Of a DNA stretch of 47,875 nucleotides, positions 1-47,875 are shown one piece after another; the first letter of the stretch is position 1; each line of letters opens with the position of its first letter. Below the pieces are notes generated by a model. The model was not told where the DNA came from. It made no database searches and saw only the letters and a program-made list of their open reading frames with translations. The translations under genes and the position numbers were made by a program. The DNA comes from an uncultured Pelagibacteraceae bacterium (lineage in GTDB: Bacteria > Pseudomonadota > Alphaproteobacteria > Pelagibacterales > Pelagibacteraceae), in contig CACDUV010000004.1 of assembly GCA_902556065.1 (NCBI GenBank), forward strand, positions 1 through 47,875. Direction: 5' to 3'.

Positions 1-378
1 CCTAAAAATAAAAAAATCAAAATAGAGGATAAAATTATTGCAGACAGTTGCGAAGCATTAATAGGAGCAATTTATCTCGATAAAGGTTTTAATATTGTTG
101 AAAAATTTATTTTAAAAAAGTGGGAAGTAAAAATTAGCGATAGCGTTGTTACCGAAATTGATGCCAAAACCAAGTTACAAGAACAAACATTAAAAAAATT
201 TAAAAGTCTTCCTAAATATAAATTAATCTCAAATACTGGACCAAGACATAAACCTGTATTTAAAGTGGGAGTAAAATTACCTAATACAAAATACTTTATT
301 GGCATTGGTAATTCAAAAAAAAATGCCGAACAAAGTGCTGCCACAGAGTGTTTAAATAGTTTCAATAAAATAATATGA
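1..378 (+). CDS. rnc: Ribonuclease III, C-terminal part (partial)
   Basis: The frame is open from base 1 to TGA at 376-378, so the 5' end lies outside the window. RNase III cleaves double-stranded RNA in rRNA and mRNA processing. The visible 125 residues begin inside the catalytic domain, with the second acidic signature ADSCEALIGA (D15 and E18 of the fragment would be the metal-binding pair). A complete double-stranded-RNA-binding domain follows, from the DAKTKLQE motif to the KKNAEQSAA helix near the end. The stop overlaps the recO start as ATGA, implying coupled translation. In many alphaproteobacteria era lies between rnc and recO; it is absent here. Confidence 0.93.
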   Translation, partial: PKNKKIKIEDKIIADSCEALIGAIYLDKGFNIVEKFILKKWEVKISDSVVTEIDAKTKLQEQTLKKFKSLPKYKLISNTGPRHKPVFKVGVKLPNTKYFIGIGNSKKNAEQSAATECLNSFNKII

Positions 379-1055
379 ATTGGTCTGATGAAGGTTTTTT
401 GTTAAGTAAAAATAGATATAATGAAAACTCTTTGATTGTAGAAATTTTTACCAAAGAAAAAGGTAAAGTATCAGGTATCATATTTGGTGGCACATCAAAA
501 AAAATTAAAAATTATCTACAAATAGGAAATAAATTGCATGTTAATTATAATTCAAAAAATGAAAATAGAATTGGCTACTTCAAAGTTGAAATTTTAAGCG
601 CTTACAGCCCTTTGTATTTTGATGATAAACAAAAATTATCATGCTTAACTTCTGCAATGAATTTGATTAAAATTTTAACAGCAGATGCACAATCAAATGA
701 AAAAGTGTTTTTCATAATTCAAAATTTTTTTTTAATTTTACAATATAAAAATTGGTTAAAAAAATATATTTTCTGGGAATTAGAATTACTCAAAATATTA
801 GGTTATGATTTAGAATTAGAAAACTTAGTAGAGAAAGATACTGAAAATAATGAAATTGTTTACTATGTTTTATCATCAAATGAAAAAAAATATGTTCCAA
901 ATTTTCTTATTGAAAAAGATAAAGAGGTTAAAGATATTAAAATTTTATTAAAAGGTTTGAAGTTAGTTAATGATTATCTTGATAAAACAATTTTCAAACC
1001 GAACAATATTAATTTTCCAAATAATAGATTGTTATTTCTTAGCACTTTAAAGTGA
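375..1055 (+). CDS. recO: DNA repair protein RecO
   Basis: RecO works with RecF and RecR to load RecA onto SSB-coated single-stranded DNA. The 226-residue product starts with the family's N-terminal OB-fold pattern (an 'EGFLLSK' strand, then 'EIFTKEKGKVSGIIFGG') and continues into a helical C-terminal region rich in Lys and Leu. The length is close to the usual 220-250 residues. The zinc-binding cysteines of some RecO proteins are not obvious. The start overlaps the rnc stop by 4 bp. The stop abuts the hemB stop on the other strand with no gap, so there is no room for a separate terminator. Confidence 0.88.
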   Translation: MNWSDEGFLLSKNRYNENSLIVEIFTKEKGKVSGIIFGGTSKKIKNYLQIGNKLHVNYNSKNENRIGYFKVEILSAYSPLYFDDKQKLSCLTSAMNLIKILTADAQSNEKVFFIIQNFFLILQYKNWLKKYIFWELELLKILGYDLELENLVEKDTENNEIVYYVLSSNEKKYVPNFLIEKDKEVKDIKILLKGLKLVNDYLDKTIFKPNNINFPNNRLLFLSTLK

Positions 1056-2045
1056 TTACTTTATTATTTTGTCAATTCGATCAGCGTAATAACTTACTAT
1101 CGCATTTGCACCAGCTCTTTTGAAAGCTATTAAGCTTTCATGCACTGCATCTTTATTTACAAGATTTTTATTGATAGCATTTTCCATTAAGCTGTACTCA
1201 CCAGATACTTGATATGCAAAAACTGGAATTTTAAATTTTTCTTTAATTGATTTAATTATATCCAAATATGGCATTCCAGGTTTAACCATAACCATATCAG
1301 CTCCTTCCTTTATATCTAAAGCAACTTCTCTTAAAGATTCATCAGAATTTCTAAAATCCATTTGATATGTTTTTTTATCTCCTTTTAATGAGCTTTTTGA
1401 GCCTACAGCATCTCTAAAGGGGCCATAAAAGCTTGATGCATATTTTGCTGCATAGGATAAAATTTGAATATTCTGGAATTTATTTTTATCTAAAGCTTTT
1501 CTTATTTTTCCTATTCTACCATCCATCATATCCGAAGGAGCTAGTACATCACAACCCATTTCTGCTTGAAGTAATGATTGATTTATCAAAACATCAATTG
1601 TTTTATCATTTAATATAGTGTTAGATTTGATTAAACCATCATGACCATGTGATGTGTAAGGATCCAAGGCAACATCACACATTATACCTATTTGGTTTTT
1701 GTATCTTTTTTTGACTTCTTGTAACGCTTTACATACTAAATTATTTTCATTCAGTGATTCTGTTCCCAATTCATCTTTTTTTGAATTTTTAGTTTTAGGG
1801 AAAAGAGCTATCATTGGTATTTCTAATTTTAATGCTTTATCCACAATTTGGCTCAAACGGTTAATAGTATACCTGTAAACGCCCGGCATTGATGAAATCT
1901 CTTGTCTTTTATTTGATCCTTCAATTAAAAAAATAGGTAGAATAAAGTCATTTGGACTTAAGGTATTTTCTTGAATTAGTTTTCTTGACCAAGATTCTTT
2001 TCTATTTCTTCGAAGTCTTAGACTAGGATATTTACCAATAATCAT
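1056..2045 (-). CDS. hemB: Delta-aminolevulinic acid dehydratase (porphobilinogen synthase)
   Basis: Condenses two 5-aminolevulinate molecules to porphobilinogen in haem biosynthesis in the cytoplasm. The 329-residue length is normal. The two Schiff-base lysines are visible as K201 (YAAKYASSFYGP) and K255 (MVMVKPG). The active-site metal region reads CDVALDPYTSHGHDG (from C123), so the three-cysteine zinc site is replaced by Ala/Asp residues, the pattern of magnesium-type enzymes in alphaproteobacteria (family knowledge). It is divergent from the dioxygenase-like gene at 2119, with a 73-bp gap that must hold both promoters. Confidence 0.96.
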   Translation of the reverse strand: MIIGKYPSLRLRRNRKESWSRKLIQENTLSPNDFILPIFLIEGSNKRQEISSMPGVYRYTINRLSQIVDKALKLEIPMIALFPKTKNSKKDELGTESLNENNLVCKALQEVKKRYKNQIGIMCDVALDPYTSHGHDGLIKSNTILNDKTIDVLINQSLLQAEMGCDVLAPSDMMDGRIGKIRKALDKNKFQNIQILSYAAKYASSFYGPFRDAVGSKSSLKGDKKTYQMDFRNSDESLREVALDIKEGADMVMVKPGMPYLDIIKSIKEKFKIPVFAYQVSGEYSLMENAINKNLVNKDAVHESLIAFKRAGANAIVSYYADRIDKIIK

Positions 2046-2118
2046 CTTTTAATTTACTTTCAAATTGCGACAAAAGTAATATACACATATATAAAAAAAA
2101 GGGTAGAAAGCAATCAAG

Positions 2119-2757
2119 ATGATCAACGAATTTTCAAAAGTAATAGACTTAAATATTAAAAAAGAAGAAAGAGTCTTAGACTTTAGTGATTTTCAAAAAC
2201 AAGAAATTAAATTTGATATAGCTAAATTACAGGAGGCTTATCATCAAATAGTTAAAATTAAAAAATTTGAAGACGCTGGGGTTACGCATTTCGGTGCAAT
2301 ATCATTAACACAAATACCTGGTGATCCTGACTCAATTAAGGGTAATAAAGCTAGAGGTGTATATTGGACAAAGCCTGATAAGTCGGGAAAAGAAGTAACA
2401 AGAGATGAAACGATTGATGAGTCTTCTTATTCAGAATTTATAAAAGATTATGAAAATACTTATTTCAAGGAAGTTTATGATGCTTTGTCTGCAAAGTATA
2501 AACTTGGTAGAGTAAGAATACTTTTAAAAGAACCTAGATCAACTTTAAGTTGGCATAGAGATCCAGAACCTAGATTGCACATACCTATCATAACTAATCC
2601 TGGGTGTTTAATGGTTATAGATAATGTTGCAAAACATATGCCAGCAGATGGTTCGGTTTGGGTTACGAACAATACTAAGTATCACAATGCATTTAACGGT
2701 GGAGAAGAGAATAGAATACATTTAGTTGCTTGTGTTTTAGATTATAAATTTAACTAA
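2119..2757 (+). CDS. 2-oxoglutarate/Fe(II) dioxygenase-like protein (Asp/Asn beta-hydroxylase type)
   Basis: A 212-residue protein whose C-terminal half carries a plausible Fe(II)/2-oxoglutarate facial triad in a double-stranded beta-helix fold: H146-x-D148 in SWHRDPEPR, a distal histidine at H189 (KYHNAFNGG), and R199 in ENRIHL for the co-substrate carboxylate. The spacing resembles aspartyl/asparaginyl beta-hydroxylase-like proteins. The N-terminal 110 residues are not recognised. The substrate cannot be inferred; a small molecule or a protein side chain is possible. It ends one base before the TTG of rpiB, so it probably heads the rpiB-glyA-nrdR-rib transcript. The family call is moderately sure, the activity is inference. 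Confidence 0.7.
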   Translation: MINEFSKVIDLNIKKEERVLDFSDFQKQEIKFDIAKLQEAYHQIVKIKKFEDAGVTHFGAISLTQIPGDPDSIKGNKARGVYWTKPDKSGKEVTRDETIDESSYSEFIKDYENTYFKEVYDALSAKYKLGRVRILLKEPRSTLSWHRDPEPRLHIPIITNPGCLMVIDNVAKHMPADGSVWVTNNTKYHNAFNGGEENRIHLVACVLDYKFN

Positions 2758-2758
2758 C

Positions 2759-3184
2759 TTGAAAAAAATATTTATTTCATCAGATCACGCTGGATTTAAA
2801 TTAAAAGAAACGATCAAAGATTATTTAAGAAATAAAAAAGTAAAATTCGATGATCTTGGACCTAAAGATAATACCAGTGTAGATTATCCTGACTATGCCC
2901 ATAAAGTTGCAAAAAAAGTCAAAATCAATAAAAATAATGTTGGTATTTTAGTATGTGGATCTGGGACTGGTATGAATATTGCGGCAAATAAGCATAAAAA
3001 TATTCGCGCTGCACAATGTTTTAATCTAAAATCAACAAAATTATCCAGATTGCATAACGATGCAAACATCATTACATTAGGGTCTAGGTTGATAACCAAA
3101 AAAAATGCTTTAAAGTTTGTGAAAGTTTTTTTAAATACAAAATTTGATGGTGGTAGACATTTGAGAAGAGTTAAGAAAATATAA
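2759..3184 (+). CDS. rpiB: Ribose-5-phosphate isomerase B
   Basis: Interconverts ribose 5-phosphate and ribulose 5-phosphate in the pentose phosphate pathway; ribulose 5-phosphate is also a riboflavin precursor made downstream in this gene run. Family motifs are the [10 protein letters not shown] start, [14 protein letters not shown] with the catalytic cysteine, and [13 protein letters not shown]. The 141-residue length is typical. The start is a TTG one base after the preceding stop; no in-frame ATG would keep the essential DHAGF region. glyA follows after 2 bp, the common alphaproteobacterial order rpiB-glyA-nrdR. Confidence 0.95.
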
Positions 3185-3186
3185 TT

Positions 3187-4494
3187 ATGTCGAGTGAAAA
3201 AAATTATTTAAACGATAGTTATAAGAGTTTTTTTGAGGATAGTTTATCTGTGAAAGATCCAGAACTTTTTAAAGCTATTAAAGATGAATTAATCAGACAA
3301 CAACAACATATTGAGTTAATTGCGTCTGAAAATATAGTCTCACAAGCAGTATTAGAGGCACAAGGATCAGTTTTAACTAATAAATATGCCGAAGGTTATC
3401 CTGGTAAAAGATACTATAATGGGTGTGAGCACGTTGATGTAGCAGAAAACCTTGCAATCGAAAGATTAAAAAAATTGTTTAATTGTAAATTTGCAAATGC
3501 ACAACCACACTCAGGTGCACAAGCTAATGGGGCAGTATTTTTAGCTTTGTTAAGCCCGGGTGACACATTCATGGGTATGAGTTTAAATTCAGGTGGTCAT
3601 ATTACCCATGGATTAAAAATTTCTATGTCTGGAAAGTGGTTTAACGCTGTAGGCTATGATGTAGACAAAGAATCTGAATTGATAGATTATGATAATGTTG
3701 AAAAACTTGCATTAGAACATAAGCCCAAACTAATCATTGCGGGTGGAAGTGCTTATTCTAGGGTAATTGATTTTAAAAGATTTAGAGAGATATCAGATAA
3801 AGTTGGAGCATATCTTATGGTTGATATGGCTCACTTCTCAGGATTAGTTGCTGGTAAAGGATACCCAAATCCATGTGACTATGCTCACGTAGTTACTTCA
3901 ACAACCCATAAAGTTTTTAGAAGTGCAAGAGGAGGAATAATTTTAACCAATCACGAAGATCTTGCTAAAAAATTTAACACAGCTGTTTTTCCTGGATATC
4001 AAGGTGGACCTTTAATGCACATCATTGCAGCAAAGGCAGCAGGATTTCTCGAAGCATTACAACCAGAATTTCAAGATTATATTAAATCTGTTTTATCAAA
4101 CGCAAAGATGTTGGCAGAAACTTTAAAAAATAATGGATTTAAAATTTATTCAGACGGAACAGATACGCATTTGATGTTGGTTGATTTAAGACCTTATAAT
4201 GTAAAAGGTAATCTTGCAGCAGAGAGTTTGTCTAGAGCAAATATTACATGTAACAAAAATGGTATTCCTTTTGATACGGAAAAACCTATGATTACTTCAG
4301 GAATTAGATTGGGAACTCAAGCAGCTACAACACGTGGATTTGGTTTAAGTGAATTTAAGACTGTAGGTGAATTGATCACAAAAACTCTAAAAGGATTGTC
4401 AGAAAATCCAACAGACAATAGCAAAATAGAAAATGAAGTAAAAAATGAAGTTATTTCTTTAACTTCATCATTTCCGATATATAAGAATTTGTAA
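3187..4494 (+). CDS. glyA: Serine hydroxymethyltransferase
   Basis: PLP enzyme interconverting serine plus tetrahydrofolate with glycine plus methylene-tetrahydrofolate. The 435-residue sequence has the family landmarks: [10 protein letters not shown] near residue 43, the [13 protein letters not shown] block, and the PLP lysine K242 in [13 protein letters not shown]. The usual motif is THKTLRGPRGG, so two residues after the lysine region differ, though the glycines and the Arg-Gly-Gly are kept. It sits 2 bp after rpiB and 3 bp before nrdR, leaving no room for a leader riboswitch; control must come from further upstream. Confidence 0.97.
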
Positions 4495-4497
4495 TAG

Positions 4498-4956
4498 ATG
4501 ATTTGCTCAATATGTAAAAAAGGGGAGACCTCGGTTGTCGACTCGAGACCAACCGAAGATGGTACGGCTATTAGAAGAAGAAGACTGTGCGTCTGCGGAG
4601 CTCGTTTTACAACTTTTGAAAGAGTCCAACTCAGAGAACTAATGGTTGTAAAAAAAAACGGAAGAAAATCACCATTTGATAGAGATAAATTATCTAAATC
4701 AATTTATATTGCTTTAAAAAAAAGACCCATAGATACAGAAACAATAGAGAAATTTATTAGTAATATTTCTAGATCTTTGGAAGAACTTGGACAGAGTGAA
4801 ATATCTACTAATACAATTGGTACTATGGTTATGGATAGTTTGAAGGATTTAGATCCGGTTGGATACGTTAGATTTGCTTCAGTTTACAGAAACTTCAGAG
4901 AAGAAAAAGACTTTGTGCAATTCGTGGACAGGCTTGATGTCTACAAAAAAAGATAA
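4498..4956 (+). CDS. nrdR: Transcriptional repressor NrdR with shortened zinc ribbon
   Basis: NrdR represses ribonucleotide reductase genes by reading the ATP/dATP ratio through an ATP-cone. The 152-residue length is normal. The N-terminal zinc ribbon has C3-x2-C6, the conserved [15 protein letters not shown] stretch and [11 protein letters not shown]; the ATP-cone starts near [16 protein letters not shown]. The second zinc-ligand pair is C31-V-C33, CxC instead of the family's CxxC, so one residue is missing inside the ribbon while the frame stays open. The 3' end overlaps ribD by 20 bp. Confidence 0.94.
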
Positions 4957-6040
4957 ATTCACAGCTAAAGATATATTTTATATGGAAATAGCCTTAGAAC
5001 TGGCTAGATCCCGTCATGGCCTTACAGGATCAAATCCTTCAGTAGGGTGTGTTATTGTTAAAAATGATAAAATAATTTCTATAGGTCAAACTTCATTAAA
5101 TGGAAGACCACATGCTGAGTCTAATGCAATTAAAAATAGTTTTGAAGATTTAAAAGGCTCAAAAATGTATGTTACTTTAGAACCATGTTGTCACCATGGG
5201 TTAACGCCACCATGTACTGACTCGATAATAAAATCAAAAATTTCTGAAGTTTTGTATGGAGTTACAGATATAGACAAAAGGGTAAGAAATAAAAGTTTTA
5301 AAATTTTAAATTCAAAAAAAATAATTGTAAAAAAAGGATTGTTAAAAAATAAAATTGAAAATTTTTATTATCCTTATTTTTTTAATAGAAAGAAGAAATT
5401 ACCTTTTGTTACTGGTAAAGTAGCTATTTCAAAAAACAATATTATTTACAGCAAACCCCAAAAAAGAATTACAAATGCTTATTCAGATCAATTTACGCAT
5501 TTGTTGAGATATCAAAATGATTGCATAATGATTACATATAAAACTCTTAACAAAGACAATCCAAGATTAAATTGTCGTTTAAAAGGTATGGAAAATTTTT
5601 CTCCTAAAAGAATTATTTTAGATAATGAACTAAATTCTAATATTAATAGTTATATATTTAAATCCTCAAATAACAAAAATACTTTAATATTTTATAATAA
5701 AGCTGATAAATCAAAAATTTCCAAATTTAGAAGAAAAGGTATTATTTTAATCAAATCTAAAATTGGCAGGGATAACAGATTTGATATTAAAGAAATTTTG
5801 AAAAAACTTTATAATTTTGGGTGTAGGAATTTACTAATAGAGGGTGGTAATGATCTAACTAATACCCTTATCAAGAACAAAATTTTTAATAAATTTTATT
5901 TATTCAAAAGTCCTAAAACCCTTTCGAAAAGCTTAGAATATTTAAAATTTAGTGGTCTAAAAAAGTTAAATCAAAAATATACAAATAAGATTAATTTAAA
6001 TCTAAATTTGCGAAAAGACAGAATAACATTATATAGATAG
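4937..6040 (+). CDS. ribD: Bifunctional riboflavin biosynthesis protein RibD (deaminase/reductase)
   Basis: Catalyses deamination and then side-chain reduction of the pyrimidine intermediate in riboflavin synthesis. The N-terminal deaminase has the zinc site H59-A-E61 (GRPHAESNA), C84 (LEPCC) and C93 (PPCTD). The C-terminal RibD reductase half is divergent but keeps the LIEGGNDL motif. I chose the ATG at 4937 (367 residues), which has a GGACAGG-like ribosome site just upstream. An ATG at 4859 would add 26 unrelated residues read entirely from the nrdR frame. The gene overlaps nrdR by 20 bp and opens the rib cluster. Confidence 0.93.
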
Positions 6041-6045
6041 AAATC

Positions 6046-6636
6046 ATGTTTAATGGAATAATTTATAATCAAGGTATTATCACAAAAATTATTAAAAGAC
6101 CCAAGGGTCTTAATATTTTTGTAAAAAGTAATCTTAAAGTATCCAAAAAAGATATGGGTTTGTCAGTTGCTTGTGACGGTGTCTGCTTAACTTTAATTTC
6201 ATATAAATCAAAAATAATGGAATTTTACCTGTCTAAAGAAACAATTATTCGTTCAAAATTTAAATTTTTAAATATAAAAGATAAAATAAATTTGGAATTA
6301 CCTTTAAAATATGGAACAAAAATTTCAGGACATATTTGTCAAGGACATGTTGATACTATTAGTAAAGTAATAGGTATTAAAAAAATAGATAAATCATTTC
6401 TTTTTGAATTTGAATTACCCAAAAAAGAGAGAAAACACTTAATAGAAAAAGCATCTATTTGTGTAAACGGTATTTCGCTTACAATTTCAAAAGTAACAAA
6501 AAAAGGTTTTCAAATTTGGATTATACCTCATACATATAAGGAAACAAATTTATCAACTCTAAAAAAATCAAGTTTAGTAAACGTAGAGATAGATATCTTA
6601 TCTAAATACGTTAGAAATTATTTTAATGAAAAATAA
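6046..6636 (+). CDS. ribE: Riboflavin synthase, alpha subunit type
   Basis: Dismutates two 6,7-dimethyl-8-ribityllumazine molecules to riboflavin. It begins with the family signature MFNGIIYNQG and shows the internal duplication typical of the enzyme: two lumazine-binding barrels, the first with SVACDGVCLTL and the second with ASICVNGISLTIS. The linker motif GHICQGHVDT is present. The 196-residue length is normal. It starts 5 bp after ribD and overlaps ribB by 11 bp. Confidence 0.95.
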   Translation: MFNGIIYNQGIITKIIKRPKGLNIFVKSNLKVSKKDMGLSVACDGVCLTLISYKSKIMEFYLSKETIIRSKFKFLNIKDKINLELPLKYGTKISGHICQGHVDTISKVIGIKKIDKSFLFEFELPKKERKHLIEKASICVNGISLTISKVTKKGFQIWIIPHTYKETNLSTLKKSSLVNVEIDILSKYVRNYFNEK

Positions 6637-7723
6637 CTTTGCTTCAATTGAGTCAATAATAAGTGTAGCCAAAAAAGGCGGCATGTTCATTTTGGTAGAT
6701 GATGAAAAAAGAGAAAACGAAGGTGATTTAGTTATTTCTACATCAGACACAAATGCAAAAAATATTAACTTCATGGCAAAGTATGGACGAGGTTTAATTT
6801 GTTTAGCGCTTGATACTCTACAGGCAAAAAGATTAAATTTATCTTTAATGTCACCGGTAAATCAATCAAGAAATAAAACAGCTTTCACAATTTCTATTGA
6901 AGCAAAAAAAGGAATATCAACAGGTATATCTGCCAAAGATAGAGCTAGAACAATTAAAATTGCCTCAAAAAAAAAAGTTAATAAAAATGAAATTGTTTCT
7001 CCTGGCCATGTGTTTCCAATTATAGCTAAAGACGGTGGAGTTCTTGTTAGAGCAGGTCATACCGAAGCTTCTGTTGATATTTCTAAGTTAGCTAAAAAAA
7101 ATAACTCCGCTGTAATTTGCGAAATTATGAATGAAGATGGAACAATGGCTAAAGGTAATGATTTATTTAATTTTGCAAAAAAACATAAATTAAAAATTGC
7201 AAAAATAGAAGATCTAATTGCATATAGACTAAAAAAAGAAAAACTTATTAAACTTAAAAAACAAAGTAAGATTGATGTAAAAAATCAAAAATATAACATT
7301 AGAATATATGAGAATCTTTTAGATGGTTCAGAACATTTTGCTTTAATAAAAGGTAAATTAAAAAAAGGAATTTCACCTAGAGTGAGAGTAATTTCATCTA
7401 ACGTTGTTCAAAACTATCTTATAAATCAATCATTACCAAATTCATTCAATAAGACCTTAAATTATTTTAAAAAATATCAAAATTGTGTTTTAGTGTTTAT
7501 TAAAGACTCAAATTTAAAATCAGTAACTCAAACTTTAAAAGATTATAAAAACAAAGATTTTTATAAAAAAGGTAATGATAAGCTAATAAAAAATTATGGT
7601 ATTGGTGCTCAAATTATTAAAGACTTAAAAATTAAAAATATGATACTAATCACAAAATCGACAAAAAAAGTTATTGGTCTTGACGGATATGGTATAAAAA
7701 TCACAAAACAGGAATTAATTTGA
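6626..7723 (+). CDS. ribB: 3,4-dihydroxy-2-butanone 4-phosphate synthase with a degenerate GTP cyclohydrolase II domain
   Basis: Residues 1-205 are a complete RibB domain making the four-carbon riboflavin precursor from ribulose 5-phosphate: the acidic motif DDEKRENEGDL at 25-35 and RAGHTEAS at 142-149. From about residue 210 the fold of GTP cyclohydrolase II can be followed at its ends (GSEHFALIKG; NYGIGAQIIKDL), but the zinc-binding CDC region and catalytic loop are replaced by unrelated Asn/Lys-rich sequence. The second domain is therefore probably inactive, as in several alphaproteobacterial RibBA-like proteins. The committed GTP cyclohydrolase II step must be encoded elsewhere. Confidence 0.92.
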   Translation: MKNNFASIESIISVAKKGGMFILVDDEKRENEGDLVISTSDTNAKNINFMAKYGRGLICLALDTLQAKRLNLSLMSPVNQSRNKTAFTISIEAKKGISTGISAKDRARTIKIASKKKVNKNEIVSPGHVFPIIAKDGGVLVRAGHTEASVDISKLAKKNNSAVICEIMNEDGTMAKGNDLFNFAKKHKLKIAKIEDLIAYRLKKEKLIKLKKQSKIDVKNQKYNIRIYENLLDGSEHFALIKGKLKKGISPRVRVISSNVVQNYLINQSLPNSFNKTLNYFKKYQNCVLVFIKDSNLKSVTQTLKDYKNKDFYKKGNDKLIKNYGIGAQIIKDLKIKNMILITKSTKKVIGLDGYGIKITKQELI

Positions 7724-8112
7724 TGAAAAAAAAATATCTAATAGTTGTTGCAGATTATTATAAAGATATTTCAGATGGCTTAATAAAAAGTGCATTAAAA
7801 ATAATTCCAAAAAAAAATATAATAAAAATTATTAAAGTACCTGGCGCTTTTGAAATTCCGGTTACAATTTCAAAAAATTTGAAAAAATATGATGGGTTTT
7901 TAGCTCTAGGATGTGTAATTAAAGGTCAAACACCACACTTCGATTTTATTTCTAAAGCATCAACAGACGCTATAATGAAATTGTCCATAGATAGTAAAAA
8001 ACCTGTAGGAAATGGAATAATTACTTGTCTTAATATGGCTCAAGCAAAAGCAAGAAGAAAAAAGGGTGCTGAAGCTGCAGAAGCTGTGATTTCAGTTTTA
8101 TCTCAAAAATGA
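7723..8112 (+). CDS. ribH: 6,7-dimethyl-8-ribityllumazine synthase
   Basis: Joins the RibB product to the RibD-derived pyrimidine to give the lumazine substrate of riboflavin synthase. Landmarks are VPGAFEIPV, LGCVIKGQTPHFDFI and the NMAQAKARR region, where the usual TEEQA is replaced. I prefer the ATG at 7723 (129 residues), which overlaps the ribB stop as TGATG and has AGGA about 10 bp upstream; a TTG immediately before it would add one residue. The ribE-ribB-ribH-nusB-thiL order is conserved in alphaproteobacteria. Confidence 0.95.
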   Translation: MKKKYLIVVADYYKDISDGLIKSALKIIPKKNIIKIIKVPGAFEIPVTISKNLKKYDGFLALGCVIKGQTPHFDFISKASTDAIMKLSIDSKKPVGNGIITCLNMAQAKARRKKGAEAAEAVISVLSQK

Positions 8113-8513
8113 GAACTCATTATAATCCAAAAAATAACCCTAGAGTTATAATTATTCAAAAATTATATGGGAAATTTTACAACGAAGACGATGATTTGTA
8201 TTTTCCCAAACATAGATTTAAAAAATTTATTAAGGATATTGTTTTAGGAACAATAGAAAGAAATGACCTTATTTTAGATGAATTAAATAACAAACTAGGT
8301 GATGAATTTGTATTTGAAAAATTAGATAAAGTTTTTCAAACAATATTGAAAGCTGCCACGTATGAATTTATGTATAAACCAAATTTATCTATAAATATAA
8401 TTATTAAAGAATATTTAAATTCATCTAATTTTTTTCTTGAAGTTTCGCAAACAAAGTATCTTAATGCTCTATTAGATAACGTTGGAAAAAAATTAAGATC
8501 TCATAATGCATGA
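8109..8513 (+). CDS. nusB: Transcription antitermination factor NusB
   Basis: NusB binds boxA RNA together with ribosomal protein S10 during rRNA antitermination. The 134-residue all-helical protein is divergent, but helix patterns such as ILKAATYEFMY and the C-terminal FLEVSQTKYLNALLDNVGKKLR match the family, and its place between ribH and thiL is the classical one. The N-terminus is altered: the expected arginine-rich 'RSAARLAAVQALYQ' helix reads NNPRVIIIQKLYG. It overlaps ribH by 4 bp (ATGA) and thiL by 8 bp. Confidence 0.85.
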   Translation: MRTHYNPKNNPRVIIIQKLYGKFYNEDDDLYFPKHRFKKFIKDIVLGTIERNDLILDELNNKLGDEFVFEKLDKVFQTILKAATYEFMYKPNLSINIIIKEYLNSSNFFLEVSQTKYLNALLDNVGKKLRSHNA

Positions 8514-9465
8514 ATTTGAGTTAATAAAAAATTATTTTTTAAAACTAACTAAAAAAAATAAATTTGCTCTTAATTTAAATGATGATGTTTTCTTTGATAA
8601 AAGTACCGGTGTTGTTATATCTGTAGATACCTACAATATAGGTACACATTTTCTTGATTTTAAATACCCTGATTTAGTGATAAAAAAAATATTAAGATCA
8701 TCTATTTCTGATTTAATTTGCAAAGGCGTAAAACCAAAGTTTTATTTTATTTCTGGTTCAGGTAATAAAAAAACATTTACAAGAATTAATTTATATAAAA
8801 TCTCAAAGTCACTTAAATCAGAACAAAATAAATTTAATATAGTTTTATGCGGTGGAGACACTACCTTTTCAAACAAACTAAGTTTTACAATTATATCAAT
8901 GGGATATACTAAAAAAATAATTTATCGTAATAAAGCTAAACTAAACGATGACATTTATGTTACTGGTAATTTAGGTGATAGTTATTTAGGACTTAAACTT
9001 TTAAGTAATAAAGTGAATATCAAAAAAAAAGATAAACTATTCTTCATAAATAAATATTACAAACCAGAGTTACCTTTAAATTTAACAAAATATTTATCAA
9101 AATTTGCTAATAGCTCCATTGATGTTTCGGATGGATTAATTGATGATTTGTCAAAAATGATAAATAGACAAAATTTATCTTTTCACTTATTTGAGAATAA
9201 AATACCTGTTTCTAATAAATTGAGTAATTTAATTAAAAATCAAAGATTAAATAAAATTAATCTCATTTCTAAAGGAGATGATTATCAGGTTTTATTTACT
9301 GCAAATGTTGATAAAACTAGAATCATTCAAAACGTATCTAGAACATTAGGAATTAAAATAACTAAAATTGGTAAAATTGTATTTGGTAAAGATAGATCAC
9401 TGATATTTGATGAAAAAGGTAAGCAAATACAAGCTAAATCTAAAGGCTATATTCATCAATTTTAG
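8506..9465 (+). CDS. thiL: Thiamine-monophosphate kinase
   Basis: Phosphorylates thiamine monophosphate to the active cofactor thiamine diphosphate. The 319-residue protein keeps the acidic metal and nucleotide sites of the PurM/ThiL fold: NDDVFFDKS, SVDTYNIGTHF, SISDLICKGVKP, CGGDTTFS, and the late SSIDVSDGLIDDL and GDDYQVLF motifs. SAR11 cells are known to need an external pyrimidine precursor for thiamine, so a retained ThiL fits (established for the clade, not shown here). It overlaps nusB by 8 bp and ends the operon. Confidence 0.94.
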   Translation: MHEFELIKNYFLKLTKKNKFALNLNDDVFFDKSTGVVISVDTYNIGTHFLDFKYPDLVIKKILRSSISDLICKGVKPKFYFISGSGNKKTFTRINLYKISKSLKSEQNKFNIVLCGGDTTFSNKLSFTIISMGYTKKIIYRNKAKLNDDIYVTGNLGDSYLGLKLLSNKVNIKKKDKLFFINKYYKPELPLNLTKYLSKFANSSIDVSDGLIDDLSKMINRQNLSFHLFENKIPVSNKLSNLIKNQRLNKINLISKGDDYQVLFTANVDKTRIIQNVSRTLGIKITKIGKIVFGKDRSLIFDEKGKQIQAKSKGYIHQF

Positions 9466-9475
9466 AAGTTAATCG

Positions 9476-9503
9476 TTGTCTTTTCTAGCTTTTTTTGTAT
9501 TGT
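9476..9503 (+). promoter_or_regulatory. Possible sigma-70 promoter for hppA
   Basis: TTGTCT (9476-9481) and TATTGT (9498-9503) are 16 bp apart in the 78-bp gap between thiL and hppA, followed by an unusually GC-rich GCGGGC block at 9504-9509. The gap is one of the few in this part of the window. An AAGG ribosome site lies near 9534. The boxes are imperfect, so this is tentative. Confidence 0.35.
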
Positions 9504-9543
9504 GCGGGCTTAAAAATTTAACAACCAACAACTTAAGGTTAAT

Positions 9544-11649
9544 ATGAGCGGAACTATCGAAACAATACTATTATATACAATTGGAGCTGGTTTATTATCT
9601 ATCGTTTATGGATTTTTAACTGGTAAAAATATTCTTAATTCAAGTCCAGGAAATGCTAAGATGCAAGAGATTGCATCTGCAATTCAAATCGGTGCAAAAG
9701 CATACCTAGCAAGACAATACAAAACTATTGCCATTGTTGGTGCTGTAGTTTTGGTTATTGTAAGTATTGCTTTTAGTCCATTAGTTGGTCTTGGATATCT
9801 GATAGGTGCTGCTTTATCTGGTATTGCAGGATATGTTGGAATGTTAGTTTCTGTAGAAGCTAATGTTAGAACCGCTGAAGCTTCTAGAAAAGGGCTCGCT
9901 CAAGGTCTTTCTGTTGCATTTAAATCTGGTGCTGTAACTGGTATGTTGGTTGCCGGTTTAGCTTTATTAGCAATAGCAGTATATTATTTTTTATTACTTA
10001 AATACAATGTTGATGAAAGAGAAATTGTAAATGCTCTAGTTGCTTTAGGTTTTGGAGCTTCTTTAATATCTATCTTTGCTAGATTAGGTGGAGGTATTTT
10101 TACAAAAGGTGCTGATGTTGGTGCAGACCTAGTTGGTAAAGTTGAAGCTGGAATTCCTGAAGATGATCCAAGAAATCCTGCTGTAATTGCAGACAATGTT
10201 GGTGACAACGTTGGAGATTGCGCTGGGATGGCAGCTGATTTGTTTGAGACATATGCAGTTACTATCGTAGCTACTATGGTTTTATCATCAATTTTCTTTG
10301 TGGGTGATCTTAATATGATGATTTATCCACTTACCATTGGTGCTGCATGTCTTTTAACATCAATCATAGGTACATTTTTTGTTAAATTAGGAAAAAATAA
10401 CAATGTAATGAATGCATTGTACAAGGGATTTATTGTATCTGCAGTTGCATCATTAGTTATCCTTTGGCCTGTAACAGATCATGTTATTGGTTTTACAAAT
10501 GAATACACTGTTAATGGAAATTCATTCAATGGAATGGATTTATATTACTGTGGTGTTATTGGTTTAGTTATTACCGGTTTATTAATCTGGATTACTGAAT
10601 ATTACACAGGGACAAGTTATAGACCCGTTAAATCAGTAGCTTTATCATCAACAACTGGTCATGGAACTAATGTTATCCAAGGTTTGGCTGTATCAATGGA
10701 AGCAACAGCAATACCTGCTTTAATCATAGTGGCTGGTATCCTAATTACAAATTCTATTGCAGGTCTATTTGGTATTGCGATCGCTGTTACGACAATGTTG
10801 GCATTAGCTGGAATGGTTGTAGCGTTAGATGCTTATGGCCCAGTAACTGATAATGCTGGAGGGATAGCTGAAATGTCTAACTTGGATAAAAAAGTTAGAA
10901 AAACTACTGATGCTTTAGATGCTGTTGGTAACACTACTAAAGCTGTTACAAAAGGATACGCTATTGGTTCTGCAGGTTTAGGTGCACTTGTTTTATTTGC
11001 AGCTTACACTGAAGACATCAAACATTTCTCTAAAGAAGCTGGTTCTGCTCTTGAAGGTATCGTTGTAACTTTTGATTTATCAAACCCTTACGTTGTTGTT
11101 GGCTTATTAATTGGTGGAATGTTGCCTTACTTGTTTGGTTCTATGGGTATGCAAGCTGTAGGTAGAGCAGGTGGTGCTGTAGTAGTGGAAGTAAGAAGAC
11201 AGTTTAAAAAATTTCCAGGCATCATGAAAAGAAAACAAAAACCTGATTATGCAAAATTAGTTGATTTGTTAACTGTTGCTGCAATCAAGGAAATGATAAT
11301 ACCATCATTATTACCCGTCTTATCACCTGTAGTTTTATATTTTATAATACTTTCAATAGGTGGTCAGGTAGCTGCTTTAGCTGCAGTCGGAGCTATGTTA
11401 TTAGGAGTTATCATTACTGGACTTTTTGTGGCGGTTTCTATGACCGCTGGAGGTGGAGCATGGGATAATGCTAAGAAATATATTGAAGATGGAAATCATG
11501 GTGGAAAGGGCTCTGAGGCTCATAAAGCTGCTGTCACTGGTGACACCGTAGGTGATCCATATAAAGATACCGCAGGTCCCGCTGTTAATCCAATGATTAA
11601 AATTACAAATATTGTAGCTTTATTACTTTTAGCAGTTATCGCTTCCTAA
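9544..11649 (+). CDS. hppA: Membrane-bound proton-pumping pyrophosphatase, K+-independent type
   Basis: Couples pyrophosphate hydrolysis to proton export across the inner membrane. The 701-residue protein has about 15-16 hydrophobic segments. The pyrophosphate-binding loop [20 protein letters not shown] is at 182-201, followed by [19 protein letters not shown]. The determinant of potassium dependence reads GNTTKA with Lys at 466; K+-dependent enzymes have Ala there, so this is the K+-independent, H+-pumping class. Codon usage is richer in G/C and Ala/Gly than its neighbours, as expected for a highly expressed membrane pump. The 3' end overlaps bamE by 14 bp. Confidence 0.97.
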
Positions 11650-12121
11650 TTTCTTTACGTCTTTTGGCCCTCTGACCTAGAGGGTCATCCATTTTTTGTC
11701 TCATACTTGACATAAAGTCATAGATAAAAGAATTTTTTCTAAAGCCACCCTCTGTTGTTGAAGTTAAAATTTTAATTTCTTCCATATTTTCCTTGTTATA
11801 GAAATCTTTTTTTTTCAAGATTCCATTTTCATCTATTTCTAATATTAAAATATCATTTTTTGATATTTTCATTTTACCTAATTTAGCTAATTTTGATTGT
11901 GTCTGTTTTCTCTCTATGTAAATCCACACATCATTATCAAATTTACTCCTGGTTGATGGAGGACCTAGTATTGATAGAATTTCATCTTTTTTAGTTAAGT
12001 TTTCATAAATAATTTCTTTCTTTTTTTCTAATGATGGAACTCCGTGATGTTTTACCACTGGTTTTAAACTGCAATTTGAAACTATAAATGAGAATAATAT
12101 AATATATAATAATTTATTCAT
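11636..12121 (-). CDS. bamE: BamE-like outer-membrane assembly lipoprotein (SmpA/OmlA family)
   Basis: BamE is a periplasmic-facing lipoprotein of the beta-barrel assembly complex. The 161-residue product has a lipoprotein signal peptide with the lipobox cysteine at C17 (FIVSNC). The SmpA/OmlA domain follows: [20 protein letters not shown] matches the 'G.t..ev..llG.P' helix-turn, then the NDVWIYIER strand. A basic C-terminal tail ends in KRRKEIRKR. The start cannot move without losing the signal peptide, and its ATG shares two bases with the divergent gene at 12120. Confidence 0.88.
11666..11697 (+). terminator. Probable intrinsic terminator of hppA, inside the 3' end of bamE
   Basis: GGCCCTCT (11666-11673) and AGAGGGTC (11679-11686) form an 8-bp GC-rich stem (one G-U) with a 5-base loop, 17 bases after the hppA stop, with six T at 11692-11697. 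On the minus strand the same bases encode the C-terminal part of bamE and no U run follows, so the signal should act on hppA only. Such a GC-rich stem stands out in this AT-rich DNA. Confidence 0.55.
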
Positions 12122-12587
12122 GAGTAATAATTACATACATATTTATAATAATTTAATTAATTTCACTAGAAATAAAGATTTGTACATGTATTTAAATAGA
12201 GAGGACAGTTTTTCTGATAGACTGACTCTTTTTTTACTTCATTTTTCTTTTTTTCTTAAAAATTATAAAAATGAGGAAAATAAAAAAATATTACAAGAAA
12301 TCTATGATTTTAACTTTAGGCAGTTAGAATTAAGTATTAGAGAGATAGGATATGGAGATCAATCTATAAATAAAAAAATGAAAGATTATATAAATTTGTT
12401 TCATTCCATGGTTTCTGAAATTCATTTTTGGGACAAGTTATCTAAAACTGATAAAATAGAAAAATTATCACTATTTTTAGCTGATTTTAATAATATTGAT
12501 GGTTTACTTAAATATTTTGATGAATTTAACTCAAATTTGTCAAAAAAAACTTTGAATTCTTATTTAAAAAGTGTAATTAACCATTAG
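12120..12587 (+). CDS. Ubiquinol-cytochrome c chaperone (CBP3-like) family protein
   Basis: Related to the assembly chaperone of mitochondrial and alphaproteobacterial cytochrome bc1 complex. The 155-residue protein shows the family pattern from its N-terminus (a [15 protein letters not shown] helix, [13 protein letters not shown]) to the diagnostic [23 protein letters not shown] motif near residues 60-85, which corresponds to the 'D.d..lRE.GvGDl.V.k.vk' signature. The match from residue 8 supports the ATG at 12120 rather than a later one. In relatives it is followed by a DUF177 gene and rpmF; here DUF177 is missing and rpmF follows after 2 bp. Confidence 0.82.
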
Positions 12588-12589
12588 TT

Positions 12590-12772
12590 ATGGCTGTACC
12601 TAAACGAAAACAAACCCCGTCCAGAACTGGAATGAGAAGGGCTCAAACAATGAGGTTTTCAACTAAAAATATAGTTGAGGATAAAAAATCAGGTGAATAC
12701 AGACTTTCTCATCACCTTGATTTAAAAACTGGAATTTACAAGGGTAGACAAGTTTTAGACCCAAAAGAATAG
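12590..12772 (+). CDS. rpmF: 50S ribosomal protein L32
   Basis: Small basic protein of the large ribosomal subunit, 60 residues. The [19 protein letters not shown] start is the L32 signature, and the [18 protein letters not shown] ending is the alphaproteobacterial form. The zinc-binding cysteine pairs of some L32 proteins are absent (C-minus form), so it needs no zinc. It is followed by plsX after 13 bp, the usual arrangement. Confidence 0.97.
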
Positions 12773-12785
12773 TATATTTGTCTTA

Positions 12786-13787
12786 ATGTCGGAAAAAATT
12801 AAAATTGCAGTTGATGCAATGGGTGGTGATGGATCACCAAAAAAAGTTATTGATGGTATTATTTATAATAATCAGTCAAATAAAAGTAATTTTTATAAAA
12901 TTTTTGGTGATAAAAATAAAATTTCTCCGTTAATAGAACATAAAATCAGTAAAGACTTTTATGAAATTTTTCATACAGATAATGCAATTAAAAGCACAGA
13001 TAGTCCTTTAGAAGGCGCAAAAAGAGGTAAGGACACAAGTATGTGGCTCGCTATTCAAAGTGTAAAAGAAAAGCAGGCTGACATAGTAATATCTGCTGGA
13101 AATACCGGGGCTCTGCTAGTTGTATCAAAATTAAACCTTAAAATGATTGAAAATATAGATAAACCGGCTTTGTCAGCTCTGTGGCCAAATAAAAAAAGCA
13201 TGAGTGTTGTATTAGACCTAGGTGCAAATATTGAGTGTAGTTCAAAAAATTTAACTGATTTTTCTTCAATGGGAGCAGCACTTTATAATTCGTTGTATCC
13301 AGATGAAATTGCAAATGTTGCTTTATTGAATATTGGTTCAGAGGAACTCAAGGGCAATGAAGTAATTAAAGAAACTTATCAAATCCTTAATGATAAAAAA
13401 TCTAAAAATTTTAATTTCTCAGGATATATAGAAGGTAATCACATAATGGATGGTGAAGTTGATGTAATAGTATCTGATGGATTTACAGGTAATGTTGCAT
13501 TAAAAACAGCTGAGGGAACAGCAAATTTTATTACAAGTGAATTAAAAAAAGCAATGACTGGAAACTGGATAGGCAAATTGTCTTCTCTTCTAAATATTGA
13601 AAATTTAAAAAAATTTAAAAAAAGATTAGATCCAAGGTTGTATAACGGTGCAATATTTATAGGATTAGATTCTCCAGTTGTGAAAAGTCATGGAGGTACT
13701 GATTTTATTGGTTTTGCCAATTCATTAGATGTTTGTTATAGAATAGTAAAAGGTAATTTGATAAAAAAGATCAAACAGAATCTTTAA
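12786..13787 (+). CDS. plsX: Phosphate acyltransferase PlsX
   Basis: Makes acyl-phosphate from acyl-ACP, the acyl donor for PlsY in phospholipid synthesis; a peripheral membrane enzyme. The 333-residue product starts with KIAVDAMGGDGSP and contains SAGNTGALL, the GSEELKGNE block, DVIVSDGFTGNVALKTAEG and KSHGGTD, all family hallmarks. It lies directly before ihfA with no gap. In most alphaproteobacteria fabH stands between plsX and ihfA; it is absent here. Confidence 0.96.
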   Translation: MSEKIKIAVDAMGGDGSPKKVIDGIIYNNQSNKSNFYKIFGDKNKISPLIEHKISKDFYEIFHTDNAIKSTDSPLEGAKRGKDTSMWLAIQSVKEKQADIVISAGNTGALLVVSKLNLKMIENIDKPALSALWPNKKSMSVVLDLGANIECSSKNLTDFSSMGAALYNSLYPDEIANVALLNIGSEELKGNEVIKETYQILNDKKSKNFNFSGYIEGNHIMDGEVDVIVSDGFTGNVALKTAEGTANFITSELKKAMTGNWIGKLSSLLNIENLKKFKKRLDPRLYNGAIFIGLDSPVVKSHGGTDFIGFANSLDVCYRIVKGNLIKKIKQNL

Positions 13788-14087
13788 ATGAGAATAAATT
13801 TAACTAAAAAAGATTTAGTTAATTTAGTTTACATGCAACTAGGTTTTTCTAAACAAATTTCAGAAAACTTAATTGATGATTTTTTATCCACAATTATTTC
13901 AAATATTAAATCTGAAAAAAAACTTAAATTATCTAAATTTGGAACTTTTTCTATAAGACAAAAAAAAAGTAGAATTGGCAGAAACCCAAAAACTAAGGAA
14001 ATTAAAGTAATATCTAGTAGGGATGTTGTTTTATTTAAACCTTCAAAAGAATTTAAAGAGTTTATAAATCTGAAAGATTATGGATAA
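13788..14087 (+). CDS. ihfA: Integration host factor alpha subunit / HU-like DNA-binding protein
   Basis: A 99-residue DNA-bending protein of the HU/IHF family. The N-terminal helices (NLTKKDLVNLVYMQLGFSK) and the beta-arm GRNPKTKEI with the intercalating proline are clear, and the KLSKFGTFSIRQKK strand is typical. Its position between plsX and a MerR regulator identifies it as the alpha subunit. The start codon follows the plsX stop directly; the end overlaps the next gene by 8 bp. Confidence 0.92.
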   Translation: MRINLTKKDLVNLVYMQLGFSKQISENLIDDFLSTIISNIKSEKKLKLSKFGTFSIRQKKSRIGRNPKTKEIKVISSRDVVLFKPSKEFKEFINLKDYG

Positions 14088-14442
14088 AGCTAATGATGCT
14101 TATAAAACTATTGGTGAGGTTGCTAAAATTTTAGACTTAAAAGTCAATAAGAAAGGTTCTTTGCCCACACATATAATAAGATTTTGGGAAACACAGTTTA
14201 AACAACTCAAGCCAAAAATTCTTAATTCCAATAGAAGATATTATGATGAAAAAAATATTGATCTTCTTAAGAAGATAAAATATTTGCTTAAAGATCAAGG
14301 AATGACAATTAATGGAGTCAAAAAGATCCTTGATAATGAAGATACTTTAAAGCTTGACGAAATGGCAGATAAATCTATAAAAGCTGAAAAATTAAAAAAT
14401 AAGTTAACTAAAATATCAAAAATTTTAAAAACACTAAAATAA
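14080..14442 (+). CDS. MerR-family transcriptional regulator
   Basis: A 120-residue protein with an N-terminal MerR winged helix: YKTIGEVAKILDL recognition region, HIIRFWETQFKQL, the NRRYYDEKNIDLLKKIKYLL segment, and a short coiled C-terminus. There is no cysteine-rich metal-binding loop. This MerR gene is regularly found after ihfA in alphaproteobacteria; its ligand and targets are not established from the sequence. rpmG starts on the next base. Confidence 0.88.
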   Translation: MDKANDAYKTIGEVAKILDLKVNKKGSLPTHIIRFWETQFKQLKPKILNSNRRYYDEKNIDLLKKIKYLLKDQGMTINGVKKILDNEDTLKLDEMADKSIKAEKLKNKLTKISKILKTLK

Positions 14443-14634
14443 ATGGCAAAAAAAACACACATAAAAGTTAGAATGGTACCTGAAACTAAACCAGATAGTC
14501 CTTTCTTTTATTATGTAAAAAAACCTGCAGGTGGTGAAAAAGCAAAAGTAAAATTATCTGCAAAAAAATACAATCCTGATACTAGAAAACACGAAATGTT
14601 TGTGGAGAAAAAACTTCCACCTCATAGTAAGTAA
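14443..14634 (+). CDS. rpmG: 50S ribosomal protein L33
   Basis: A 63-residue basic protein of the L33 family: the MAKKTHIKVRMVPE start, FFYYVKKP, and the KKYNPDTRKHEMFVEKK ending, which matches the 'KYDP..rkHv.F.E.K' signature. The cysteine pairs of zinc-binding L33 are absent (C-minus form). It is a little longer than the usual 50-56 residues because of an insertion around PAGGEKAKVKLS. The stop lies one base from the convergent chorismate mutase stop. Confidence 0.93.
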   Translation: MAKKTHIKVRMVPETKPDSPFFYYVKKPAGGEKAKVKLSAKKYNPDTRKHEMFVEKKLPPHSK

Positions 14635-14635
14635 T

Positions 14636-14926
14636 TTATTTTTTTTTAAAATTTCTTCTTTCGTAATCAATATAAGACCAAATCATATTTTTCCAAATAC
14701 GATTAGTTATCTTTGGATCAATTCCTTGTTTAAAGGATTTTGCTTTAATTTTTTTTAAAATAAAATTAATTCTTTTCTTATCTACGATTTCTTTTTTAAA
14801 TTCTTTGAGTTTTAAAACTTCTTCAACTAGTTTTGTTCTATATTTTATTAAAGATAATAATTTATTATCTAATTTATCTAATTTAACTCTTATTAAATCT
14901 AGTTTTTTTTTATTATTTGGCGACAT
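14636..14926 (-). CDS. Chorismate mutase, type II (AroQ fold)
   Basis: Converts chorismate to prephenate for Phe/Tyr synthesis. The 96-residue stand-alone protein shows the AroQ helical pattern: LIRVKLDKLDNKLLSLIKYRTKLVEEVLKLK for the first helix with its Arg and Lys, then VDKKRINFILKKIKAKS, then the C-terminal helix. No dehydratase or dehydrogenase domain is attached. Very rich in Lys, reflecting the AT bias. Divergent from ctaA across a 43-bp gap. Confidence 0.85.
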   Translation of the reverse strand: MSPNNKKKLDLIRVKLDKLDNKLLSLIKYRTKLVEEVLKLKEFKKEIVDKKRINFILKKIKAKSFKQGIDPKITNRIWKNMIWSYIDYERRNFKKK

Positions 14927-14969
14927 TTAATTTATTGGAATACTTAATAATTATTATATTTATCTAATC

Positions 14970-15995
14970 ATGTACAGCGAGAATAATCATTTAAATAATC
15001 AACTTAAATTGTGGATGCTATCACTTTTAGTTTTGGTATCTTTAATAATATTAGTCGGAGGTCTAACAAGATTAACTGACTCTGGTTTGTCAATCACCAC
15101 ATGGGAATTGTTTGTTGGTTTTTTTCCACCTATTTCAAATGAAAAATGGTTAGAGTACTTTAGTTTGTATAAAACAATTCCTGAATACAGCCAACAAAAC
15201 TACAATATGACCTTAGATGAATTTAAAGTAATATTTTGGTGGGAGTGGGGACATAGACAGTTGGGAAGAATAATTGGTTTAGCAGCGTTGCTTCCAATGA
15301 TTTATTTTTCAATTAAACAAGGAATTTGGATTATTAAAAAATATGGACTTATTTTTTTATTAGTTTGTTTTCAAGGATTTTTGGGTTGGTACATGGTATC
15401 AAGTGGATTAGTTGAAAGAGTTGATGTTAGTCATTATAGACTAGCAATACATTTGGTTACTGCTTTTATAATTTTATCAATTGTATATTGGAAATTTTTA
15501 AAATTATCATCTTCTGCAAATCAAACAATTACTATGGATCTTTTTATTTTGAAAATATTTTTATTTTTATTGTTTTTGCAACTAATTATAGGTGCTTTTG
15601 TATCTGGTATGGATGCTGGTAAAATTTATAATACTTGGCCTTTGATGGGCGTTAATTATTTTCCTGATGATAGTAGTTTAAAAGAGTTTTTAAATTTAAA
15701 AGTTTTTGATAATCCATCGATTGTTCAATTTATTCATAGAAATTTAGCATACTTAATTGTTTTGTTTTATGCTCTAATTCTCCTTAAGGTAATTAATTCT
15801 GGAAACAAAAAATTATACAAACCTATTGCCATAATTGGTTTGGCTTTGCTATTTCAAGTTTTTTTTGGTGTGATAACTATTTTATCTGGAGTAAAAATGT
15901 TATTTGCATCTTTACACCAGATAAATTCTATTTTGATAATACTTTCAACTTTGTATTTTATATTTATCTCACAACATAAAAGAGAGATTAATTAG
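14970..15995 (+). CDS. ctaA: Haem A synthase (COX15/CtaA)
   Basis: Oxidises haem O to haem A for aa3-type cytochrome oxidase in the inner membrane. The 341-residue protein has about eight membrane segments. Type-2 (alphaproteobacterial/mitochondrial) COX15 motifs are present: GGLTRLTDSGLSITTWE near the start, the haem-ligand histidines in WWEWGHRQLGR and HYRLAIHL, FIHRNLAY in the second half, and a late LHQ. It is convergent with metY across 27 bp in which I see no strong terminator. Confidence 0.95.
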   Translation: MYSENNHLNNQLKLWMLSLLVLVSLIILVGGLTRLTDSGLSITTWELFVGFFPPISNEKWLEYFSLYKTIPEYSQQNYNMTLDEFKVIFWWEWGHRQLGRIIGLAALLPMIYFSIKQGIWIIKKYGLIFLLVCFQGFLGWYMVSSGLVERVDVSHYRLAIHLVTAFIILSIVYWKFLKLSSSANQTITMDLFILKIFLFLLFLQLIIGAFVSGMDAGKIYNTWPLMGVNYFPDDSSLKEFLNLKVFDNPSIVQFIHRNLAYLIVLFYALILLKVINSGNKKLYKPIAIIGLALLFQVFFGVITILSGVKMLFASLHQINSILIILSTLYFIFISQHKREIN

Positions 15996-16022
15996 TTTCT
16001 ATTTGTAGATATATAAATAAAA

Positions 16023-17351
16023 TTAACTAACCGCTTTTAAATTACCTTTTGACGATTTGTCTAAAGCTTGATCTAAATCGTTAATTATATCATCTATATG
16101 TTCTAAGCCAATACAAAGTCTAACATAACCAGGAGTTACACCTGAAGCAGCTAATTCATCTTCATTTAATTGACTATGTGTAGTTGTTGCTGGATGTATT
16201 GCTAAACTTCTAGCATCACCTATATTTGCAACGTGGTAGAACATTTTTAAAGCTTCAATAAACTTTTTACCAGCTTCAATACCACCAGCTAATTCAATAC
16301 CAACCAAAGCACCATTGCCATTTTTTAGATATTTTTTTGCCCGAACTGATATCTCTTCATTATGTTCAGTAGCATAAATTACTCTCTCAACAGCTTTATG
16401 GTTTTTTAAGTATTCAACCACTTTTGCAGCATTGTCACAATGTTGTTTCATTCTTAAAGCAACCGTTTCAAGTCCCTGTATAACACCAAAAGCATTATCT
16501 GGAGAAAGTGCTGATCCCAAATCTCTTAACAAGGTTACTCTTGCTCTTACTGCAAAAGCGACATTTGCTCCTGTTAATTCAGGTACAGCTTTACCCCAAA
16601 CAACACCTCCATAACTTGCATCTGGTTCATTAAATAGTGGCTGTCTTTTTGGGTCCGCTGTCCAATCAAAATTCCCGCCATCGATTAGTGCACCACCAAC
16701 CACCGTTCCATGACCTGCTATATATTTTGTTAAAGAATATACAACTACAGCAGCACCATGCTCAATTGGTTTACAAATTACAGGGGCAGCAGTGTTATCC
16801 AAAATTAATGGAATGTTATATTTTCTACCAATATCTGAAACCTCTTTAATTGGAAAAACTCTTAAATATGGATTTGGTAATGTCTCTCCATAAAAAGCTC
16901 TAGTTTTCTCGTCTATTGCTTTTTCAAAGTTTTTTGGATCAGAAGGATCTGCATATCTCACTTCTATTCCAAGCTTACTTAAAGTATGTGTAAATAAGGA
17001 TACTGTTCCACCATAAAGATCTGTAGAACTAATAATATTATCTCCAGCTTGTGCAACGTTTAATATTGCAAAAGTAGATGCAGTTTGACCAGATGCTACA
17101 CTTAAACTTGCAAGACCACCTTCTAGTGCTGCGATTCTTTTTTCCAGCACATCATTTGTTGGATTCATTATTCGTGTATAGATATTTCCAAACTCTTTTA
17201 ATGCGAATAAATTAGCTGCGTGTTCAGTGTTATTAAATTGATAAGAGGTTGTTCTATAAATAGGAACTGCTACTGAATTTGTAGCTGGATCGCTTCTGTA
17301 ATCTCCACCATGTATGGCAATTGTTTCTGGATTATTTCTTTTTTTAATCAT
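16023..17351 (-). CDS. metY: O-acetylhomoserine sulfhydrylase (O-acetylhomoserine/serine thiol-lyase)
   Basis: PLP enzyme of the Cys/Met metabolism family that puts sulfide onto O-acetylhomoserine to make homocysteine for methionine. The 442-residue length fits the MetY branch, longer than cystathionine synthases. Motifs are the TIAIHGG start, YTRIMNPT, VASGQTA, and the PLP lysine K209 in YSLTKYIAGHG. The gene is preceded by a tandem SAM-II/SAM-V riboswitch whose 3' end contains its GGAG ribosome site, so excess SAM should shut off its synthesis. Homoserine for the pathway comes from hom at 19.7 kb. Confidence 0.95.
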   Translation of the reverse strand: MIKKRNNPETIAIHGGDYRSDPATNSVAVPIYRTTSYQFNNTEHAANLFALKEFGNIYTRIMNPTNDVLEKRIAALEGGLASLSVASGQTASTFAILNVAQAGDNIISSTDLYGGTVSLFTHTLSKLGIEVRYADPSDPKNFEKAIDEKTRAFYGETLPNPYLRVFPIKEVSDIGRKYNIPLILDNTAAPVICKPIEHGAAVVVYSLTKYIAGHGTVVGGALIDGGNFDWTADPKRQPLFNEPDASYGGVVWGKAVPELTGANVAFAVRARVTLLRDLGSALSPDNAFGVIQGLETVALRMKQHCDNAAKVVEYLKNHKAVERVIYATEHNEEISVRAKKYLKNGNGALVGIELAGGIEAGKKFIEALKMFYHVANIGDARSLAIHPATTTHSQLNEDELAASGVTPGYVRLCIGLEHIDDIINDLDQALDKSSKGNLKAVS

Positions 17352-17355
17352 TTTT

Positions 17356-17411
17356 ACTCCTTTTTTAGTGCTTTTGCTTTATGCAAGGCGCACAATACAG
17401 TTCAAATGCCT
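17356..17411 (-). promoter_or_regulatory. SAM-V riboswitch aptamer, translational control of metY
   Basis: Read on the minus strand from 17411. AGGC (17411-17408) can pair with GCCU (17389-17386), GUGC (17393-17390) with GCAC (17371-17368), and UUGC (17386-17383) with GCAA (17377-17374). The motif CACUAAAAAAGGAG follows, and ACU/AGU (17369-17367/17358-17356) flank the GGAG Shine-Dalgarno 6 bases before the ATG. This matches my memory of the SAM-V consensus from Pelagibacter metY leaders, where SAM binding hides the ribosome site. Exact helix borders are my reading. Confidence 0.87.
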
Positions 17412-17435
17412 ACCGATTTTAAAATTTATGAAAAT

Positions 17436-17481
17436 TCCTTTTTAGCAGTTTCATGCCCGCAATAGGATCAAATCGGCAGCT
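17436..17481 (-). promoter_or_regulatory. SAM-II riboswitch aptamer upstream of SAM-V
   Basis: Read on the minus strand from 17481. UGCC (17478-17475) pairs with GGCA (17457-17454) for P1, and UCCU (17467-17464) with AGGA (17439-17436) for the pseudoknot. The conserved GAUUUGAUCC, UAUUGC and GCUAAAAAGG blocks of the SAM-II (metA) family are present. Tandem SAM-II then SAM-V before metY is known from Pelagibacter, where SAM-II is proposed to act on transcription. I see no GC-rich terminator stem between the two aptamers. Confidence 0.83.
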
Positions 17482-17524
17482 AATTTCTAGCATATTAGTT
17501 ATGTTTTACAAGCTAAATATAAAA

Positions 17525-17552
17525 TTGACTTTGAATAATTTAATAGTATTAA
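17525..17552 (+). promoter_or_regulatory. Possible sigma-70 promoter for rplM-rpsI
   Basis: TTGACT (17525-17530) and TATTAA (17547-17552) are 16 bp apart. The predicted start would lie only a few bases before the ATG at 17563, and no purine-rich ribosome site is visible in AATCCTCGCACA, so the transcript could be nearly leaderless. Tentative. Confidence 0.4.
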
Positions 17553-17562
17553 TCCTCGCACA

Positions 17563-18021
17563 ATGACAAAATTCACAAAAAAAGATCAAGTCACATCATC
17601 TTGGTACGAGATAGACGCAAAAAATGCAGTAGTTGGAAGATTAGCGACTGTTGTATCTAATATAATTAGAGGTAAAAACAAGACTACTTATACACCTCAT
17701 ATGGATGATGGTGATTTTGTCGTAGTAAAAAATATCGAACAAGCAAAATTCACTGGTAAGAAATTTCAAAATAAAAAGTACTATAGACATACAGGACACC
17801 CTGGTGGAATAAAAGTTACCACTCCAGAAAAACTTCATGAAAAAAAACCAGGAGAAACTTTGAAGCTAGCAGTTAAAAGAATGTTACCAGGTGGCGTTTT
17901 AGGTAGAAAACAACTAACAAAATTAAAAATTTACTCTGGAAGTGAGCATCCTCATGCTGCACAAAATCCAAAAGTTATAGAGTTAGATAAACTAAATAAT
18001 AAAAACATAGCAAGAAATTAA
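17563..18021 (+). CDS. rplM: 50S ribosomal protein L13
   Basis: Early-assembling 23S rRNA-binding protein, 152 residues. Signatures are SSWYEIDAKNAVVGRLATVVSNIIRG near the start (split here only by normal residues), DDGDFVVVKN, KKYYRHTGHPGG and AVKRMLPGGVLGRKQLTKLKIYSG. Divergent from metY. No clear Shine-Dalgarno sequence precedes the ATG. rpsI follows one base after the stop in the universal rplM-rpsI pair. Confidence 0.98.
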   Translation: MTKFTKKDQVTSSWYEIDAKNAVVGRLATVVSNIIRGKNKTTYTPHMDDGDFVVVKNIEQAKFTGKKFQNKKYYRHTGHPGGIKVTTPEKLHEKKPGETLKLAVKRMLPGGVLGRKQLTKLKIYSGSEHPHAAQNPKVIELDKLNNKNIARN

Positions 18022-18022
18022 T

Positions 18023-18460
18023 ATGGAAAACGTACAATCAAATACAAAAACTCCTAAATTAAAGTTAGATTTTAAAGATAGTAAGTACGCGACAGGTAGA
18101 AGAAAAACTTCAATAGCAAAAGTTTGGTTAAAAAAAGGTTCTGGAAAAATTTATGTAAATGGAAGATTATATAATGACTATTTTGCTGATGAAATTCACA
18201 AAATGCAAATTACAAGACCTTTTGAAATTATAAATCAAGCTACAGACTATGATGTTAGATGTAGTGTCAAAGGTGGTGGACCAACAGGTCAAGCAGGTGC
18301 TATGGTTCATGGTATTTCCAAAGCTTTAGTTCTTTTTGATGAAAATTTAAAAACAACCTTGAAAACTGAGAAACTTACAACCAGAGACTCTAGAGCTGTT
18401 GAGAGAAAAAAACCTGGTAGAAGAAAAGCTAGAAGAAGCTTTCAGTTTTCTAAAAGATAA
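18023..18460 (+). CDS. rpsI: 30S ribosomal protein S9
   Basis: Its C-terminal tail reaches the ribosomal P site. The 145-residue protein has a 20-residue N-terminal extension, then YATGRRKTSIAKVWLKKGSG, the GGGPTGQAGAMVHGISKAL core, and the basic ending RAVERKKPGRRKARRSFQFSKR with the invariant final Lys-Arg. It lies one base after rplM. The 33-bp gap to argC has a run of eight T directly after the stop but no stem. Confidence 0.98.
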   Translation: MENVQSNTKTPKLKLDFKDSKYATGRRKTSIAKVWLKKGSGKIYVNGRLYNDYFADEIHKMQITRPFEIINQATDYDVRCSVKGGGPTGQAGAMVHGISKALVLFDENLKTTLKTEKLTTRDSRAVERKKPGRRKARRSFQFSKR

Positions 18461-18493
18461 TTTTTTTTACAATTTAAACTGCTATAATAAAAA

Positions 18494-19513
18494 ATGCCTA
18501 AGCTTAATGCATTAGTTGCTGGATCCACTGGATATATTGGTGTTCAATTAATCAAGTTATTAATTAACCACAAATATATTAATATTAAATATCTATGTGG
18601 AAATTCGTCTGTTGGAAAAAATATTTCTTATTATGATAAATCTCTATCAAATAAAAAATTACCTAAAATTGTAAAATTTAATCAAAAATTATTAAACGGT
18701 ATTGATGTTGTTTTTACAGCTCTACCTAATGGTGAAGCTCAAGATATAGCAAAAAAACTTAATGATAATATTACTTTAATTGATTTAGCAGCAGACTTTC
18801 GATTAGAAAAAGTTAATGATTATTTAAAATGGTATAAACAAAAGCATCGAGCTCCAAAATTACAGAAGAAAAGTATTTATTGTTTGCCTGAAATAAATCG
18901 TGTTGAATTAAAAAATTACAATATAATTTCATGTCCAGGCTGTTATCCAACATCAATATTATTGCCTCTAGTTCCTTTGTTTAAAAAAAAATTAGTTAAA
19001 TTTGAAAATATAATTATTGATTCAAAATCTGGTTATTCTGGTGCTGGTAGAGGGGTTCATAAAAAATACAAAGATAAGAATTTATATGAGTCTTTAAGTG
19101 CTTATGGTGTTGGTTTTCATAGACATAATTCTGAAATTCATCAATTTTTAAGCAAATTTACTAATAAAAATTTTCAATTTAGTTTTACTCCACATTTATC
19201 TCCTATGTTTAGAGGTATATTAAGTACAATTTATTTAAATTTAGAAAAAAATGTTAATCAATCAAAAATCATTAAAACGCTTAAGAAGTCTTATAAGGGA
19301 GAAAATTTTGTTAAAATATTAGACTCAGATAAACTCTTAAGCACAATTGATGTTATTAATACAAACAATTGCTTTATTACAGTGTGTAAATCAAAATATA
19401 AAAACAAAATAATCATTATTTCAGCAATAGATAATTTAATTAAAGGTGGAGCAGGTCAGGCTGTTCAAAATTTAAATAATAAATTTAATTTTCCCGAAAA
19501 AACTGCTTTATAA
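18494..19513 (+). CDS. argC: N-acetyl-gamma-glutamyl-phosphate reductase
   Basis: NADPH-dependent third step of arginine/ornithine synthesis. The 339-residue product has an N-terminal Rossmann motif (GSTGYIGVQLIKLL), ALPNGEAQ, DLAADFRL and the catalytic cysteine C150 in SCPGCYPT. SKSGYSGAGRG and the late NLIKGGAGQAVQN motif complete the type-1 ArgC signature. It shares one base with the small lipoprotein gene that follows. Confidence 0.95.
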   Translation: MPKLNALVAGSTGYIGVQLIKLLINHKYINIKYLCGNSSVGKNISYYDKSLSNKKLPKIVKFNQKLLNGIDVVFTALPNGEAQDIAKKLNDNITLIDLAADFRLEKVNDYLKWYKQKHRAPKLQKKSIYCLPEINRVELKNYNIISCPGCYPTSILLPLVPLFKKKLVKFENIIIDSKSGYSGAGRGVHKKYKDKNLYESLSAYGVGFHRHNSEIHQFLSKFTNKNFQFSFTPHLSPMFRGILSTIYLNLEKNVNQSKIIKTLKKSYKGENFVKILDSDKLLSTIDVINTNNCFITVCKSKYKNKIIIISAIDNLIKGGAGQAVQNLNNKFNFPEKTAL

Positions 19514-19737
19514 TGAAATATTTGTTAATTATTTTTCTACTTTTTTTTAGTAATTGCTCTTTAAATAAAGATTCTCAATATTGGACAGAACATCCTGCTG
19601 AAAATAAAAAAAAACAAAAAAAATTAAAAGAAATACTTAAAAAGTCTGACGATATAACAAAAATGACGTTGGAAGAATATAAGATTTATATAGATGACTA
19701 TACTAAAAAAAGTAAATATCCAGATATAAGTAAATGA
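19513..19737 (+). CDS. Small predicted lipoprotein, unknown function
   Basis: A 74-residue product with a short lipoprotein signal peptide ending at a lipobox-like FFSNC (C15), then a charged, Lys/Glu-rich helical region with no recognised domain. It starts on the last base of argC and overlaps hom by 4 bp (ATGA), so it is very probably translated from the same mRNA. That close packing between two biosynthetic genes is the main evidence that it is real. I do not recognise the family. Confidence 0.65.
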   Translation: MKYLLIIFLLFFSNCSLNKDSQYWTEHPAENKKKQKKLKEILKKSDDITKMTLEEYKIYIDDYTKKSKYPDISK

Positions 19738-21026
19738 ATAAAATAGTAAATGTTGCGGTTGTTGGACTTGGTCAAGTTGGTAATTATTTAAATAATGAGC
19801 TAATTATAAAAAAAAAGGATATTGAGCTTAAAACAGGCAAAAGAGTTAACGTAGTAGCTGTTTCTGCAAAAAATATAAATAAAAAAAGAAAATATAAAAT
19901 TAATAGAAAAATTTTTTACAAAAATCCCTTTGAAATTTTTAAGAAAGAAAAAGTTGATATATTATTTGAAGTAGTTGGACAATCTGATGGGGTTTCAAAA
20001 AAATTAGTTGAAACTGCTTTAAAAAATAAAATTCATGTAATTACTCCAAACAAAGCTTTAATTTCAAAACACGGAAACAATTTAGCTAAACTAGCAGAAA
20101 AAAATAATGTTAATTTAGAATTCGAAGCTTCAGTTGCTGGTGGTATACCGATATTAAGATCTATTAAAGAAGGATTGGCTACTAATAAATTATCTAAAGT
20201 TTATGGAATTTTAAATGGTACTTCAAATTATATCTTATCAGAGATGGAAAATTCTGAGCAAAATTTTGCATATGTTTTGAAAAAAGCTCAACTTCTTGGA
20301 TATGCTGAACCTGGAAATCCAAAATTAGATTTAAATGGTTTTGATGCTTTTGCAAAAGTGAGAATTTTGTCTGCTTTGGCTTTTAATAGCAAAATATCAA
20401 ATAAAAAATGTTTAATGGAAGGAATAGAAAAGATTGATTTAAAAGATATTAAAATTGCAAATAAATTAGATTTAAGAATTAAATTATTAGGTATTTCTGA
20501 ACTTAAAAATAATCAACTTTTTGAAACTGTTCATCCATGTCTTGTAAGTAAAAAATCATATATCGGTAATGTAAATGGAGTTATGAATGCAGTGATCCTT
20601 AATGGTAAACCTGTAGGAGAAAGTGTATTGCAAGGGGAGGGTGCTGGACCAGGTCCAACTTCCTCATCATTATTGTCTGATTTATTATCTATTTTAAGAG
20701 GAAACATCAAAAAACCATTTGGCGTGAGTGTAAATAAATTAAAAACTTTGAAAACTTATAACGTAAATAATTATGTTAATTCCTTATATTTAAGATTTGA
20801 AGTTAAAGATAAACCAGGTGTTTTATCACAAATAACTAATCGTTTGGCTAAATATAAAATTTCTGTAAAAAGATTAATTCAAACTCCAGATAAAGAAAAC
20901 AATAAAGCGACAATCGTAATAGTTACTCACAAAACTACAGAATCAAATTGTAATAGCTGTTTATCTATATTTAAAAAAAATAAGAATATCTTAAAATCAC
21001 CTACATTAATTAGATTGCTTGATTGA
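19734..21026 (+). CDS. hom: Homoserine dehydrogenase
   Basis: Reduces aspartate semialdehyde to homoserine, the branch point to methionine and threonine. The 430-residue protein has an N-terminal NAD(P) motif (VVGLGQVGNYL), VITPNKALIS, FEASVAGGIPI, ILNGTSNYIL and the GEGAGPGPTSSS block. The C-terminal 75 residues form an ACT regulatory domain (YLRFEVKDKPGVLSQITNRL), so allosteric feedback, usually by threonine, is likely. It supplies the substrate line leading to metY. Confidence 0.96.
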   Translation: MNKIVNVAVVGLGQVGNYLNNELIIKKKDIELKTGKRVNVVAVSAKNINKKRKYKINRKIFYKNPFEIFKKEKVDILFEVVGQSDGVSKKLVETALKNKIHVITPNKALISKHGNNLAKLAEKNNVNLEFEASVAGGIPILRSIKEGLATNKLSKVYGILNGTSNYILSEMENSEQNFAYVLKKAQLLGYAEPGNPKLDLNGFDAFAKVRILSALAFNSKISNKKCLMEGIEKIDLKDIKIANKLDLRIKLLGISELKNNQLFETVHPCLVSKKSYIGNVNGVMNAVILNGKPVGESVLQGEGAGPGPTSSSLLSDLLSILRGNIKKPFGVSVNKLKTLKTYNVNNYVNSLYLRFEVKDKPGVLSQITNRLAKYKISVKRLIQTPDKENNKATIVIVTHKTTESNCNSCLSIFKKNKNILKSPTLIRLLD

Positions 21027-21925
21027 TGGAAATTTATTTAAAACTTTTTGAAGTTTTATTTCCAGTATTCCTAATTGTAGGTCTAGGATATCATTTAGGA
21101 AAAAAAAATCCAGATTTTGATACATCATTTATAACAACATACGCTGGTAATTTTGGAACACCAGCATTGGTAATTTTTGCAATTACGGCAGGTGGAGTAA
21201 CTTTTGAGTTATTTAGTGAATATTTTGGTTATGCAATTATTTTATTAACATTATTTGGTATTGTAGGTTTAATTTTTCTTGTACTTATGAAGAAGGATTA
21301 TATCCGTGAGTTACCAACTTTTATTTTACCAAATACTGGAAATATGGGTATTCCAATATGTTTATTTGCTTATGGAGAACTAGGTATGGGTATAGCAGCA
21401 GCAATATCATCCTTAATTGTTTTACTCCATTTTACTTTAAATATTTTTTTAGCAAAACGAGCTTTTGATTTTAAAACAATATTAAAAAGTCCATCATTTT
21501 ATGCAATTTTAATAACTGTTTTGTTTTTGTATTTTGAAATTCCATTTCCTCAATTTGTATTAAATACAGTAATGCTTTTAGCTTATGGAATGATTGTTAT
21601 GATACTTATGTCATTAGGTGTTGCTCTCACTCAAATGAAAGTATTTTCTTTTAAAGACGCATTAATAACCTCTTTTGGAAGAGTAATATTAGGTCCTATT
21701 ATAGGATTTGCTGTAATTAAATTTTTTAATTTATCAGGAATTCCTGCTGGTGTTTTGTTAATACAATCTTGCATGCCCAGTGCTATCTTGTGCTATTTGA
21801 TTGCTCATATGTATTCTCCAAAAGAAATTGTGGATAATATATCTAGTACAATTGTAGTATCTACAATAATGTCTCTATTCACTATTCCAATTACTTTATT
21901 CTTTGCTTTAAAATACTTCTATTAA
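21026..21925 (+). CDS. AEC-family transporter (auxin efflux carrier-like permease)
   Basis: A 299-residue inner-membrane protein with about ten hydrophobic segments in two halves. AEC hallmarks are PVFLIVGLGYHLGKK at the start, NTGNMGIPICLFAYGELG in the first half, and PAGVLLIQSCMPSAILCYLIAHMY in the second. Family members export organic acids or amino acid-like compounds; the substrate is not predictable here. I use the ATG at 21026, overlapping the hom stop as TGATG; a TTG one codon earlier is possible. Confidence 0.88.
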   Translation: MEIYLKLFEVLFPVFLIVGLGYHLGKKNPDFDTSFITTYAGNFGTPALVIFAITAGGVTFELFSEYFGYAIILLTLFGIVGLIFLVLMKKDYIRELPTFILPNTGNMGIPICLFAYGELGMGIAAAISSLIVLLHFTLNIFLAKRAFDFKTILKSPSFYAILITVLFLYFEIPFPQFVLNTVMLLAYGMIVMILMSLGVALTQMKVFSFKDALITSFGRVILGPIIGFAVIKFFNLSGIPAGVLLIQSCMPSAILCYLIAHMYSPKEIVDNISSTIVVSTIMSLFTIPITLFFALKYFY

Positions 21926-21941
21926 GATATATCTTTCCTTT

Positions 21942-22793
21942 GTGAAGGCTATAATTTTAAATGCATCTGCTTGGATGATTGTTCCGGTAATGGATGCTTT
22001 TGCCAAATATTTAAGCTCATCAATGGACGTATTGCAAATTACATGGGCTAGATATTTCTTTACTGTGGTATTTACCTTGTCTTTAATGTTAATTTTTTAC
22101 AGACATTCACTAGTTTGGACTAAAAAACCAGCTCTTCAATTAATAAGAGGATTGATATTTGTTTTTTCTACATACTTATTCTTTTTTGCAATTTCTGAAA
22201 TTTCACTCCCTAAAGCTTTAACATTAGCTTTTGTCGCTCCAATTTGTGTTACGGCTTTATCTCCATTTTTTTTAAATGAGAAAGTAGGGGTGAAGAGATG
22301 GGCTGCTGTTTCATTAGGGTTCATTGGAACTTTGATTGTAATTAGGCCCGGCTTTATTGAGCTTAATCTAGCTACTATGGCTGCTTTAGGTAATGGAATT
22401 TGCTATGGATTTTATCTTATAATCACTAGGAAACTAAGCACTTCTGATAACCCACTCTTAACTCTTTTACTCTCAGGTTTAATAGGAACCATTATAATTA
22501 GTCTATTTATGCCTTCGGTATGGGTTAATCCTACGTCAAATCAATGGATTTTAATGGCTTTAATTGGCCTTATAGCCTCTGTAGCGCATCTTTTCCTCAT
22601 ATTGTCACTCAAATATGCCGATGCATCTAAATTAGCTCCTTTGGGCTACACAGAGATTATTACAAACATACTAATTAGCTACTATTTCTTTCATGAGTTA
22701 CCTGATAATTGGACATATTTAGGCTTGTTCATTATAGTTATTAGTGGGTTATATATATCTAGAAGAGAATATTTTCTTACCCGATCTAAATAA
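21942..22793 (+). CDS. EamA/DMT-family transporter
   Basis: A 283-residue membrane protein with about ten hydrophobic segments and two EamA repeats (roughly residues 1-130 and 140-280), the second carrying ASVAHLFLILSLKYADASKLAPLGYTEII. These permeases move amino acids, nucleobases or related metabolites; direction and substrate are unknown. The start is a GTG at 21942, 16 bp after the previous stop. This is the last core-like gene before the accessory region. Confidence 0.86.
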   Translation: MKAIILNASAWMIVPVMDAFAKYLSSSMDVLQITWARYFFTVVFTLSLMLIFYRHSLVWTKKPALQLIRGLIFVFSTYLFFFAISEISLPKALTLAFVAPICVTALSPFFLNEKVGVKRWAAVSLGFIGTLIVIRPGFIELNLATMAALGNGICYGFYLIITRKLSTSDNPLLTLLLSGLIGTIIISLFMPSVWVNPTSNQWILMALIGLIASVAHLFLILSLKYADASKLAPLGYTEIITNILISYYFFHELPDNWTYLGLFIIVISGLYISRREYFLTRSK

Positions 22794-23026
22794 TAGTAAA
22801 TAAATATATACTATTATATAATGTATTATATTAATATACTTAGTTAAATTATTGTAATTGTTATATAAATTAATTATATAAATTTTTAAATATAAATAAA
22901 TAAAGAATAAAAAATACAGTACAAAAATAAATAAAAGACTAATTTGGATATTTATGAGTGAAAAAAGTCTAATACAACAAGATAAAAATGTAAAATAAGC
23001 GATAAGCTCTAGAAGTGTTTAATTAC

Positions 23027-23102
23027 AACAGTTTTTTAAGGTTTTGATTTAATATAATTGAAACAAATTTCAAAATAAGTGAGTAGGGTGGAAGAAACTG
23101 TT
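23027..23102. repeat. Nested inverted repeat, possible structured RNA
   Basis: AACAGTTTTTT (23027-23037) pairs with AAGAAACTGTT (23092-23102) over 11 bp with one G-U. Inside, TTGAAA (23058-23063) and TTTCAA (23068-23073) form a perfect 6-bp hairpin with a CAAA loop, next to a relatively G-rich GAGTAGGGTGG segment. Seen directly; a function as RNA is inference. Confidence 0.4.
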
Positions 23103-23302
23103 AAAAAATTTATAAAATTTTGACCATTAAATTAACATTGATATCATTAAAAACTAGAGCAATGCAGTTATAGAATATACGTCTTAAACGTCCATAGAGG
23201 TGCTTTATTTTGTTATATCATGATATATAGTACAACCGAAGGGTGCACAACGCTATTTATCCTAAAATATACTTAAATGTCGAAAAAATGTTGATTTTAT
23301 TG

Positions 23303-23334
23303 GTATATTTGACCATAAAATATGGTTAAAATAC
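23303..23334 (-). terminator. Stem-loop immediately after the ogt stop codon
   Basis: Two arms pair over 14 bp with one bulged A (23307), one G-U and an AAA/UUU loop at 23318-23320, beginning two bases after the ogt stop on the minus strand. It lacks a following U run on that strand, so it may be a 3'-end stabiliser or a factor-dependent end rather than a classical terminator. Confidence 0.35.
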
Positions 23335-23336
23335 TT

Positions 23337-23612
23337 CTAAATATCAACTTTTTCAGATCTCAATAAACGCAGCTTTGTTTTTATTCCACCTTTACCTGAA
23401 TATCCACCAAGGCCTCCATCAGACCGAATTACTCTATGACATGGTATTTTGGGTGCATAAGGGTTTTTACCACATGCATTAGCTACTGCACGAGCTGATT
23501 TTGGCCTTTTTATGCCAATGGCTACATCTTTATAGGTTTTTATAGTACCTTTTGGTATAGTTGTGAGATATTTCCATACTTTTTGCTGAAATTTTGTTCC
23601 CTTAAATTTCAT
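23337..23612 (-). CDS. ogt: Short alkylguanine-DNA alkyltransferase / MGMT-family protein
   Basis: Contains only the C-terminal DNA-binding and active-site domain of O6-methylguanine-DNA methyltransferases: FQQKVWKYLTTIPKGTIKTY, the helix-turn-helix ARAVANACGKNP, and the acceptor motif IPCHRVI with the reactive cysteine at residue 58. The PCHR motif is intact, so it is a candidate direct-reversal repair protein rather than an ATL protein lacking the cysteine. At 91 residues it misses the usual N-terminal domain. I chose the ATG at 23612, which overlaps the upstream stop as ATGA; an ATG 12 bases earlier is possible. Confidence 0.87.
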   Translation of the reverse strand: MKFKGTKFQQKVWKYLTTIPKGTIKTYKDVAIGIKRPKSARAVANACGKNPYAPKIPCHRVIRSDGGLGGYSGKGGIKTKLRLLRSEKVDI

Positions 23613-24085
23613 ATTATAAACCATCTAAAACCTTCATACATTGCTATTCCATAAATTGAGTGTCTTATAAGAAATATACAAGATGTTTTTATTGGTTTTC
23701 CTGTTTTTTTAGCAAAAAAACCTTGTCCTGTAAAAGGTAAAAATAGCAACAGTGGAGCCAAAGTTGTTATTGCTCCAAAAATAAGCCCTGAAAAATAAGA
23801 CATTTTAATTCCAATATAAATAAAGAAAATATAGTAAATAACTGCCCAAGATATTGATATAAAATAGTGAAAAATCCATCCAAGTAATACTTCATGTTTA
23901 AATTCTGGTTTTTCAATAATGCTTGGGTTAAAAAAAATACCATTTTTAATCATATAATATGTCCACCTGCCTACAATGCCCCAAGAGGGTTCTGGAATAC
24001 CTATTTTTTTTAATAAATAACCCAAAATATCCAAAATGATGCATGAAAATATGCCTGCAACCAAAATGCTTAAAATATCGATCAA
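23609..24085 (-). CDS. DUF2938-like integral membrane protein
   Basis: A 158-residue protein with about four membrane segments (near residues 5-25, 70-95, 97-118, 135-150). The pattern EPSWGIVGRWTYYM, then LLGWIFHYFISISWAVIYY, then a Pro/Gly-rich TTLAPLLLFLPFTGQGFFAKKTGKP and a final H-x-IYG segment resembles the DUF2938 family, whose function is unknown. It overlaps ogt by 4 bp and follows the 56-codon membrane ORF by 7 bp, so the three probably form one unit. Confidence 0.7.
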   Translation of the reverse strand: MIDILSILVAGIFSCIILDILGYLLKKIGIPEPSWGIVGRWTYYMIKNGIFFNPSIIEKPEFKHEVLLGWIFHYFISISWAVIYYIFFIYIGIKMSYFSGLIFGAITTLAPLLLFLPFTGQGFFAKKTGKPIKTSCIFLIRHSIYGIAMYEGFRWFII

Positions 24086-24092
24086 TATTAAC

Positions 24093-24263
24093 TCAATAAA
24101 AATTTAAAATAATAAAGCAAATAACAAATAAAACAGCTAAAATAGACAAATAAATCGTTTCTAGAGTTTTTCCAGTTTTTTTGTACTGAATAAAGCTTAA
24201 TATTACAAAACCAATTGAAGTTATTAGAAAATATATTGGTTCAATTATTCCATCTATGCCCAT
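24093..24263 (-). CDS. Small two-helix membrane protein, candidate
   Basis: An ATG-initiated frame of 56 codons with two hydrophobic stretches (about residues 9-25 and 37-55) joined by a basic QYKKTGKT loop. It ends 7 bp before the DUF2938-like gene on the same strand, which supports real translation. No ribosome site is obvious and I do not recognise the family. It fills much of the 313-bp gap between that gene and the recombinase. Confidence 0.45.
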   Translation of the reverse strand: MGIDGIIEPIYFLITSIGFVILSFIQYKKTGKTLETIYLSILAVLFVICFIILNFY

Positions 24264-24336
24264 TTTTAGTTCTTATTACATACTTATTCTGATCACAATG
24301 TCGTTAATTGTCCTTTAAAATAATAAATTATTTTAT

Positions 24337-24365
24337 TTGACATATTAAAACTCTTAATATATTAC
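24337..24365 (+). promoter_or_regulatory. Promoter of the tyrosine recombinase with inverted repeat in the spacer
   Basis: A perfect -35 box TTGACA (24337-24342) lies 17 bp from TATTAC (24360-24365), 34 bp before the recombinase ATG. The inverted repeat ATATTAA-aactc-TTAATAT (24342-24360) fills the spacer between the boxes. A repressor bound there would block polymerase, so an operator is a reasonable inference. Confidence 0.5.
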
Positions 24366-24398
24366 TAACGATAATTAATTGTTATCAATAGTAATTAT

Positions 24399-25352
24399 AT
24401 GAATGAACTGACAACAGACTTAAAATCCCTTCATGAGGCAACTTTAAATAATCTTAAAAGCTCAAAGGCAAATAATACTCTAAGAGCTTATAAATCTGAC
24501 TTCAAAGATTTTGGAGCTTTTTGCGAAAAGCATGGATTAAATTCATTACCAACAGAGCCAAAAATAGTTTCCTTATACCTAACCCATCTCTCTAAAAACT
24601 CAAAAATAAGCACTTTAAGACGAAGATTAGTATCAATAAGTATGGTTCATAGGCTTAAAGGGCATTATCTAGACACCAAACATCCAATCATCGTTGAAAA
24701 TTTAATGGGAATAAGAAGGGTTAAAGGAAGTATTCAGAAAGGTAAAAAACCTATATTAATCAATCATTTAAAATCAATTATTAATATAATAAATCAACAA
24801 AAAACTGAGGAAATAAAAAAACTTAGAGACAAATCAATAATCTTAATTGGTTTTGGAGGAGGCTTTAGAAGAACTGAGCTTATTTCAATTGATCATGAGG
24901 ATTTAGAATTTGTTCCTGAAGGTCTAAAAATCACTATTAAAAGATCAAAAACTGACCAATTCGGAGAAGGAATGAATAAAGGATTACCTTATTTCGATAA
25001 TGAAATTTACTGTCCTGTTATAAATCTAAAAAAATGGTTAGAAATTTCTCAAATTAAGTCTGGACCTATTTTTAGAAGATTTTCTAAAGGTTTATCATTA
25101 ACAGATAAAAGATTAACTGACCAATCTGTAGTTTTATTAATGAAAGAGTATTTAAAGTTAGCAGGTATAGAAAATAAAAATTTTGCAGGTCATAGTTTAA
25201 GGTCGGGTTTTGCAACAGTAGCTGCTGATTCAGGCGCTGATGAACGAAGCATAATGGCTATGACAGGCCACAAAACAACACAAATGGTTAGAAGGTATAT
25301 TAGAGAAGCAAATATATTTAAAAATAATGCCTTAAATAAAATTAAGATTTAA
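24399..25352 (+). CDS. Tyrosine recombinase / phage-type integrase
   Basis: A 317-residue site-specific recombinase. Residues 1-105 form a SAM-like core-binding domain (NTLRAYKSDFKDFGAFC; STLRRRLVSISMVH). The catalytic domain keeps the full set: R157 (GFRRTEL), K184 (KRSKTDQ), H265 and R268 (GHSLRSGFAT), H291 (GHKTTQMVRRY) and nucleophile Y300. It resembles short integrases often found alone in bacteria rather than XerC/XerD. It lies at the edge of the glycosyltransferase cluster, overlapping the last of those genes tail to tail by 11 bp, and has its own promoter. Confidence 0.94.
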   Translation: MNELTTDLKSLHEATLNNLKSSKANNTLRAYKSDFKDFGAFCEKHGLNSLPTEPKIVSLYLTHLSKNSKISTLRRRLVSISMVHRLKGHYLDTKHPIIVENLMGIRRVKGSIQKGKKPILINHLKSIINIINQQKTEEIKKLRDKSIILIGFGGGFRRTELISIDHEDLEFVPEGLKITIKRSKTDQFGEGMNKGLPYFDNEIYCPVINLKKWLEISQIKSGPIFRRFSKGLSLTDKRLTDQSVVLLMKEYLKLAGIENKNFAGHSLRSGFATVAADSGADERSIMAMTGHKTTQMVRRYIREANIFKNNALNKIKI

Positions 25353-26403
25353 TAATTTTGATAATTTCATTAAATATTTTATCAACACTATATTTTTTAG
25401 ATGAAACACTTTTTTTAATTACATAATAATTTTGAATTGGAGCCCAACACTTTTGATATTTAATTTCATCATAATTAAGTATATCGATAATTTTTTTATT
25501 ATTAGATCCAGATCCATGAACAACTATTCCACTATGACAACTTATATTAAAATTTGAAGATGAAATTAATCTTTCTTGTAAAAAAATATTTGGATTTTCA
25601 ATATGAAAAATTTTTAAATTATTTTTTTTAAAAATTTTAAAAGATTTTGGATTTATAGAATTAATTTTTTTTTTAAAATTTAAAAAATAAGAACTATTGT
25701 TCTTATAAGAAGTAATTATTAAATTTTGTTTTGTCTTTTTTTGCAATAAAATTAAATTTTGTAAAAGTTGGTAATTTATATCTTTTAAGTCATTCCATTT
25801 ATGATCAATATGAATTAATATAAAATTATTAATTCTAAACTTTTTAAGTATGTAATTTTTTCGATTTTCCTCTATTTTTTCAGGATTAAAGTAATAAATA
25901 TTTTTATCGCTTGTTTTGGTTCTAAAATCTTTCAATAAATTTATCCATGTTTTTGGTAAATAGTAAATTTTTTCTAAGTATTTTCTTTTAGGATGGACAA
26001 CATATTTGTCATATAAAAAATATGAAATAAGTTTAGAAGGATGATAAAAATAGATTTTTTGATTAAAAAACTTTTTGTATTTTGATGTAATAATTCCTCT
26101 CTTAAATTTTGAGTTTAAAAAAAAATTTGCAATCATAGAAAACGTTTGACAATCAAAAACTACGGATAAATAATATTTTTTTTTTAAAATTTTACATAAG
26201 GAAGCAATTTTTTTTTTTAAAGACCAATTTTTATCATATAAAATAATCTCATTTATATGCTTATGTTTTGATATAATTTTACTATTATATGGTGAACATA
26301 CAGCTGTTATGTTGCAGTTATATTTTTTTTGAATATTTTTTATTAACCTTGAATGAACCAAGTAATCACCCAAAGCAATAGTATTAAAAAAAATTATATT
26401 CAC
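25342..26403 (-). CDS. Glycosyltransferase family 9-like protein (heptosyltransferase type)
   Basis: A 353-residue protein with a GT-B pattern: N-terminal FFNTIALGDYLVHSRLIKNIQKKY resembles the 'GD.l...p....lk..yP' start of ADP-heptose:LPS heptosyltransferases, and near residue 290 the CHSGIVVHGSGSNNKKIIDIL block corresponds to the conserved donor-binding 'H.g..H.a...g.p.i..f'. The middle is highly divergent and extremely Lys/Asn/Ile-rich. Probably adds a sugar to a surface polysaccharide. Last gene of the minus-strand cluster, 6 bp from the GT2 gene. Confidence 0.72.
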   Translation of the reverse strand: MNIIFFNTIALGDYLVHSRLIKNIQKKYNCNITAVCSPYNSKIISKHKHINEIILYDKNWSLKKKIASLCKILKKKYYLSVVFDCQTFSMIANFFLNSKFKRGIITSKYKKFFNQKIYFYHPSKLISYFLYDKYVVHPKRKYLEKIYYLPKTWINLLKDFRTKTSDKNIYYFNPEKIEENRKNYILKKFRINNFILIHIDHKWNDLKDINYQLLQNLILLQKKTKQNLIITSYKNNSSYFLNFKKKINSINPKSFKIFKKNNLKIFHIENPNIFLQERLISSSNFNISCHSGIVVHGSGSNNKKIIDILNYDEIKYQKCWAPIQNYYVIKKSVSSKKYSVDKIFNEIIKIIKS

Positions 26404-26409
26404 ATCAAG

Positions 26410-27297
26410 CTAATATTTGAATCTAATTAAATATAAATAAAAAATAAGTAATTTGCACTTGATAAGCCCAAGATAATAATTTAAATTTTTTTTAGGCTCT
26501 AATAGTGCCCCATCATATTTATTTACAATTAAATTTTTTTTACTATCAATTCCAGAATTTAAATAAAATTTTTCAAAAAAATTTATTTCCATACCCCATT
26601 TTTTTATAAAAATTTTATTCCCCCTACTCCCCAAATATGTAAATAATGATTTATTTTTCTTTCTTGTTGTTACAGAGCCAAAATGATAGGCAAGACTATT
26701 GCCTATACCTTTAAAAATTCTAATATTTAAATTCCATAATTTCATTGCAAAATCTGTGTCATCACCACCAGTAGGTGAGAATTCTTCACTCCAGCCGCCT
26801 ACTTTATTCCAAATTGATATATGAACCAAGCCTGGACATTTAGTGGTACCTTGAAAATCCTCTATTTTAATATTACTCATGTTTTCAAGTAATTTTGTTT
26901 CTTGAAATTGGTCAGCAGTTTCACCAGCATTAAATTTTATCTGTCCTGAACCAACCATAGTCCCAGATAAATAAAAATTATTATGACCTATTTTGGTTAC
27001 CTCATTATGTAATTCCGTGTCCCAACCTGGACAATAATAAAAGTCATCATGTGAAATTAAAATATAATCAGTTTCAGCTAAACTTGAGGCTTTATTCAAT
27101 GCCTTAGGCATGCCTATATTTTCACTACTAAATGTATAATTATAATTATTTCTTTTAACAAATTCTAATGTTCCATCTTTTCCCTCATTTACATGTATAA
27201 TTATTTGATGTTTAAAAGAAGAATTTTTTTTAAGGCTATCCAAACATATCTTCAAGTAATCAATATTGTTGTATGTTGGAATTAAAATTGTAAACAT
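26410..27297 (-). CDS. Glycosyltransferase family 2
   Basis: A 295-residue GT-A enzyme: FTILIPTYNNIDYLKICLDSL at the N-terminus, the metal/nucleotide-sugar acidic pair D84-D85 in ISHDDFYYCPGW, and a WSEEFSPTGGDDTDFAMKLW block near residues 175-192 typical of the acceptor loop and catalytic base. A C-terminal hydrophobic stretch could sit at the membrane. The substrate is unknown. The start shares one base with the epimerase-like gene, so the cluster is tightly coupled. Confidence 0.9.
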   Translation of the reverse strand: MFTILIPTYNNIDYLKICLDSLKKNSSFKHQIIIHVNEGKDGTLEFVKRNNYNYTFSSENIGMPKALNKASSLAETDYILISHDDFYYCPGWDTELHNEVTKIGHNNFYLSGTMVGSGQIKFNAGETADQFQETKLLENMSNIKIEDFQGTTKCPGLVHISIWNKVGGWSEEFSPTGGDDTDFAMKLWNLNIRIFKGIGNSLAYHFGSVTTRKKNKSLFTYLGSRGNKIFIKKWGMEINFFEKFYLNSGIDSKKNLIVNKYDGALLEPKKNLNYYLGLIKCKLLIFYLYLIRFKY

Positions 27298-28181
27298 TAA
27301 TTTGTTCTGATAAAATCAAGAATATAATCTTTAATATCTATTTTTGCTTTGTAGCCTAATATTTTTTGTGCATTATTATTAATCATTGTTGCACCAAATC
27401 TTTCTCCAGGTCTTGATTTAATAAATTTTACTTTTGTTTTAAACATCTTTGCAATTTGATTGACAGAGTATGATTTTTTTGTTCCAAGCATATATTCTGT
27501 TTGCTTACCTTTTTTCCATGCCAAATAACAACCTCTTACAATGTCGTTTATATGAGTAAAATCTCGTCTCTGTGTACCAGGCTTTACTACTGTTAATGCT
27601 TCTTTTCTTTTATATTGTGTTTCAAAAATACCAATAACAGCAGACATAGAATTATTTTTGATTTGACCAGGACCATATACATTATAAAAATAAACTAATT
27701 CGTATTTTAAACCAAACCATTTATTATAATTTTTAATCAATTCTATATTCTTTGATTTTGACCAAGAATAAGGAGATAAATTTTCATCCTTACCATTATT
27801 ACCAAGGCTGCTTGATGTGGCAGAATAAATTATTTTTATTTTATTGATTTTTGCAAATTCAATAACTTCAAAAGAACTTCGTAAATTAAATTCTAGACAT
27901 TTTTTGTAATTTTTAAAACTCTGGTAAATTCTAGAAAACTCACCAAAATGATAAATTATTTTAATATTTTTTTTATATTTATATAAAATAGTATTAATAT
28001 TTTTGTTATCACCTTTTATGTATTTTACTTTTTTACTTTTTGTATGATTTTTAGTTGTTCCTGTTGAATAATTATCAATACTTATAATTTTTTCTTTAAT
28101 ATTTTTTTTTAACAAATATTTTATTAGGCACGAACCAATGAAGCCCGCACCTCCAGTAATTAAAATTATATTTTTCTTCAT
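27297..28181 (-). CDS. NAD-dependent epimerase/dehydratase (nucleotide-sugar type)
   Basis: A 294-residue extended short-chain dehydrogenase: ITGGAGFIGS cofactor motif at residues 8-17, then D36 and YSTGT, a YHFGE strand, the Ser-rich SATSSSLG segment near 120, and the catalytic Y138-x3-K142 (YSWSK). Closest in pattern to UDP-glucose 4-epimerase-like enzymes; the exact sugar is not predictable. The YSWSK-x-KNIELIKNY segment is typical. It probably makes the donor used by the neighbouring glycosyltransferases. Confidence 0.9.
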   Translation of the reverse strand: MKKNIILITGGAGFIGSCLIKYLLKKNIKEKIISIDNYSTGTTKNHTKSKKVKYIKGDNKNINTILYKYKKNIKIIYHFGEFSRIYQSFKNYKKCLEFNLRSSFEVIEFAKINKIKIIYSATSSSLGNNGKDENLSPYSWSKSKNIELIKNYNKWFGLKYELVYFYNVYGPGQIKNNSMSAVIGIFETQYKRKEALTVVKPGTQRRDFTHINDIVRGCYLAWKKGKQTEYMLGTKKSYSVNQIAKMFKTKVKFIKSRPGERFGATMINNNAQKILGYKAKIDIKDYILDFIRTN

Positions 28182-28201
28182 ATTTATTAAATTTTTAAAT
28201 T

Positions 28202-30271
28202 TTATTTATACCAAAAGTAATTAAATTTATTTTTTAAATTTAAAGTTTGATCAAGAATATATTGTGAGACTATAGTTGAGTTGAAATGCTTGTTATAAAA
28301 TTTCTTTCCATTTTTAGCTATTTTTTTCATTTCAAAAGTATTTTTTTTATAAAAATTTATTTTTTTTACTAAATCGTTTGTGTTTTTGTAATAAATAGCA
28401 CAATTTTTTGGAATTAATTTATTTAGTTCTGTATTTTCATTTATAAAGCATAGCAATCCATTAGCAATTATTTGAACAATTCTATCACTACTATAGAACC
28501 TAATTGGTCTTCCCCTACTTAAGTTTAAACCCATATCATAATTAGATAATGTGCTTAAAAAATTATCGGCCCATAATGGTTCTTTTGATTTGTAACCATA
28601 AAAATCAAAATTCACTCTATCTAATTTTTTTTCCAATTCTTTTAAAATTTTTTCTCTATCATCATACTTTCCTTTTTTAAGTTTGCCTCTATGAACACCG
28701 TGACTCATTGCAAAAAATAAATCATTTTTCCTTTTATCTTTTGAGTTATCAAGATACTCAAAAGAAATATCTGAAGGGTTAGGTAAAAAAAAACTGTTTT
28801 TAATTTGAAAATTTAAACTTTTTGGATCAGTAGTTAGAAAAGTAGCATCTATATAATTTTCAAGATTTTTTATCCTTTTCTTGTTTTTTATAAAGTCAGG
28901 TCCTGTCTTAATTAATGGATCTAAAAACCATTGACAAATTTTTATTCTTTTGATTTTTTTTAATTCAATTACAGTTTCTTTAAGTAATGTATCTGCATGT
29001 CCTAAAACTATTATATCTGGTTTGAAATTTAAAAAAGTTTTAACCACTTTATTATTAAATTTTTTAACACCTTGAGGATCTATAATTGATTTATTGTAAT
29101 ATGTTATATCTCTGTCACTCATTGTTAAAACATTATGTCCATTTCTTATGAAACCATTGTTTAACCTTTTGCTTGTATTATAATGTAATCTTCCATCAAA
29201 TCTTTCGTTAAAATTTGTTATATGTAAAATTTTAATTCGTGATTGATCTATAGAGAAATTTTCAAACAAAATTTTATCTCTTATCTCATCAATTGATTTA
29301 GAAATTGATCGAATATTGAAATTATGTTTATCAAAAAAATTTGACTGTAGTTTTCTTAAATATTTTTTATCTTTAGTAATTTTATTCAGAATTTTAATTA
29401 TATTTGAAACCTTATTTTCCTTTAGAACAATTGCTATATCCTTAGATTCTATTAGACCACCAACATTACTTATAATTGGACAGCATTTTCTACTAGAAGC
29501 TTCAATTGCAATTCTTCCAAGCGGTTCATCCCATTTTGAATTACCTATAGCTATTTCGGATTTTTCGTAATATGTTAAAACTTCTTTGTTACTTTTATAG
29601 CCAATTTCGTTTACTATATTTTTATCAGGAAAAATTTTTTTTCTAGATTCATTTCCGATTGCAATAAATTGCCACTCAGGATTTTTTTTTTTAAATTTTT
29701 CAGCAACACTAACGAATATGTCATATCCTTTGTTTTCATTGAGTTTACCAACAAATAAAATTTGTTTCTTTTTTTTACTTTGTTTTATATTTTTCTTTTT
29801 TGTTGTTCCGTGGTAAATTATTCTATTATTATTATTTATATTTGATTTAACATTCTCAAAAAATCTCTTTTTAATCCAGTTACTTATGAATACAATTTCA
29901 GTACAAATTTCTAAAAGTTTTTCTCTCTCTTCAGAATTAATTGATCCTCGTAAATTCTGTGGATCATTATGATAAGTTAGAATAATTTTAGAGTGAGGAA
30001 AGTTTTTTTTTAAAATTAAAACATATTCAGGTCTGTTGTGAATTTCTATAATAGAAATTTTATTATTTTTATATTTTTTACAAAATTTATTTATATAGGT
30101 TTTGTTTCTAAATAACTTTGAATTAGAAAAATCATCAGAAGATATAATACTTATCCTTTCTTTAAATTTTGAATATTTTAGAGAATCTTTTACATAAATA
30201 GATACGGCACCAGCTTTTTTGGGATCCAAACTTTCTTTATATGGGAGTATTATAAAAATATCATTATTCAT
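28202..30271 (-). CDS. Two-domain glycosyltransferase (GT4-like plus second GT-B domain)
   Basis: A 689-residue protein with two glycosyltransferase-like halves. Residues 1-330 look like GT4: TYHNDPQNLRG, FISNWIKKRF, the VGKLNENKGYDIF donor-domain start and EPLGRIAIEASS. Residues 340-680 start again with ILHITNFNERFDGRLHYN and end with SSDRIVQIIANGLLCFINENT and a YKN-rich tail, resembling the capping GT1/DUF3880 type. A fusion could add two sugars in succession or tolerate one inactive half. It is very AT-rich and overlaps the GIY-YIG gene by 8 bp. Confidence 0.8.
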   Translation of the reverse strand: MNNDIFIILPYKESLDPKKAGAVSIYVKDSLKYSKFKERISIISSDDFSNSKLFRNKTYINKFCKKYKNNKISIIEIHNRPEYVLILKKNFPHSKIILTYHNDPQNLRGSINSEEREKLLEICTEIVFISNWIKKRFFENVKSNINNNNRIIYHGTTKKKNIKQSKKKKQILFVGKLNENKGYDIFVSVAEKFKKKNPEWQFIAIGNESRKKIFPDKNIVNEIGYKSNKEVLTYYEKSEIAIGNSKWDEPLGRIAIEASSRKCCPIISNVGGLIESKDIAIVLKENKVSNIIKILNKITKDKKYLRKLQSNFFDKHNFNIRSISKSIDEIRDKILFENFSIDQSRIKILHITNFNERFDGRLHYNTSKRLNNGFIRNGHNVLTMSDRDITYYNKSIIDPQGVKKFNNKVVKTFLNFKPDIIVLGHADTLLKETVIELKKIKRIKICQWFLDPLIKTGPDFIKNKKRIKNLENYIDATFLTTDPKSLNFQIKNSFFLPNPSDISFEYLDNSKDKRKNDLFFAMSHGVHRGKLKKGKYDDREKILKELEKKLDRVNFDFYGYKSKEPLWADNFLSTLSNYDMGLNLSRGRPIRFYSSDRIVQIIANGLLCFINENTELNKLIPKNCAIYYKNTNDLVKKINFYKKNTFEMKKIAKNGKKFYNKHFNSTIVSQYILDQTLNLKNKFNYFWYK

Positions 30272-30527
30272 TTATAAAAAATTTTTCTTTAATTTTTTTT
30301 CTTAATTTATAATTCTTTTTAAGAATATATTCATTTTTCATTGCTTCAGATTTACTTTTGTACTTTTTTTTAAACAATAATTTCCAATAATTACCTTTAG
30401 TAAATTTAGCTCCTTTATTATTATTGTGTAATTTTAATCTTTTACTCAAATTGTTGGTGAATCCAACATATGAAATTAACTTATTTTTTCGTAAAGAGGC
30501 TATTAAATATACATAAAAGTTTTGCAT
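30264..30527 (-). CDS. GIY-YIG domain protein (UPF0213/YhbQ-like)
   Basis: An 87-residue single GIY-YIG nuclease-like domain: YVYLIASLRKNKLISYVGFTNNLSKRLKLHN carries the YVY...YVG pair and the catalytic Arg, followed by KGAKFTKG and the terminal Glu in SEAMKNEYILKK. Such stand-alone proteins are common and mostly uncharacterised; a role in DNA processing is possible. It lies 2 bp from the tRNA-Glu 3' end and heads the glycosyltransferase cluster, so its transcription may start at or before the tRNA. Confidence 0.9.
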   Translation of the reverse strand: MQNFYVYLIASLRKNKLISYVGFTNNLSKRLKLHNNNKGAKFTKGNYWKLLFKKKYKSKSEAMKNEYILKKNYKLRKKIKEKFFINE

Positions 30528-30529
30528 GA

Positions 30530-30604
30530 TGGCGGTCCCTAGGGGAATCGAACCCCTCTTTCGAGGATGAAAACCACGTGTCCTAACCGATAGACGAAGG
30601 GACC
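30530..30604 (-). tRNA. tRNA-Glu (anticodon UUC)
   Basis: The complete cloverleaf is readable on the minus strand: GGTCCCT acceptor strand, D-loop with GGTTAGGA, anticodon loop GTTTTCATC giving UUC, T arm GGGGTTCGATTCCCC, and acceptor end AGGGACC followed by G and a genome-encoded CCA (30530-30532). It marks the border between the accessory cluster and core genes. tRNA genes are common integration targets, but I find no copy of its 3' end elsewhere in the island. Confidence 0.97.
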
Positions 30605-30645
30605 AAGCAGCTGCTTTTTATTGTAAAATAGACGATTAATCAAGC

Positions 30646-31593
30646 TTATCGTATTATTTTTTGATTTAATTTTACAACCTTTTTAAGGCGTGAAAGTTTA
30701 TGTGTCACTAAAGTTTCTGAAATAAATTTGTCATCATCAATTTTTATACCTGAAATTAAATCACCAGTAGTAATACCTGTTGCGCAGAATATCGAGTCAC
30801 CTTTAATAATTTCATTTAACTCATACTTTTTATTAAAATCTCTGATGCCCATTTGTTTAGCTCTTAGTTTATCTTCATCTGTTTGAAATAAAAATCTTCC
30901 CTGAAAACCACAATTAAAAGCATCTAAAGCTGCTGCTGCCAAAACTCCTTCTGGTCCTCCTCCTGTTCCTAAAAAAATATCTACAGAGTATTTTTCATCT
31001 GTGACTAATAAAGCTCCAGATACATCTCCATCAGAGATAAATTTAATTTTAACTTTTAAATCTCTAAGTTCATTAATAATTTTATTATGCCTTGATCTTT
31101 CTAAAATACATGCTGTTAAATTTTCAGGTTTTTTATTTAAATATTCACTTAAATTAAAAATATTTTTCTTTACTGAAAAATCTAAGTCCACTACATTTTT
31201 TTCTTTTACTTTACTTGAGATTTTTTCCATATATGTTTCGGGCGCTTTAAATAGATTATCTTTTTCAGCAATTGCAATTACTGATAAGGCACCTGGAAGA
31301 TTGTTGGCTGCAAAATTAGTTCCTTCTAGTGGATCCACAGCTATATCAAATTCTGGACCATTTTTTGTTCCAAGTTTTTCTCCGATATATAACATTGGGG
31401 CTTCATCTAATTCACCCTCGCCTATCACTATTTGACCGTTTATATCCATATTATTTAATTCAGATCTCATAGAATCTACAGCTGCTTTATCTGCAGCGAT
31501 TTTATCTTTCTTGCCAACAAAATATGATGAAGCTATTGCTGCCTTTGATGTTACATTAATAAATTGATCTATAAATTTTATATCAATAGCCAT
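30646..31593 (-). CDS. glpX: Fructose-1,6-bisphosphatase, class II
   Basis: Gluconeogenic hydrolysis of fructose 1,6-bisphosphate in the cytoplasm. The 315-residue GlpX protein shows AAVDSMRSELN, the IGEGELDEAPMLYIGE metal site, DPLEGTNFAANN, the DGDVSGALL block, and GTGGGPEGVLAAAAL. All are hallmarks of class II enzymes of the inositol-phosphatase fold. It is the last gene of a minus-strand unit and shares one base with the SbmA-like gene. Confidence 0.95.
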   Translation of the reverse strand: MAIDIKFIDQFINVTSKAAIASSYFVGKKDKIAADKAAVDSMRSELNNMDINGQIVIGEGELDEAPMLYIGEKLGTKNGPEFDIAVDPLEGTNFAANNLPGALSVIAIAEKDNLFKAPETYMEKISSKVKEKNVVDLDFSVKKNIFNLSEYLNKKPENLTACILERSRHNKIINELRDLKVKIKFISDGDVSGALLVTDEKYSVDIFLGTGGGPEGVLAAAALDAFNCGFQGRFLFQTDEDKLRAKQMGIRDFNKKYELNEIIKGDSIFCATGITTGDLISGIKIDDDKFISETLVTHKLSRLKKVVKLNQKIIR

Positions 31594-32585
31594 TAAGCTT
31601 TTTTATCAATTAATTCCTCTTGTATTATTTTTGATTCAAATTCTCTTAAACGTTTATACACACTAGCAAGTTCAATTATAGTTGGCCAAGCTTTTAATAT
31701 ATATTGCATAGAACCCTCAACTCTGCCAAATGCTCTTATTATCTGTTGCATTACACCAAGCGTAACGGCACCAGCAACAATTGCTGGTGCTAAAAAAACA
31801 TATGCAGATAATACATTAGCTTGTAAATAAGCTATTCTGCCAATATTAAAATACAAATATCTTATATAGCTCAAAAAGTGAATATTTCTAACTCCATCAA
31901 ATAATTCCTCAATTGTTTTTGGACGAATACTCCCATCGTCTTCTGCTATGACAAGTATTTTTCTATAAGCAGCCTCTTTTTTTTGGAGATCATACTCAAC
32001 ACCTACCAATCTTAAAATTAAACCAAGTAAAATCAAAAATATTGTGCCACCAACTGACCAAATTAAAGCACCAACTATTAATCCATAATCCCAATCACCA
32101 AAGAAAAATATTGGAATTCCAATACTTAAACCAAATAAAATTGGCATAAACTCAACAAGTATCATTAAAGCTTCAATTAAACTTGTGCCAAGTGACTCCA
32201 TTATCCTTGAGAATTTAATTGTATCTTCCTGAACCCTTTGAGCCGCTCCCTCTATTCTTCGAGCTTTATCATAAACACTATGATACCATTCAACCATTGC
32301 AGTTCTCCATCTAAATAAATAATGAGAAGTAAAAAAACTTACTATAACTGCAACACCAACATACATAGCAGCTAAGGTTATGAAAGATAATAAGCTTGCC
32401 CAATATTCCTCTATCGTAATAGAGTTTGGAGCTCCTAGAGCTTTTTGAATCATATCGTAAAATTCACCAAACCATTCATTAATTTTAACATCTATTTTAA
32501 CTTGTATCCAAAGAGATGATAAAATTATTGCTGAACCAAACCAAGACCATAGATACCAATGTTTTTGAGTAAAAAATCTAAACAT
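31593..32585 (-). CDS. sbmA: SbmA/BacA-like peptide transporter
   Basis: Proton-driven inner-membrane importer family for antimicrobial peptides and related molecules, and vitamin B12 in some species. The 330-residue protein has about seven membrane segments and family blocks: INEWFGEFYDMIQKAL, RWRTAMVEWYHSVYDKARRIEGAAQRVQEDTIKF split over residues 90-130, and the final GSMQYILKAWPTIIELASVYKRLREFE. It is shorter than enterobacterial SbmA (about 400). Its natural substrate in this organism is unknown. Confidence 0.9.
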   Translation of the reverse strand: MFRFFTQKHWYLWSWFGSAIILSSLWIQVKIDVKINEWFGEFYDMIQKALGAPNSITIEEYWASLLSFITLAAMYVGVAVIVSFFTSHYLFRWRTAMVEWYHSVYDKARRIEGAAQRVQEDTIKFSRIMESLGTSLIEALMILVEFMPILFGLSIGIPIFFFGDWDYGLIVGALIWSVGGTIFLILLGLILRLVGVEYDLQKKEAAYRKILVIAEDDGSIRPKTIEELFDGVRNIHFLSYIRYLYFNIGRIAYLQANVLSAYVFLAPAIVAGAVTLGVMQQIIRAFGRVEGSMQYILKAWPTIIELASVYKRLREFESKIIQEELIDKKA

Positions 32586-32590
32586 TTTAT

Positions 32591-32872
32591 TTATTTTAGA
32601 AAGTTATCCGCGTAAGATTTTTTTACAGTTTTTCTTTTTCTAGGTTCAATTATTTCAAATTCAATTTTCTTTTTTTTTGCATAGTTTATAGCAAGTTCTT
32701 TTGATGAAAATTCTAATTTTAATTCTGAATAAGTATCAGATGAACTCTCCCAACCCATCAAAGGATTCTTTGTAGGATCTTTAGTTTTAAATTCTAATAT
32801 CCAATTATTATTCTTTGCCAATCCAGATTGCATAGGATTTTTATTTGGAATGTAAATAATAGCTTTTTTCAT
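32591..32872 (-). CDS. NDUFS4-like subunit of NADH dehydrogenase (complex I)
   Basis: A 93-residue protein matching the ETC complex I conserved region (bovine 18-kDa/NDUFS4): NNNWILEFKTKDPTKNPLMGWESSSDTYSELKLEFSSKELAINYAK read across residues 22-67 follows the W-x-L-F, LMGW-x-S-S-D and F-x-S-K-E-x-A-I-x-Y-A signature. Found as an accessory subunit in alphaproteobacteria and mitochondria. It stands apart from the nuo cluster, 5 bp before the SbmA-like gene and next to tRNA-Pro. Confidence 0.9.
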   Translation of the reverse strand: MKKAIIYIPNKNPMQSGLAKNNNWILEFKTKDPTKNPLMGWESSSDTYSELKLEFSSKELAINYAKKKKIEFEIIEPRKRKTVKKSYADNFLK

Positions 32873-32877
32873 AATGA

Positions 32878-32954
<77 letters not shown>

Positions 32955-33048
32955 ATCGAAGTACTAATACAGTAGTTATTGATAATTTCAATGTATAAAG
33001 ATGAGTAAATTAAAAGAAATTTAACTAAAATCTGGTATATATCGATGC

Positions 33049-33543
33049 ATGATAATCACTTGTCCAAATTGTAATAGGCAATTCAAAATTGATATTTCTT
33101 TGATACCTGATGAAGGAAGAGATTTGCAGTGTGGTGCATGTAGTCATGTTTGGTTTTATAAAATCGAGCAAGAAAATGGTGAGGTTCTAAAATTAAATGA
33201 TGAAATCGCAAGTAAAGAAATTGAAGCCAAAGTTGAAAAGAAAGACGAAAAAATAGAGGAGAAAAAAGAAGAATTTGAAAAAATTAATAATAAAATAAAT
33301 AATGAAAAAGAAAATATTTTAAAAAATCAAAGTAATAATGATTTATCTAAAAATACACCAAATAAAGGAATTAAGCTTTTTTCTTATTTGATTGTATTTA
33401 TTATTTCTTTTGTAGCTTTAATTATCTTAATTGATACTCTTAAAACTCCACTAATTAATGTGTTTCCTGGTCTAGAAATTGTATTATTAAACCTTTTTGA
33501 AACATTGCAAGATATAAAACTATTTATTATAGACCTAATTTAA
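33049..33543 (+). CDS. Zinc-ribbon membrane protein (MJ0042-type finger)
   Basis: A 164-residue protein with an N-terminal zinc ribbon, CPNCNRQF and CGACSHVWF (CxxC...CxxC), then a long charged Glu/Lys coiled linker (about residues 60-105), and a single membrane helix near 110-130. This layout is common in alphaproteobacterial 'MJ0042 family finger-like' proteins of unknown role. Only 4 bp separate it from nhaA. Confidence 0.82.
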   Translation: MIITCPNCNRQFKIDISLIPDEGRDLQCGACSHVWFYKIEQENGEVLKLNDEIASKEIEAKVEKKDEKIEEKKEEFEKINNKINNEKENILKNQSNNDLSKNTPNKGIKLFSYLIVFIISFVALIILIDTLKTPLINVFPGLEIVLLNLFETLQDIKLFIIDLI

Positions 33544-33547
33544 TTTT

Positions 33548-34729
33548 ATGATTAATTACATCTCTAAACCTTTTAGGTGGTTCTTTAAATTAGAAGCTGC
33601 AAGTGGACTTGTGCTATTGTTTGCAGCAATAATTGCTTTATTTATAAGCAATTCTACCTTAGCAGATTTATATTTTGCCACACTAAACAAATATTTATTT
33701 ATTGGGATTAATAATTTTGGGTTAAAATTATCAGTATTACATTGGATCAACGATGCCTTAATGGCGATATTCTTTTTCTTTGTTACCTTGGAAATAAAAA
33801 GAGAATTTTTACAAGGTGAACTTTCTAATATTAAACAAGCTTTATTACCAATTATTGCTGCTGTAGGAGGAATGCTAGTTCCAGCATTATTTTATGTTTT
33901 TGTAAATTTAGGTGATAGTGAAACTTTAAATGGATGGGCAATACCATCAGCTACAGATATTGCTTTTTCTTTAGGAGTGTTATCTTTGTTGGGGAAAAGA
34001 GTTCCTTTATCTTTAAAAGTTTTTTTAACTGCTCTAGCTATTATTGATGATTTAGGCGCAATAGTAATTATTGCTTTATTCTACTCAGGGGATTTGAGCA
34101 TAAAGTATTTAACTCTTATGCTTTTAGCTTTTATTATTTTATTATTAATAAATAAATTTAATATTAAAAAATTCTTACCTTATTTAATCATTGGACTTTT
34201 CCTTTGGGATTTTACTCATAACTCGGGCATACATGCTACTATAGCCGGTGTTTTGTTAGCAATGACAATCCCTCACAGAAAGAAAGAAAAAGATTATTCA
34301 TTATTAATAAAAATAGAACATGCAATTAGCCCATACGTAGCTTTTGGAATAATGCCTCTGTTTGCATTTGCTAATGCAGGAGTATCCCTTGAAGGCTTAT
34401 CTTTTGCATCTTTATTAGATAAGGTTCCACTAGGTATTGTATTAGGACTATTCTTGGGTAAACAGCTAGGAGTTTTTATATTCTCTTATATATCAATAAA
34501 GTTGAAAGTAGCTCAAATGCCAAATGACACAAGTTGGTATAATTTTTATGGCGTTGGTGTTCTTACTGGAATTGGTTTTACAATGAGTTTATTTGTAGGA
34601 AATTTAGCTTTCGTAGAAAACATGCAATATATGGATGGTGTAAAAATAGGTGTGTTGACTGGTTCATTGCTGTCAACTTTATTTGGTTATTTTTTAATAT
34701 TACTTACTCCAAATAAACCTAAGAAATGA
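33548..34729 (+). CDS. nhaA: Na+/H+ antiporter NhaA
   Basis: Exchanges internal Na+ for external protons in the inner membrane, relevant to a marine cell. The 393-residue protein has about twelve membrane helices, EIKREFLQGELS, ATDIAFSLGVLSLLG with D137, and the ion-binding pair D167-D168 in LAIIDDLGAIVIIALFYS. FFFVTLEIK and GVGVLTGIGFTMSLF are also typical. The length is normal. It overlaps the glutathione peroxidase gene by 4 bp (ATGA). Confidence 0.97.
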   Translation: MINYISKPFRWFFKLEAASGLVLLFAAIIALFISNSTLADLYFATLNKYLFIGINNFGLKLSVLHWINDALMAIFFFFVTLEIKREFLQGELSNIKQALLPIIAAVGGMLVPALFYVFVNLGDSETLNGWAIPSATDIAFSLGVLSLLGKRVPLSLKVFLTALAIIDDLGAIVIIALFYSGDLSIKYLTLMLLAFIILLLINKFNIKKFLPYLIIGLFLWDFTHNSGIHATIAGVLLAMTIPHRKKEKDYSLLIKIEHAISPYVAFGIMPLFAFANAGVSLEGLSFASLLDKVPLGIVLGLFLGKQLGVFIFSYISIKLKVAQMPNDTSWYNFYGVGVLTGIGFTMSLFVGNLAFVENMQYMDGVKIGVLTGSLLSTLFGYFLILLTPNKPKK

Positions 34730-35268
34730 GAAAATTAATATTTCTATTTTCTATATTTATGTTTTTTTTTAAAACCTCAGCAATAGCAAACTATGAAAAG
34801 AAATTTTATGATTTCAGTATAGAGAATATAACTGGTGAGACTATTAATTTTATAGATTACAAAAAAAAAGTTGTTTTAGTTGTAAATACTGCAAGTTATT
34901 GTGGTTTCACAAAACAATATGATGAATTACAAGAATTGTGGGATTTATATAATGAAAAAGGTTTGATTGTCCTTGGTGTTCCTTCTAATTCATTTAATCA
35001 AGAAAAAAATAACAATAAAGATATCAAAGAATTTTGTGAGGTAAATTTTAATATTAACTTTCCTATGACAACATTAACTGAGGTTAAAGGTAAAAATGCT
35101 CATGAACTTTTCAAATGGGCAAAAGAAAATCACGGTAAATCGGCAGAACCAAAATGGAATTTTCATAAAATCTTGATTAATAAAGAAGGTGAAGTTCAAG
35201 ACACTTTTGCATCATTTATAAAACCAATGTCAAAAAAAATAATTAAAGCTATAGAAAATATCTTATAA
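34726..35268 (+). CDS. Glutathione peroxidase family protein, exported
   Basis: Thiol peroxidase of the GPx family. A 20-residue signal peptide ending in TSAIA suggests export to the periplasm, which is unusual because many bacterial homologues are cytoplasmic. The catalytic set is present: C59 (ASYCGFTKQY), Q92 (SFNQEK), W144 and N145 (PKWNFHK). It uses Cys rather than selenocysteine and probably thioredoxin-like reductants. Translationally coupled to nhaA; the 3' end overlaps the convergent gene by 6 bp. Confidence 0.9.
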   Translation: MRKLIFLFSIFMFFFKTSAIANYEKKFYDFSIENITGETINFIDYKKKVVLVVNTASYCGFTKQYDELQELWDLYNEKGLIVLGVPSNSFNQEKNNNKDIKEFCEVNFNINFPMTTLTEVKGKNAHELFKWAKENHGKSAEPKWNFHKILINKEGEVQDTFASFIKPMSKKIIKAIENIL

Positions 35269-36033
35269 GTTTATTGTTAATCCATCATGTGCTGGAATAA
35301 CATTTTTAGGCAATATTTTTTTGAGAACTTTATAATCTAATACTGGTGATAAATTTGTTAAAATAGCTTTCTTTGGCTTGAATTGCTTTATTACAGCTAG
35401 TGAAGTTTCTAAATTAAAATGTGATGGATGAAAATTGTACCACAAGCAATCAATAATTAAGTATTGAATATTATTAAAATATTTATGATCTTTTTTATAA
35501 ATTTTACTTACATCGCTTATATAGGCTAATTTTTTATTAAAAATAAAACAATTTGATTTCACTTTACCATGTTCAACAATAATTGATTGAATACCAATTT
35601 TTTTATTATTATTTTTTATAAATATTTTTTTTGGCAATTTATTAAGTTTTAGCGTTGCAGGATACTCTTTAGAATAGCTTTTAAATATATAAGAAAATGT
35701 AGAATTAAGATATCTAGAAGTATGTTTGTCAGCATAAACATCAAGTTGTTTTCTACTGTTTATATAAAAAGACCTTAAATCATTTATTCCATGGGTTTGA
35801 TCGCCATGCATATGAGAATATAATACTTTATGTATTTTTTTTATTTTATGTCTTAAAAGTTGTTGTCGTAGATCAGGAGATGTATCTATAAGAATATTTT
35901 CATCTGTAGTTTTTATTAAAGCAGAACATCTTGTCCTATAATTTTTTTTATTATTAGGATCACAATTTCCGAAGAAACCATCTGGTCTTGGTACACCCAT
36001 TGAACTACCACATCCTAAAATAATAAATTTCAT
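35263..36033 (-). CDS. Metallo-beta-lactamase-fold hydrolase (PhnP-like)
   Basis: A 256-residue MBL-fold protein starting KFIILGCGSSMGVPRPDG as in the phosphoribosyl cyclic phosphodiesterase-like group, with DTSPDLRQQLL and the metal motif SHMHGDQTHGINDLR (H74, H76, D78). Where most relatives have HxHxDH this has Gln79, and the late ILTNLSPVLDY lacks a histidine I expect there, so the metal site may be altered. FHPSHFNLETSL keeps its histidines. The gene regularly follows tatD in alphaproteobacteria, here after 5 bp; its substrate is unknown. Confidence 0.84.
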   Translation of the reverse strand: MKFIILGCGSSMGVPRPDGFFGNCDPNNKKNYRTRCSALIKTTDENILIDTSPDLRQQLLRHKIKKIHKVLYSHMHGDQTHGINDLRSFYINSRKQLDVYADKHTSRYLNSTFSYIFKSYSKEYPATLKLNKLPKKIFIKNNNKKIGIQSIIVEHGKVKSNCFIFNKKLAYISDVSKIYKKDHKYFNNIQYLIIDCLWYNFHPSHFNLETSLAVIKQFKPKKAILTNLSPVLDYKVLKKILPKNVIPAHDGLTINL

Positions 36034-36038
36034 TAATT

Positions 36039-36800
36039 TTAATTAAAAAAAAGTTTATTAAAGTTATCTGTGGTTTTTTTAACAAGATCTACTTTCGATA
36101 GATTTTTAATTTCAGCTAATTTTGCAGCAGTAAAATCAATAAATGATGGTTCATTTTTTTTACCTCTTTTTGGAACTGGCGCCAAAAAAGGACTGTCAGT
36201 TTCAATTAAGATATTATCCATCGGAATAGATTTGAACGTATCTTGTAAATCTAATGAGTTTTTAAAAGTGATGATGCCACTAGCTGAAAAAAATGAATTT
36301 AAAGTTAGTAGTTTTTCTGAAAATTCTTTAGACCCAGTAAAACAATGCATCAAAATTTTAAGGTTTTCATTTTTATATTCATTTAAAATTTCAAAAGTCT
36401 CTTTTTCAGCCTCTCTTGAATGAACAATTAATGGAATATTGGTTTTTATAGATGCATCTATATGTTCTCTAAAACTTGCTATCTGCTTGTCTTTTTCGCT
36501 ATTATTGTAATAAAAATCTAAACCTGTTTCTCCAATACCAATAATTTTTGAATTCACATTAAGACTTTCAATGATCTGTTTTGAAGTGATAATATCTTTA
36601 GAGCTTTCATGAGGATGAATGCCAATAGTACCATAGATAATCTCATCTTTATTAATTAAATCTTTTATTCTAGAAAAACTTTCAAACGAAGTTGAGATAG
36701 TTAGTAATTTTTCTATACCTACCTCTTTTGATCTTTGTATTACGTTAGATAAGTCACTTAATAAAGGTTCATGATCTAGATGACAATGTGAATCAATCAT
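36039..36800 (-). CDS. tatD: TatD-family metal-dependent deoxyribonuclease
   Basis: A 253-residue TIM-barrel amidohydrolase-fold nuclease: MIDSHCHLDH with metal ligands H5 and H7, GIHPHE, IGETGLDFYY, PLIVHSREAEKE, LMHCFTGS and ETDSPFLAPVP. TatD proteins trim DNA and are linked to repair and quality control. It overlaps metG by 8 bp in the conserved metG-tatD order. Confidence 0.95.
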   Translation of the reverse strand: MIDSHCHLDHEPLLSDLSNVIQRSKEVGIEKLLTISTSFESFSRIKDLINKDEIIYGTIGIHPHESSKDIITSKQIIESLNVNSKIIGIGETGLDFYYNNSEKDKQIASFREHIDASIKTNIPLIVHSREAEKETFEILNEYKNENLKILMHCFTGSKEFSEKLLTLNSFFSASGIITFKNSLDLQDTFKSIPMDNILIETDSPFLAPVPKRGKKNEPSFIDFTAAKLAEIKNLSKVDLVKKTTDNFNKLFFN

Positions 36801-38334
36801 TGTTTTTCTCTATTTTTTTAAAAAGTATGTCTATTTTATTAATATTATTACCTTTTGTTAAATAATCATTATTAGATACTGTATCTAATTTTATATCTTT
36901 TTCTTTAATATTAAAAATCTTTAATGCCTTTAGAGAGGATTCGGGAATTATTGGATATAATAAAAAACTTATTTTTCTAACAATTTCTAATGTAGTATAA
37001 ACAATAGTATTTAATCTAATTATATCGTCTTTCTTTTTCCATGGTTCTTGATCATTAAAATATTTATTAGCATCAAAAAGTGAATTAACAATATAATCGA
37101 TATAAAAATTAATATTTTGATTGTCAATTTGAGACCTAATATTATCTAGGTTATCTTTATACTTGTTTAGTATTAATAGATCCTCATCATTAAATTTAAC
37201 TTCTAATGGAATTTTTCCATCACAATTTTTTATTGTAAAAGCAGTTACACGCTGACATAAATTCCCATAATTGTTGGCTAGATCACTATTAATACAATCT
37301 TCTAGTCTTTCTTGAGATATATTTCCATCGTTACCAAAAGAAACTTCTTTAATTAAATAATATCTTAAAGGATCTAGACCATATTCTTTAATTATCTCAA
37401 GTGGATCAAGTATATTTCCTTTAGATTTAGACATTTTTTCTTCCCCTGATAATATCCATCCATGCCCATAAACTCTATTTGGTAAATCAATTTTTGCTGC
37501 TAATAAAAAAGCAGGCCAATAAACAGCATGGAATCTAAGTATATCTTTTCCAATTAAATGTATTGAGGCTGGCCAAAATTTTTTAAACAAATCATCATCT
37601 TTATTTGGATAATTTAATGCACTTAAATAATTTGTTAAAGCATCGAGCCAAACATATATCACATGGTTTTTGTTATTTGGAACAGGTATACCCCATGAAA
37701 AACTTTTTCTACTAACAGAAAGGTCTTTAAGACCACTCTTTACAAAGCTAATAACTTCATTTTTTCTAGATTTTGGATAAATGAAATCTGGATTATTTTC
37801 ATAATAATCTAATAACGGTTTTTCCCACTTTGAAAGTCTAAAAAAATAAGATTCTTCTTCAATCCATTCAACAGGAGATTTTGAGGATATAGCAATTTTT
37901 TTTCCATCTACTTCCTCAATTTCGTCTTCGTTATAAAAGGCTTCATCTGATATCGAATACCATCCAGAGTAATTTGATAAGTATATTTCATCATTTTTTT
38001 CAAGTTCATTCCATAGATGTTGAACTGTTTTTTTATGCCTAGCTTCTGTAGTTCTTATAAAATCAGTATTTGATAAATTCAAAGTATCCGAAAGATCTCG
38101 AAATGTTTGGCTAATTTGATCACAAAATATTTGAGGCTCCTTCCCTGCTTTTTCTGCAGATCTTTGAATTTTTAAACCATGTTCGTCTGTACCTGTAAGA
38201 AAATGAACTTGGTAATCATCAATTATTTTAAATCTTGCAAAAAAATCTGCGAGAATACTTGAATATGCATGACCCATATGAGGCTTAGCTGAGGGATAGT
38301 ATATAGGTGTGCTAATATAAAAAGTTTTATCCAT
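36793..38334 (-). CDS. metG: Methionyl-tRNA synthetase
   Basis: Charges tRNA-Met. The 513-residue class I synthetase has HMGH at 19-22 and KMSKS at 300-304, plus GTDEHGLK and HGWILSGEE. It lacks the zinc-knuckle cysteines between residues 120 and 160 and has no C-terminal tRNA-binding domain, matching the compact zinc-free form common in alphaproteobacteria. It overlaps holB by 8 bp and tatD by 8 bp. Confidence 0.97.
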   Translation of the reverse strand: MDKTFYISTPIYYPSAKPHMGHAYSSILADFFARFKIIDDYQVHFLTGTDEHGLKIQRSAEKAGKEPQIFCDQISQTFRDLSDTLNLSNTDFIRTTEARHKKTVQHLWNELEKNDEIYLSNYSGWYSISDEAFYNEDEIEEVDGKKIAISSKSPVEWIEEESYFFRLSKWEKPLLDYYENNPDFIYPKSRKNEVISFVKSGLKDLSVSRKSFSWGIPVPNNKNHVIYVWLDALTNYLSALNYPNKDDDLFKKFWPASIHLIGKDILRFHAVYWPAFLLAAKIDLPNRVYGHGWILSGEEKMSKSKGNILDPLEIIKEYGLDPLRYYLIKEVSFGNDGNISQERLEDCINSDLANNYGNLCQRVTAFTIKNCDGKIPLEVKFNDEDLLILNKYKDNLDNIRSQIDNQNINFYIDYIVNSLFDANKYFNDQEPWKKKDDIIRLNTIVYTTLEIVRKISFLLYPIIPESSLKALKIFNIKEKDIKLDTVSNNDYLTKGNNINKIDILFKKIEKNND

Positions 38335-39256
38335 TTAGTATTTTATCCTCAAATTCCATAAACAATGTTTCCTCATCTAAATTATAAATTTTAGTGTTAT
38401 TAATTTTTTCTAAAAAAAAATGGTATGACTTTAGTAAACTAATATTTTCACTAGATATATTGTTTCTAAAATAAAGTTCAATAAAAGAATAAATGATTTC
38501 AATTATTGATTTATCTTTTTTATAAATTTTATCTTTTATCATAGTTGTTAGAGTTGTATTTAAATCAAAATTAGCAAGATCTAAGTTATATTCTTTGGAT
38601 AACTTAATTAATTTAAATAATTTTCCTGGAGTAGAATAATAATCCAATAACTTATCATTGATGATAGTATTTATGTCATCGTGTAGTAATTGATTAACAA
38701 TTCTAATAGATTGATCTTTTGTTAATAAAATTTTGAAATTCAAACATCTGGATTTTAGAGTTGGTAGCACTCTTTTATTATTATTAATTAAAATAAAAAT
38801 TATATTTTCATTAGGTTCTTCCAAAATTTTTAACAAAGCATTAATGGAGTTTAAGTTTAGTAATTCAATATTATCAATTAAAACAAATCTTTTTTTTTTG
38901 TTAAATGAAGATTTATTAAGACTTGTTATTAATTCCCTGATTTGATTTATATCAATATTTTTCTTGTCTTCTATGACATCAATTATGTGAAAGTTTGGAT
39001 TAGATTTATTTTGTATTAGTTTGTAAGATTTATTATCAGAGTTAATTATATTATTTTCACAGTCATAAGGCTGTTCTTCATTTTCTGACAATACAAAATT
39101 AATTAAATGATATGCTAATGTTGATTTTCCAATACCTTTTTCACCAGATAAAAGAATTTTATTTGGCAAATTATCGTTTTTATATAATTTATAAAATTGA
39201 TTGAAAATATCTTTGTGCTCAAATAAACTTATTTGAGTTGAGGGATTTAAATTCAT
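38327..39256 (-). CDS. holB: DNA polymerase III delta-prime subunit
   Basis: Clamp-loader AAA+ subunit. The 309-residue protein has a Walker A-like SGEKGIGKSTLAYHL near residue 37, a NIELLNLNSINALLKILEEPNENIIFILI block containing the LLKxLEEP motif of clamp loaders, and LKSRCLNFKI (the sensor SRC motif). The intact GKST suggests ATP binding. Its place between tmk and metG is the usual one; the starts and stops overlap by 4 and 8 bp. Confidence 0.9.
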   Translation of the reverse strand: MNLNPSTQISLFEHKDIFNQFYKLYKNDNLPNKILLSGEKGIGKSTLAYHLINFVLSENEEQPYDCENNIINSDNKSYKLIQNKSNPNFHIIDVIEDKKNIDINQIRELITSLNKSSFNKKKRFVLIDNIELLNLNSINALLKILEEPNENIIFILINNNKRVLPTLKSRCLNFKILLTKDQSIRIVNQLLHDDINTIINDKLLDYYSTPGKLFKLIKLSKEYNLDLANFDLNTTLTTMIKDKIYKKDKSIIEIIYSFIELYFRNNISSENISLLKSYHFFLEKINNTKIYNLDEETLFMEFEDKILNG

Positions 39257-39870
39257 TTAATTAATTTTTTGAGTTGATTTAAAATTAAATCTTCATTTTT
39301 TTTAATATCTAAATTTGAATTAATTATTTTGTATGATTTTTTGTTAGATTTAGCCAATTTTAAAAAACCATTTTGTACTTTGTTGTAAAAACTAGCATTA
39401 AATTGATCATATCTATTTAATGATTTACGCTTTTTTAATCTTAAGAAAAGATTTTTTTTATTAACAACATTGAGAAATGTAAAACCAACTTTTATATTTT
39501 TTAATAAATATTTATTTAATGTATTTATAATTTTAATATCAACACCCATCCCAAAGTGCTGATAAGCTATTGTTGAGTCCGTGAATCTATCAATCAAGAT
39601 AATTTTTTTTTTATAAGATTTTTTTATAAGATTAATATTTTCGCTTCTGGCTGCTAAGTATAAAAGTAAATCAGTTTTTACATTAAAATTAGATTTTTTA
39701 TTTAAAATTAATTTTCTAATTTTTTCTGAGCTTAAACTACCGCCAGGTTCTCTTATTTTTATGTATTTCAATTTATTTTTATCTAAAAATCTTGATACAA
39801 CTTTAATGTGGTGACTTTTGCCACTACCCTCAATACCTTCAAAAACAATTATGGGTTTTTTAGACATCAC
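39253..39870 (-). CDS. tmk: Thymidylate kinase
   Basis: Phosphorylates dTMP to dTDP. The 205-residue protein has the P-loop FEGIEGSGKSHH near residue 10, the substrate motif REPGGSLSSEKIRKL, LLYLAARSENI, and DRFTDSTIAYQ with the DR(Y/F) signature. The lid region KKRKSLNRYD is present. It overlaps holB by 4 bp and the carboxypeptidase gene by 11 bp. Confidence 0.95.
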   Translation of the reverse strand: MMSKKPIIVFEGIEGSGKSHHIKVVSRFLDKNKLKYIKIREPGGSLSSEKIRKLILNKKSNFNVKTDLLLYLAARSENINLIKKSYKKKIILIDRFTDSTIAYQHFGMGVDIKIINTLNKYLLKNIKVGFTFLNVVNKKNLFLRLKKRKSLNRYDQFNASFYNKVQNGFLKLAKSNKKSYKIINSNLDIKKNEDLILNQLKKLIK

Positions 39871-41011
39871 CCCAAATTAAGTAGTTTAAAGATTTAAGTA
39901 ATCTAGAAAAGAAATTTACTTTTTTAATTTCTTTTGAGGCAAGCAAATCATATTCACCTACTAATTCTTCGTCATAAACCACTTTTAATGTTGCAACTTT
40001 TTGATCTTTATTTATTGGTGCTTCCACAGGGCCATCATAATTTACAGACACTTTTAACAATTTTTTCTTCGCTTTTTTTATTGTCTTGTAAATATCCTCT
40101 TTTGTATAAACATCAACTGTACTTTCTTTTCCTAACCAAACGTCTATTTTTTGAAAAGGTTTATTTGCTTCAGTTATTTTAACTAAGTCAAAATTTGTAA
40201 GTGCATATGTTAACATTTTGGTACTTTCTTTAGATCTTGAATTTTTTGATTTAAATCCACTACCAACTGCAATTAGCCTTCTTCCATTTCTATTTATTGA
40301 TGATGCTAATGAATATTTTTCTAAAGCGAGATATCCAGTTTTAATTCCATCTGCTCCTAAATTTTTGTATAAAAGAGGATTTCTATTTCCTTGCGTTATT
40401 GGATCACCTCCTGTTCTATCCCAAGTAAACTCTTTTTCTGCAAACATTTTATAAAATTCTGGATGTTCTTTAATTAAATATCTAGACATAATCATTATGT
40501 CTCTTACTGTTGAACGATTATCAGGATGATTAATTCCAGAAGAATTAGAAAAAATTGTATTATCCATACCTAACTCTTTAGCTTTTGCCGTCATTAAAAT
40601 TGAAAATTCTTCCTCTGTTCCAGCTATACCTTCAGCTAGTGCAACACAAGCATCATTACCGGATGCTATAATTATACCTTTAAGCAAATTTTCTACCGAA
40701 ACCTCATCTCCAATCATTATAAACATAGAAGAGTATCCTGACGTAGATAACCTCCATGCTCTTTCTGAAATAATAAATTTCTCATCCATACTTAAATCCC
40801 CTGACTTAATTAAGTCAAAAGCAATAATAGAAGTCATGATTTTTGTCATAGACGCAGGATAAATTGACAAGTCTGCCTCTTTTTCAAAAAGAATTTCTCC
40901 AGAATGATAATCTTGAATTATTGCTGTTTTTGCTTTTACATCAAAATTAGCAAATGATTTAGTTACAAAAAATATGAATATTAAAATAAATAAATATAAT
41001 TTTTTATACAT
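39860..41011 (-). CDS. D-alanyl-D-alanine carboxypeptidase (penicillin-binding protein 5/6 type)
   Basis: Trims the terminal D-Ala from peptidoglycan stem peptides. The 383-residue protein has a signal peptide (cleavage after SFA near residue 21), the nucleophile S54-x-x-K57 (PASMTKIMT), SGN at 117-119 and KTG at 224-226, all three S11 peptidase motifs. A C-terminal PBP5-like beta domain and a final hydrophobic/amphipathic anchor (residues 365-380) follow. It starts a set of three cell-wall genes with the SPOR lipoprotein and mltB. Confidence 0.95.
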   Translation of the reverse strand: MYKKLYLFILIFIFFVTKSFANFDVKAKTAIIQDYHSGEILFEKEADLSIYPASMTKIMTSIIAFDLIKSGDLSMDEKFIISERAWRLSTSGYSSMFIMIGDEVSVENLLKGIIIASGNDACVALAEGIAGTEEEFSILMTAKAKELGMDNTIFSNSSGINHPDNRSTVRDIMIMSRYLIKEHPEFYKMFAEKEFTWDRTGGDPITQGNRNPLLYKNLGADGIKTGYLALEKYSLASSINRNGRRLIAVGSGFKSKNSRSKESTKMLTYALTNFDLVKITEANKPFQKIDVWLGKESTVDVYTKEDIYKTIKKAKKKLLKVSVNYDGPVEAPINKDQKVATLKVVYDEELVGEYDLLASKEIKKVNFFSRLLKSLNYLIWGDV

Positions 41012-41849
41012 CTTTAATAATTTTTAAGTTTTCAAAGTTCAGTTTCTCAATTTCATCAAATGACTCTTGAATTTTTTTTATATCATTAAATGGTCCTAAT
41101 AATACCCTATATTTTGTTTGTGATAATTTTTTTATTATCGGGTTTTTTATATTTGTTTCATCCTTAATTCTTTGAATCATATTTTCTGCTGAGTTCATAT
41201 AATAAAAGTCTGCAATTTTAATTGAATACAGAAAATTACTTTGGGTTGTTGTAGGTAGTTCTTTTTTCTCTTCAGTTCCTAAATTATCTATAGTTATTCC
41301 ATCTACAGGTGCTTTTTGAGCAACATTTTTTTCTTCATCAAATGTTTTTGCTTTTTTTGCTACAAAAGTGGATTCATTGGAAACTAAAGATAATTCAACG
41401 TAAGGTTCATTTTCATCAAGCAATAATTCATCGACAATTCTTTTAGTTATTACTGAATTATAAAAATTTGAAAAAATTGCCTTGTTGGATATTACTTGAG
41501 CAATCACAGTTTTTGTATTTTCAGGATTTGTAATTTTTACAAAGGAATTTTTTCTAATTTTTGTATGAAAAATATATAACCCCCTATTATCTATTTTTTT
41601 TGAAATTTTTTTTTCTTTAAATAAAACCTCGTTATAAATTAAAGCAAAACCTTGATTAGTATACTCTCTGTTGAAAATATATTTTGAATTATCCTCTTCG
41701 CTTTCATCTGTAGGTTTTGATGTTACTTCTTCTTTTTTAATAATTATTTCAGGTTCAGTTTTGATTATTTTTTTTTGTGGCTCTTCTAATTGTTTACATC
41801 CTATAAGAAAAACTAATAAAAAAAATGAAAATATTATTTTAAAGCTCAT
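41004..41849 (-). CDS. SPOR-domain lipoprotein, RlpA-like
   Basis: A 281-residue lipoprotein (LVFLIGCK, C18) with a low-complexity Glu/Lys/Pro linker to about residue 55. A divergent double-psi beta-barrel-like region follows (YTNQGFALIYNEVLF to VELSLV), then a SPOR domain at 205-281 (FLYSIKIADFYYMNSAENMIQRI; KYRVLLGPFNDIKKIQ). SPOR binds denuded septal peptidoglycan. RlpA normally carries GxASWYG and a catalytic Asp; neither is clear, so enzymatic activity is doubtful. Its place before the D,D-carboxypeptidase gene is typical for rlpA. Confidence 0.78.
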   Translation of the reverse strand: MSFKIIFSFFLLVFLIGCKQLEEPQKKIIKTEPEIIIKKEEVTSKPTDESEEDNSKYIFNREYTNQGFALIYNEVLFKEKKISKKIDNRGLYIFHTKIRKNSFVKITNPENTKTVIAQVISNKAIFSNFYNSVITKRIVDELLLDENEPYVELSLVSNESTFVAKKAKTFDEEKNVAQKAPVDGITIDNLGTEEKKELPTTTQSNFLYSIKIADFYYMNSAENMIQRIKDETNIKNPIIKKLSQTKYRVLLGPFNDIKKIQESFDEIEKLNFENLKIIKDV

Positions 41850-42840
41850 TTTTAAATTTATCCTTTAATGTACAAACAGCTAAAGCAAATCTCAATGACC
41901 TGTTCCATTGTAAAATTATTTCATAATTATTAAATACTACATAAGCTGGATTTAAAGTCTCAGCATCAGGAATTATATCTTTATCTGGTGTTATTATTGC
42001 AACTTCTAAATCATCATAATTATTTGGAATAATTGTATTATTCTGAATATATCTTCTAAAAAACTTTAATTGTTTTTTGTCATGTAATTTTTTTGCAGAA
42101 ATATTTAAATATTTTTTTGGGATTTCGTTATTTAAATCAATTCTATAAAAACATGGTCCATTTGATCTCCAACCTATTTTTTTTAAATAATTACTTGCCG
42201 ACGCATATGAATCTGGATTGCTTTTTAAGTTTATAGATCCATTTCTATCATAATCGGTAGCATAATTTTTTATTGTGGAGGGCATGAATTGAAAATAACC
42301 AAAAGCACCTGCCCAGGAACCATACAAGGTTTTATAATTAATTTTTTTTTTTTCTATTAAATTTAAAAGTATTAACAGTTCTTTAGTGAAAAATTCTGAT
42401 CTTCTTTTATCAAAACTTAATGTAGCAAGAGAAGAAAGTATATCCATTTTACCTACATAAGTTCCAAAATTTGTTTCTATACCCATTAATGATAAAAGTA
42501 GTTCTTTTTCTATGTTAAATTCATTTTCAACAGAATTAATTAAACTTAAATTATCAATATATAGTTGTTTTCCTATTTTAACTTTTTTGTCAGAGGTTCT
42601 TTTTGATATGTAAGTTTTTGTATCTTCATAAAATTCAGGTTGATACCGATCATATTTAATCACATTAGGTAAATACTTAGTATTAGACATAACCAAATCA
42701 AATGTTGCTTCTGAAATATTATTTTTAAGAGCAATTTTTTTGAAATTTTTTTTCCAATTATCAAATTCAATATTAACATCAGCTAAACTGATTGTGTGAA
42801 AAAAGAGAGACAAAAAAAATATAAGTTTAATTAGTTTCAT
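41839..42840 (-). CDS. mltB: Lytic murein transglycosylase, MltB-like
   Basis: Cleaves peptidoglycan glycan strands with formation of 1,6-anhydro sugars. The 333-residue protein has an N-terminal signal peptide (SLFFHTISLA), the catalytic glutamate in LMGIETNFGTYVG, and the SLT_2 blocks WAGAFGYFQFMPSTIKNYA and NPDSYASASNYLKKIGW. There is no lipobox, so it is probably periplasmic and soluble. It overlaps the SPOR lipoprotein gene by 11 bp and rarD by 14 bp. Confidence 0.94.
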   Translation of the reverse strand: MKLIKLIFFLSLFFHTISLADVNIEFDNWKKNFKKIALKNNISEATFDLVMSNTKYLPNVIKYDRYQPEFYEDTKTYISKRTSDKKVKIGKQLYIDNLSLINSVENEFNIEKELLLSLMGIETNFGTYVGKMDILSSLATLSFDKRRSEFFTKELLILLNLIEKKKINYKTLYGSWAGAFGYFQFMPSTIKNYATDYDRNGSINLKSNPDSYASASNYLKKIGWRSNGPCFYRIDLNNEIPKKYLNISAKKLHDKKQLKFFRRYIQNNTIIPNNYDDLEVAIITPDKDIIPDAETLNPAYVVFNNYEIILQWNRSLRFALAVCTLKDKFKNEL

Positions 42841-43705
42841 ATAAATCTCTCAAATATATAATTACAGCAAACCAGATTATAATAAAACTTACTAATTTAT
42901 TAAATGAGAAAACTTCATCGTAATAAAAAAAACCTAATAAAAATTGAAGAGTTGGAGTAATATAAAAAATCATTCCTGACGGTCCTAATCCACATAATTC
43001 AACTCCTCTTACATATAAAAATAGAGGTATTACTGTCATTGGACCTGCCAAAAATATTATTAACATCATCGAAGGATTGGATAATGAGAAATCATTGTAA
43101 CCTTTAGCTGCAATCATATAGAATATAATAATTGCAATTGGAAATATAAATAAGCTTTCTATTAAAAGACCAATATCAGTTTCTACATTTATTTTTTTTC
43201 TTACTAAATTGTAAAAACCCCAACTTAAAGCTACAATTATGCCAACCCAAGGAAGTGATTTTAAGCTTACAAAAATTAAATATAAAATTGATAAAATAAC
43301 TAACGTAATTGAAAATATTCTTTTATTATTTAATTTCTCTTTAAAAAAAATATAACCAAGAAGAACACTTAATATTGGCATTATAAAATAACCAAAACTA
43401 GCATCTATTATTCTGTTGGTAGCAATAGCGTAAATCCAAACTCCCCAATTTATAAAAATCAAGAAACCTGAAATAAATAAATAAATAAGATTTTGTTTAC
43501 TTTTAATTATTTTAAAAAAAATATCCCATTTAGAAAATAAGAAGGTAGTTAATATTAAAGTCAAAGTTGTCCATAAACATCTGTGAATTACAAGTTCAAT
43601 ATAACCAATAAAGGTTATATATTTAAAATACAAAACTCCAAAAAAACCCCACCAAAAAGATCCAAATCCAGCGAGTAAAAGCCCTTTATTAAATTCTTTA
43701 TTCAT
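42827..43705 (-). CDS. rarD: EamA-family transporter RarD
   Basis: A 292-residue inner-membrane protein with about ten hydrophobic segments and two EamA repeats. RarD traits are FGSFWWGFFGVLYFKY, ELVIHRCLWTTLTL, WGVWIYAI(A)TNRIIDASFGYFI split across residues 75-98, and GAVTVIPLFLY-like AGPMTVIPLFLYVRG. Substrate unknown. First gene of the long overlapping minus-strand series; its promoter would lie in the 85 bp before tRNA-Ser. Confidence 0.9.
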   Translation of the reverse strand: MNKEFNKGLLLAGFGSFWWGFFGVLYFKYITFIGYIELVIHRCLWTTLTLILTTFLFSKWDIFFKIIKSKQNLIYLFISGFLIFINWGVWIYAIATNRIIDASFGYFIMPILSVLLGYIFFKEKLNNKRIFSITLVILSILYLIFVSLKSLPWVGIIVALSWGFYNLVRKKINVETDIGLLIESLFIFPIAIIIFYMIAAKGYNDFSLSNPSMMLIIFLAGPMTVIPLFLYVRGVELCGLGPSGMIFYITPTLQFLLGFFYYDEVFSFNKLVSFIIIWFAVIIYLRDLYETN

Positions 43706-43790
43706 TGAGCGTTGATATTAGTCGTTAATGATTTTTTTACGACTATTTTATGGTTGAATTAAATAATTATAATTATAAAACCTTGCACAC

Positions 43791-43880
43791 GGAGAGATGG
43801 CTGAGCGGTTGAAAGCACCGGTCTTGAAAACCGGCAAAGGGGCAACTCTTTCCTGGGTTCGAATCCCAGTCTCTCCGCCA
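43791..43880 (+). tRNA. tRNA-Ser (anticodon UGA)
   Basis: A 90-base class II tRNA with genome-encoded CCA: acceptor GGAGAGA, D arm with GGCTGAGCGGTT, anticodon loop GTCTTGAAAAC with UGA, a long variable arm (AAAGGGGCAACTCTTT), T arm CTGGGTTCGAATCCCAG, and TCTCTCC-G-CCA. A TATAAT at 43768-43773 lies 17 bp upstream and may be its -10 box. Confidence 0.97.
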
Positions 43881-43885
43881 TCATT

Positions 43886-44143
43886 TTAATATTTAAAGCT
43901 TTTAAACAATAAACTTATATTGTTTTTTTCAATTTCAATTTCAGTCTGAAAACCGTTATAGAAATTGTATAAGTTTGTATCATCAATATTAAGAAATTTA
44001 TCTAAATCAATTAAATCTTTTTCATGTAAATCATTAATATATTTTTTTACAAATTTACCTAAGAGCTTATCCATTTCCTTGGTACCTCGATAATTTGAAC
44101 GGTAAATAATTTTTTTTTTTAATTCATCTATATTGAAGCTCAT
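43886..44143 (-). CDS. sdhE: Succinate dehydrogenase flavinylation factor SdhE
   Basis: Promotes covalent FAD attachment to SdhA. The 85-residue helical protein carries the family signature YRSNYRGTKEMDKLLGKF, with R19-G20 and E23 of the RGxxE motif, and the weaker C-terminal helices (a LIDLDKFLNIDDTNLYNFYNG segment). In alphaproteobacteria sdhE commonly lies next to and divergent from recG, as here with a 23-bp gap. Confidence 0.9.
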   Translation of the reverse strand: MSFNIDELKKKIIYRSNYRGTKEMDKLLGKFVKKYINDLHEKDLIDLDKFLNIDDTNLYNFYNGFQTEIEIEKNNISLLFKSFKY

Positions 44144-44166
44144 TATTAGAATATAATTAATTTATT

Positions 44167-46218
44167 ATGGATAATAAAACTAATTATGAATATTTATTAT
44201 CTGACTTAACTGCTTTAAGTGGCGTTGGTATAAAAACAACTAATTTACTTAAAAAAAAGAATATTAACAATATCTTTGACTTACTTTGGAAGCTTCCAAA
44301 AGCATATACAGATAGAAGTTTGTCAACAAAAGTCAAAGATTTAAAAATTGGTGAAAATCAAACTGTTACTATTGTAGCAAATAAATATTCGTTTCCACGA
44401 ATTAGAAAATTGCCAAATAGAGTTAAATGTTCAGATGAAACGGGTGAATTAGATTGTGTTTTTTTTAATAGCTATGAGGGATATATAAAAAAAATATTAC
44501 CTTTAGGAAAAGAAATAACCGTAAGTGGAAAAATTGGCTATTTTAAAAATAAATATCAAATTACTAATCCGAAGTATGTTTCTGAGGATTCTAGTTTAAT
44601 AAAACAGGTTCACAATAAATATTCATTAACTGATGGAATATCTGAAAAAATTTATAATAAAATTATTAAACAAATAATAGATAAATTGCCTAACCTTAAA
44701 GAATGGCATTCGAGTAAAATTTTAAATAAATTCAATAATATCAGTTGGAATGATGCCATAAAAGAATTACACAAATATGAAAATATAGGAAAATACAAAG
44801 ATCATTTTTACCAAAGACTTGCCTATGATGAAATATTTGCAACATTTTTAGTTAATTCAGAAATAAGAAAAAAAATAAAAAAATTTAAGAAAAAAAATAA
44901 AATTATTAATTTCATTAAGCAAAAAAAACTAATTAATAATTTAGATTTTTCATTAACAGATGATCAGATCAAATCAGTTAACGAAATAAATAAAGATTTG
45001 GTATCTTCAACAAAAATGTTCAGGCTATTACAAGGGGATGTTGGAAGCGGAAAAACAATTGTTTCGTTGATAGCTGCATTCAATACAATTAATTCTGGTT
45101 TTCAAGTTGCTGTTATGGCTCCTACCGAAATACTAGCTAGACAGCATTATGATTTGGCAAAAAAAATATTTCCTTCAAATATATCGACAAAGTTAATTTC
45201 TGGTAAATCTGACTACAAAGAAAAAAAAATAATCTTAAATGAATTAATAAATAATAATATTAATATTATTTTTGGCACTCATGCAATTTTCCAAAAAACT
45301 GTTAAATTTAAAAAATTAGGACTAATTATTATTGATGAACAACATAAGTTTGGTGTTAATCAAAGAAAAAGATTATCTGATAAAGGAGGAAATGATTGTG
45401 ACGTGTTGTTAATGACTGCAACACCCATTCCAAGGACACTCACAATGACAATTTATGGTGATATGGATTTATCAATTATTAAAGAAAAACCTAAAAACCG
45501 TAAAATGATAAAAACTTACAGTAAATTAGAAAGTAAAATTGAGGATGTAATCAAATTTATAAAAAAAGAGATTAAGTTTGGAAATCAAATATTTTGGGTA
45601 TGTCCTTTGATTGAAGAGTCTAAAAAATTAGACCATACATCAGCAATTAAAAAATTTGAATATTTAAAAAAATTATTCCCTGGTCAAGTCTCAATACTAC
45701 ATGGAAAAACAGATATAAATGAAAAGGAAAAAATATTAAAAAAATTTTTAAATAAAGAATTTAAAATATTAGTATCAACAACTATTATTGAGGTTGGTAT
45801 AGATTTTCCAAATGCAAATGTAATAATAATTGAAAATGCAAATAAATTTGGTCTATCTCAACTTCACCAATTAAGAGGTAGAGTTGGTCGTGGTGAAAAG
45901 GAAGCAACTTGTATTCTAATGTTTAAATCAAACTTAAGTGAAAATGCTAAAAAAAGAATAAATATTTTAAAAGAGACAAACGATGGATTTGTTATTTCAG
46001 AAGAAGATATGAAGATAAGGGGTTTTGGCGATATTTTGGGCTTTAAACAAAGTGGTGTTAAAAATTTCAAGTTAGCAGACCCAATTCAGAATAGTGATTT
46101 ATTTGAATTAGCTGAAAAAGAAATAAAAAGAATTGAACTTGAAAATGAAAATTTAAATAAGTTTAAAGCTTTAATAAAATTATACGACAGAGCAGATATA
46201 ATTAACGATATAGCTTAA
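44167..46218 (+). CDS. recG: ATP-dependent DNA helicase RecG
   Basis: Branch-migration helicase that reverses stalled replication forks. The 683-residue protein has an N-terminal wedge/OB domain (about residues 60-145), Walker A LLQGDVGSGKT near residue 290, DEQH (IIIDEQHKFG), motif III LLMTATPIPRTL, and QLRGRVGRGEKEATC of motif VI. The C-terminal block SEEDMKIRGFGDILGFKQSG is diagnostic for RecG/Mfd relatives. It ends 4 bases into the convergent DUF502 gene. Confidence 0.96.
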   Translation: MDNKTNYEYLLSDLTALSGVGIKTTNLLKKKNINNIFDLLWKLPKAYTDRSLSTKVKDLKIGENQTVTIVANKYSFPRIRKLPNRVKCSDETGELDCVFFNSYEGYIKKILPLGKEITVSGKIGYFKNKYQITNPKYVSEDSSLIKQVHNKYSLTDGISEKIYNKIIKQIIDKLPNLKEWHSSKILNKFNNISWNDAIKELHKYENIGKYKDHFYQRLAYDEIFATFLVNSEIRKKIKKFKKKNKIINFIKQKKLINNLDFSLTDDQIKSVNEINKDLVSSTKMFRLLQGDVGSGKTIVSLIAAFNTINSGFQVAVMAPTEILARQHYDLAKKIFPSNISTKLISGKSDYKEKKIILNELINNNINIIFGTHAIFQKTVKFKKLGLIIIDEQHKFGVNQRKRLSDKGGNDCDVLLMTATPIPRTLTMTIYGDMDLSIIKEKPKNRKMIKTYSKLESKIEDVIKFIKKEIKFGNQIFWVCPLIEESKKLDHTSAIKKFEYLKKLFPGQVSILHGKTDINEKEKILKKFLNKEFKILVSTTIIEVGIDFPNANVIIIENANKFGLSQLHQLRGRVGRGEKEATCILMFKSNLSENAKKRINILKETNDGFVISEEDMKIRGFGDILGFKQSGVKNFKLADPIQNSDLFELAEKEIKRIELENENLNKFKALIKLYDRADIINDIA

Positions 46219-46829
46219 GATTTATTAGAAGTTCCAGCAGAAACTATAAACTTAGAAGCTTCTTCAAAAGACATATTTAAATATATAACATCTTCAACCG
46301 GAAACATTAGCAAAAAACCACTTGTTGGATTAGGTGTTGTAGGAACAAAAACATTTATTAATTTTTTATTTGTCTTCTTCGCCATTTCTCCAGTATTTTC
46401 TTTTGTTGCAAAACCAACCGCCCATACACCTTTTCTGGGATATTCAATTAAGACAACACTTTTTTTTCCATCATCCTTTTTGGAGAAGGTTTCTGTCATT
46501 TGTACTATTGCTGAATAAACGGTTCTTAAAAATGGAATTCTTTTAAATAGATCATCTATTAATTTTAAAATTCTTTTACCAAAAAAAGATAAAGATAAAC
46601 CACCAACTAAAGTAATAAATATTAGAGTTATTACAATTTCCACTCCAGGAATATTAAAAGGAAGATAACTGTTTGGATTTATGTTTTTTGGTATTAAATT
46701 TGAAGATATTCCAATTAAAATTTTGCTAAGGTAAAGTGTAAAACCAATAGGAATTAATACAACTACACCTGCAATAAAGTAATTTCTTAAAGTGAGAGAA
46801 AGAGATTTTTTAGAGCCTTTTTTTGACAT
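46215..46829 (-). CDS. DUF502 family membrane protein
   Basis: A 204-residue protein with two membrane segments (about residues 15-35 and 60-82) and the DUF502 pattern: LRNYFIAGVVVLIPIGFTLYL, IPFLRTVYSAIVQMTETF, VVLIEYPRKGVWAVGFAT and VFVPTTPNPTSGFLLMFP. Widely conserved in alphaproteobacteria and often next to recG; its function is not established. The convergent stop overlaps the recG stop by 4 bp. Confidence 0.92.
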   Translation of the reverse strand: MSKKGSKKSLSLTLRNYFIAGVVVLIPIGFTLYLSKILIGISSNLIPKNINPNSYLPFNIPGVEIVITLIFITLVGGLSLSFFGKRILKLIDDLFKRIPFLRTVYSAIVQMTETFSKKDDGKKSVVLIEYPRKGVWAVGFATKENTGEMAKKTNKKLINVFVPTTPNPTSGFLLMFPVEDVIYLNMSFEEASKFIVSAGTSNKS

Positions 46830-46837
46830 ATTATTTT

Positions 46838-46915
46838 TTAACTATAGCTAGCATAAACAACAAAAATTATTGCAATGATAAATAATACAACTAAAATTTT
46901 ATTATTAAGATTCAT
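46838..46915 (-). CDS. Very small single-helix membrane ORF, candidate
   Basis: An ATG frame of 25 codons: five polar residues, a hydrophobic helix of about 17 residues, then YASYS. It ends 8 bp before the DUF502 gene and fills most of the gap to the M48 peptidase gene, which suggests co-transcription. No ribosome site is clear. It could be a chance frame in AT-rich DNA. Confidence 0.3.
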   Translation of the reverse strand: MNLNNKILVVLFIIAIIFVVYASYS

Positions 46916-46946
46916 GACAATAAATTATTATCAATTTTAGAAAGAA

Positions 46947-47771
46947 ATGAATAGAAGAAAATTTTTAACATATGTTAGCTGCGGTTGTGGAAGCTTACTT
47001 CTTCACTCTTGTACTAGTGCACCCATTACTGACAGAAAACAATTAAAATTAATCCCTGAAGCAAAATTAAATGCTCAAGCGGCACAAGTTTATGAGAAAA
47101 TTAAAAAAAACGAAAAAATGAGTGATGACACTAAAACTCTGAATGAGATAAGAGAAATAGGAAAAAAAATGGAAGATTCCATTAGCGAATATTTTTATAG
47201 AGCTAACCTAGATGATCCAACTGCAAACTTTGATTGGGAATATATTTTAATTGATAAAAAAGTTAGAAATGCATGGTGTATGCCTGGAGGTAAAATTGCA
47301 TTTTATACAGGCATGCTTGATGTAACAAAAAATACAAATGGTCTTGCTGCAGTCATGGGTCATGAAGTTGCTCATGCTGTAGCCAAACATTCTGTAGAAA
47401 GAGCAAGTAGAGGAGCACTAATAAATACTGGAGCACGTATTATAGATATAGCAAGTGGTGGTGTTTTGTCTGACATAAACAGGACAACTGGTATGAACAC
47501 AGTTGGAATGTTAACTCAGTTAGGAATAATGAATCCATTCAATAGAAAACAAGAAAGTGAAGCAGATTATCTTGGTATGATATTTTCTTCTTTGTCAGGT
47601 TATGATATTCGAGAAACTGTAAAAATTTGGGAAAGAATGAAAGAATTTAACAAGGGTAAAGAACCACCTCAATTTATGAGTACGCATCCTTCATCTGATA
47701 CAAGAATTAAACAACTAAACGAATGGATGAATGAAGTAATTTTAGATTATCCACCTATAAAAATTTCTTAG
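46947..47771 (+). CDS. M48-family metallopeptidase lipoprotein
   Basis: Zinc peptidase of the periplasmic YfgC/LoiP type involved in envelope quality control. The 274-residue protein begins with MNRRKFL, then a hydrophobic stretch and a lipobox-like LLHSC (C22); other cysteines nearby (C12, C14) make the cleavage site uncertain. Zinc ligands are H139 and H143 of HEVAH, with E140 catalytic and E203 of ESEAD as third ligand. PGGKIAFYTGML precedes the active site. STHPSSDTRI near the end is typical. Confidence 0.93.
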   Translation: MNRRKFLTYVSCGCGSLLLHSCTSAPITDRKQLKLIPEAKLNAQAAQVYEKIKKNEKMSDDTKTLNEIREIGKKMEDSISEYFYRANLDDPTANFDWEYILIDKKVRNAWCMPGGKIAFYTGMLDVTKNTNGLAAVMGHEVAHAVAKHSVERASRGALINTGARIIDIASGGVLSDINRTTGMNTVGMLTQLGIMNPFNRKQESEADYLGMIFSSLSGYDIRETVKIWERMKEFNKGKEPPQFMSTHPSSDTRIKQLNEWMNEVILDYPPIKIS

Positions 47772-47775
47772 TAGT

Positions 47776-47875
47776 TTAAATCAATTTAATGTAACAAATA
47801 TTACTATATTGAACATTTAATTCATTTTTAAGTTCTCTAGGTAAATGTGCTTCTGAATTTGAAAAAATTGGAGGC
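47776..47875 (-). CDS. C-terminal end of an unidentified protein (partial)
   Basis: On the minus strand a frame is open from the window edge to TAA at 47776-47778, giving 32 residues beginning PPIFSNSEAHLPRELKN. The mixed polar composition and its tail-to-tail position 4 bp from the M48 gene stop suggest a real gene whose start lies outside. Too short to name. Confidence 0.45.
   Translation of the reverse strand, partial: PPIFSNSEAHLPRELKNELNVQYSNICYIKLI

Follow-up and report, generated by a model that had tools for sequence, protein, structure and literature searches.

We propose, with a probability of roughly 0.6, that metY in the window (the whole stretch of 47,875 nucleotides that was analysed) is preceded by a terminator-less tandem of aptamers, in which a predicted helix abutting P1 of the SAM-V aptamer constitutes the anti-aptamer fold that a compact SAM-II-type element adopts without ligand. 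Comparison of related leaders gives good support to a conserved helix of 5-9 bp (8 bp in this leader). The window belongs to a SAR11 genome, of which it is one contig. Relatives of metY are encoded by 589 stretches (genome contigs); the best 80 of these 589 are 83-98% identical, and their titles name Pelagibacteraceae, Pelagibacter or Pelagibacterales. The following features of the leader and the gene are referred to below.

17484 to 17511, minus strand: promoter-like conserved columns (TTG 17511-17509, TG 17492-17491, TAGAAA 17489-17484), a putative promoter
17437 to 17477, minus strand: compact SAM-II-type element with core motifs, P1 and P2
17477-17475 with 17457-17455, minus strand: P1 of the compact element, GCC with GGC
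17466-17459 with 17446-17437, minus strand: P2 of the compact element, CC-UAUUGC with GCUAAAAAGG
17470 to 17477, minus strand: 5' strand of the putative anti-aptamer helix, GCCGAUUU; its conserved core, 17477-17473, is invariant in 157 of 157 metY leaders
17420 to 17436, minus strand: A+U-rich linker, devoid of a terminator and of AUG
17412 to 17419, minus strand: 3' strand of the putative anti-aptamer helix, AAAUCGGU; conserved core U[C/U]GG[U/C] at 17416-17412
17420 to 17354, minus strand: SAM-V aptamer, RF01826, 86.9 bits (Rfam bounds; the 3' strand of the helix falls within them)
17411-17408 with 17389-17386, minus strand: SAM-V P1, AGGC with GCCU, the pair placement being read from the sequence
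17361-17357, minus strand: Shine-Dalgarno sequence AGGAG, inside the RF01826 match
16023 to 17351, minus strand: metY, O-acetylhomoserine (thiol)-lyase, the regulated gene; open reading frame of 442 aa with its start at 17351

In the proposed mechanism, the mRNA would begin at or near G17477, and its 5'-terminal bases would provide P1 and the next core strand of the first aptamer. When about 56-68 nt have been transcribed, AUCGGU would emerge and capture those 5' bases in a helix of 5-9 bp. Early capture of SAM would keep the first aptamer in place, and without SAM the helix would form and shut this aptamer off. The helix strand follows the completed aptamer by about 20 nt, so that the reading of SAM would be co-transcriptional; we infer this timing, as well as any effect of the helix on SAM-V or on the mRNA. 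The helix would leave SAM-V P1 intact and lie against it, and the output could be either SAM-V folding tuned by stacking on P1, or the mRNA level, controlled through the state of the 5' end. In antiterminator and anti-aptamer riboswitches the ligand-free fold takes one strand of the aptamer P1. The metY leader would resemble them in this respect, but its output involves no recognisable intrinsic terminator and no direct mask of the Shine-Dalgarno sequence. A wider proposal, somewhat short of even odds, is that metY and mmuM mRNAs both start with a compact aptamer read during transcription, which a later strand resets, handing control over to SAM-V. If true, this would be a two-stage sensor of one metabolite, working without a terminator and placed before a metY SAM-V of known crystal structure, and it offers a way to couple two aptamers in the absence of termination.

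SAR11 bacteria are among the most abundant cells in the ocean. They depend on reduced sulfur (PMC5069961), and during sulfur-limited exponential growth the level of metY mRNA was reported to rise 7.14-fold, that of its protein 2.24-fold, and that of mmuM mRNA 6.08-fold (PMC5069961). In the accessible text of the sources, metY and mmuM of HTCC1062 are given as controlled by SAM-V only, that is, by a translational switch, yet their mRNAs change several-fold; a testable reason for this change could lie in an additional SAM-II-type element and the conserved helix that competes with it. SAM-II is named only for bhmT and metX in the accessible part of PMC5069961, and that of PMC2704228 gives the metY gap as SAM-V only. 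In the literature searched, itself accessible in part, we found no description of a second element before the metY SAM-V, with the proviso that the 2009 SAM-V paper may mention one.

Increased abundance of metY and mmuM mRNAs upon sulfur limitation (PMC5069961), although SAM-V acts on translation, could also be accounted for if the helix is real and its main role lies in mRNA stability. In such a case the 5' end would be tied up at low SAM, and SAM binding would expose the A+U-rich linker to degradation. The lack of a detectable terminator in the window's metY leader is consistent with this explanation. On the other hand, the 5' end would be paired in both states, and promoter control or loss of translation could alter the mRNA level as well; we consider this alternative serious but rather unlikely. 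As for the terminator, the sequence-only reading had seen none between the aptamers, and the terminator scan of this leader agrees, with 0 terminator-like sites at 17340-17600; an intrinsic terminator following the first aptamer, as in described SAM-II/SAM-V tandems, was thus not found in the window's metY leader. T runs of at least 6 are present in 6 of the 157 linkers of metY leaders with the compact element. A small upstream open reading frame in the linker was considered and rejected, as 0 of these 157 linkers hold an ATG. A GGA resembling a Shine-Dalgarno sequence precedes the ATG-free linker in 150 of the 157 leaders, and the absence of ATG behind it possibly reflects selection against false starts.

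The compact upstream element is unannotated by Rfam. It matches RF00521 (SAM-II) at 16.5 bits, below the gathering threshold of 36, and RF01826 (SAM-V) weakly, at 15.9 bits against a threshold of 41. However, RF00521 at E ≤ 2 gave no match in seven related loci, including the accepted bhmT SAM-II (L218, genome G443), so failure of the Rfam model on the compact element is uninformative. The GAUUU, UAUUGC and GCUAAA columns, which contain the binding-core residues, are invariant in 116 of 116 aligned leaders, an invariance that is inflated because the leaders were partly found by these very motifs. Residues of these kinds were reported to line the binding pocket (PMC11508383, PMC6061858), their match to the compact element being made by eye. 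The three P1 pairs are formed in 116, 115 and 115 of the 116 leaders (pair 17477-17455 is G-C in 114 and A-U in 2 of them), and four pairs of P2 in 115, 116, 116 and 116, which together give the H-type pseudoknot characteristic of the SAM-II/SAM-V superfamily; in L301, P1 appears to be lost. Conservation is not apparent for a candidate fourth P1 pair, 17478-17454, in which 43 of 100 cells are unpaired. With RF00521 the element shares the H-type pseudoknot core with GAUUU, UAUUGC and GCUAAA, but it differs in its P1 of 3 bp, its score below gathering and the lack of a detectable terminator. In its short P1 and similar core it is like SAM-V, from which it differs in that no start codon follows it and the stretch from P1 to GCUAAA is too short for a P3 hairpin. 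We regard the element as a compact, putatively SAM-binding aptamer of SAM-II type. Since the 5' strand of the helix consists of P1 (GCC) and the adjacent core strand, the element and the helix cannot coexist; their mutual exclusion, proposed already in the sequence-only reading, is well supported by this shared strand.

The complementarity from which the analysis started is exact. On the minus strand, 17479-17470 (CUGCCGAUUU) and 17419-17410 (AAAUCGGUAG) form ten contiguous pairs with a single G-U, 17477-17412, precisely as had been claimed. However, when the 141-nt leader was shuffled 300 times with its dinucleotides preserved, 34 of the shuffles contained a helix of at least 10 bp with at most one G-U, and folding of the whole leader gave z = -1.66. 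Neither folding energy nor longest-helix shuffles, tried as proof, alone singles out the helix. In a single sequence the ten-bp helix is not beyond chance; what does exceed chance, the five-pair core described below, emerges from comparison, by which the question had to be settled.

Duplicate removal among loci L001-L316 left 274 distinct leaders. Class C (the compact element and no terminator) comprises 157 metY and 49 mmuM leaders, class T (terminator GGUGGUUUUUUU) comprises 30 bhmT, 8 metY and 12 without a named gene, and class N (nothing recognised) comprises 14 metY and 2 without a named gene; two further metY leaders were too short to class. Two of the 14 leaders without a named gene (L066 and L294) are false anchors, L294 being an mmuM locus without a SAM-V match to the search pattern. 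In L234 and L283 the anchor missed the true P1, and their sequences lack the 3' motif too; L022, L028 and L066 were not captured in one step of the comparison, and L014 was left out of one metY comparison (108 of 109 leaders used) for an anchor shift. For the alignments, 116 of 164 leaders were kept after removal of near-identical metY rows, and the metY tree was made of 122 sequences (109 of class C, 12 of class N and 1 of class T). The seven mmuM rows bearing the motif in the covariation set were chosen by the 3' motif itself. Seven mmuM matches lay outside the mmuM set, one of which was later added as L319.

Among metY leaders of class C, pairs 17477-17412, 17476-17413, 17475-17414 and 17474-17415 form in 157 of 157, and 17473-17416 in 156 (the exception is L134), so that 784 of 785 cells of the five-pair core are paired. 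The next three pairs inward form in 133, 123 and 84 of the 157 leaders. Column information is 1.5-2.0 bits at 17412-17416 versus 0.3-1.4 at 17417-17426; the linker varies in sequence as well as in length, while the 3' strand at its end is conserved. The two outer pairs behave differently: 17478-17411 forms in 125 of 157 leaders and 17479-17410 in 104, with 125.4 and 104.0 expected if the columns were independent. Comparison thus bears out half of the ten-pair helix.

This outcome bears directly on the suggestion that the ten-bp helix breaks SAM-V P1, and that SAM binding upstream licenses SAM-V folding (a cooperative OFF switch). In the window both outer pairs can form, and the minimum-free-energy fold of the leader includes all ten. 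Across the 157 leaders, however, they occur no more often than independent columns predict, and A stands opposite A at 17478-17411 in 25 of them. Moreover, the predicted transcript start coincides with the outer bases or lies downstream of them. Promoter-like columns are present in nearly all metY leaders of class C (within one base, TTG in 155, TG in 157 and TA in 157 of 157), at offsets from 17477 of -34 to -32, -15/-14 and -12/-11, respectively, both TTG and TA being present in 155 of 157; in mmuM leaders of class C, TA is found at the same distance in 49 of 49, TTG in 19 and TG in 3. With the usual promoter spacing, transcription would start at about 17477. As a consensus sigma-70 scan reports no site on the minus strand at these columns, we infer the promoter and a start near 17477 (give or take about 2) from conservation and spacing. 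Such a start would leave 17479-17478 marginally in the RNA at best, or untranscribed.

In the crystallised RNA, SAM-V P1 consists of four pairs and begins at the 5' end (PMC6061858). The last base of the conserved helix is 17412, one before the first base of this P1 (17411), and on the metY tree position 17478 is free to vary, with 18 changes versus 8 at 17412. In ViennaRNA with default dangles, the helix and the SAM-V P1 hairpin were additive in five leaders; with dangle model 3, their combination was 0.8-1.8 kcal/mol worse than the sum in the same number of leaders, which is far from a clash. We think that model 3 credits no stacking between neighbouring outer helices, and we base no sign of coupling on it. 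Hence the expectation of the sequence-only reading that the helix would disturb SAM-V P1 is not supported, and with it the physical route by which SAM-II was to license SAM-V lost its support; the two aptamers may still be coupled through stacking or timing, or the mRNA may be affected. Breaking of P1 is improbable in our judgement, and the conserved helix probably excludes the upstream element and abuts SAM-V P1 without breaking it.

Covariation lends support to the predicted helix, but this support is thin. On the metY tree (109 leaders of class C), the 3' strand changed at least 8 times at 17412 and 2 times at 17415, always between T and C opposite G, and every change keeps the pairing; position 17417 underwent 13 changes among all four letters. 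With its unvarying 5' strand, metY cannot show two-sided change, which is visible in mmuM only. C-G is replaced by U-A at 17475-17414 in mmuM leaders L144 and L301, possibly as one event, and A-U is found at 17477-17412 in L141 and L219, where the P1 of the upstream element has changed from G-C to A-U too. Over the 116 aligned leaders, 579 of 580 core cells are paired, and the covariation score of 0.092 (0.084 for shuffles) was reached by 0 of 500 shuffles. Two cells with two-sided change were likewise found in 0 of 500, one pair with such a change in 24 of 500, and the count of pair types was unexceptional, as 490 of 500 shuffles had at least as many. A single slid register scores higher, namely +3 (0.107), in which two pairs remain. 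Without selection by the 3' motif, five mmuM leaders have a 5' strand other than GCCGA (L141, L144, L219, L301, L319), and four of them pair; in L319, whose SAM-V is degraded, there is no pairing at that place.

Folding up to the edge of P1, in a model that leaves pseudoknots and ligand outside, gave all five core pairs a probability above 0.5 in 147 of 154 distinct leaders; the seven misses include L217, where an insert shifted the anchor. For pairing of the linker with the A+U-rich 5' part, shuffled linkers gave 0.72 versus 0.87 for native ones. Folding of shuffled linkers was discarded as proof for individual leaders, its significance being weak: in only 33 of 142 metY leaders did at most 1 of 30 shuffled linkers reach the native value.

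The distribution of the 3' motif provides another line of evidence. U[C/U]GG[U/C] lies just before SAM-V P1 in 156 of the 157 metY and 5 of the 49 mmuM leaders of class C, in 0 of 22 metY leaders of class T or N, and in 0 of 42 leaders of class T preceding bhmT or no named gene. It could be argued that this motif is a part of the metY-type SAM-V, for example an extension of its P1, and pairs with nothing upstream. The motif does abut P1, and an A follows the 3' strand of P1 in 42 of 156 leaders, 38 of them with T17412 opposite. However, no A is found there in the other 114, the crystallised P1 consists of four pairs (PMC6061858), and the 22 metY leaders that have SAM-V without the compact element lack the motif, which makes a single evolutionary contrast. 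A downstream partner of UCGGY was sought in the 57 nt from the start of SAM-V P1; no ACCGA or GCCGA occurs there in the 157 leaders, and a wobble-type RYYGR, nearly always GUUGA, is present in 36. We regard an origin of the motif in SAM-V itself as improbable. A reading of the inverted repeat as a protein-binding DNA operator is very hard to uphold, since despite the short intergenic region beside a promoter-like signal, the spacing from 17477 to 17412 varies over 56-68 nt, not in steps of 10-11 bp, and T at 17412 in 141 of 157 leaders breaks the DNA palindrome and keeps G-U in RNA.

Returning to the anti-aptamer helix, its association with the compact element counts as one evolutionary event, because class C requires one change on the metY tree of 122 sequences; the hope of many independent associations of element and motif has thus failed. 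Among leaders with a genus code, the compact, terminator-less metY form was found only in the window's genus. A classic SAM-II, terminator and SAM-V layout, similar to that of bhmT, precedes metY in L220, L221, L222, L224 and L227 (genera g8/g9), and the same layout is found in L243 and L264 (genus g1). The compact form may be derived from it. The metY leader L217:265-327 (G443, presumed HTCC1062) holds the compact element and AUCGGU; G443 is equated with HTCC1062 on account of its three SAM-V positions, all of which lie within the intergenic coordinates given for metY, bhmT and mmuM in PMC2704228. In two surveys of SAR11 genomes, 216 of 399 and 207 of 397 had no SAM-V match at E ≤ 0.001, strict filters losing weak matches; in the former survey this was true of 26 of 57 genomes at least 90% complete, and incompleteness may not explain the missing SAM-V.

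As in the SAM-II/SAM-V tandem of Pelagibacter ubique bhmT, a SAM-II-type element is followed here by SAM-V, and the intervening sequence can silence the first aptamer; the bhmT linker was reported to silence SAM-II in the full-length RNA (PMC11508383). In tandems of the bhmT type (50 leaders of class T), P1 of SAM-II is longer and a terminator with its U tract is present, unlike in the metY leader described here, with its P1 of 3 bp, no terminator and a competing strand placed against SAM-V P1. According to a review (PMC9481103), SAM-II always precedes a terminator in the 120 original tandems. SAM-II at metY is not odd in itself, as SAM_alpha was reported before metY in 26 of 30 genomes from Rhizobiales and Rhodobacterales, two alphaproteobacterial lineages other than SAR11 (PMC4239095).

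A separate problem is posed by the mmuM leaders. In 42 of 49, the compact element with the same 5' strand is present and U[CU][GA]GU is absent (e.g. L215, L237-L241, L257 and L259), which counts against the proposed anti-aptamer reading; GCCGAUUUGAU is common to 42 of 42. AUCAA, complementary to UUGAU of the element, occurs in the last 25 nt of the linker in 40 of these 42 leaders, compared with 13.7% of shuffled 25-mers and 4 of 157 metY leaders of class C, and the aptamer strand pairs into the native linker above shuffled ones in 26 of 28 motif-less mmuM leaders. These two sequences may form a shifted anti-aptamer pairing, although it is only a lead, because the leaders are closely related. 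The mmuM leader L319 (G192) has a compact element, GCUGAUUUG, with a decayed SAM-V, and is possibly a switch being lost. Among leaders of class T, 33 of 50 (e.g. L029, L137 and L218) carry CUAAAGCG at the 3' end of SAM-II, followed by the complementary CGCUU[UC]AG in the terminator hairpin. This pair is likely to act as an antiterminator, and pairing of CUAAAGCG is a possible reason for inactivation of SAM-II by the bhmT linker.
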